From positions 1 through 32,944 of the IMG/VR virus record IMGVR_UViG_3300025880_000050: 32,944 nt of DNA. One strand, written 5' to 3'. This document shows, in pieces, positions 1 through 32,944 of the stretch (positions are counted from its first letter, which is position 1; each line of letters opens with the position of its first letter). Position numbers and translations under genes: made by a program. A model generated the notes under the pieces. It was not told the DNA's origin. It saw only the letters and a program-made list of their open reading frames with translations, and did not search any database. Origin of the DNA: a virus.

Positions 1-210
1 TCCAAAGATAAGTTCCTCCGTTTACGGTTGGTATCGGAAAAGATACCCCCGTAGTGTTTGCACCTGCCCCCGTAATAACAATCCATTCGCCATCTTGAAC
101 CGCTGAACCTCCACCATTCGGAATCCAATCTGCCGCAACATTGGAAGCTAACTCAGGGCCAGTAGCAACCCCTGTTGACACGTACTCGCTGGGGTTCTGA
201 TTGGTCTGGC
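1..210. repeat. Terminal repeat block 1, left copy (pairs with 32218-32427)
   Basis: 210 bp aligned without gaps to 32218-32427 with 7 mismatches by eye. It encodes the conserved domain of the tail fibre that follows the variable cassette. Confidence 0.93.
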
Positions 211-868
211 CGTCAGTGATTTCTATCTGGACTTCAGTCATTGTTACGTCAACTGGAAGACCGTTAACACCAGCGGAGTTGCCATAGACTCTCCAGTAAA
301 ACCCGCCGCTAGCCACGTTGCTGTATGATTCTGTAATAAGCTGGGGCGTTGGCCCCACAGTACGGTCTCGACTTACATCACCCGGATCACCGGGCCATAT
401 CCTTAATAATATTTCTCTTGAAGCCGACACTAGAAATCTAGATACGATTTTATGTCCTGTAGCAGCAGGAATAGTCGAAGAAAAACCGGAATAATCTGAA
501 CTTGTTGTCCCGCCGGGATCACAGGTAAATGTATTCCCTGATAAGAGAACAGGAGCTACCCCAGCCCCTGCCGCCGTTTTTTGCCATGTCGATGCACTCA
601 TGTTCTGAGAATTAGCAACCAGATTCTCTACCCGCCTAGCACCCTGAAACCTTGGCTCTTGGCTCTCGACCGTCTTGATCAAGCCTTCAAAGTCTTCAAA
701 TGTCGCCGCAGTAGCGCGGGTGAACGTGGGATCAGTGCCAGTGGTTGCTGCTAGGGTGTTCTGGCCCTTCCAGTAGAACAGTGGGACGGGTGATACTGGA
801 CCACCGCCTCCACCCTGAATGACTGACCTGATGGCTTCAACTATTGGAGTTCTGATGGCCGTTTTCAT
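1..868 (-). CDS. Tail fibre / receptor-binding protein, N-terminal part (runs off the left edge)
   Basis: The frame is open from an ATG at 868 to base 1, giving 289 codons and no stop, so the C-terminus is missing. The ATG overlaps the small-terminase stop (ATGA), which fixes the start. About residues 45-80 (FTRATAATFEDFEG ... PRFQGARRVENL) are the N-terminal motif common in phage tail proteins that precedes carbohydrate-binding-like jelly-roll domains. A domain of about 136 residues follows with no close copy in the window. Then comes a second domain beginning QTNQNPSEYVSTG that is almost identical to one in the fibre gene at the right edge. Base 1 is the first base of a codon, as is its equivalent 32218, so the two partial frames join in register into a protein of about 959 residues. 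Role (family knowledge): host-surface recognition. Confidence 0.8.
   Translation of the reverse strand, partial: MKTAIRTPIVEAIRSVIQGGGGGPVSPVPLFYWKGQNTLAATTGTDPTFTRATAATFEDFEGLIKTVESQEPRFQGARRVENLVANSQNMSASTWQKTAAGAGVAPVLLSGNTFTCDPGGTTSSDYSGFSSTIPAATGHKIVSRFLVSASREILLRIWPGDPGDVSRDRTVGPTPQLITESYSNVASGGFYWRVYGNSAGVNGLPVDVTMTEVQIEITDGQTNQNPSEYVSTGVATGPELASNVAADWIPNGGGSAVQDGEWIVITGAGANTTGVSFPIPTVNGGTYLW
620..726. repeat. Terminal repeat block 2, left copy (pairs with 32837-32943)
   Basis: 107 bp aligned without gaps to 32837-32943 with 9 mismatches. It encodes the fibre N-terminal segment FTRATAATFEDFEG ... RVENL. The offset to the right copy (32217) is the same as for block 1. Confidence 0.9.
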
Positions 869-1239
869 TCGATCACCTCAATGGTCCACTTCGTATCAAC
901 CTCGATAGCCCCGCCCTCGTTGCCTGTCAGTTCTTGTTTGTCGCTGTACCCGTGTTTGGTCAGCATGAGCTTGACAATGCTTGAGTTGAAGTCGCTGGTT
1001 AAACCGCCGTTAGTCAGTGCTAGATGTTGTCCATCCAGCAAACTTTCTACGATGTCCGAAAAATCAGCCTTTTCTGGGTCGTCAATCCAGAGGTAAATCG
1101 TTGATCTAGAACGGTTTAATGCTTTTGTGAGCCCTACAATTGAAGGAACTACATGCCCCATTTCAAGGTATCCACCATCTACATAGGCTTGGGCCTTAAT
1201 GAGGGTTTCATCATTGTAGTCGGTGGGTCTGCCTCTCAT
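865..1239 (-). CDS. Terminase small subunit (P22 gp3-like DNA-packaging protein)
   Basis: 124 aa. The small terminase recognises the packaging site on concatemeric phage DNA and hands it to the large subunit. An N-terminal GRPTDY start is followed by a helix-turn-helix at about residues 31-52 (SIVGLTKALNRSRSTIYLWI). The C-terminal stretch KLMLTKHGYSDKQELTGNEGG is the typical ending of the gp3-type packaging family. The gene is followed with a 4-nt overlap by the tail fibre. It is not next to the large terminase in this layout. If the window ends are joined, both lie in one leftward late unit with the fibre and small genes between them. By analogy with P22, the packaging site may lie in or near this gene (inference). 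Confidence 0.82.
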   Translation of the reverse strand: MRGRPTDYNDETLIKAQAYVDGGYLEMGHVVPSIVGLTKALNRSRSTIYLWIDDPEKADFSDIVESLLDGQHLALTNGGLTSDFNSSIVKLMLTKHGYSDKQELTGNEGGAIEVDTKWTIEVIE

Positions 1240-1396
1240 TTAGTGAGCCTTATCAATTATCTGGTTACTTGCTTCATCTCATACGGTTTTGGGTATAAAT
1301 GCCGGCAAATATGGTGGTTTTTTATCAACTTGAGGAATATTTTAGATGATTTTCATAAAAATGAATAGTTTTCATGATTTATGCTTTGGTTATTGA
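1240..1396. other. Intergenic, AT-rich, no gene seen
   Basis: 157 bp between the small basic protein and the small terminase. Only very short frames are present (16 codons at most on the minus strand). It is a plausible place for a promoter for the terminase/fibre genes, but I found no convincing -35/-10 pair. Confidence 0.4.
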
Positions 1397-1558
1397 TTAC
1401 TTTTTGCGCTTTTTTGCCTTAGTCGTCCTTGCTGCCTGCTTGAATGCCTTTGCGCTGGGTGATCCTGCTGATCCTGCCTTACGCATTTTTTCGCCCGATC
1501 CTGCTGCAATACGTTTTTTCTTTGCGTAGATGTTTGAATAGAGCCCTTTTTTTGGCAT
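1397..1558 (-). CDS. Small basic conserved phage protein (53 aa)
   Basis: 53 aa, beginning MPKKGLYSNIYAKKKRIAAG, then GSGEKMRKAGSAGSPSAKAF, and ending in a lysine/arginine-rich tail. A GAGGA Shine-Dalgarno 8 nt before the ATG supports the start. Short proteins starting MPKKGLY.NI.AK.KRI.AGSGEKMR are recurrent in marine and freshwater phage genomes (recalled, not searched). No function is known. The strong positive charge suggests nucleic-acid binding or a structural role (inference). It lies between DUF1353 and the small terminase on the same strand. Confidence 0.72.
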   Translation of the reverse strand: MPKKGLYSNIYAKKKRIAAGSGEKMRKAGSAGSPSAKAFKQAARTTKAKKRKK

Positions 1559-1589
1559 GTTACATGTCCTCTGTTTTTTTAATGTTGGT

Positions 1590-1997
1590 TTACCATCGTC
1601 CTCTGGTCCAACCTCCAGCCCTCACCCCTAGCTTGTAGACGCTCCTAGTGATCTTGCTGACTCCCCTAGCCTCTAGTGCCTCTCTGAATATCTCGTCGCA
1701 GATGCTTCTTGATCCGAATTGGATCTGATACAGGTAGTCATGAACGGCAGCGGCTTTCCTTGATGGCCCGAATCTGTTGAACAGCCATCGTAAGAGTCTA
1801 GGGATTGAAGCGAAGTCGATCAGGGTTCCCGCTGGGACCGTAATGATGTGTTCTGATCCTTCAAAGGTGAAGTCATTGAGAACTTTGAAGTAGCCTGTCT
1901 TGCTGTCAGGGTGGTCCTCCTTATCAACGACCCTAACATCTAAGTCATTGAGGAATCTCACTCTGGGGGAATCTGTGGGACAAGTTTCATGTAGCAT
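1590..1997 (-). CDS. DUF1353 family protein
   Basis: Up to 135 aa. The core TVPAGTLIDFASIPRLLRWL, followed by PSRKAAAVHDYLY, is the signature of the DUF1353 family, common next to phage lysis genes and of unknown function. Two starts are possible. The ATG at 1997 makes a 40-nt overlap with the upstream lipoprotein gene. A GTG at 1961 gives 123 aa with a GTGA overlap of 4 nt and begins VRFLNDLDV. The second fits the coupled overlaps elsewhere in this operon and I slightly prefer it. The C-terminus (GVRAGGWTRGRW) is basic. Placement beside a lipoprotein and an endolysin suggests the lysis module. Confidence 0.82.
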   Translation of the reverse strand: MLHETCPTDSPRVRFLNDLDVRVVDKEDHPDSKTGYFKVLNDFTFEGSEHIITVPAGTLIDFASIPRLLRWLFNRFGPSRKAAAVHDYLYQIQFGSRSICDEIFREALEARGVSKITRSVYKLGVRAGGWTRGRW

Positions 1998-2221
1998 TCT
2001 GTCCCGTCTGAGCTTACTGCTGCCTCAGTGACTCTCATGCCTGCTTCTGGGCTTATCTGGCATTTACAGCCTGATGTGGAGGCATTGCTCTGTCCTGCGA
2101 ATGTCGTGCTGCCCTCTGCGTTAAAGCAACTGGCGACCTCTGTGGAGCTTCCTGCAAAGTATTCGCCAGCGGATGAACATGCTGATATGGCTAAGATCGT
2201 TAACAGTAGAAGTGCTTTCAT
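1958..2221 (-). CDS. Small predicted lipoprotein (possible outer-membrane lysis or exclusion protein)
   Basis: 87 aa. A short charged start, a hydrophobic core (ALLLLTILAI) and the sequence ISAC make a signal peptidase II lipobox with C15 as the lipidated cysteine. The mature part is serine/threonine-rich with four further cysteines (CFNA, CKC, CYM), which could form disulphides in the periplasm. It starts 9 nt after the endolysin stop. The position suggests an Rz1/o-spanin-like role, but the proline-rich composition usual for Rz1 is missing, so a surface lipoprotein blocking superinfection is an alternative. Function is inference; the lipobox is visible. Confidence 0.68.
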   Translation of the reverse strand: MKALLLLTILAISACSSAGEYFAGSSTEVASCFNAEGSTTFAGQSNASTSGCKCQISPEAGMRVTEAAVSSDGTECYMKLVPQIPPE

Positions 2222-2230
2222 TATATCGCC

Positions 2231-2608
2231 CTAATATGACCAGATGTGAGGTCGGGGTCTGCCGTCTTTAGCTGCGCTGGTGCCTAGATGTAGAAATCTA
2301 GCGTCACCCTTCTGATTAACACCGATGCCGGTAATTAGTGGGTGATTACTCGCTGCCGCATTGACCTTAAACGCAACCTCGTATGAAACATAAATATCTG
2401 CACACGTTCCCTCGTTATGCTCCCCTGGCGTTGGCTTTGCAGCCTCAATAGGATGTTTATCACAGCGATAGCCGCTGCTAATGATAAAAGGATCACCGAC
2501 CTGAGTGCGTATTTCTTGAAGGACATCAACAAACTCATCTTTGATTTCATTTGTGCCGCAACCGCATTTGCAGCCGAATTCTGATCGTTCAAAGTTTTCC
2601 CAAGTCAT
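2231..2608 (-). CDS. Endolysin, M15-type zinc peptidase
   Basis: 125 aa, a single peptidase domain of the M15 family (Peptidase_M15_3 type). It would cut the peptide part of peptidoglycan at the end of infection. Zinc ligands can be placed: H64 and D71 in GEHNEGTCADIY, and H107 in ARFLHLG. The fold start SSGYRCDKHP is also typical. The N-terminus holds CKCGCG (residues 13-18), which often starts these short M15 proteins. There is no signal peptide, so export needs a holin or similar. The start overlaps the small membrane gene upstream by 20 nt. Confidence 0.87.
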   Translation of the reverse strand: MTWENFERSEFGCKCGCGTNEIKDEFVDVLQEIRTQVGDPFIISSGYRCDKHPIEAAKPTPGEHNEGTCADIYVSYEVAFKVNAAASNHPLITGIGVNQKGDARFLHLGTSAAKDGRPRPHIWSY

Positions 2609-2750
2609 CTTTCACCGTCAAACACAGTGTGCTGAAGCCCTCATAATACCCTTTTTTGTTGATTATTTCCTCTGCTTTTAAGCATGAATCCATCGTTGGA
2701 TAGTCGCCAAATATTACGATAGTCCAGCCAATCAAGAATAATATTGTCAC
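2589..2750 (-). CDS. Small single-pass membrane protein upstream of the endolysin (53 aa)
   Basis: 53 aa from a GTG at 2750, which overlaps the NinG stop as GTGA and so is probably translationally coupled. It ends 20 nt inside the endolysin start. The first 15 residues (TILFLIGWTIVIFG) are a membrane segment or uncleaved signal anchor. The rest (DYPTMDSCLKAEEIINKKGY ...) is hydrophilic with two cysteines. Position and topology fit a lysis accessory, such as a small pinholin or inner-membrane spanin. No family is recognised, so this is inference. Confidence 0.6.
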   Translation of the reverse strand: MTILFLIGWTIVIFGDYPTMDSCLKAEEIINKKGYYEGFSTLCLTVKDDLGKL

Positions 2751-3241
2751 TGTAAAATCTCCTTAACCTTGCGCTTGTACAAGGCATTCAGTTCTTTCAG
2801 GTCGTCTATCGTGTAGCGTTTGGGCTCATGTGGACCCTCCAGCCAAGCTAATTTATCCGCGCCAATCTTGTCAATCAGCCTTATTCTGTATTCAACGATG
2901 TTGCCCGACAGTTCTCGATTGCATCGCTTACACTGTTTTGATGAATTTTCTTCTATAAAGCGAAGTTCTGGCGCAGATCCAACGCTCCTGTAGTGGCCGC
3001 AGTCCCACTGATTGGGGGTTGTGCTTGCCGGTTTGCCGCAACTAATGCATGGATCTGCGTTATCTCTCAGCCGAATAAAACGATTAAAAACCTGTTGAAC
3101 GTCCTTGACCCAATCTGACTTGGTCTTTAGCGCCAGCTTAATGCCCCGCTTCTCGACATTCCTAGCCTTCGCTACATGCTTCTTTGAGTCCTGAGTGTTC
3201 AGCCATTCAATTGAACATTTAACGCTGCAAACCCTGACCAT
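2747..3241 (-). CDS. ninG: NinG / Rap-like recombination nuclease
   Basis: 164 aa from the first ATG. The segment WDCGHYRSVGSAPELRFIEE followed by KQCKRCNRELSGN is the diagnostic HNH-like core of lambda NinG/Rap, which acts on branched recombination intermediates. The CISCGKPAS zinc motif precedes it. The ATG used here lies inside the N-terminal zinc finger: in the same frame upstream are CAWC (bases 3280-3269) and then CSVKC (residues 5-9 of the ATG form). The true protein should therefore start about 15-25 codons earlier, but no ATG/GTG/TTG exists in frame before the stop at 3325-3323. An ATG at 3342 with a good context is in the neighbouring frame. Confidence 0.85.
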   Translation of the reverse strand: MVRVCSVKCSIEWLNTQDSKKHVAKARNVEKRGIKLALKTKSDWVKDVQQVFNRFIRLRDNADPCISCGKPASTTPNQWDCGHYRSVGSAPELRFIEENSSKQCKRCNRELSGNIVEYRIRLIDKIGADKLAWLEGPHEPKRYTIDDLKELNALYKRKVKEILQ

Positions 3242-3331
3242 TGGCTGGTGGGCTGTGAACTTGGCCTTGCACCAAGCGCATTTTTTTATTGGATTAGGCT
3301 TCAGGTTGCTTCTTTTGATAAATCACCGCCC

Positions 3332-3529
3332 TCAAGACTCATGATTGCTCGAGTTTCGCGCCTTTGATTCTTCTGAATACCAAACGTCAGCCGCTTTGAT
3401 GATGTCATCAAGATATTGCATTGCTATAGGTTGAGGGTCTGCGCCTATTGGGAACCGCCTATCCATTAGAGCCAACTGATAGCATTGAATGATAATTTGC
3501 TGTTTCTCTGTCATGTTTTTCCTGCTCAT
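3332..3529 (-). CDS. Hypothetical protein (65 aa)
   Basis: 65 aa. The start overlaps the stop of the alanine-rich gene as ATGA, and an internal Met6 (MTEKQQIIIQCYQLALMDRRF) is an alternative start. Mostly helical and charged, with no cysteine pair or membrane segment. The repeated coupled overlaps place it inside the leftward nin-like operon. No family recognised. Confidence 0.6.
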   Translation of the reverse strand: MSRKNMTEKQQIIIQCYQLALMDRRFPIGADPQPIAMQYLDDIIKAADVWYSEESKARNSSNHES

Positions 3530-3756
3530 TTAATTAACTCCTCGTATCGTTTGACCAAATCAGCAACGTGACCAGCAGCACTACCAGCAGCAGCAACTTC
3601 GGCAGCAGCATAAGCATAGGCGGCATCAGCAGCCTCGGCAGCAGCAGCGGCAGCCCTAGCATCAGCCCTAGCATCAACTGAGTTAGCCCTTAATTCTTCT
3701 GTAGTAACGTCCTCGCCTGCCAACCATTTATTTACTAGTTCAATGTGTTCGTTCAT
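3526..3756 (-). CDS. Alanine-rich helical protein (76 aa)
   Basis: 76 aa. The middle (about residues 28-62) is almost all A, D, Y, E and R: VDARADARAAAAAAEAADAA, then YAYAAAEVAAAG. This arises from a GCA/GCC-rich stretch at about 3575-3675. The flanks (NEHIELVNKWLAGEDVTTEE and VADLVKRYEELIK) look like normal helices, so this is a real gene with an expandable low-complexity core. Shine-Dalgarno GGAG lies upstream of the ATG. Proteins of this type recur in phage early regions (recalled) without known function. Confidence 0.62.
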   Translation of the reverse strand: MNEHIELVNKWLAGEDVTTEELRANSVDARADARAAAAAAEAADAAYAYAAAEVAAAGSAAGHVADLVKRYEELIK

Positions 3757-3771
3757 TTGTTTAACTCCAAA

Positions 3772-3861
3772 TTAGTGCTGGTTTTTTGTGAGGACAGGAT
3801 TACCAGCAACCTGCATTTCAGGGAACAACCCCTTCCTCGGTTTATAGTCTTGTCGCGCCAT
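3772..3861 (-). CDS. Very short ORF (29 aa), uncertain
   Basis: An ATG at 3861, overlapping the end of the upstream gene by 20 nt, opens 29 codons (MARQDYKPRKGLFPEMQVAG ...). It fills an otherwise empty 85-bp gap in a densely packed operon. I see no Shine-Dalgarno, so it may be untranslated spacer. Confidence 0.25.
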   Translation of the reverse strand: MARQDYKPRKGLFPEMQVAGNPVLTKNQH

Positions 3862-4069
3862 GAGCAGGCGTGTAAGCGCCTTTTGGCTTTTCTTTTGGCC
3901 CATGCTGCCCGATATAAGGCAAGTTGCCTGCTGCCAGCCATTCCTCTATCAGAACCTTGGTCTCTGCCGCCTCTTCTAATTTTGCTGCCATTGTTTTGAC
4001 AGGTTTGAATTCTCGCGCCTTGGGCCTCTGTCGATTCCTGCTTGAAAGACTCTTTGCTCTATTTTTCAC
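3842..4069 (-). CDS. Hypothetical basic protein (75 aa)
   Basis: 75 aa, strongly basic at the N-terminus (MKNRAKSLSSRNRQRPKARE) and basic again near the C-terminus (GPKEKPKGAYTPAHGATRL). The middle LEEAAETKVLIEEWLAAGN may be a helix. The start overlaps the end of the upstream gene by 11 nt. It competes with ORFs in other frames over the same bases; strand, overlaps and operon position favour this one. Function unknown. Confidence 0.5.
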   Translation of the reverse strand: MKNRAKSLSSRNRQRPKAREFKPVKTMAAKLEEAAETKVLIEEWLAAGNLPYIGQHGPKEKPKGAYTPAHGATRL

Positions 4070-4262
4070 GTTTTTTCCCTTGTTTGGTCTGGTTGTACAA
4101 AAACATTGACGCTCCAGTGAGAAACATTGTCCACGCTAGGCGCTTATCTTCAGCATGTTCGAGTTCTTTTGCCACTGACAGTTCCTTTTTAAACGCCGCC
4201 CAGTGCTTCATGAATATTGTAGTGATTTTATCCGCGTCTGATCTTGCGCTACTCATGCTCAT
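4059..4262 (-). CDS. Hypothetical protein with a weak hydrophobic segment (67 aa)
   Basis: 67 aa. Met3 (4256) is an alternative start. The N-terminal half is helical (DADKITTIFMKHWAAFKKEL). The segment LAWTMFLTGASMFLYNQ (about residues 42-58) is moderately hydrophobic and could touch the membrane, followed by a basic tail. It overlaps both neighbours by 11-14 nt. No family recognised. Confidence 0.5.
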   Translation of the reverse strand: MSMSSARSDADKITTIFMKHWAAFKKELSVAKELEHAEDKRLAWTMFLTGASMFLYNQTKQGKKREK

Positions 4263-4566
4263 CCCTCTCCAGAATCAAATTAAGATCATGTGCAGCCCAC
4301 GCCGCCGTTTCGCTTAACAGCCCCGACATTGAAAGATGCCCAGCCTTCAGTTCTTCAGGCGTTAAATCCCTGTCATCGTGCTTGTATTTGCTGGACCTCA
4401 TTGCAACTTTTTCGCCCATTATTTCGCGGGTGTTGCCTAGCTTGAGCAGAATTAACTCCTTAACAGTTTCCTCAGTAATGACTATCTTTTCAGCCTTCTC
4501 GTTAATGTGATCTCGAATAACTCGACTCCACTTGTGAAGGCATGAATTCTGCTCAATGCTTCTCAT
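4249..4566 (-). CDS. NinB-like recombination-associated protein
   Basis: 105 aa. The opening RSIEQNSCLHKWSRVIRDHI resembles the R-(S/T)-(L/I)-xQN-xxxHK(L/W) start of NinB-type and related phage recombination proteins. The following TEETVKELILLKLGNTREIM and SSKYKHDDRDLTPEEL fit the same group of short nin-region proteins. Lambda NinB (Orf) helps load recombinase on SSB-coated DNA. This protein is shorter and the C-terminal half is less alike, so I assign it only to the group. The ATG overlaps the upstream stop as ATGA. With NinG downstream it supports a nin-like region. Confidence 0.5.
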   Translation of the reverse strand: MRSIEQNSCLHKWSRVIRDHINEKAEKIVITEETVKELILLKLGNTREIMGEKVAMRSSKYKHDDRDLTPEELKAGHLSMSGLLSETAAWAAHDLNLILERDEHE

Positions 4567-4715
4567 CTTAGAAACGCTCTGACAGCCTCTGAGGCGTTTT
4601 CCCTGAACTCCTTGACGTTAGCAGCAGGAAGCCAGACTTCGCACCTGACGAGCCCCAGAGAGGTCTTACGCTCCCTTTCGTTGGCCTTATGCAGTTTGTT
4701 CTTGTTATCTGTCAT
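4563..4715 (-). CDS. Short ribbon-helix-helix-like protein (50 aa)
   Basis: 50 aa (MTDNKNKLHKANERERK, then SLGLVRCEVWLPAANVKEF, then RENASEAVRAFLR). The pattern of a short beta strand (RCEVWLP) followed by two helices resembles Arc/MetJ-type ribbon-helix-helix DNA-binding proteins and short phage proteins with the motif R.E.WLP...V..FR. It overlaps the neighbour on each side (11 nt upstream, ATGA downstream). A regulatory role is inference. Confidence 0.55.
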   Translation of the reverse strand: MTDNKNKLHKANERERKTSLGLVRCEVWLPAANVKEFRENASEAVRAFLR

Positions 4716-5004
4716 TGTTGTTCTCGTCTGACTGCATTTCTCTCACTGCAAAGATGTCAGCCAGTGATGGCTCGTTTGCCATTATCATACGGCTGTAATG
4801 CGCTTTGTGATTGTTGTTCAGCTTAAAATCTTCTTCAGCGTCTGTTGTCATCAGGTAATCCCAGCGCAGGTTTTCCCACAGAGTCGCTATGCCTAATTGC
4901 CTGTCTGGGTGCCTATTTCTATACGCCTTGCACTGAAAGACCAGCGTTGAATAAACGTGAGGATTTGCTGCATGAAATTCTTGAAATCTAGCTAAGTTTG
5001 ACAT
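4705..5004 (-). CDS. Conserved phage protein of unknown function (99 aa)
   Basis: 99 aa. The order FQEFHAANPHVYSTL, then IATLWENLRWDY, then DFKLNNNHKAHYSRMIM is a recurrent signature of a small protein family in phages and mobile elements (F.EFH..NP.VY ... RW ... FK.NNN...YYAR). It carries no catalytic motif that I can name. It sits next to the replication-O-like gene, so a role in replication or recombination is possible. A Shine-Dalgarno AAGGAG lies upstream of the ATG. Confidence 0.68.
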   Translation of the reverse strand: MSNLARFQEFHAANPHVYSTLVFQCKAYRNRHPDRQLGIATLWENLRWDYLMTTDAEEDFKLNNNHKAHYSRMIMANEPSLADIFAVREMQSDENNNDR

Positions 5005-5016
5005 TGTTACTCCTTG

Positions 5017-5394
5017 TTATTTGCTGCTAATGGCTTCCATCAACTGGAATCTGTCCTTGCCTGCTGTGCGTATTCGTTTCTCTCTCGCAATCACCAGCAA
5101 CTCGCTGTCTGTCATCTGCCCCAGCTTCTTTGGTGCCGGTTTAGTGTCAGCTATCGTTGTATACTCGTCTGACCAGCCCTCATTGTTGAGCCAAGTGCTA
5201 GGGTGCGAAATAAAGCAACGCTGGCCGTTGACCCACGCATCGTCATCCTGAACCCTTATAGTAAGGTGATCTAGAATAAACTGCTGGACGGTCGGGGTAA
5301 TTATTCGAGCCTTAACCAACTTCTCCCAAGTTCTTCTTGCCTGCCCCTTGCTGGCCTTGCGGGGGTACAACTCCCAAAAATCATCAAACGCCAT
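5017..5394 (-). CDS. Replication protein, O/DnaT C-terminal-like
   Basis: 125 aa. FDDFWELYPRKASKGQARRTWEKL followed by WVNGQRCFISHPSTWLNNEGW matches the C-terminal region of phage replication-initiation and helicase-loader proteins (F..FW..YPRK..K..A...W ... FI.HP.TWLN...W). In longer relatives an N-terminal DNA-binding domain precedes it. Here only the C-terminal domain is present, so origin recognition would need another protein. It may recruit host helicase to the phage origin. A Shine-Dalgarno ATAAGGA lies upstream of the ATG. No phage helicase or polymerase is seen, so the phage would use the host replisome. Confidence 0.72.
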   Translation of the reverse strand: MAFDDFWELYPRKASKGQARRTWEKLVKARIITPTVQQFILDHLTIRVQDDDAWVNGQRCFISHPSTWLNNEGWSDEYTTIADTKPAPKKLGQMTDSELLVIAREKRIRTAGKDRFQLMEAISSK

Positions 5395-5415
5395 TTTTAT
5401 GTCCTTATGAAATAA

Positions 5416-5429
5416 GGGGCCGAAGCCCC
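5416..5429 (-). terminator. UUCG-capped hairpin between the first two leftward genes
   Basis: On the minus strand GGGGC-TTCG-GCCCC forms a 5-bp GC stem with a very stable UUCG loop, followed by TTATTT. It could be a partial terminator/attenuator or an mRNA-stabilising stem. The U tract is weak. Confidence 0.45.
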
Positions 5430-5435
5430 GGTTGA

Positions 5436-5702
5436 TTATGACTCTGCCCTAACAATCTTGAGGCTGGCAATTTCAGCCCTGGTGCTGTGCCAAGATTCTG
5501 AGAATACGTCCATGCTCCTCTGGTCCCTAGCCATCAAACCTTGAATTTGATCAACGTAGTTCTGAAGGTCTGTTATCTCGCAATCCATGCAAATGAACAA
5601 TCCGTCATCAAACTCAATGTGCGATTCAGACTCGCCGCCACATTCGCAGCAGGGGCATTCAATATCTGGTTGAGATTCCCATTCTCGAAATTCTGGACTC
5701 AT
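5436..5702 (-). CDS. Zinc-binding hypothetical protein, first gene of the leftward operon (88 aa)
   Basis: 88 aa. CPCCECGG (residues 17-24) and CMDCEI near residue 38 make two cysteine knuckles fitting one zinc site. The rest is helical (DLQNYVDQIQGLMARDQRSM). A clear Shine-Dalgarno (AAAAGGAAAA) precedes the ATG, and the promoter with the palindromic spacer lies about 50 nt upstream, so this is the promoter-proximal gene. No family recognised; a regulatory or nucleic-acid role is possible. Confidence 0.65.
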   Translation of the reverse strand: MSPEFREWESQPDIECPCCECGGESESHIEFDDGLFICMDCEITDLQNYVDQIQGLMARDQRSMDVFSESWHSTRAEIASLKIVRAES

Positions 5703-5755
5703 GTGATTTTCCTTTTTAGTTGATTTGAAATTACGTTCTTCGTTGCTATGTGCCT

Positions 5756-5783
5756 ATTATCCATGTCCGGTCATGGATGTCAA
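5756..5783 (-). promoter_or_regulatory. Leftward early promoter with an 18-bp palindromic operator in the spacer
   Basis: Minus strand: TTGACA (5783-5778) is a perfect -35. GATAAT (5761-5756) at 16 bp, or ATAATA at 17 bp, is the -10. The bases between and overlapping them, TCCATGACCGGACATGGA (5777-5760), are a palindrome with 16 of 18 symmetric positions. A repressor bound there would block RNA polymerase directly. Transcription would start near 5749 and reach the ATG at 5702 after a leader of about 45 nt. Confidence 0.8.
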
Positions 5784-6228
5784 CTGTGTTGTTGAGCGAA
5801 AATCTAATTACCCGAATAAGAATGACAAATAGATTCATCTAAATTGCCTTTCTTAAAAAAAAGAGTCAGTTCAACTTTTTCCCACTTGCAAGGTATTAAA
5901 CCTCGGAGGTACTCATCACATTCCTCTAGGCGCAACCCTAGACACCTTAAAAACGCTCCGACCAACAGATCGTGAGCAGGTGCATATGCATATTAGGGGG
6001 TTAGATCCGTCAAGTTGTCAGACGGTGTAGAAAATAACCACTATCGCTTTCTGCATTGGAGGCACGATTAAGCCCCACTGTGCATCAGCTGGTGGTTGAA
6101 AGTTTGGAGAGGCAATGTAAAATGTGCGTTGTTGGCACTGTTGATACGTTACTCCTTTAACCTTCAACTGGTGTTCTTGCACCAGCCGACAACTTCATAT
6201 TGCACCTCCTCGCTGGTTGTTGCAACTC

Positions 6229-6262
6229 AAAAAGGCTCTTTCTTCGGATCGGGCCTTTTTTT
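6229..6262. terminator. Strong bidirectional intrinsic terminator
   Basis: AAAAAGGCTC (6229-6238) pairs with GGGCCTTTTT (6251-6260) over 10 bp (one G-T), with a 12-base loop and T runs on both strands. It would stop any rightward transcript from 5.8-6.2 kb and any leftward transcript from the zinc-ribbon gene. Confidence 0.8.
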
Positions 6263-6431
6263 GTGGGCGGAGGTAATATTCAAAAGTTTCACATGAAACA
6301 CCTACACCCAGACGATTCTAAACCCCGCATGGATACTGAGTTTGGCTTGTTTAGCTTGTTTTTCTGTTTTCAGGGGGGGGTGAAAAGTACGTTCTTTATA
6401 GGCGTAGTTATTCCAATTGACAGCTTTAAAA

Positions 6432-6459
6432 CTCCGTCACCTCCGTCACACTCCGTCAC
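6432..6459 (+). repeat. Three tandem CTCCGTCAC repeats
   Basis: CTCCGTCAC occurs at 6432-6440, 6441-6449 and 6451-6459, the same face of the helix for two of them. This iteron-like array is a candidate initiator or regulator binding site. Confidence 0.75.
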
Positions 6460-6484
6460 CAATCTGACAGACTTGTTACTTATA

Positions 6485-6511
6485 CCGTAGTTTGAACCCC
6501 CCGTAGTTCGA
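6485..6511 (+). repeat. Direct repeat CCGTAGTT(T/C)GA, two copies
   Basis: CCGTAGTTTGA at 6485-6495 and CCGTAGTTCGA at 6501-6511, 16 bp apart. Confidence 0.6.
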
Positions 6512-6553
6512 TTCGGCTGAAAACCTTGCTGCGCCTAGTGTTGCTGGGATTCC

Positions 6554-6574
6554 TTGTCCGGCAGTTGTCCGGCA
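6554..6574 (+). repeat. Direct repeat TTGTCCGGCA, two copies
   Basis: TTGTCCGGCA at 6554-6563 and 6565-6574, with an 11-bp period (one helical turn). Confidence 0.65.
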
Positions 6575-6577
6575 CCC

Positions 6578-6607
6578 GACATTTGAAAACAAAATGTCCT
6601 AGACATT
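6578..6607. repeat. Clustered inverted repeats GACATT / AATGTC
   Basis: GACATTT (6578-6584) and AAATGTC (6592-6598) form a perfect 7-bp inverted repeat. A third half-site, GACATT (6602-6607), forms a second palindrome with the middle one. They lie just past the zinc-ribbon stop codon. They could be a weak terminator or protein sites. Confidence 0.5.
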
Positions 6608-6613
6608 CTCTAT

Positions 6614-7063
6614 TCATGCAAATCGATACGTTTGGCCACAGTCACAAGTCATGTAAATTATGAGCATGATTTTCACGCGGTATAACGTCTGGCAATGCTT
6701 GCAGGGTGTTTGATCAGCATCAGCGACAATTGGATTATTATTTATGAAGCCTGGTATGTTTTGAGGCAAGTTCTTGTAAGCCCCGTCAAAATCATCTTCG
6801 TGTTGAGGTATTGGCTTGATCTTAGAGACAGGGTCAGGATGCTTTAACGCCTTCTTAATCGTGTAAAAATCAGGGTGTACCTTGGCTGCTGATTCTTGCG
6901 TTGTTCTTCTTGATGATTTTTTTTTCTTAGATTTTGATTCCTCGTCATCAAAACAATCACTCCACGGCACAACTGTAAGAGTTCTATCTTTAGCCATAGG
7001 ATTTATTGGGTGCTTGTAATCATCGCCCCAGATGTTTGCCATGTATCCGTAAAACATTGACAT
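6614..7063 (-). CDS. Zinc-ribbon hypothetical protein in the control region (149 aa)
   Basis: 149 aa. The C-terminus has PCKHCQTLYRVKIMLIIYMT followed by CDCGQTYRF: two Cys pairs on a beta-hairpin scaffold, a zinc ribbon. The middle has a charged lysine/serine run (ESKSKKKKSSRRTTQE) and a long linker. The AGGAG Shine-Dalgarno is only 2 nt from the first ATG but 8 nt from Met3 (7057), which is therefore the likelier start. It is transcribed leftward after the helix-turn-helix gene and is stopped by repeats and the terminator downstream. A DNA-binding role is likely but not identified. Confidence 0.62.
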   Translation of the reverse strand: MSMFYGYMANIWGDDYKHPINPMAKDRTLTVVPWSDCFDDEESKSKKKKSSRRTTQESAAKVHPDFYTIKKALKHPDPVSKIKPIPQHEDDFDGAYKNLPQNIPGFINNNPIVADADQTPCKHCQTLYRVKIMLIIYMTCDCGQTYRFA

Positions 7064-7092
7064 TACTCCTGCAAATTATTTTTATTTTTATC

Positions 7093-7120
7093 GTTAATTT
7101 TTTAATTCAATTAAATTAAC
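7093..7120. repeat. Nested AT-rich palindromes between the two regulatory genes
   Basis: TTTAATT-C-AATTAAA (7101-7115) is a perfect palindrome and lies inside GTTAATT (7093-7099) / AATTAAC (7114-7120). It may be an operator or a weak terminator after the helix-turn-helix gene. Confidence 0.5.
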
Positions 7121-7124
7121 GCTA

Positions 7125-7325
7125 TTAAAAAAGAATCTTCTTCGGGCTCTGAATGATCCACATTGACTTAACCAGGCGCGGGTTCACAGGGTTGAAATCG
7201 ACCATAATTGATCCACCATGTTTTTTAACTGTCTTATTTACCATCGCTGGCGATACCTTCCATTTCTCAGCTAGTGCTGCCTGTGTCCCGCCCCTCTGAA
7301 TGTACTCTCCGTAGCTTCTGATCAT
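7125..7325 (-). CDS. Small helix-turn-helix DNA-binding protein (Cro/repressor-like)
   Basis: 66 aa from the ATG at 7325, chosen because AAGGAAA lies 7 nt upstream; ATG 7340 and TTG 7352 are possible but have no such site. Residues about 10-35 (QRGGTQAALAEKWKVSPAMVNKTVKKHGG) form a helix-turn-helix with the AALAEKWKVS turn. The size and position, read leftward from a promoter back-to-back with the rightward early promoter, fit a Cro-like switch protein. The GTGTTG-N6-CAACAC operator between the promoters is its likely target (inference). No longer CI-type repressor is visible in the window. Confidence 0.7.
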   Translation of the reverse strand: MIRSYGEYIQRGGTQAALAEKWKVSPAMVNKTVKKHGGSIMVDFNPVNPRLVKSMWIIQSPKKILF

Positions 7326-7354
7326 GATATTTTCCTTCATTGAATAATCCAATC

Positions 7355-7383
7355 ATCTTAACCAGATGGTGTTGACATCGCAA
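7355..7383 (-). promoter_or_regulatory. Leftward promoter of the helix-turn-helix gene
   Basis: Minus strand TTGCGA (7383-7378), 17-bp spacer, TAAGAT (7360-7355). The start site would be near 7348, about 23 nt before the ATG at 7325. Its -35 abuts the -35 of the rightward promoter. Confidence 0.6.
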
Positions 7384-7386
7384 CAC
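7369..7386. promoter_or_regulatory. Operator GTGTTG-N6-CAACAC shared by divergent promoters
   Basis: GTGTTG (7369-7374) and CAACAC (7381-7386) are a perfect inverted repeat centred between the two -35 boxes, so a single bound dimer would cover both promoters. Confidence 0.75.
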
Positions 7387-7400
7387 TCAGGCTATATATT
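7372..7400 (+). promoter_or_regulatory. Rightward early promoter
   Basis: TTGACA (7372-7377), exact 17-bp spacer, TATATT (7395-7400). The first rightward gene starts at 7430 with an AAAGGAAAG Shine-Dalgarno. It would drive the recombination operon to about 11.25 kb. Confidence 0.85.
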
Positions 7401-7429
7401 GATCAAATCAACCAGCAAAAGGAAAGCAA

Positions 7430-7789
7430 ATGGACACGATCACAACAGAAATAGAATTAGTCAGGTTTGGGCCTGTCGTAGAGATGACAGCCAGCTTTAG
7501 GGCTTGCCCAGCAGAGCCAGATGTCGGCTACATGGATGACTACTTTGAATTTGAAGTGGAGTCATATTGTCACTTTGACGAGGACACTGGTGACATCCTT
7601 CCAGCCATTGACGGCAACGATCTGATCATCACTGATTACATTTATTCACAACTTGCTGACGCTGCTATTGATCACGAGCCAGCAACGCCAGAGCGAATCA
7701 CACGGGCTTGTGACATCAAAGACTCGCTAATGGCCCCACTCTTTGAGTCGCTGGCACAAGATTACAACTCACTCACTGTCAGGAAATAA
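7430..7789 (+). CDS. Hypothetical acidic protein, first gene of the rightward operon (119 aa)
   Basis: 119 aa, acidic, with no transmembrane segment or cysteine cluster. DYFEFEVESYCHFDEDTGDI in the middle and ITRACDIKDSLMAPLFESLA near the end resemble small conserved phage early proteins of unknown function. It is the promoter-proximal gene with a clear AAAGGAAAG Shine-Dalgarno. Acidic first genes of early operons sometimes bind host proteins, but nothing here shows that. Confidence 0.65.
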   Translation: MDTITTEIELVRFGPVVEMTASFRACPAEPDVGYMDDYFEFEVESYCHFDEDTGDILPAIDGNDLIITDYIYSQLADAAIDHEPATPERITRACDIKDSLMAPLFESLAQDYNSLTVRK

Positions 7790-7790
7790 C

Positions 7791-7910
7791 ATGATCAACG
7801 CAACTCCAGCAAAAAGAACTGTATTTACATCAGTCTGCACATTGTCTAACGAGACCCGACTGGCCGTGTATTACGCAAACGTTAACCGCTTAAAAAAAGG
7901 ATCAAAATGA
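7791..7910 (+). CDS. Small basic protein coupled to the ERF gene (39 aa)
   Basis: 39 aa (MINATPAKRTVFTSVCTLSN, then ETRLAVYYANVNRLKKGSK). It starts one base after the upstream stop codon, with AGGAAA close by, and its TGA overlaps the ERF ATG as ATGA. The tight spacing on both sides makes it a real gene despite its size. No family recognised. Confidence 0.62.
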   Translation: MINATPAKRTVFTSVCTLSNETRLAVYYANVNRLKKGSK

Positions 7911-8527
7911 ATCACTCATCAGCTATCAACGAAATTGCATTAGCCCTGTCAAAGGCTCAAGAGGCTATACAGGATGCTGAGAAGTCATCAGCTAACCCCT
8001 TCTTTAAAACCAAATACGCTGACCTCAGTTCAGTGCTGAACGAAATCAGGGCGGTATTCCCAAGGAATGGTTTGGCGCTAGTTCAGTCACCCTTCACAGC
8101 CGAAAACGGCAACATCGGTGTGACTACGATGGTTGTTCACAGCAGTGGCCAATGGATGTCTGACAGCATTGACATCCCAGCGCAGGGCAAGAACTTAGCG
8201 CAAGAGTCGGGATCTGTAATTACCTATCTTCGCCGGTACTCAGCATCAGCTTTTGCAGGCATTGCTCAAGCAGATTCCGATGCAAACCTTGGCACATCAA
8301 AAGCCAGCAATACGGCACCAGTCGTTAACCTCAAGGGTCCATTGATCAGCAAGGATCAAATAGAAGAAATTAACAACTTGATGATTGAAACGTCTACAAA
8401 CGAAGCTGCTTTCTGTCAGTTTCTTGGCGTTGAATCTGTTGCAAAGATGCCGCAGAACCTGCACGACAAGGCTGTTGCCGCATTGACAAAAAAGCTCGAG
8501 ATTATGGAGAAATCTGATGTTAGTTAA
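7907..8527 (+). CDS. ERF-family single-strand annealing protein
   Basis: 206 aa. ERF-type recombinases anneal complementary single strands in RecA-independent phage recombination. The family core runs from about residue 10: KAQEAIQDAEKSSANPFFKTKYADLSSVLN, then the FPRNGLALVQSP strand, then GSVITYLRRYSASAFAGIAQ, with the S-x-x-T-Y-x-R-R-Y segment that marks the family. The remainder is a linker and a helical tail. It is followed with an 11-nt overlap by a YqaJ exonuclease: the exonuclease makes single strands and ERF pairs them. This system also helps form the concatemers needed for headful packaging. Confidence 0.9.
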   Translation: MNHSSAINEIALALSKAQEAIQDAEKSSANPFFKTKYADLSSVLNEIRAVFPRNGLALVQSPFTAENGNIGVTTMVVHSSGQWMSDSIDIPAQGKNLAQESGSVITYLRRYSASAFAGIAQADSDANLGTSKASNTAPVVNLKGPLISKDQIEEINNLMIETSTNEAAFCQFLGVESVAKMPQNLHDKAVAALTKKLEIMEKSDVS

Positions 8528-9386
8528 AAACATGGAGCAGGGATCACTTGAATGGCACGAATATCGCGCTAACCCTGCCATTCGTAGCGCAAGCGAGGCG
8601 GCAATCATCATGGATTGCGCCCCAAAGTACTGGAATACCAGCAAACGCATCCTCTGGGAGCAAAAGCAGGGTCTGCGAGGGTCTAACGTCGATCCCAGCA
8701 ATCCTGCGATTATGCGCGGTAATCGTCTAGAGCCACTGGCTAGAGCATGTTTTAACCACAGTTTTAGGGTGCAGACTGAGCCGGTAGTTGGGCTCGAGGG
8801 TGACTATTCAGCATCGCTGGACGGGCATGGCATTGATAAACAGGGACAATCAATCAAGGTTGAGATTAAATGCCCGATGAGCGAAAACAGCGAGGTTTGG
8901 AAATTAGCGGCAAAGGGTGAGATTGCACCGTATTACCACTGGCAAATGGTTCATCAGAGCCTTGTGGTGCCTACTGAGCAGACTTTCTTCTATGTCTACT
9001 TATCGGACAACCAGTGCATCACTATTCCTCACATCGCCTCTGAGAGCGACATACAGGCTTTAAAAGATGCTTGGGACGACTTCTATGCATCTGAGCCTGA
9101 ACCCGACTGGGAGGACAGGACAGACGATGACATGCGGATCTTAGTCGAACGTCATAGGGATCTTGTGCAGCAGAAATCTATGTTGGACGTAGAGTTAAAG
9201 CTGGCTGAGAAGGCGTTAAAGGCAGAGGCTGGTGATGGCAACGTCATGGCCTTTGGTGCAAGGATTCAGAAGATCAGCAGGAAGGGAACCATTGATTACA
9301 GCCGTATCCCTGAGATTGAGGGGGTCAACGTCGAGGATTATCGCAAACCTTTGGCTTCTTATCAAAAGATCACGCATGGAAAATAG
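8517..9386 (+). CDS. YqaJ-type viral recombinase / lambda-exonuclease-like
   Basis: 289 aa. The protein degrades one strand of a DNA end to expose single strands for ERF. Motifs of the PD-(D/E)xK exonuclease fold are in order: S-LEWHEYR at the start, GNRLEP (E72), GDYSASLDG (D102), VEIKCP (E116, K118) and HWQMVHQ (Q143/Q147). The C-terminal third has a helical arm (LVERHRDLVQQKSMLDVELK) and a conserved ending with IDYSRIPEI. A GGAG Shine-Dalgarno inside the ERF end supports the first ATG. The next gene starts immediately after its stop. Confidence 0.9.
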   Translation: MLVKNMEQGSLEWHEYRANPAIRSASEAAIIMDCAPKYWNTSKRILWEQKQGLRGSNVDPSNPAIMRGNRLEPLARACFNHSFRVQTEPVVGLEGDYSASLDGHGIDKQGQSIKVEIKCPMSENSEVWKLAAKGEIAPYYHWQMVHQSLVVPTEQTFFYVYLSDNQCITIPHIASESDIQALKDAWDDFYASEPEPDWEDRTDDDMRILVERHRDLVQQKSMLDVELKLAEKALKAEAGDGNVMAFGARIQKISRKGTIDYSRIPEIEGVNVEDYRKPLASYQKITHGK

Positions 9387-9941
9387 ATGAAAAGATCATC
9401 TAAGTTTGAAACACCGACATATCTTGCTATTGAAGAAAACGCAAGAATATTCCTTTCTAAGAAATATAAAAATTACGGGTTTTTCCCTTTAGCTGAAGGG
9501 TCATGGGTTGTTGACTGGGCTGTGTATTCTAATGGTTTTTTGTGCGGATTCGCTGAGTTTAGGCGAAGATTTGTTTCAAGGGACCAGTACCCAGACTTTA
9601 GATTTAGTGCAGCAAAATGGGCGAAACTTGTTTCGTTGCAGGAAACTTTCAATGTACCAAGCGTTTTTTATCTTCAATACAACGATGCGTTATGCGTAAT
9701 AAAAGGACTTGATAATGGACTCCCAGCAAAATTTGTTCCCTTCGGACGAAACAGGATGCGGGATGCAATGGATGCAGAGCCCAGCGTCATCATCCCCATT
9801 GAAAAAATCGAAGTTGTTCACTTCGGATGTGTTTCCGATACCCTCACCGACCGTCCAGCAGGCAGAAGCAGCGATGCAGAAGCTGACGCAATTCAATCCT
9901 TCGGAGTTAATTTCAGGCGGGAAATGGGGTTCACGGAGTGA
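9387..9941 (+). CDS. Predicted PD-(D/E)xK-like nuclease-related protein (184 aa)
   Basis: 184 aa. The order W-V-V-D-W-A-V (D44 region), G-F-A-E-F-R-R-R, S-R-D-Q-Y-P-D, S-A-A-K-W and PSVFYLQY resembles a recurring phage protein with a small restriction-nuclease-like fold (D ... AEIK-C/R ... Y-P-T ... S..KW). Here the usual E-x-K is E-F-R, so the catalytic lysine may be replaced and activity is uncertain. The part to about residue 140 (ending EPSVIIPIEKI) fits that family. The last 45 residues are shared with the overlapping methyltransferase in another frame and look unlike the family. It starts right after the YqaJ stop. Confidence 0.6.
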   Translation: MKRSSKFETPTYLAIEENARIFLSKKYKNYGFFPLAEGSWVVDWAVYSNGFLCGFAEFRRRFVSRDQYPDFRFSAAKWAKLVSLQETFNVPSVFYLQYNDALCVIKGLDNGLPAKFVPFGRNRMRDAMDAEPSVIIPIEKIEVVHFGCVSDTLTDRPAGRSSDAEADAIQSFGVNFRREMGFTE

Positions 9942-10749
9942 GTTTGATCACCCTGTAGATGACTTGTATTTCGGAATTAGTCGAGTTGGGTTAGAAGCCA
10001 GCAATTATCATCACTGGACAGCAAGGATGTCTTGCGACTCCCTGAACTCACCAAGCCCAATGAGATGCTGGTATGACCGTAAAATTAAAAAATCTGTAGA
10101 AAGCAGCCAATATTACGAAGATAACCCTAGAACGGCTTTAGCTTTAAGAAAATATATTGCCGCTCAGTTTAGGCCGACAGCAGCTATGGCTATTTATAAA
10201 AGATACGGGGCGACAAATATTTATGATCCTTGCGGAGGTTGGGGCGATAGGATGGTTGCCGCTCAAGCTGCCGGCATAAGCTACCATTGCAGAGATGTTA
10301 ATCCTTTGGTTTTTGCTGGATACAGCAGCCAAATATCAATGTTTGGTGGGGATATATCTTGTGAGCTTCGCGGGTCTGAAATTGACGCACCGGCATCAGA
10401 TTATTTTGATTTTGCATTTACTAGCCCACCTTACTGGAAGATAGAGAAATACCAAGGAAAAGACTCTAGCCACGCAAAATTTAAAAAATGTGACGAATGG
10501 ATTAAAGGTTTTCTTAGACCGATGATTGATAACACAGTTGAATCTCTTGTTAGAGGAGGAATTATTGCAATTAACATTAGCGACTGTTACGCAAATCATA
10601 CTTATAATCGCTTAGTTACCCCTACTATTGATGAAATATCAAAAAGATGCGACATAAAAGAAATTGTTGGTTACAGAATGCCTATTAGAGCAAATAACGG
10701 AAAGTCTGGGATCTTTGGAGAGCCAATAATTGTCGGTGTAAAAAGATAA
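9715..10749 (+). CDS. DNA methyltransferase (SPPY motif, amino-methyltransferase type)
   Basis: 344 aa. Transfers a methyl group from S-adenosylmethionine to a base amino group. Motif I is IYDPCGGWGDR (about residues 169-179, cofactor binding) and motif IV is TSPPYW (about 236-241, catalytic). SPPY is typical of N4-cytosine or some N6-adenine enzymes. The conserved lead-in SSQYYEDNPRTALALRKYIA fits this group. The ATG at 9715 has AAAAGGA 7 nt upstream and is preferred to the TTG at 9709. The first 227 nt overlap the previous gene in another frame. No cognate restriction enzyme is seen, so host-mimicking DNA protection is likely (inference). Confidence 0.8.
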   Translation: MDSQQNLFPSDETGCGMQWMQSPASSSPLKKSKLFTSDVFPIPSPTVQQAEAAMQKLTQFNPSELISGGKWGSRSEFDHPVDDLYFGISRVGLEASNYHHWTARMSCDSLNSPSPMRCWYDRKIKKSVESSQYYEDNPRTALALRKYIAAQFRPTAAMAIYKRYGATNIYDPCGGWGDRMVAAQAAGISYHCRDVNPLVFAGYSSQISMFGGDISCELRGSEIDAPASDYFDFAFTSPPYWKIEKYQGKDSSHAKFKKCDEWIKGFLRPMIDNTVESLVRGGIIAINISDCYANHTYNRLVTPTIDEISKRCDIKEIVGYRMPIRANNGKSGIFGEPIIVGVKR

Positions 10750-10792
10750 TTATATTAAATCAGAAAATTTATCATGGAAAAGAGGTTACACA

Positions 10793-11056
10793 ATGAAAGA
10801 AATTAAATTTGTAGACGGAATCAGAGCGTTTAAGCCTCACCAGAAGGCTCCTCCGTATGTCATAGCCAACTTTGTAGTCAACATTGAAGAACTCAAAGCT
10901 TGGGTTAACGAGCAAACGGAGGATCTCCGCTTGGACCTGATGGAATCCAAGTCGCTGACTTACTATCTCAAGGTTAACAATTTCACGCCAGACCCCAGCA
11001 AGAGGCAAGAGCCAGAGTCATCTGATGACAATTTTGATGACGATGTGCCTTTCTGA
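10793..11056 (+). CDS. Small protein with an SSB-like acidic C-terminal tip (87 aa)
   Basis: 87 aa. The body (FKPHQKAPPYVIANFVVNIE, then a beta-rich stretch ending YYLKVNNFTP) belongs to a type of small phage protein found near recombination genes. The last residues, SSDDNFDDDVPF, copy the acidic tip of bacterial single-strand-binding proteins (DDDIPF) that recruits RecO, PriA, exonuclease I and others. This suggests a protein that binds single strands or competes for SSB partners (inference). It lies 43 nt after the methyltransferase and its stop overlaps the next start. A Shine-Dalgarno (AAGAGG) precedes the ATG. Confidence 0.62.
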   Translation: MKEIKFVDGIRAFKPHQKAPPYVIANFVVNIEELKAWVNEQTEDLRLDLMESKSLTYYLKVNNFTPDPSKRQEPESSDDNFDDDVPF

Positions 11057-11241
11057 TGCCGGTAAAGTTGTCCGGTTATCTGGAGAAGAGGTTGCATAAA
11101 AAATGTCGGGTTTGTCAGAAAATGAAGCCTCTGACTGAGTACTACAAAGCAATATTGGCAGCAGACTCAAGGCGCGGAGAGTGCAAAAGATGTGCTAGCA
11201 TTTACTCCGCTACTGGAGAGTACCCTATCGCCCCCCGATAG
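11056..11241 (+). CDS. Small CxxC zinc protein (61 aa), last gene of the rightward operon
   Basis: 61 aa. CRVCQKMKPLTEYY and ECKRCASIY give a C-x2-C ... C-x2-C zinc site, with the motif C.VC...KP..E(F/Y)Y like the N-terminal zinc-knuckle part of phage HNH or endonuclease-VII-type proteins. No HNH core follows, so it is a stand-alone zinc knuckle or a remnant. The ATG overlaps the previous stop. The 3' end runs into a hairpin (CCTATCG/CGATAGG). Confidence 0.62.
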   Translation: MPVKLSGYLEKRLHKKCRVCQKMKPLTEYYKAILAADSRRGECKRCASIYSATGEYPIAPR

Positions 11242-11271
11242 GTTCTGGGGCTGGCTAACAGCAGCAGCCCC
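11224..11271. terminator. Two hairpins between convergent operons
   Basis: CCTATCG (11224-11230) pairs with CGATAGG (11236-11242) over a C5 loop and includes the rightward stop codon. GGGGCTG (11247-11253) pairs with CAGCCCC (11265-11271). Neither has a T run, but their place between rightward and leftward ends suits termination or insulation. Confidence 0.5.
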
Positions 11272-11276
11272 GATAA

Positions 11277-12224
11277 TTACCCGTAAGCCGTCCAGATCAC
11301 ATGCATTGATTTATTTGTGCCAGCAGCGTTTGTATAGGTGAATCCATCAGCACCTAGCGCCGTCACTGTTGCTGATGCAAGGTCAGCAGGACCACCATAA
11401 TATCCGTCCCAGCAAACAGTGGTGTGATTCGTCACTAGATGGGCTCCAGCCGACGAGGTATCTGTAGCAATACACCGGTTAACAGTGCCGTCAAAAAATC
11501 CCGTGGAACTAGCACCCCAAGTCACTCCACCAACCGTGTGAACTCCTTCTGCGGCAAACTGAATGTATCGAGGCTTGAACCCTACTCCCGTTATTGGAAC
11601 AACCGCGCCACCTACCGACGAACTCAGGAAGTAGCCTGAAACTGGTGTTAGACTCCCCGCAAGATCCCAATTGACTTGATCCCCGACGGGGTTGTTGTTT
11701 AGGTTAGAGTTAGTCAATGACCGATACAGTACCCCTGTGGTCGTTCTGGCCACGTTACCGATAGAGTATGTTTCGTTTGAATTCCATGCCCTCTGAACGT
11801 CAAACTCTGTCCAGTAAGTAGGCGTAGTGGTTGGGTCATTGTTAAGGTTAGTTGCCGCAATACTGATATAGAAATTGTTATCAGAGCCTTCAACAATTGA
11901 ATTTAAGCCATAGGTCACCGTCGAGGACCAGACATCGAATCCTGACGGCGTTGAGGTTGAAGTGTATGGATCAGCCTCCCATACAAGAACGTCATCAGCC
12001 GTATACAGCCTGATCTTGTAATCAAGATCCTGCATCCAAACATTCCCAGCACGACCACCAGCATCAAGAATCACAGGGTTAGTGTTGGCTATCGTCAACG
12101 CTTCAGTGTTGTAGGTGTTCTGGAGGTTTTCCGTCCCTGATGCGTAAAATGTTAGCTTGCCGCCAACCAGCGGATTACCTGCGTCATCAAGGTACTGGGT
12201 TATTGGTGTTGAATATCTAGCCAT
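11277..12224 (-). CDS. Tail fibre / tailspike-like protein with carbohydrate-binding repeats (315 aa)
   Basis: 315 aa. The N-terminus (ITQYLDDAGNPLVGGKLTFY ... NTNPVILDAGGRAG) is the common virion-attachment domain of phage tail fibres. Two copies of a chitin-binding-like (family 5/12) module follow: VWSSTVTYGLNSIVEGSDNNFY at about residue 97 and AWNSNETYSIGNVARTTTGVLY at about 146, each ending in a W near the close. The C-terminal 100 residues (GFKPRYIQFAAEGVHTVGG to WTAYG) look like a compact beta domain for sugar contact. It would recognise a host polysaccharide. It is the last gene of the late operon, after the ejection proteins. Confidence 0.76.
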   Translation of the reverse strand: MARYSTPITQYLDDAGNPLVGGKLTFYASGTENLQNTYNTEALTIANTNPVILDAGGRAGNVWMQDLDYKIRLYTADDVLVWEADPYTSTSTPSGFDVWSSTVTYGLNSIVEGSDNNFYISIAATNLNNDPTTTPTYWTEFDVQRAWNSNETYSIGNVARTTTGVLYRSLTNSNLNNNPVGDQVNWDLAGSLTPVSGYFLSSSVGGAVVPITGVGFKPRYIQFAAEGVHTVGGVTWGASSTGFFDGTVNRCIATDTSSAGAHLVTNHTTVCWDGYYGGPADLASATVTALGADGFTYTNAAGTNKSMHVIWTAYG

Positions 12225-12275
12225 TGCTGTATTCCTCGTGTTCTTTTAAATAATGGCATACGCCAGATATCAAAA

Positions 12276-14417
12276 TTAGTTGTTTGCGGAGGCTCGTTCT
12301 CTATTCTCTAAAGCAGCTTGTCGAGATGCGCTACTAACAGACATTGCTAACAATGCGCTTGCTACTTTTGAATGTGATGCTCCTTTTTCTATTCCGCTAA
12401 GAATCAATTCTCTTTGAGCCTCTTCCGTTGACGATCTTACTCCTGCCTGAAGCATTTCGGCGGCTTTTCCTGTCAGCCCTGGCAATCTTACAAACTTGCC
12501 GATCATGTTCATTATTCTTGCGCCTGTACCAGAAGGGTTTCTCGTTCCACTAACAGGGATTGTTACATCAGCAATAATTGATTGAAGTTTCTTTAATTCA
12601 AGATATTGCTTTGGATCAAATATTTCTTTTAAAGCCTCGTCGCCTATTCTTCCTATTTCAGAATTTAGCTTTGCCCCTGATATAACAAAACCATCAGGAA
12701 GTTCCGTTGTTGCCTTACCGAACAAGTCAATCGCGGCCTGTGTTTGTATGTTTCTCCAAGTCTGAATGCTGTTGTTTGTTGGATTGCTGCCAAGGATTTT
12801 TTTAATGGCTTTAAGGTTGGCGATTTTTTGATTGCCTGAAGACAATATAACGTCCAAAACCCTTTCATCAGATATTTTATCTGTACGAGTTCCTTTCTTA
12901 AAATCTATCAAATTCTGGATAACGTCTTTTGCCTTGAATCTATCAAAATTTTCAGCGGCTGCCTTTCTTGCTTTGTTAGCTGCTGCGGATATTGGTGAGT
13001 TTTCAGGAACCTGCGCTACTGCGCCAGCAAAAAGATCGTCTAGGTTTTTCTTTAATTGTTGAACAACAGCTATATCGTCAGATTCAGTAGGATTTATCTT
13101 ATTAAGCCTTTTTCTCATTCTTTCGGCATTTTTAAAAGTTAACGGACCCTCCCATTTTACTGATTTTTTTACAGTAGCAGACGGGTCAACGCCAATATCA
13201 AAATCTTCAAATATTCTTTTTACCCAAGTTGAAATCCTGTCAGTTGGAGAATATTCACGAATAATACCTTCAGCAGCAAAGTTATAATTATCTGTCCTTA
13301 TTCTTTGATTACCGCCTGGAACGTCTTTAAGTGCATCGTAAAGGTTACTTATGACTTCTCTTTCAGCAGAATCTATCTCTCTCAAGTTTGCTCTTACTTG
13401 AGATCCTCTTGCCGTCCTCGTTGCGTCTAATTCCCCGCCTATAAGCCTAGTAAAGTTGTCTCTTGCTTCAACTAATTTTACTTGCTGCGCCTCAAAGAAT
13501 TGCCTAGCAATTTGCCCTTCGGGAAATTCAGAGTTTCTTAATATGTCTTCTGAAGACTGAATTCCAAATTCTCTTGTCGCTTGGCCTTCACTTAAAGGAA
13601 CGTCAACAGTTTGCGCTCTAGCAACCCTTAACTGCGCTTCAGGCGACAACCCTTCAAGCCTTGAAGCATCTGTAAGATTACCAAAAGCCGCCTGAAACTC
13701 TTCAGGTGTTACATCTAACTTGTTAAGCAAATCCTCTCCAGCCGCCGTAATATTCCCTTCTGGAGAAATATACGAATTGACGTTTGTGATGCCTTTGTTT
13801 TGAAATATTCTTTTTACGCCATCAATGATAGGGGTGCCAAACTTTGAGACTAGGTCGCCAATACCTTCACCGGCTGGGCCTGCAATAGCTCCAATCACTG
13901 TGTTTAAGCCAATGTCATCCCCTTGGCCAACCTCAGTTGCTGCGCCTGCTCCCGCGCCTGTAAGGACCGAAGTTAAATAACGAATCAACTTTCCTGTACC
14001 TAATCCACCAAATGGCATTGCCGCAGTTTCGCCAGCAACCTCGCCTACAAAAGTAGACTTTGGGTATTGTTCCTCAAGAGGCTTAAATTGAGCTTTTTCC
14101 TGTAATGCTCTTGCTTTGGTTTCTTCAAACGAAGCATCGTCGCCAGAAAATACGTTATATAATTGATCCGCAGCCCGACCCATTGTGGTCATGCCTTTGC
14201 CCGTAGCAATTAGTGCCGCCTGCCCTGGACCAATGCTTTCAATATATTGAACCATCGCAGGATCTTGAGCGGCTTCTTGTCCTTGCCCCATATTTATAAC
14301 TGGCTGACTAGGGGCTGGGCTATCTACTTCCCAGCCCTCTTGGGCGACAATTGAAGAAGGTATGTTTTCATCGTCTACCTCCCATTCTTCTAAAATATTT
14401 ACCGGAGCTACGCTCAT
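12276..14417 (-). CDS. Large internal virion (ejection) protein
   Basis: 713 aa, the longest of the group that follows the tail hub. It has a repeated acidic start (LEEWEVDDENIP, then QEGWEVDSPAP), a glycine/alanine stretch around 155-205 that could insert in membranes (GGLGTGKLIRYLTSVLTGAG), then a long helical region of heptad type. In P22 the equivalent place is held by gp16, ejected with the DNA to help it cross the cell envelope. Position, size and composition support that; no conserved domain is clear. The start overlaps the upstream stop by 4 nt. Confidence 0.68.
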   Translation of the reverse strand: MSVAPVNILEEWEVDDENIPSSIVAQEGWEVDSPAPSQPVINMGQGQEAAQDPAMVQYIESIGPGQAALIATGKGMTTMGRAADQLYNVFSGDDASFEETKARALQEKAQFKPLEEQYPKSTFVGEVAGETAAMPFGGLGTGKLIRYLTSVLTGAGAGAATEVGQGDDIGLNTVIGAIAGPAGEGIGDLVSKFGTPIIDGVKRIFQNKGITNVNSYISPEGNITAAGEDLLNKLDVTPEEFQAAFGNLTDASRLEGLSPEAQLRVARAQTVDVPLSEGQATREFGIQSSEDILRNSEFPEGQIARQFFEAQQVKLVEARDNFTRLIGGELDATRTARGSQVRANLREIDSAEREVISNLYDALKDVPGGNQRIRTDNYNFAAEGIIREYSPTDRISTWVKRIFEDFDIGVDPSATVKKSVKWEGPLTFKNAERMRKRLNKINPTESDDIAVVQQLKKNLDDLFAGAVAQVPENSPISAAANKARKAAAENFDRFKAKDVIQNLIDFKKGTRTDKISDERVLDVILSSGNQKIANLKAIKKILGSNPTNNSIQTWRNIQTQAAIDLFGKATTELPDGFVISGAKLNSEIGRIGDEALKEIFDPKQYLELKKLQSIIADVTIPVSGTRNPSGTGARIMNMIGKFVRLPGLTGKAAEMLQAGVRSSTEEAQRELILSGIEKGASHSKVASALLAMSVSSASRQAALENRERASANN

Positions 14418-15793
14418 TGGGTTTTCCTTCGTAAACGTGTTCCATCAGGCAAAGTAACTGTTCCATTTTCATTAGCTACGGTTCCTTCAGGCATGCCTTC
14501 TGGAACAGGTATTGAGTTCTTTCGGTTTAAGTTTGCAAGAGCGTCAATTCTTCGACCTAATCCACCGCCGCCAAATATAGACTTATATCCGCTTTTGGTT
14601 AAGAAGCCTGCATCTTCTTTACTTGTATTATAAGTGGCGCTTATTGGCTTTATTCTTGTAGAGATTAATGCGTTAGCAACAGCCAACAATTCATCCATGT
14701 CTACAACATCAGGGTTGACTGGATTTATGCTGGCTACGACAGACTTTGCTACATCCTTACTCACACCCTTGCCCGTAAAAAAGTCGAATAAGGCTTCTGG
14801 TGTCTGTTGCGTGTTTAACGCAACCGCAAGCTCGTCAGACCTTACTGTTGAATCATCCCCAAGTTTGATAACAGCAATAAGAGCAGATGCAATTGCCATC
14901 CTGTTGCCGCCTTTCCCTAAAAGTATTAATTCATTGGCTTTGTCGTAGTTGGTTTCAATTGAAGAAACTTGCTCTTCTGTCTTGTCTCTTTTTTTGCGGA
15001 GGCTTACTCTTAATTCTTCTCTATACGGCTTTAATTTTGAGTCTTCGCTATTAATTAATCCGGTTATAGGGATAGCCATAACGCCATCGCGTGTTTTAAA
15101 CAATGCCTGATTTTTGTCATCACTCATCCCTATATATTCTCTGTCTACGGTCTGTCTCTTTAGGAATCCGCCTTCAATTGCCCTGCTGTCAGTTAAATCT
15201 AATTCAGAAATAGCACCTTTAACATTTCCAGAATTAATCATATCCATAATGCCTTGGGTATCGCTGGGATCTCCCCCTAACTTTCGGATAGCAGACATGC
15301 GGGAATTTAATATATTTGTGGCACCTTCAATATCACTTTTTTTCAAGAGATTGTTTACTGACCTTGCATCCTTGGCTAGAGCAGTCATTCTCTCTCTATT
15401 CAAGGTGTTAACCGCGCCTTCTCTTTCTCCAGCCCTTATTGACCTATAAGCAGAACCTTGACCCGTCAATGTCGGTTTGATCCCGCCAATAAAACCGCCA
15501 ATTTTATCTAGTATATTCCTGTCTAATTCAACTTCAGTTTGACCAAGAAAGTTATATTCATTGGGAGTCTGTTGTACAGGTGATACGTTTGCCGCAGTTG
15601 ACATAGGATTAAGATTGCTCCCAGCCAAAGATTGAGCAATTGACCCAGTAGCCTGATTAAGAGGGTTGCCAACAGCGCCAGCAAGTTGATTGGCTGGTTC
15701 TGTTGCTTTATTGACAGCGCCATAAATAGGGTTCAAGGCATCCTGTACTGGCTCAGTTACTTTTCTTATGTATTTAGATAGTGGAATTGCCAT
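14414..15793 (-). CDS. Internal virion protein, probable ejection protein
   Basis: 459 aa. The N-terminus (PLSKYIRKVTEPVQDALNPIYGA) has short amphipathic segments with NPLNQATGSIAQ-type repeats. The middle is a long charged helical region, and the C-terminus ends with a basic VTLPDGTRLRRKTQ. It lies between two other low-complexity virion proteins, in the place where P22 has its ejection proteins gp7, gp20 and gp16. Assignment rests on position and composition, not on a domain. Confidence 0.6.
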   Translation of the reverse strand: MAIPLSKYIRKVTEPVQDALNPIYGAVNKATEPANQLAGAVGNPLNQATGSIAQSLAGSNLNPMSTAANVSPVQQTPNEYNFLGQTEVELDRNILDKIGGFIGGIKPTLTGQGSAYRSIRAGEREGAVNTLNRERMTALAKDARSVNNLLKKSDIEGATNILNSRMSAIRKLGGDPSDTQGIMDMINSGNVKGAISELDLTDSRAIEGGFLKRQTVDREYIGMSDDKNQALFKTRDGVMAIPITGLINSEDSKLKPYREELRVSLRKKRDKTEEQVSSIETNYDKANELILLGKGGNRMAIASALIAVIKLGDDSTVRSDELAVALNTQQTPEALFDFFTGKGVSKDVAKSVVASINPVNPDVVDMDELLAVANALISTRIKPISATYNTSKEDAGFLTKSGYKSIFGGGGLGRRIDALANLNRKNSIPVPEGMPEGTVANENGTVTLPDGTRLRRKTQ

Positions 15794-15838
15794 GATGTTT
15801 TCCTAATTAGTTTAATTCTGCCAATACACTTCTACAAA

Positions 15839-17356
15839 TTATCCATCAGGTATTGCAGAAAGAAATCTGTTAACGCCGCCCTGTTGCTCTTGCACACCAG
15901 GTATACCGCCCAATCCGGTAGCCTGAGAGCCTTGACCCGTACTGATGTTAGCCAGCAATGTTGCAAGCTGCTGGAGCGTATTCGCATCAGTGATCCCAGC
16001 CTTGGCCATGATTTCAGCAAACTGGCCTCCGTCAAGAATCTGGGCCAGTGCAGCACCTTCAGCGTTTTGCAGATTAGCCAGATTAGCCGTGGTGCTTCCG
16101 ATGTTCTGAGCCATCTGCTCACCCGCTCTTGTCCTGCCGCCAGCGATTGTTCCTTGGATGCCTGCCTGCTGACCAGCAATACCCAATCGAGTTGATGCAA
16201 GATTACCTGCGCCTCTCTCAGCCAGCCCAGACAATGCGATACCGGTGTCACCCATGATGCCAGCCTGCCCCTGAGAGGCTGTAAGCCCTTGGCTACCTAA
16301 CCCGCCTAACTGGGCAACCCTGTCATTAAATGCCGTCCCAGCCAGACCATAAGCCCTGCGCTGCAACTCTTCCAGCACCGCACCACCTTGAGTGCCGCCT
16401 GTTGCCGCAGCATTGCGTAATACCGCTCGTTCTTGCTCCTCTCGCAGGTAGGCTTGCCCTGGCGAGTCCTGAAACTGTTGCATTGCTGCTGCTTGTGCCG
16501 CTGGACCATTTGCCCCCAGCAGATTAGCCTGCATGGTGTTGGCATCCTGACCTGTCTGAGCATATCCAGCTAGAGGCTGTAATGCCGCTTGGCTTGCGCC
16601 TGTGATGTCTGATCTTGATTGCTGAGTGCCGCCAGTGAGGTCAATTATTGCTTGATCACCTGCTCTGGTTAATCCCCGTGAGCCTTGCTCTAGCGACTGC
16701 TCTGCCGCTAAAAGCCCCGTTTGTGGGCCTTGAAACCGTCGATACTCTTGCTGGGTAACTGTTCCGTCATTGTTAAAATCAGCACCCTGTCGCACAGCAG
16801 AGGCTTGATTAGCCATTGCCTGCTCTCTTGACATGCCTTGGTTGGTCATCAGACGATTAAGTTGATTTTCGTAAATAGGACCACTGCCCTGAACTGGCGC
16901 TGCCGTTACTGCCTGATTAGGGTTAGCCATACCCGTAAGAGGTGAGGCAATCTGTGGTGTCTGATTAACTGGACCAGCACCGGCTAAAGGCTGTGCAGCC
17001 ATAGACTCTGACGGTGGAGCAATAGTCCCTGCTTGATTCTGGGCAGGAATTCCCGATTGTTGGGCTGGGCTAATAAAATTTCCACTAGGGTTGCCGCCAG
17101 CCGTTGCCAATAAAGGCGCTGGACCTTGGCTTGGCACCCGACCTGCTTGTGAAATTCCAAGCGGAGCCCCCTGAGAACGGCCAGCCTGCCCAGCCATAAA
17201 AGATCCCACTTCAGAAAAAGGAATTCCGACTGAAGGGTCTTCGGTCGTGTTAACTAAATCCCTTTGAACCATGCGCCTTGGGTCATTAGGGCCAACCATC
17301 CCAGCTTGAGGGTTCATCATCCCCTGACGGGCTACAATTGCGTTTAAAGCAGTCAC
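15839..17356 (-). CDS. Gly/Gln/Ala-rich ejection-type protein with an EF-hand loop (505 aa)
   Basis: 505 aa, very rich in G, Q, A and N in the first half (residues 80-160) and helical after that. Residues 193-204, DFNNDGTVTQQE, are a canonical EF-hand calcium loop (D1, N3, D5, G6, V8, E12), flanked by helices (REQAMANQASAVRQ and YRRFQGPQ). P22-type ejection proteins leave the virion with the DNA; a calcium site would be new to me in that group. It starts 4 nt inside the end of the upstream gene, so it is part of the same coupled operon. Confidence 0.62.
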   Translation of the reverse strand: MTALNAIVARQGMMNPQAGMVGPNDPRRMVQRDLVNTTEDPSVGIPFSEVGSFMAGQAGRSQGAPLGISQAGRVPSQGPAPLLATAGGNPSGNFISPAQQSGIPAQNQAGTIAPPSESMAAQPLAGAGPVNQTPQIASPLTGMANPNQAVTAAPVQGSGPIYENQLNRLMTNQGMSREQAMANQASAVRQGADFNNDGTVTQQEYRRFQGPQTGLLAAEQSLEQGSRGLTRAGDQAIIDLTGGTQQSRSDITGASQAALQPLAGYAQTGQDANTMQANLLGANGPAAQAAAMQQFQDSPGQAYLREEQERAVLRNAAATGGTQGGAVLEELQRRAYGLAGTAFNDRVAQLGGLGSQGLTASQGQAGIMGDTGIALSGLAERGAGNLASTRLGIAGQQAGIQGTIAGGRTRAGEQMAQNIGSTTANLANLQNAEGAALAQILDGGQFAEIMAKAGITDANTLQQLATLLANISTGQGSQATGLGGIPGVQEQQGGVNRFLSAIPDG

Positions 17357-17814
17357 ATTCTTGCTCCCGAAATGTTTAGTCCAGCCAATATCTGTTCAAT
17401 ACTTTGTTGACCACTATCCTGAGTCGGCATTGCCGTTCTTTCAGGCAACTGCTGCTGCATGAAATCAGTTGAGTAGCTTTGTCTTGTTGGAGCCAATCCG
17501 CTCAAGTCTACTCTTTGGCCCAATATTGCCGCATTCTGCTGGGGCAATCCCGCTAGAAGCGTGTTCTGCGCGGCTATGTTGCCTTCCTGAACAAGTCGAG
17601 CCTGTTGGGGCATTGATTGGCCGTAGATGTCTAACGCCCCCTGAAAGCCTTCTTGTGCCGACTGCCTAACGCCAGGGAAGATGTCAATAATGTCACCTCT
17701 GGCCCGATCTGCTAACTTTTGCTGAAGCGCCAACACTTGTTGATTTTGGCGAATTTGCCCCTTCTGGGCGCTATCATCAGTGCCGCCGAATAATGACTTA
17801 AATACACCGCTCAT
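17353..17814 (-). CDS. Virion-associated helical protein (153 aa)
   Basis: 153 aa. MSGVFKSLFGGTDDSAQKGQ at the start is a common opening of small phage structural proteins. The rest is Q-rich and helical (QNQQVLALQQKLADRARGDI). It lies between the GNAT protein and the EF-hand ejection protein with 4-nt overlaps on both sides. A role in ejection or internal core assembly is probable but unproven. Confidence 0.55.
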   Translation of the reverse strand: MSGVFKSLFGGTDDSAQKGQIRQNQQVLALQQKLADRARGDIIDIFPGVRQSAQEGFQGALDIYGQSMPQQARLVQEGNIAAQNTLLAGLPQQNAAILGQRVDLSGLAPTRQSYSTDFMQQQLPERTAMPTQDSGQQSIEQILAGLNISGARM

Positions 17815-18284
17815 GCTGCTTTCCTTGAGGCAATTTCACTTTTAGTGATGCCTAGTTGAATTATATTCATTATTTTACCCTCTTTCATCACAGAATCTCG
17901 ATTGATGCCCTCTTCAATAAACCCGTGATGCTTTGCAAAGTTGACTAATTCGGGTCGATCAGAAGGTATCTGCACGATAATCTTGTTTTTATTTGTCTCT
18001 AAAAAGAACATAAAAGCCAGCGCCATGCACTGCCTAGCGTATTTCAGCCGGTATTTCTTGTATATCATGGGATGCATCTCAAAACAGATGCTAGTAATGT
18101 GCGTAAAGTTGAATATTCCGATAATGTCGTCATTATCCTCAAACAATAACCAGACTTGATTCATATCTGGCTCATACTCTCCGCAGAACCCGTCTTCAAC
18201 CAGCAATGGGAGCAGGTCAGGGCTTAACACCATCTCCTTTATCTCCGCGACAGTCGCCAAACGAACGTTCATATCAGAATCCAT
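17811..18284 (-). CDS. GNAT-fold acetyltransferase, DUF2824 (P22 gp14-like)
   Basis: 157 aa. The GNAT fold shows as a central VWLLFEDNDDIIGIFNF strand pair, YKKYRLKYARQCMALAF (the acetyl-CoA binding helix region, with a degenerate R/Q-x-x-G/A loop) and NKIIVQIPSDRPELVNFAKHHGF (the usual GNAT C-terminal strand-helix, FAKHHGF). P22 gene 14 encodes such a DUF2824 protein within its head/tail cluster. The substrate is unknown, and modification of a virion or host protein is possible. It overlaps the upstream gene by 16 nt. Confidence 0.7.
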   Translation of the reverse strand: MDSDMNVRLATVAEIKEMVLSPDLLPLLVEDGFCGEYEPDMNQVWLLFEDNDDIIGIFNFTHITSICFEMHPMIYKKYRLKYARQCMALAFMFFLETNKNKIIVQIPSDRPELVNFAKHHGFIEEGINRDSVMKEGKIMNIIQLGITKSEIASRKAA

Positions 18285-18517
18285 CCCTTTGACAGATCAC
18301 CAGCAATATCGGCATCTCGCTTAATATACTTGATGGCTCCAGCCGTCCCAGCAGAATCCATGTACTCCTGCGCGATTGTCGCAGTTACAACGCCCTCTGG
18401 AGATCCTGCGCCAACGATAATCAGGCTCCGGTTAACCCCGTTTACCCAGTCATTAAACTCTTGAGTCTGACGGCCAGAATCATCAACAATTGCAATCGTG
18501 TAACTGGGAGCACTCAA
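18269..18517 (-). CDS. Small tail-hub-associated protein (82 aa)
   Basis: 82 aa. QEFNDWVNGVNRSLIIVGAG, then SPEGVVTATIAQEYMDSAGT and a C-terminal KGWILI match a short protein that regularly sits after the gp10-like gene in P22-type phages (recalled). It overlaps gp10 by 4 nt. Length and composition suggest a small structural or bridging part; no catalytic motif. Confidence 0.6.
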   Translation of the reverse strand: MSAPSYTIAIVDDSGRQTQEFNDWVNGVNRSLIIVGAGSPEGVVTATIAQEYMDSAGTAGAIKYIKRDADIAGDLSKGWILI

Positions 18518-19953
18518 AACCTAGCCACTCCCGCCCTGATCTTTGCATCCAGCCTGACCACCACAAATTTAGTCGGTGAGGCAAACTCAAACTTTAAAAC
18601 AGCGGTTTGGTCAAATCGACCGTTCCTGCGCCATTGCACCCTTCGGCCATACTCGCCAACAGCACCAACATCTCTATTCCGCTCGTATCCATAGCTTTTA
18701 CCGCCATCACGCGATAAAGACATCCTGACCTGTGGTGACGGGTTGGCTATCGTTCCCTCCCCTACCTCCATGGACAACTGAAGGCTTGGCAGGAAGAACG
18801 TATTAATCTCATTGTTGAACGGAGCCGTGATCAGTAGCCGTTGAACGTAGTCATCGTCATAGGATGAATAGGTATCAAACAACACCTCGCCTATCCGACC
18901 ATCCTCAGTGTCTCCAGCGTAATTTCTTCCAAAAGCCTCAACCATTGACGCAACACGCCAGCCAGTCGTTACCCCGTCAACAACAGAGGTTCTCTCATGC
19001 CACTTGTTATTCATCTCGTTGAAATAGAATGCTGTGTCAGGCAGATGGAACCCAACGAAGTAAGACCCCTCTTCGGCATAGGAAACCGCGTATACAGTGT
19101 CTATTTGCGCCTGAGTGAGGTTTTGCAAGGCTGTCTCTATTGCCGCAGTAGATACCCGCTCTGGCGCTTGACCTGACGTTCTCCATATAGCCGCTTTCTC
19201 GTTCTCCCCGCCCCCAATAAAGTAGAAGTGATTTCTGCCATCAACCAGTGAATAGGGTGCATCCAGCCCAACATTGAGCAATCCACCTTGTATAGATTGG
19301 AATGGAAAGCTACCTCCACCGATGTTTGTAAACGGTTCAAATGTCTCTGATCCGGCCATGTACAGCCGTCCCTTGAAAACCCAAGGCGCGACAATAATAT
19401 CTGGATCTTCTTCAGCACTGCCAAAGTCCAAGGCATTCCACGACATTCCGTCATTAACTGCCGATATGATGAACTTCTTGGAGTCGGTCGAACAGACAAA
19501 ATACGAGTCTACATAAACAACATACTGAGGGTTGCCGCTTGACGTAAACCCAGCCGCCGTTATCTGAACTAGCGTATTCAGGTTCCTGTCAAATATGTAC
19601 CCATTACCGCTAGGAATGAGAATCAACAACTGAGTGCCGTTGTCAGACATTGAGACACGTTTATCTATTGACGGGATCGTGCCAAGGTTTGTTGCCACGT
19701 TGAACTCGTTAACGCTATAAAGATACTGCCCGTTAACAAAATACGGCACCCCAGCCATCACATGAGCGCCACGGTTCTGGTTGTTCAATGCACCAGTGGT
19801 TACCCGTTGGACTAAACCAGGGCTTGGGAATATGACTTGGCTAGACCATGCCCCCTCAGTCTCAGGCGTGTGAACGTAAGCATTCACTAACCTCTGAGCG
19901 GATACAGGGAGGCTGTTGCTTTCATAAAAACCGTTGTAGATGTCTAGCTGCAT
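18514..19953 (-). CDS. P22 gp10-like packaged-DNA stabilisation protein (tail hub)
   Basis: 479 aa, close to the 472 of P22 gp10. The start YNGFYESNSLPVSAQRLVNA is the recognisable N-terminal motif of this tail-hub family. The body is a beta-propeller-like repeat of sheets (e.g. VDSYFVCSTDSKKFIISAVN, HFYFIGGGENEKAAIWRT). It binds the gp4 ring at the portal and seals packaged DNA, and later connects to the tail needle and spikes. Its neighbours (gp4-like, small protein, GNAT) match the P22 order. Confidence 0.87.
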   Translation of the reverse strand: MQLDIYNGFYESNSLPVSAQRLVNAYVHTPETEGAWSSQVIFPSPGLVQRVTTGALNNQNRGAHVMAGVPYFVNGQYLYSVNEFNVATNLGTIPSIDKRVSMSDNGTQLLILIPSGNGYIFDRNLNTLVQITAAGFTSSGNPQYVVYVDSYFVCSTDSKKFIISAVNDGMSWNALDFGSAEEDPDIIVAPWVFKGRLYMAGSETFEPFTNIGGGSFPFQSIQGGLLNVGLDAPYSLVDGRNHFYFIGGGENEKAAIWRTSGQAPERVSTAAIETALQNLTQAQIDTVYAVSYAEEGSYFVGFHLPDTAFYFNEMNNKWHERTSVVDGVTTGWRVASMVEAFGRNYAGDTEDGRIGEVLFDTYSSYDDDYVQRLLITAPFNNEINTFFLPSLQLSMEVGEGTIANPSPQVRMSLSRDGGKSYGYERNRDVGAVGEYGRRVQWRRNGRFDQTAVLKFEFASPTKFVVVRLDAKIRAGVARF

Positions 19954-19957
19954 AATA

Positions 19958-20380
19958 TCACGCGCTATAAAGCCATTCGGTTGTCAGTGCGTAGCAATTA
20001 ACAACGTCATACTTTGTTGACAGTGTTTGCGTTGCAGATCCAACAACATTAAGCCCGTTGCCATTAACAGTTACGTTAGCAGAACTGGCTCGTATGATTA
20101 TCGCTTTATCGCCTCGATTTGGTGTTGCCTTCAGAGTAATCGTTGCTAGACCTGAACCCGTCACAACAACAATGATATTGTCATCAGTAATCGTGTAATC
20201 ACCTGAAACCTCAATAAACACTGGGGCTATGGCAAGTTCTACTGCCGCAGCCAGTTGGGTCTTGAAGTTTGCACCGGTTATCTTCGCGTTATCACCAGCC
20301 GCCGTAACGAGCGTAAAGAATGCGCTATCAGTAAAACTGGTAACACCTGTTAACTCAGTAATCGACTTGTTTATTGCCAT
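19958..20380 (-). CDS. Beta-rich virion protein between gp4 and gp10 (140 aa)
   Basis: 140 aa. SITELTGVTSFTDSAFFTLV, then TVNGNGLNVVGSATQTLS and a C-terminal YDVVNCYALTTEWLYSA give a beta-rich pattern often found in tail fibre-linked or head-decoration proteins. The start and the gp4-like stop overlap as TAATG. No enzyme motif is present. Probably a structural accessory; the precise position in the virion is unknown. Confidence 0.6.
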   Translation of the reverse strand: MAINKSITELTGVTSFTDSAFFTLVTAAGDNAKITGANFKTQLAAAVELAIAPVFIEVSGDYTITDDNIIVVVTGSGLATITLKATPNRGDKAIIIRASSANVTVNGNGLNVVGSATQTLSTKYDVVNCYALTTEWLYSA

Positions 20381-20826
20381 TAGTTTTCCAGAAGTATGCT
20401 GCCGCCTTCCTCTTGTATAAGTTCAGCACCTTGCGGAGCATAGAACGTGGACGTAATAAAATTACCCGTCCCAGTTGGCAAGCGAGATGGATATCGTGAT
20501 GGTTGCATCCGAACAACAAACCTTCGGAGTGATGCTAATGAGCCCCTTGCGGCACCCTTTAGCTCAGTTGTAACAATGCTGTCATAGGCAGGCGCTAACT
20601 TTAACGCCAGGTTCTTAACCAAAGCCTCTTCAGCTATTGCCGTGACCGTGATCACATCAGCAGGGTTTAAAATAACTGTCCAGCCAATCGGGAAATTCCA
20701 CGAAATTACCATCCGGTTTAATGTCCGAATTGCAAATTGCATGTCATCAGCTTCGATTGGTGCTTCATCACCAGAGTTGGTTACCTCCGCAAAGGCATCC
20801 CTGATAATTGTTTCGGCGGTTGTCAT
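20380..20826 (-). CDS. P22 gp4-like head-to-tail adaptor
   Basis: 148 aa, compared with 166 in P22. AETIIRDAFAEVTNSGDEAP, then DDMQFAIRTLNRMVISW and AEEALVKNLALKLAPAYDS are the helical core of the tail-accessory factor that forms a 12-mer ring below the portal and closes the head after packaging. It follows coat across a hairpin (20848-20864), so its mRNA level may be below that of coat. It precedes gp10 through one small gene. Confidence 0.84.
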   Translation of the reverse strand: MTTAETIIRDAFAEVTNSGDEAPIEADDMQFAIRTLNRMVISWNFPIGWTVILNPADVITVTAIAEEALVKNLALKLAPAYDSIVTTELKGAARGSLASLRRFVVRMQPSRYPSRLPTGTGNFITSTFYAPQGAELIQEEGGSILLEN

Positions 20827-20847
20827 AATCCCTCCATTAAATAGGAA

Positions 20848-20864
20848 AGCCCCCGGAGGGGGCT
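20848..20864 (-). terminator. GC-rich hairpin between coat and adaptor genes
   Basis: Minus strand AGCCCCC-TCC-GGGGGCT forms a 7-bp stem followed by TTTCCTATTTA. It would partly stop transcription after coat, or protect the coat mRNA 3' end, as is common after highly expressed capsid genes. Confidence 0.7.
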
Positions 20865-20872
20865 ATAGAGAT

Positions 20873-22162
20873 TTAAGGATTGCCGTAACCTTGGCCTGCG
20901 AAGAACGGATTAAACGTCCCGTAGGCTGGTTGGAAATCAAACCTGACCATCTGCTTGTTAGCCAAACCGTCTGCAAACTTACTGATTCGGATCTGGAGTC
21001 CGTCGTTAGTTGTCAGCAACGTATCAGTTGCATACAGCTTGGGAATGGGAACAGAGCCGATAGTAAACGCATCCTTATGGAAGAACATGTTTGGCTGATA
21101 AGTCGTGTTAGCAGTACCAAGGATCTCGATGGCATCGCCAGTAGTCAACGCACTAGAAACAGTGTTATGACCAGCGGTATCACCAGTTCCATAGATTGCA
21201 GGACCAGCACAAACCAACGTCCCTGCACCAGCAACCAGAGTCACATCAGCAGTTACAGTTGCTCTCCACTTCACATTGCCACCAGCATTGCCGATGATTT
21301 CCTGCTTAGTAGAGATGTTCAGACGGTTGCGGCTGTTATCAGTCACCTCGATGATTGAACCAGCCCGAACAGTACCCGTAGCCGTTAAGCCAGTAACTGC
21401 AAGGTTCTGAGTCATCGTGTCTTTAGCAGCAAGATAAGTCGCCGTAGGTGTGCCTGACAGAGTACCAACACGATCAACAAGGTCACCGCCGATGTATGTA
21501 CCCAGCGCAGTCGCCTTCATGACGCGCATTCCTGCGAAGTTGTTATTAACAACAGCGTCAACGAATGCTGGTCGAACCAAGTCTTCTGCGGTATTTAGGC
21601 TATTCTGGACACCGGCCAGAGTGGTCTGAGTGTAGGGATTGATGACGTAGCATCTATCGCCAGGGCCACCAGGCACACCGACGGAGTCCATCAAAGCACC
21701 AGCTTCAGCTACTTCAGCCCAAGCAGTGACAGAGGTATCAGGATCACCGACTGAAAGGTTGCAGTTCTTCATCATGTACGATGCGAAGTCCACTTCCATA
21801 TCAGTTACGATGCGTGTAGCCATTGGAGCCAAAAGCTCGTCCAACTGATCCATCTTGATAGCTTCATCTACGCGGTTAAATTCAACGTCTACGGTGAAGT
21901 AGTCCTGAACAACTGCTGATGCCTTACCAGTGATGATGTCGTTGTCTGGGGCTCCTGCTGTGATATCACCAGTCGCTGTACGTTGTGAAACGTAGTCAGT
22001 CGGACGTTTAATATCAATTGTGGTGCCGCTAGTTGGGTTGAAAGGCATGTCTTTCAAGAACTGAGTGTTTACAGACTTGGAAAGAACACGTTGCGTTTCA
22101 AATGCTGGCAAAAACTGCCGCGCCAGCTTGCGGGTAATGTTGGAGTCAAAATCGTTAGCCAT
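20873..22162 (-). CDS. Major capsid (coat) protein, P22 gp5-like
   Basis: 429 aa, against 430 in P22. The N-terminus (SNITRKLARQFLPAFETQRV, then VNTQFLKDMPFNPTSGTTID) and the segments KMDQLDELLAPMATRIVTDM and CYVINPYTQTTLAGVQNSLN are recognisable family positions. It assembles the T=7 shell on the scaffold protein. The gene is followed by a hairpin and preceded at 14 nt by scaffold. Confidence 0.9.
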   Translation of the reverse strand: MANDFDSNITRKLARQFLPAFETQRVLSKSVNTQFLKDMPFNPTSGTTIDIKRPTDYVSQRTATGDITAGAPDNDIITGKASAVVQDYFTVDVEFNRVDEAIKMDQLDELLAPMATRIVTDMEVDFASYMMKNCNLSVGDPDTSVTAWAEVAEAGALMDSVGVPGGPGDRCYVINPYTQTTLAGVQNSLNTAEDLVRPAFVDAVVNNNFAGMRVMKATALGTYIGGDLVDRVGTLSGTPTATYLAAKDTMTQNLAVTGLTATGTVRAGSIIEVTDNSRNRLNISTKQEIIGNAGGNVKWRATVTADVTLVAGAGTLVCAGPAIYGTGDTAGHNTVSSALTTGDAIEILGTANTTYQPNMFFHKDAFTIGSVPIPKLYATDTLLTTNDGLQIRISKFADGLANKQMVRFDFQPAYGTFNPFFAGQGYGNP

Positions 22163-22175
22163 TAGAATAAATATC

Positions 22176-23027
22176 CTACTCTATACGGGCTCCATGCTTT
22201 GCAATTGGGTCTGATTCAAGGGTTGCCCCTGTTGTGTTCAAACCGTCTATTGTCGCGCCAGCACCCGTAATGTTTCTCGGTTGTGGCCCACCCGCAATTT
22301 TAGCTTCAATCTGACCTAGAATACGTCCCTGAGTCCGTTCATCAGCGAAATGTAATTGATTCCGAAGTTCTGGGTTCTTTGCAACGTAATACGATGCATC
22401 TGGCCCTATCTTCATCAATTCCATTGCAACTGCCTCATTAAGACCCGACAAATTCTGCTGAACAACCGACTGAAAATCGGGTGCCTCTTTAGCAAACTCT
22501 TGGACCTTCGCAGTGTAGTCATTGACTATCTGCTGGGTCTTTTGGGCTTGGGCTTGTTGAGCAAACTCATCTCTGGCTTGCTGTCTGGCCCTAACCTCTG
22601 TCTGTCCCGCTATGAATGCATCCCTCTCCAGTAGATAAGCCTGATTCTTTCTTTCGAATTCCTCAAGGTCAAAAATATCTTCTGTGCTAGGTGGTGCAGG
22701 CGGTTGCTGCGCTAATACTTGGTCCTCGTAAGCCTTGTCGATAGCATCGAGTCTGGCTTGTAGTGCCGCTTTCTCTGATGCCTCGCGTGATCTCTCACGT
22801 TCTGCATCGCCAGCTTTAGCCGTTAATGTGTCGAATCTCTTTCGGACCTTCTCAGTAAGTTGGTCATCAGGGATAAAGTCATCATTGCCGGTTTGGGCCT
22901 CCTTTTTGGGTGTCTCATCAGTGGTGTAGTCATCTTGTGACTGCACTTCGCCTGAATCAATCGTACCCAGTTCCGATGGTGCCGATTCATCAGTAGTTAC
23001 ATCTACGGCCTGCTCAATTTCGCTCAA
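22176..23027 (-). CDS. Scaffolding protein, P22 gp8-like
   Basis: 283 aa (303 in P22), highly charged and helical, with no hydrophobic core. An acidic N-terminus (DVTTDESAPSELGTIDSGEV) is followed by a long coiled segment (AGDAERERSREASEKAALQA, then DEFAQQAQAQKTQQIVND). Its place directly before coat, the size and the composition define it as scaffold. It guides coat into procapsids and leaves before packaging. A promoter 50-80 nt upstream may boost scaffold and coat. Confidence 0.84.
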   Translation of the reverse strand: MSEIEQAVDVTTDESAPSELGTIDSGEVQSQDDYTTDETPKKEAQTGNDDFIPDDQLTEKVRKRFDTLTAKAGDAERERSREASEKAALQARLDAIDKAYEDQVLAQQPPAPPSTEDIFDLEEFERKNQAYLLERDAFIAGQTEVRARQQARDEFAQQAQAQKTQQIVNDYTAKVQEFAKEAPDFQSVVQQNLSGLNEAVAMELMKIGPDASYYVAKNPELRNQLHFADERTQGRILGQIEAKIAGGPQPRNITGAGATIDGLNTTGATLESDPIAKHGARIE

Positions 23028-23079
23028 AACGCTTTTCCTTTATGGAAGCATGGCGTATTCCCGCCAAGTGGATTTCCTG

Positions 23080-23107
23080 ATTATAACCTTGAATCAAATT
23101 AATACAA
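23080..23107 (-). promoter_or_regulatory. Candidate promoter for scaffold and coat
   Basis: Minus strand TTGTAT (23107-23102), 16 bp, TATAAT (23085-23080). The -10 is perfect, the -35 matches 3 of 6. A TGGCG/CGCCA hairpin (23051-23066) lies in the leader. Confidence 0.5.
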
Positions 23108-23137
23108 ATAGGCTTGTTTATTGAATGTTACTCATGT

Positions 23138-23458
23138 TTATTCGATTAGAGTTCCGTTAATAGATTGGATGAACGATGGCATCCTTGCATCTAGCTCCAT
23201 GTTGACCTGATTCTTCCAGTTAATAGTGATAGTCCCAAAAGCCTCGCTGATCTTGTTGAAGTAGTCAGTAACGTAATCATCAGCAGTCCACATCTTCCCA
23301 TCCTTATCAATTCCGGTGTCCTTTACCCTGATCCCTTGGGCAAATACTTTTTCATCGCTCATGTTAAGCAGGGCTAGATACCAATCGAGATCAGCGGAAG
23401 ATCCAGACATTTTCCAATAGGTATCGTAGGTAGTTCCGTCTTTTTTAAATTTGTGCAT
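23138..23458 (-). CDS. Hypothetical protein between ART-like gene and scaffold (106 aa)
   Basis: 106 aa. A mixed alpha/beta composition with many aromatic residues (KKDGTTYDTYWKMSG, DYFNKISEAFG, TITINWKNQVNMELD) suggests a small globular protein. The start is 22 nt after the ART-like gene ends. The pairing with a putative toxin-type enzyme raises the idea of a partner or immunity protein, but nothing in the sequence proves it. It could equally be a minor virion protein. Confidence 0.55.
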   Translation of the reverse strand: MHKFKKDGTTYDTYWKMSGSSADLDWYLALLNMSDEKVFAQGIRVKDTGIDKDGKMWTADDYVTDYFNKISEAFGTITINWKNQVNMELDARMPSFIQSINGTLIE

Positions 23459-23480
23459 TTTACAATCCTTGAGTTAACAA

Positions 23481-24800
23481 TTACGCGCCAGAATCATCTT
23501 CGTAAAGATCCTGTGGATTCTGACCTGTCTGACGGGCCAACATCGCTGCTGCTGCTGGGATGGCTATGCCGTACTTCCTAGCGATTGAGATTAGATTCTC
23601 GTCAAACACGACATAGTTAGATGTGCCTCCGTCAGCGCCACGGCTGAATCCGTCTTTGTAGCGGATGCCTTTGATGCCTGCATTTTGCAGCGCGGAAGTG
23701 GCTTCTGCTTGCGTTTTATTACCACGAAGCAATCCGTTATAAAATCCCTCGCCACTCTGCCCAGCGTTTGCCTCAAACCTTGCTTGCATCATGTCAGCAG
23801 GTGTCGGACTTAACCCTTCTTCTTTATATCTTGCTGCTTTAACGGATGTGGCTTCTTTTGGGAATATGCTCTGCTGACTCAACGGCAGATTCCAATCAAG
23901 GAACTCATCAGGGGAAGCGTCTATTTCTACTTGGTACATGGAGCCTTTGTTGTCCATCTGAACCCCAAGCCTCTCTAGCACCTTTTTGACCGGAGAAGGC
24001 GCGGAATCAATATCATCAACGTACTCAGACCAACCAAAAGCCATTTTCTCCCTGTCGATAAGGCCAAGCCCCTGCCTTTTCGCTTCTTCTGCTATTTCTT
24101 CTGTGATTCTGTTAGGCGATAGCTTTACACCATCTTTCCCAATCCATGCCGCCCCAGATACTCTGTCCTTATACCCCCTAGCCACATCCTCAGACTCGGC
24201 AAAGTACAGGCCATGACCATAAGCCTGCGCTCCCTCGCCGGTTCCTATTTTCGACATATTAAAACGTCCCAGAGGATGTTCTTTCAGCATTTTAGCGCCT
24301 TCGGGTATCGCGTCATCCATAGACTGATAGACTCTAGCCCCGTCAGGCATCTGTAGCTCCCTTACAGGGGGGAAGTCGTGAGGTGATCCGTGATAGGCTT
24401 TTATCTTTTCTCTTGCTACTTCAGCACCGGCATTGACTTGGCTTCGGCTTGGGACAAACGGCACCGCGCCTAAAGCAGCAGCACCAACCATTCCAGCCTT
24501 GTCATACCACGGAACCTGATCCCAATTCTCTCGAATGTCAGTGTAGTCAGCATAAAGCCCAGCAGCATCGCCAACGCCAGGCACCATAGATGTCGCCAGA
24601 GCAGCCTGATCTTCTGTCCTCATGCCCCTAACCGCGCCAACAATAACGCTACCTTCAACCAACCTTGATAGATGGGTCTTAGCTGTATCAATATCCCTAG
24701 CAAAGTTACTGAATGCCCTGCCTAGAACACCCTGAACCTCCTCTGGAGGCATGTCATCAGGGAATCCTATGGTGGCATCATTGTATCTAACGATTGGCAA
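23481..24800 (-). CDS. Putative ADP-ribosyltransferase (ART-PolyVal type) in the virion operon
   Basis: 439 aa. The N-terminus (NDATIGFPDDMPPEEVQGVL) is a motif shared by many phage virion proteins. A glycine/alanine-rich segment follows (VPGVGDAAGLYADYTDIREN, then KAGMVGAAALGAVPFVPS, residues 73-118). The C-terminal region, about 133-410, fits ADP-ribosyltransferases of polyvalent phage proteins: AYHGSPHDF (H137), GHGLYFAES (Y199), AGIKGIRYKDG (374-384) and NYVVFDEN (395-402). H-Y are the NAD-binding residues in the H-Y-E class; the third catalytic residue I cannot place with certainty. The gene overlaps the portal by 14 nt and so is co-translated with capsid parts. It is likely packaged or ejected (inference). 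Confidence 0.72.
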   Translation of the reverse strand: MPIVRYNDATIGFPDDMPPEEVQGVLGRAFSNFARDIDTAKTHLSRLVEGSVIVGAVRGMRTEDQAALATSMVPGVGDAAGLYADYTDIRENWDQVPWYDKAGMVGAAALGAVPFVPSRSQVNAGAEVAREKIKAYHGSPHDFPPVRELQMPDGARVYQSMDDAIPEGAKMLKEHPLGRFNMSKIGTGEGAQAYGHGLYFAESEDVARGYKDRVSGAAWIGKDGVKLSPNRITEEIAEEAKRQGLGLIDREKMAFGWSEYVDDIDSAPSPVKKVLERLGVQMDNKGSMYQVEIDASPDEFLDWNLPLSQQSIFPKEATSVKAARYKEEGLSPTPADMMQARFEANAGQSGEGFYNGLLRGNKTQAEATSALQNAGIKGIRYKDGFSRGADGGTSNYVVFDENLISIARKYGIAIPAAAAMLARQTGQNPQDLYEDDSGA

Positions 24801-27234
24801 CTATCTGTCCTGTCTGTGGGTCATAGAGAAAGTCTGCTGGAGATCCAACGCCTGCCATGCCTGCGCTGGGAGAAGCTACCTGCTGGATATCAATCATCTC
24901 CTGCAAGTTCTTCATCTGCTGCATTGCGGCATCACCAACCAAGGTTGGATCAATGGCAAACTGTGTCGCGCTGATCAACTTCTCCTGACCTGCGCGGTTG
25001 GCCTCGTCAATGATTGTGATGGGCAATCCCAATGTCTGAGCCTGTACCACCAGAGAATCAAGATAGTCCTTGTTAGCCAGTATTGCCTCACGGTTAGTCC
25101 TTACCGACTGATGACCAGCGTCAGATTCAGCCTTAATCATCTTCGCCTGAGAGTCCATTATCTTGGCCTGAGAGTCGAGCATCTTAGACTCGCCGCTCTG
25201 CTGGAAGTTAGCCGCCTGACCGTTTAGAGAGCCAATCTGGGCGGTTAGCAGTTGAGCCTGCAACCCTTCCATGATCTCTGCCTCTATTTGAGGCTTGGCC
25301 TGCTCGATAATCGCCTGATCCCTTGCAATCCCGTATTCTTCAGCCTCTTCCTCGGTCGGTATTAACTGACCCGTCTGGAACTTGCTTGTTTTCAGACGCT
25401 TGGCCATTTCTTCCATGCCAGGGCCATCCATGTTTCCAACAATCAAATCATTAGCAACAGCCCTCAATTCTGGATCTGCCTCAGACAGTCTCAGCAAGCC
25501 ATCGGCTGATTCCTGACGCTGGGTGGCAAACGATGGTCCACTCTTAACATTCACGCCATAAGATCCTGCCGTCATGTCATTAATCATGACCCTAGTGCCT
25601 GACTGCTCGTCTAGCACCACCTTGTTGATAGACACGAAGTCGGATGTCTCGTCTGGCTTGATGATCTGGACCTGTCGATCAGTGTCATAAATGTAGCCCA
25701 TTAGGTCGTTGATCACCGTGTAGCTGTGGTGAATCGACTTCAGCAGGTTATCCATGTACAGGAATGACCCGCTATCCATGCCGATAGCGCCTTGCTTGAT
25801 AGCCTCGCCAGAGCGTGGATCTAACGCAGTCGCATCAGTAGTTGTTTGGCCAGATGAGCCCATCACAGCGTAGATGTTGGTTCTCATGTCGTTAACAAGC
25901 TGAATCAATGACTGCTGGACGATTGGACCCTGATTCGGGAATGGTGGCTGGACAGCGCCTGGTGATCCACCCAAAGGCTCCCCGTTCTCATCTAGTGCGT
26001 TGTACTGCTGCACCGCATTCCTTGAGGTATTCATATCCCTCAGATCAGCTTCATGGCCAGCAATCTGCTCTGGTGTCATCCATACAAAATCAGCAGGACC
26101 AAGCGCAGCCTTCTCAGCAATAGCAGAGATGCCGAAGTTGAACAGTCTCGCAGGGTCTTTGGTGTTGCGGATCTTGCCGTGAACCAGTTGGGTGCCGCCG
26201 ATTGTTAGCGTTTCGCCGAATGCTGGGATTAAGGGAAAATACTTGCCCTTATAATCCTTGTTGGAGTCTAGGATAGACTGGCCGTTGAGCAGATACCGTT
26301 CAATCTTAAAGCCGTCACTGGTGCGTTGTTTGACCACCGTGATCTGGTTTTGAAAGATAGGTTCTCCAGTAGCCTGATCAATAGCCTGCTGGCCAAACTC
26401 ATCGAGGACCGGAGTCCCTCTGGCCATATCGTCAAGAATGTCCTTAACGTCATCAAAGTAGACTACGTCACCCGTTGATAATTGTAGGATCTTTCGCCTA
26501 ACGGACACCTTGCGGTAATAGATTGCCAGCCTTACGCCGTCATCCGTATACCAGCCCTCATTGGGGCGAATGTCGCTCATCTCATCAGTAAAATCGGACT
26601 CTTCAGCCTTCGGGAACATTGCCGCATAGACTGACTTATCAAACGTGGCCAGCAGAAAGCAGAATGGCGCATCAGACTTGTCATAACGCTCCGCTGGACC
26701 AAAAAACATGCTTGTGGTGGCATCTTTGACAGCCTTAATCGTAACCTTCTGCTCAAATACATCATCATCAACATGCTCTGTTGTGATCTGCCATCCACCA
26801 TATCCACCAATCAGCATTTCTTGATAGGCGTTGTCATAGACATCCCTAGCGTAGGATTCCTTCTCGATGTGCCTGATTAGCCCCTGCCTGACCTCTGCAA
26901 CCTCCTTAGAGGCGTTTTCGCCTTCAGGTAATACCATTGGGCCAATGTCTGTACCTCGCTGCTCACCGATGATTTTGGTGATAACAGGTGATGCCAGATT
27001 GACTTGGAATCTTGGCCTGTCGTCGGTCGCGTTGGTGTTTGCCAGCCCTGTACCGCTTGTTGACTCCCAGAACTGATCCAGCCACTGGCCACCCTGACCC
27101 ATGTCAAATATCTTATCTTCCTGCGATAACTCTCTCGATAGCTTTTCACGCGAGTAGGTTTGATCGAAGCGCGTCATGGCTTCTTCGTGTATTGCCCCCT
27201 GCGTCTTTGCAGAGGTGTATTTAACCGCTTTCAT
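24787..27234 (-). CDS. Portal protein, P22-like
   Basis: 815 aa, longer than the 725 of P22. The dodecameric portal is the DNA channel at one vertex. Characteristic sequences are the N-terminal REKLSRELSQEDKIFDMGQG, MLIGGYGGWQITTEHVDDD, and the long helical crown region near residues 640-760, where MLDSQAKIMDSQAKMIKAES has an internal repeat MxDSQAK. That crown forms the barrel of P22 portals. It starts 4 nt after the large terminase, the usual order. Confidence 0.88.
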   Translation of the reverse strand: MKAVKYTSAKTQGAIHEEAMTRFDQTYSREKLSRELSQEDKIFDMGQGGQWLDQFWESTSGTGLANTNATDDRPRFQVNLASPVITKIIGEQRGTDIGPMVLPEGENASKEVAEVRQGLIRHIEKESYARDVYDNAYQEMLIGGYGGWQITTEHVDDDVFEQKVTIKAVKDATTSMFFGPAERYDKSDAPFCFLLATFDKSVYAAMFPKAEESDFTDEMSDIRPNEGWYTDDGVRLAIYYRKVSVRRKILQLSTGDVVYFDDVKDILDDMARGTPVLDEFGQQAIDQATGEPIFQNQITVVKQRTSDGFKIERYLLNGQSILDSNKDYKGKYFPLIPAFGETLTIGGTQLVHGKIRNTKDPARLFNFGISAIAEKAALGPADFVWMTPEQIAGHEADLRDMNTSRNAVQQYNALDENGEPLGGSPGAVQPPFPNQGPIVQQSLIQLVNDMRTNIYAVMGSSGQTTTDATALDPRSGEAIKQGAIGMDSGSFLYMDNLLKSIHHSYTVINDLMGYIYDTDRQVQIIKPDETSDFVSINKVVLDEQSGTRVMINDMTAGSYGVNVKSGPSFATQRQESADGLLRLSEADPELRAVANDLIVGNMDGPGMEEMAKRLKTSKFQTGQLIPTEEEAEEYGIARDQAIIEQAKPQIEAEIMEGLQAQLLTAQIGSLNGQAANFQQSGESKMLDSQAKIMDSQAKMIKAESDAGHQSVRTNREAILANKDYLDSLVVQAQTLGLPITIIDEANRAGQEKLISATQFAIDPTLVGDAAMQQMKNLQEMIDIQQVASPSAGMAGVGSPADFLYDPQTGQIVANR

Positions 27235-27238
27235 CTAT

Positions 27239-28726
27239 TTACATCCTCTGGGAGAAGGTCATCTTCACATGTTTAGGCTTAACGCTTTTCTTCGCTGGTG
27301 AAAACTCATTCATCATCATGGGGTCAGCCATGTTTGGTGAGGGTATCCCTAGCATCAGCATCTCTTTCTTGGTCATAATCTGTTTCTTGCCGTTATTGTT
27401 TGATTTTCGAGGTATTCGGCAAACCTCTGAGCGGATCTCGTCCATCTGCTTGATGTCGGACGACAGGCTAATCATGTCGTCACTATTAAGATTCATCGGC
27501 ACAACGCCAGCATTTAGCGCCTTAATCGCCTTGTAGGTGTTCTCAAACCTGTCAGCCAGAGCGTAATACCTTGACGCTCGTCGGTTAACGAAGGTTTCTC
27601 TGTTAGTCCTGCGCTTTGATGGGTCATTGGAGTCAACCGGCTGATAAATAGCATCAGGGTTATCCGCTGTCTCTGCACCGTTAAACAAATGGTAATCAGT
27701 GCGGGTATTCTGCAAGAGCCTATCAACATCGCGCTTCAATCCAGTACCCATGCCGCCAATGTCCCACGTAAAGTGGTCAGCGCCAGCGTTTAACGCCTTT
27801 TCAATAGCCCAGTCAAGTTTGTCATTGATGTCACCTTGGTCGGTATCGCAGATGTCTAAGTAAACAGAGCCATGACGTAGCGCATACCCCGCTGCATCCT
27901 TGCCCTCGTCAGATGGGTCAAACGATGCAAACTTTGCACCTTCTGGGTTAAATCCAAGCCTGATATGCGCGTCAATAGCCGCATCAAACCACTCTACGGG
28001 AATGATTGAGCCTGCTACCTCATCATAGAACTCACCAAGCCAGATGTGGCGATACTCAGCCGTGGTCATATGCGCTTCATCATATGCCCGTTCACTTTCA
28101 AGCGTTTCTGGAAAGAAAGGTGAGTCAGTGTAATTAATGAAGATGATCAGGTGTAAGTCATCCTCATACACGCCATCGCGCAGTAATTCCTTGTGGAACG
28201 GCAGGATAAACCGCTGGGAGAACGGATCTGCTCGACTGCGAGGGTTGGCCAGCATCCAAATCTCTGTCCCTTCCTCTCGAAAGGTAGGCGTTAACGCTCT
28301 CAGTGACTTGTAGCTGATCGTCTGGGCCTCATCGACCAAAGCCCTCTGGAAGCCATACATGCTCTTGATGCCTTCAGGATTCCGCGCCATACCCCTGAAC
28401 TTGAAGGCTTCAACCTTCTCGCCACCTCGATCAACCAGTATCTTGTTGTTCTGGACCTCGAATCCATGCAACCCCATCCGCTCAATCTCACCAGCCAGCA
28501 AAGCGTGGGAACTGTCATCAATAGAATTCTGGAACTCCCTGAAGCAGGCAGTCTTGATACCCCTTGTCTGGGCATCCATCAGGCATATACCACCAGCCGT
28601 CATGCTCTTGGTTGAGCCACGGCCACCGATGATGACGATAAACCGCTTAGACTTACGCACAACCTTACCGTCTACCTTATGATAGAGGTGGTCATACAGC
28701 TTCTTGGCGATTGTCATGCCAGGCAT
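27239..28726 (-). CDS. Terminase large subunit (ATPase/nuclease)
   Basis: 495 aa (499 in P22). The P-loop is GGRGSTKS (residues 34-41) and Walker B is ALVDEAQ (D132, E133). The C-terminal nuclease has D270 in ASFDPSDEGKD and D322 in FTWDIGGMGTG, the acidic pair of the RNase H-like fold. It pumps DNA into the procapsid and cuts at headful length. It is directly followed by portal, scaffold and coat. The small subunit is at the other end of the window, which makes sense only if the ends join or the fibre gene is inserted between them. Confidence 0.92.
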   Translation of the reverse strand: MPGMTIAKKLYDHLYHKVDGKVVRKSKRFIVIIGGRGSTKSMTAGGICLMDAQTRGIKTACFREFQNSIDDSSHALLAGEIERMGLHGFEVQNNKILVDRGGEKVEAFKFRGMARNPEGIKSMYGFQRALVDEAQTISYKSLRALTPTFREEGTEIWMLANPRSRADPFSQRFILPFHKELLRDGVYEDDLHLIIFINYTDSPFFPETLESERAYDEAHMTTAEYRHIWLGEFYDEVAGSIIPVEWFDAAIDAHIRLGFNPEGAKFASFDPSDEGKDAAGYALRHGSVYLDICDTDQGDINDKLDWAIEKALNAGADHFTWDIGGMGTGLKRDVDRLLQNTRTDYHLFNGAETADNPDAIYQPVDSNDPSKRRTNRETFVNRRASRYYALADRFENTYKAIKALNAGVVPMNLNSDDMISLSSDIKQMDEIRSEVCRIPRKSNNNGKKQIMTKKEMLMLGIPSPNMADPMMMNEFSPAKKSVKPKHVKMTFSQRM

Positions 28727-29032
28727 TTAAGCGCCTAGTGCTTCAATCGCGCCTGGTACCTGCCAATCTATTGCCGGAGATGTTGCGCCGGTTAGCGTTA
28801 GCCTGATCTTCACCCGTGGGGCAAGGTTATACATATTGTCATCAGCAGATGTCATCGTTATAGCTACGCCAGTCTGTAGCAGGCTGGATGTATTGCCATT
28901 GATCTGTTTTTCGACAGCTACTGTACCGCCCCCGAATGTTCCAGCCACAAAGATGTTGGTCTTAGCGCCTTCTTTAGTTGTCACTGTCAGCCATTCTGTT
29001 GAGCCGTCAGCCGTGAGTCTACCTTGAGCCAT
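28727..29032 (-). CDS. Small beta-rich protein upstream of the large terminase (101 aa)
   Basis: 101 aa. Many Thr/Val strands (RLTADGSTEWLTVTTKEGAK, then TFGGGTVAVEKQINGNTS, and IRLTLTGATSPAIDW) fit a small jelly-roll or decoration protein. It stops next to the large terminase start. Its codon use looks like its neighbours. Capsid decoration or a fibre-linked protein are both possible. Confidence 0.6.
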   Translation of the reverse strand: MAQGRLTADGSTEWLTVTTKEGAKTNIFVAGTFGGGTVAVEKQINGNTSSLLQTGVAITMTSADDNMYNLAPRVKIRLTLTGATSPAIDWQVPGAIEALGA

Positions 29033-29067
29033 GTGGCCTCCTGTGGTGGGTTTCTATGATTTCTTTT

Positions 29068-29304
29068 CTAATGCTGAGATTTTGCTGTCCTGCTCCCGAT
29101 CCTGGCGCTCTTTAAGTTAGCTTCCAAGTCTCTTGTCGCGTTGATGCAGAAAAGACTCGCGCCTAGCAGCGTCACACAGTAATCGACTCGTCCAGATGCG
29201 CCTGCGGCTATGGTCTTAGGATCTGAATTAGTCGGTAGTGAAGAACACCATGTCATTACCGTCATTAGTCCAGCCAGTAAACAGGCTATTAATAGCATTC
29301 TCAT
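29068..29304 (-). CDS. Small membrane or secreted protein with a frame-shifted duplicate tail (78 aa)
   Basis: 78 aa. The start MRMLLIACLLAGLMTVMTWC is a signal peptide or membrane anchor with a poor lipobox. YCVTLLGASLFC near residue 50 is a second hydrophobic patch. From N63 onward the frame runs through a DNA copy of the 3' end of the neighbouring 88-aa gene. In the -1 frame these bases encode LKERQDREQDSKISALEKKS, very similar to the end of that protein, and stop at 29054-29056. The present ending is thus probably a frameshift product, by mutation, slippage or sequence error. Confidence 0.5.
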   Translation of the reverse strand: MRMLLIACLLAGLMTVMTWCSSLPTNSDPKTIAAGASGRVDYCVTLLGASLFCINATRDLEANLKSARIGSRTAKSQH

Positions 29305-29316
29305 GTACTCACTCCT

Positions 29317-29583
29317 CTATGATTTTTTTTCTAGCGCCTGTATTTTTATATCCTGCTCTCGATCAGTCCGTTCTTTAAGCTCAATAAACATGGGTAGTGG
29401 CCCTAGCAGCGTTTTAATCTCTTTAAGATCCACCCTGATCTCTTCCTGCGGAGCCTCAAGCAGGGCTATGCGTTTATCGAGGTCAGCAAAGTACCAGAAT
29501 GCTCCCAACGTCAGTGCTATCGTTGTTGTTAAGTGTCCAGCGTCAATCGTCTTGCGGAAATGCCACCTGTTGTCGTCGCTCAT
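29317..29583 (-). CDS. Holin-like single-span membrane protein with a coiled coil (88 aa)
   Basis: 88 aa. A short cytoplasmic start (MSDDNRWHFRKTIDAGH), one transmembrane helix (LTTTIALTLGAFWYFAD, about residues 18-34), then a charged coiled coil (IALLEAPQEEIRVDLKEIKT) and an ending DREQDIKIQALEKKS. It resembles small phage membrane proteins annotated as holins or XhlA-like lysis proteins. The topology is visible; the holin role is inference. It overlaps the upstream gene by 4 nt. The endolysin is in the early-side cluster at 2.2-2.6 kb, so lysis genes are split. Confidence 0.6.
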   Translation of the reverse strand: MSDDNRWHFRKTIDAGHLTTTIALTLGAFWYFADLDKRIALLEAPQEEIRVDLKEIKTLLGPLPMFIELKERTDREQDIKIQALEKKS

Positions 29584-30209
29584 AATAGATAACTCGCATC
29601 AAACCCGTTTGGTAGGGCGAAATACTGTGAGGGTATTGTTGGGGGTGCAGTTGGATCTTCAGGGTCTGGCTGCGGTGATTGGTCGTAAATCGAGTCGTAC
29701 AAGGCTCTCATTGCCGCATCCGGCGGAACGTCCTGCGTAATCGGATCTCGTGTGACGGTGGCTGCACCCAGTAGTACGGCCCCCAGAGTAGTCTCGTAAG
29801 GCGGAGGCGTGATGGTTTCAGTCGTCGGCTCGTTCTCATAAATAGGGAACCCGTTCTCATCCACCCGTCCTGTATCGACCCAGTTATCAGTCGTTACAGT
29901 GTATGACGGTGGTTGCACCCAGTAGTACGGCCCCCACAATAAGTTACCATCTTCATCAGTCTCTTGTTCTTTGTAGCCAAAGACCACTTCTGGAGTGGTG
30001 ATTGTGATGTAGTCCAGTGCCTCGATCTCTTCAAGCCCTTCAAGGCTGCTGATGATGATCATGGACTCTGTGGGGTCTACGGGAAGGTTGTGGCAGACAT
30101 AGTTGCCACTTCTGCCGTCTATCATGCCTCTCAGGGGTGATTCCTCGTCAACCAAGCCTGTAGCTATCAGAGCGTTGAGGTCGGTGCATATGCTGATGTA
30201 GAAGCTCAT
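29580..30209 (-). CDS. Fibre-linked hypothetical protein with an out-of-frame internal duplication (209 aa)
   Basis: 209 aa, lying directly after the tail fibre with a 4-nt overlap. The N-terminal half (SICTDLNALIATGLVDEESP ... GRSGNYVCHNLPV) is alpha/beta. The C-terminal half is rich in Pro, Asp, Thr and Tyr (VQPPSYTVTTDNWVDTGRVD). Two 36-bp copies of the same DNA are read in different frames, once as LWGPYYWVQPPSY and once as LGAVLLGAATV. It may be a fibre chaperone or a baseplate-proximal part, but no family is recognised. Confidence 0.55.
   Translation of the reverse strand: MSFYISICTDLNALIATGLVDEESPLRGMIDGRSGNYVCHNLPVDPTESMIIISSLEGLEEIEALDYITITTPEVVFGYKEQETDEDGNLLWGPYYWVQPPSYTVTTDNWVDTGRVDENGFPIYENEPTTETITPPPYETTLGAVLLGAATVTRDPITQDVPPDAAMRALYDSIYDQSPQPDPEDPTAPPTIPSQYFALPNGFDASYLL
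29750..29785. repeat. 36-bp direct repeat, copy 1 (frame read as LGAVLLGAATV)
   Basis: Matches 29901-29936 with 2 mismatches; offset 151 bp, not a multiple of three. Confidence 0.85.
29901..29936. repeat. 36-bp direct repeat, copy 2 (frame read as WGPYYWVQPPSY)
   Basis: The same 36-bp unit as 29750-29785, read in a different frame in the same gene. Confidence 0.85.
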
Positions 30210-32944
30210 AAGTCACCTACTTCCTCAGCCGTTAGTTCGGTGTTAAATATCTTGAGGTTTCTAGACATCATTCCCGATGCACCTCCAGCTCCCCCGCCGA
30301 CTATAAGATCCCCTGATGTAAGCGGTGCAGCAAACGAGCCAGAAGCCGTGGCTACCCCGTGATAAACATCTTTTGCAGAGCCTCCCCAAACTATTGCGCT
30401 TTGAACAGGATTGTTAAGCCTTGATACACCAGACACCCCCGTCACGCCGCTGTTGTTATTTGTCGTATCAGTAATGCCAGTGACTGAATACATTATAAAT
30501 CCACCAGTCCCGATTATTGACGAGTTGCCGGCATCAACACTGTGTGCTCTGCTGGCCTCAAGAGACAATGTCCCAATCGTGTAATCAATAGCACCGGATT
30601 CAGCCACGGTCAGAACGTCAGCATTCCTCGTGACGGCTGTAGTTGTAGTGGGGATGTAGGATGTTGGGTATGTGCCTAGTTCTACTTGGGCTCCCCAGAC
30701 AAGGATGTCCTCGCCTAATACGCCTGAAAAGTGGGGCATTCCATTGGTCAGAAGAGTTGGAACAGCAACATCAGAAATAAAAGGAACAATGTAGCCACTA
30801 GTAGTTCCGACATTTCCCGATATCCATACTCGATAAATACCGTTTCCAGCATCTTCACAGCCAGAGCCAATTATTGTTCCTGAATTAGAGCCGACTCCCG
30901 TATGCGTTACTAAACCACTAGAGAGGTCTACAACGACTGTAATATAATCTTGCGCCGTCCCAAAGACCATCCCGCCAAAACCAGCACCATCGTCCTTCAT
31001 GTAAACGCTATAGGTGTAGTTTGTGCCTGTTGTTACGGTTAGCAGTTTGTACACAGCATGCCAATTATTAGCAGTGGTTATTGCCACCCGATCCATCGTA
31101 GTTGTGCCATCAGGGGCAACAGCGACATTTGGGACTATTGTTATTTGACCTAATTGCCATTGATCAAATTCTTCACTATAAATAGCCAGATTAGTACTAG
31201 CCTTCTCAGCCAGATACCCGAATGGCCCACTCTCATCTACCGGAGGCTGGAAAATGGAGGCATTGCCTTCTAGTGTCCATGTCTCGCCTGATGTCGATGA
31301 TACGAAGGTGCTGCCGCTGACGTATGAACCCGGCGTGAAATCAACTACGGGTGTTGTGCCGTCGATCTCGTTGAATACCTGACCACGGTAAAAACTGCCA
31401 TCGTAGGGGTAGGTGCCTGTATTCAAAGCCCATGCGGCTACTAAGAAAGACGCGGTTGTTACAGCGATTGATGTTGCACCACCAGCAGGGTTCTGAGTTG
31501 CGCCTTGTTGTGTGTAGTCGCTAATAGCAGGGGCTTCTAGATTGCCATCAGCAGTAAAGAACTTAATGTCACCTGTAGCAGCGTCAAGGGTAACTCTCCA
31601 CCAACCTAATTCGCCTACGGCAAAAGGAACTGCGCTTGTGAGAGTTGTGCTTAAAACTGTAGAGCCGTCTTCAGAATAATAAAATAGAAATGCGCCACTA
31701 GCAGCGTAATAAAGTTGAAATGCTCTTTGCCCTGCCCCATCTTTGCCAAACAGCATATTTGTGTTTTGACTATCGCGAGTAGCCCTAACCCTGATGTCCA
31801 ACTCAGGCCAAGTCGTCACGACATTAGGCGTAGAGAAGTAATCACCACCTACCCCATGCAGATCACCAAACTGGGTGTTAGCGCGTGTTAGCGGAGACCC
31901 TACGGCCTCTGTGACCACGTTGGACGTGACTGTGTTAGCGTTGAGCGTGTTGAAATACTCGACACCGTCTACGTTAGCGCCGTGTTCTGCTTGTTTGACT
32001 GATACGTTTCTAATACGAGCGGTTAAACCTACGCCTCTTGGGTGGGCTATTATGTATGAAGGTGAAGTTGCGTCTGTACAAACTCCACTATAGGTAACTG
32101 TTTGGCTACTTGATATAAGACTATAACTGCTGGGCGTAAAAGCATCCCCGCCGCCTGCGGTGATGACGGATATTGAACGGTCAAACGCAGTTGCCGTCAG
32201 TAGCTCAACCTCCATACTCCAAAGATAGGTTCCGCCGTTTACGGTTGGTATCGGAAGAGATACCCCCGTAGTGTGTGCCCCCGCCCCCGTAATAACAATC
32301 CATTCGCCATCCTGAACCGCTGAACCTCCACCATTCGGAATCCAATCTGCCGCAACATTGGAAGCTAACTCAGGGCCAGTAGCAACCCCTGTTGACACGT
32401 ACTCGCTGGGGTTCTGATTGGTCTGGCTTGATGGAATCCACTCGACCATTATATTTGTCAAGGTTAAAGTTGCCGCTACTTGAGAATACGCAGCAAACTG
32501 AATACTCGTACCAGTACTGTTAGCCGTAATAGCGGTTATTCTTTGGACAGTCGAGGTTAAACTAGTTCCGACTTGAGACTTAGACTGTGTAAGTGCGGCT
32601 GATCCTTCAATCCTCAAATCTATCTCAGCGGCAGAGGTTGGAGATCCAGACACAAGCGCCATATCCGCAGAAACACGGTAAGACCCTGAACCTAACGGCT
32701 TGGCAGGAACTGTCATACTTTCAAAAATATAACCGTTGGGTGTGCCGTCATAGACCATTGTAGTAGCGTTACTAGCAACCGCACCATTACCTTTTGTATA
32801 CCCAGCAACTGTTATATCCTCTGAGTTAATCGTCATCAGATTCTCTACCCGCCTAGCACCCTGAAACCTTGGTTCACTGCTCTCGACCGTCCTAATAACG
32901 CCTTCAAAGTCCTCAAATGTCGCCGCAGTAGCGCGGGTGAACGG
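30206..32944 (-). CDS. Multidomain tail fibre / receptor-binding protein (runs off the right edge)
   Basis: The frame is open to the right edge, so the ATG at 32836 is internal: upstream codons give FTRATAATFEDFEGVIRTVE ... RVENL, as in the left-edge gene. Domains in order: attachment stem, a jelly-roll of the variable cassette, a second jelly-roll (QTNQNPSEYVSTG ... VSVKQAEHG), a concanavalin/laminin-G-like domain (LDIRVRATRDSQNTNMLFGK to FKFFTADG region), a third jelly-roll of the common phage type (NLAIYSEEFDQWQLG ... VELGTYPTSYIPTT) and a C-terminal beta domain. These folds bind sugars, so it is the main receptor-binding protein. If joined to the left-edge piece it is about 959 aa. Confidence 0.82.
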   Translation of the reverse strand, partial: PFTRATAATFEDFEGVIRTVESSEPRFQGARRVENLMTINSEDITVAGYTKGNGAVASNATTMVYDGTPNGYIFESMTVPAKPLGSGSYRVSADMALVSGSPTSAAEIDLRIEGSAALTQSKSQVGTSLTSTVQRITAITANSTGTSIQFAAYSQVAATLTLTNIMVEWIPSSQTNQNPSEYVSTGVATGPELASNVAADWIPNGGGSAVQDGEWIVITGAGAHTTGVSLPIPTVNGGTYLWSMEVELLTATAFDRSISVITAGGGDAFTPSSYSLISSSQTVTYSGVCTDATSPSYIIAHPRGVGLTARIRNVSVKQAEHGANVDGVEYFNTLNANTVTSNVVTEAVGSPLTRANTQFGDLHGVGGDYFSTPNVVTTWPELDIRVRATRDSQNTNMLFGKDGAGQRAFQLYYAASGAFLFYYSEDGSTVLSTTLTSAVPFAVGELGWWRVTLDAATGDIKFFTADGNLEAPAISDYTQQGATQNPAGGATSIAVTTASFLVAAWALNTGTYPYDGSFYRGQVFNEIDGTTPVVDFTPGSYVSGSTFVSSTSGETWTLEGNASIFQPPVDESGPFGYLAEKASTNLAIYSEEFDQWQLGQITIVPNVAVAPDGTTTMDRVAITTANNWHAVYKLLTVTTGTNYTYSVYMKDDGAGFGGMVFGTAQDYITVVVDLSSGLVTHTGVGSNSGTIIGSGCEDAGNGIYRVWISGNVGTTSGYIVPFISDVAVPTLLTNGMPHFSGVLGEDILVWGAQVELGTYPTSYIPTTTTAVTRNADVLTVAESGAIDYTIGTLSLEASRAHSVDAGNSSIIGTGGFIMYSVTGITDTTNNNSGVTGVSGVSRLNNPVQSAIVWGGSAKDVYHGVATASGSFAAPLTSGDLIVGGGAGGASGMMSRNLKIFNTELTAEEVGDL
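32218..32427. repeat. Terminal repeat block 1, right copy (pairs with 1-210)
   Basis: 210 bp, no gaps and 7 mismatches against the left end. Confidence 0.93.
32837..32943. repeat. Terminal repeat block 2, right copy (pairs with 620-726)
   Basis: 107 bp, no gaps, 9 mismatches; the 409 bp between the blocks shows no alignable DNA similarity. Confidence 0.9.

Follow-up and report, generated by a model that had tools for sequence, protein, structure and literature searches.

A P22-like phage contig that probably ends on two alleles of an exchangeable tail-fibre domain

The contig and its divided fibre gene

The sequence analysed here (the window) is the whole of the IMG/VR contig IMGVR_UViG_3300025880_000050, 32,944 bases in length, which IMG/VR classes as linear. 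Genes on the minus strand follow one another in the order small terminase subunit (TerS), tail fibre, a 209-aa gene, an 88-aa gene, other small genes, large terminase subunit (TerL), portal and coat, with the fibre placed between TerS and the lysis-TerL genes. The fibre gene is divided between the two contig ends, its 5' part carrying allele A of a first variable slot and its 3' part carrying allele B (Table 1). A PHROG tail protein match was obtained over aa 576-910 of the part that bears allele B. The 209-aa gene directly after the fibre perhaps encodes a fibre chaperone.

Table 1. Coordinates of fibre features, packaging genes and recombination genes in the window
Feature	Position	Strand	Remarks
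Slot 2 start, left end	1..148	-	same domain as at right end
Tail-fibre gene 5' part, allele A	2..868	-	289 aa; runs off left contig end
Linker 2, allele A copy	149..211	-	TNQNPSEYVSTGVATGPE
Slot 1, allele A	211..619	-	CBM-like jelly roll (predicted); a search of viral_contigs with this slot alone gave no close relative
Linker 1, allele A copy	620..726	-	TFTRATAATFEDFEG...RFQGARRVENL
TerS	865..1239	-	GP3_package, PF16677; stop/start overlap with fibre start
NinG, lambda Rap-like	2747..3241	-	PF05766
ERF single-strand annealing protein	7907..8527	+	PF04404
YqaJ-like recombination exonuclease	8517..9386	+	PF09588
TerL	27239..28726	-	Terminase_3
Gene directly after fibre	29580..30209	-	209 aa; stop/start overlap with fibre; travels with fibre
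Tail-fibre gene 3' part, allele B	30206..32944	-	912 aa; open at right contig end
Slot 5 (approximate limits)	30256..30609	-	
Linker 5	30610..30699	-	
Slot 4 (approximate limits)	30700..31186	-	differs from L004
Linker 4	31187..31284	-	
Slot 3 (approximate limits)	31285..31903	-	
Linker 3	31904..32008	-	
Slot 2 (approximate limits)	32009..32364	-	swapped in L005, L006, L070, L075
Linker 2, allele B copy	32365..32430	-	DNA conserved among relatives
Slot 1, allele B	32428..32836	-	CBM-like jelly roll (predicted); DNA 100% identical to L004
Linker 1, allele B copy	32837..32943	-	identical to L005 over 104 bp; exact to L004

Comparison of the two contig ends

Both contig ends were aligned at a constant offset of 32217, a multiple of 3, giving an end repeat of 1-727 with 32218-32944. 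A sequence-only reading had taken the ends for one locus present twice, with a middle segment of no DNA similarity, and both points were borne out. Positions 1-210 and 32218-32427 agreed at 203 of 210 bases (96.7% identity), and positions 620-726 and 32837-32943 at 98 of 107 (91.6%); the 409 bp between them (211-619 and 32428-32836) agreed at 107 positions only (26.2%), which is chance level. The next-best direct repeats in the window reached at most 41 bp, and the 727-bp end repeat is therefore far beyond chance. The first block comprises linker 2 and the start of the next domain, common to both alleles, and at the protein level the two ends share this start of slot 2 at 96% identity over 49 residues. 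Flanking sequence that touches the cassette was free of mismatches (115 bp at 96-210 and about 36 bp at 620-655), mismatches lying further out. As had been claimed, the 107-bp block carried proportionally more mismatches (9/107) than the 210-bp block (7/210), although the difference in divergence is at most suggestive (Fisher p = 0.06).

The frames were found to join in register, as predicted, the 912 aa of the right end and 47 aa from the left end making one gene product of 959 aa. The equal length of the cassettes also stood (409 bp each, with a linker-to-linker distance of 147 aa in both alleles), but in the set of 17 fibre sequences that have both anchors, A and B among them, this distance was 140-168 aa and mostly 140-149 aa. 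Equal length is thus unremarkable, and its use as a sign of a special exchange was dropped. At the outermost position of the repeat, base 727 and base 32944 differ; this last base of the contig turns a linker-1 Thr codon from ACG to CCG, the Thr being kept in nearly all related fibres, and the change is probably an end-of-contig error.

Slots, linkers and swap borders

Fibre DNA was compared with that of relatives other than L004, and similarity was mostly confined to conserved blocks at about 2-105, 515-580, 937-1041, 1661-1758, 2246-2335 and from 2690 on (numbered in the sense direction on the copy at the right end). The intervening sequence makes up at least five slots of domain size, and for every slot there are relatives in which it is replaced. 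The linkers formed by the blocks are about 60-105 bp long, with 80-100% DNA identity, and are conserved across unrelated backbones, and the N-terminal anchor of the fibre varies with the phage backbone and is constant from FYWKG/TFTRAT on. For slot 1, about 15 alleles were counted among the fibres compared, most pairs having less than 65% aa identity; allele B was 32-39% identical in amino acids to slot 1 of L070, L074, L075, L076, L077 and L079. A DNA search of cultured phages with positions 1-868 returned no match, and the fibre protein, searched against cultured phages, gave nothing better than weak matches, at 28-34% identity and confined to aa 558-799 of the part with allele B. A search of genome_contigs for the host gave only two distant hits, MAG contigs of Moraniibacteriota at 32-37% identity, and these were not accepted as the host.

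Borders of exchange could be placed where near-identical genomes part. L004 and L005 come from different metagenomes and represent one SU10-like phage; they agree at 99.8% over 6,860 bp, up to the exact edge of linker 1 and slot 1, where they diverge. L070 and L075 agree at 99.9% over 4,567 bp and separate within linker 2; a slot-1 border is thus a breakpoint in both pairs. L075 and L076 have different backbones and hold the linker 1-slot 1-linker 2 segment in common at 96% identity over 638 bp. Alleles A and B of the window part at these borders too, where slot 1 meets linker 1 and linker 2. Two further contigs, L007 and L008, stop within linker 1, at positions corresponding to window 640 and 648.

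These alignments show the fibre to be a multi-slot mosaic of exchangeable domains and not one variable module. The proposal of two alleles of a single hypervariable module was accordingly retained in part: the L004/L005 swap at the same boundary and the CBM-like folds predicted for both cassettes speak for it, whereas variation in at least five slots speaks against a single module. That A and B are two alleles of one hypervariable slot is well supported.

Predicted fold of the cassettes

Structures predicted for both cassettes were all-beta, with pLDDT of 74.9 for model B and 61.6 for model A, which makes allele A the weaker case. In Foldseek searches both matched CBM4/16/22 jelly rolls among the first PDB matches (E about 2e-5 to 1e-4), and the jelly-roll-like fold suggested for both from sequence was in this way supported at the level of predicted structures. 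A Pfam scan of the fibre gave no CBM family match, with neither cassette matched, and the cassettes are therefore described as CBM-like by fold only. On the strength of the predicted fold, sugar binding by both cassettes is likely. Slot 4 is probably a second CBM-like domain, since the corresponding C-terminal region of the same fibre ORF gave a weaker second match to the slot-1 profile in several relatives.

Backbone and genome form

P22-type genes of the window include TerS (PF16677), portal (P22_portal, PF16510), coat (P22_CoatProtein, PF11651) and a head-closure protein. P22-type headful packaging, as established for P22, gives a circularly permuted genome, and circular permutation of this phage would follow from the P22 type of its packaging and virion genes. 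A circularly permuted, terminally redundant genome is in keeping with the overlapping contig ends; the linear class given by IMG/VR speaks against it. Siblings of the backbone were traced through the coat and TerS/lysis genes and comprise L014 (99.9%), L018, L080, L081 and L085; none of them spans the fibre, all stopping before or inside the fibre locus or the next gene. L085, 91.7% identical over 26045-29032, keeps the order fibre end-next gene-lysis-TerL-portal with a different fibre end, from which it follows that the position of the fibre is native and its content variable. In L081 (88% over 29115-29624) the 209-aa gene likewise adjoins 29317-29583.

The proposed genome of about 32.2 kb, circular or circularly permuted, is indirectly supported by the P22-type genes, the position of the fibre and the gene order of L085, the closed circle itself being putative. 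We consider it probable, with odds of about two in three, that the contig represents a P22-like headful phage of about 32.2 kb, read once round the circle and overlapping itself by 727 bp in the fibre gene, on two alleles of a swappable module. A and B would then occur together in one population of this phage.

Sharing with an SU10-like phage and alternative explanations

The right end of the window equals L004 exactly over 877 bp and over 105 bp, with one mismatch between these runs. In all, L004 matches the window almost perfectly at 31961-32943 and 29701-30640, the second segment being the fibre end and next gene, identical over 940 bp; slots 3 and 4 differ between the two. L004 has an SU10-like portal and adaptor whereas the backbone of the window is P22-like, and the fetched DNA of L004 had no match to the window outside the fibre locus. 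Judged from sequence, this sharing would reflect either a very recent exchange between unrelated phages or an assembly path through the fibre of a co-occurring phage. If the latter, the contig could be chimeric, its left end (allele A and TerS) being native and its right end joined from an unrelated phage of the L004 type, with A and B not alleles of one phage. The near-exact identity to L004 fits such a join, as do linker conservation sufficient to mislead a short-read assembler and the breaks at the fibre locus in contigs of several lineages. We nevertheless regard a chimera as unlikely, because slot 2, a variable slot in its own right, is common to A and B, and because the mosaic of the window differs from that of L004 (with slots 3 and 4 unlike, it is not simply the L004 fibre); these two observations favour alleles over an assembly path. 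Moreover, the fibre-next gene-lysis-TerL order is native in the sibling L085, and between the distinct contigs L004 and L005 the swaps are genuine.

Two complete tandem fibre genes in one genome, with the intervening sequence absent from the contig, would also leave two partial copies of one gene at the contig ends. This arrangement is considerably less probable than a chimera: eleven related records, up to 42.9 kb in size, each hold a single linker 1-slot 1 module, the 5' and 3' fibre parts of the window complement each other in register, and the window contains no second 3' fibre end. It is also very improbable that the ends record a terminal-redundancy heterozygote, in which recombination during mixed infection has left a single packaged molecule with different alleles, A and B, at its two termini. 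T4 is known to form heterozygotes of this kind, and headful packaging with a P22-type TerS permits them; headful ends, however, spread round the map, a population contig would not end just at the fibre, and allele variation combined with shared linkers would halt an assembler there anyway. A metagenome contig is unlikely to reflect the recombined terminal redundancy that had been offered as a second option. A programmed switch, whether an inversion shufflon or a diversity-generating retroelement, usually targets just such a hypervariable fibre module, and is the least credible source of the alleles: the window holds no further copy of A or B and no long inverted copy elsewhere, a Pfam scan of the 29 window proteins detected no reverse transcriptase or site-specific recombinase, and replacement of a whole domain at 26% identity differs from the point mutagenesis of a retroelement. 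The preferred reading is one P22-like genome whose contig ends on two slot-1 alleles.

Recombination genes and proposed course of exchange

ERF, YqaJ-like exonuclease and NinG genes are present in the window and plausibly constitute exchange machinery. With the Erf/exonuclease of phage D3, identical DNA and DNA of 78% identity recombine about as efficiently as with lambda Red, and phage Rad52-like recombinases dominate exchange over short or diverged homology (PMC3945230). At their length and identity, the fibre linkers are suitable recombination substrates, and the ERF/YqaJ system may have made the swaps. The fibre is a chain of carbohydrate-binding-like domains on linkers of near-constant DNA, and on the two-allele reading these linkers would serve in a co-infected cell as homology arms between phages, single domains or blocks being traded by homologous recombination; the ERF/YqaJ single-strand-annealing system that the phage encodes would probably drive it. 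Each swap would lead the fibre to recognise a different sugar and would be expected to alter host range. The population would hold both A and B, and an assembly taken once round the circle would end on both.

A broader proposal, which we put forward tentatively and think unlikely, is that linkers are kept at the DNA level as recombination ports, through which lineages in one water body draw slot by slot on a common pool of sugar-binding domains. If true, this would amount to more than fibre sharing by descent with occasional transfer.

Relation to known systems

Host recognition is the fastest-changing part of phages, and swapping of fibre modules for host recognition is already known. The present case is well resolved; what it adds are borders resolved to the base, a fibre with several slots, and sequence shared exactly between different backbones. 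In T-even distal tail-fibre adhesins, as cited in PMC7468147, variable segments recombine between conserved motifs within the gene (Tetart et al. 1998 J Mol Biol 282:543). The exchange described here resembles that system in trading variable segments between conserved motifs inside a gene, and differs from it in involving whole CBM-like domains, at least five slots, a podophage fibre and partners with unrelated backbones. In cryoconite phages, recruitment of reads to individual phages revealed flexible tail-fibre metagenomic islands (Bellas et al. 2020, PMC7468147). There too, several highly diverged homologous variants of a fibre domain coexist in a near-identical core genome and reassort independently, whereas here contigs were compared, breakpoints were placed at base level at conserved linkers, and sharing extends across phage lineages.

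The unrelated Alteromonas phages A5, V22 and P24 share a ten-gene host-recognition region with about 35-67% protein similarity (PMC10579305). As in those phages, a fibre and its neighbouring gene are common to phages of different families; here, in contrast, identity is exact at the DNA level over 877 and 940 bp and mosaicism runs domain by domain. Recently emerged domain mosaicism of receptor-binding proteins, rarely across taxonomic families, was described by Smug et al. (2023, PMC10684548); the fibre described here shares with it the contemporary shuffling of tail-fibre domains, and differs in that it is a single instance, whose linkers are conserved in DNA and whose slot borders were mapped.

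With slots, linkers, P22-like/SU10-like sharing and recombination genes in the same genome, the unit of change can be seen at base level. The linkers are usable for counting receptor alleles in metagenomes, and breaks and overlaps of contigs at fibre genes are explained, which bears on completeness calls in viral databases.

Other variable or shared segments

Within the 209-aa gene a 41-bp stretch occurs twice (29750-29790 and 29901-29941, at a spacing of 151 bp), the copies being translated in different frames as LLWGPYYWVQPPSY and TLGAVLLGAATVT. The second copy is present in L004 and L005 and absent from L085, L075, L087 and L088; it is an insertion made by out-of-frame copying of the neighbouring stretch. 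In L085 (900-1795), the genes of the lysis region ahead of TerL have 90% identity with those of L079 and stand in place of the genes at window 29068-29583; in that sibling the region neighbouring the fibre is swapped as well. In L018, similarity is patchy across window 23138-24373, with 97-98% identity on both sides; this second variable spot covers most of a 439-aa ORF (23481-24800). A large SU10-like gene contains a long run of VDPTEP/IDPTEP repeats (L004 13487-13958, L005 15239-15676), whose alignments are shifted between the two contigs. Finally, 298 bp around an alanine-rich small ORF (3526-3756) are 98% identical between window 3525-3822 and L007 3427-3724, the other fetched L007 DNA matching the window being linker 1 (94.5%) and 170 bp at 75% only; positions 3525-3822 are a second recently shared segment, in this case with L007.
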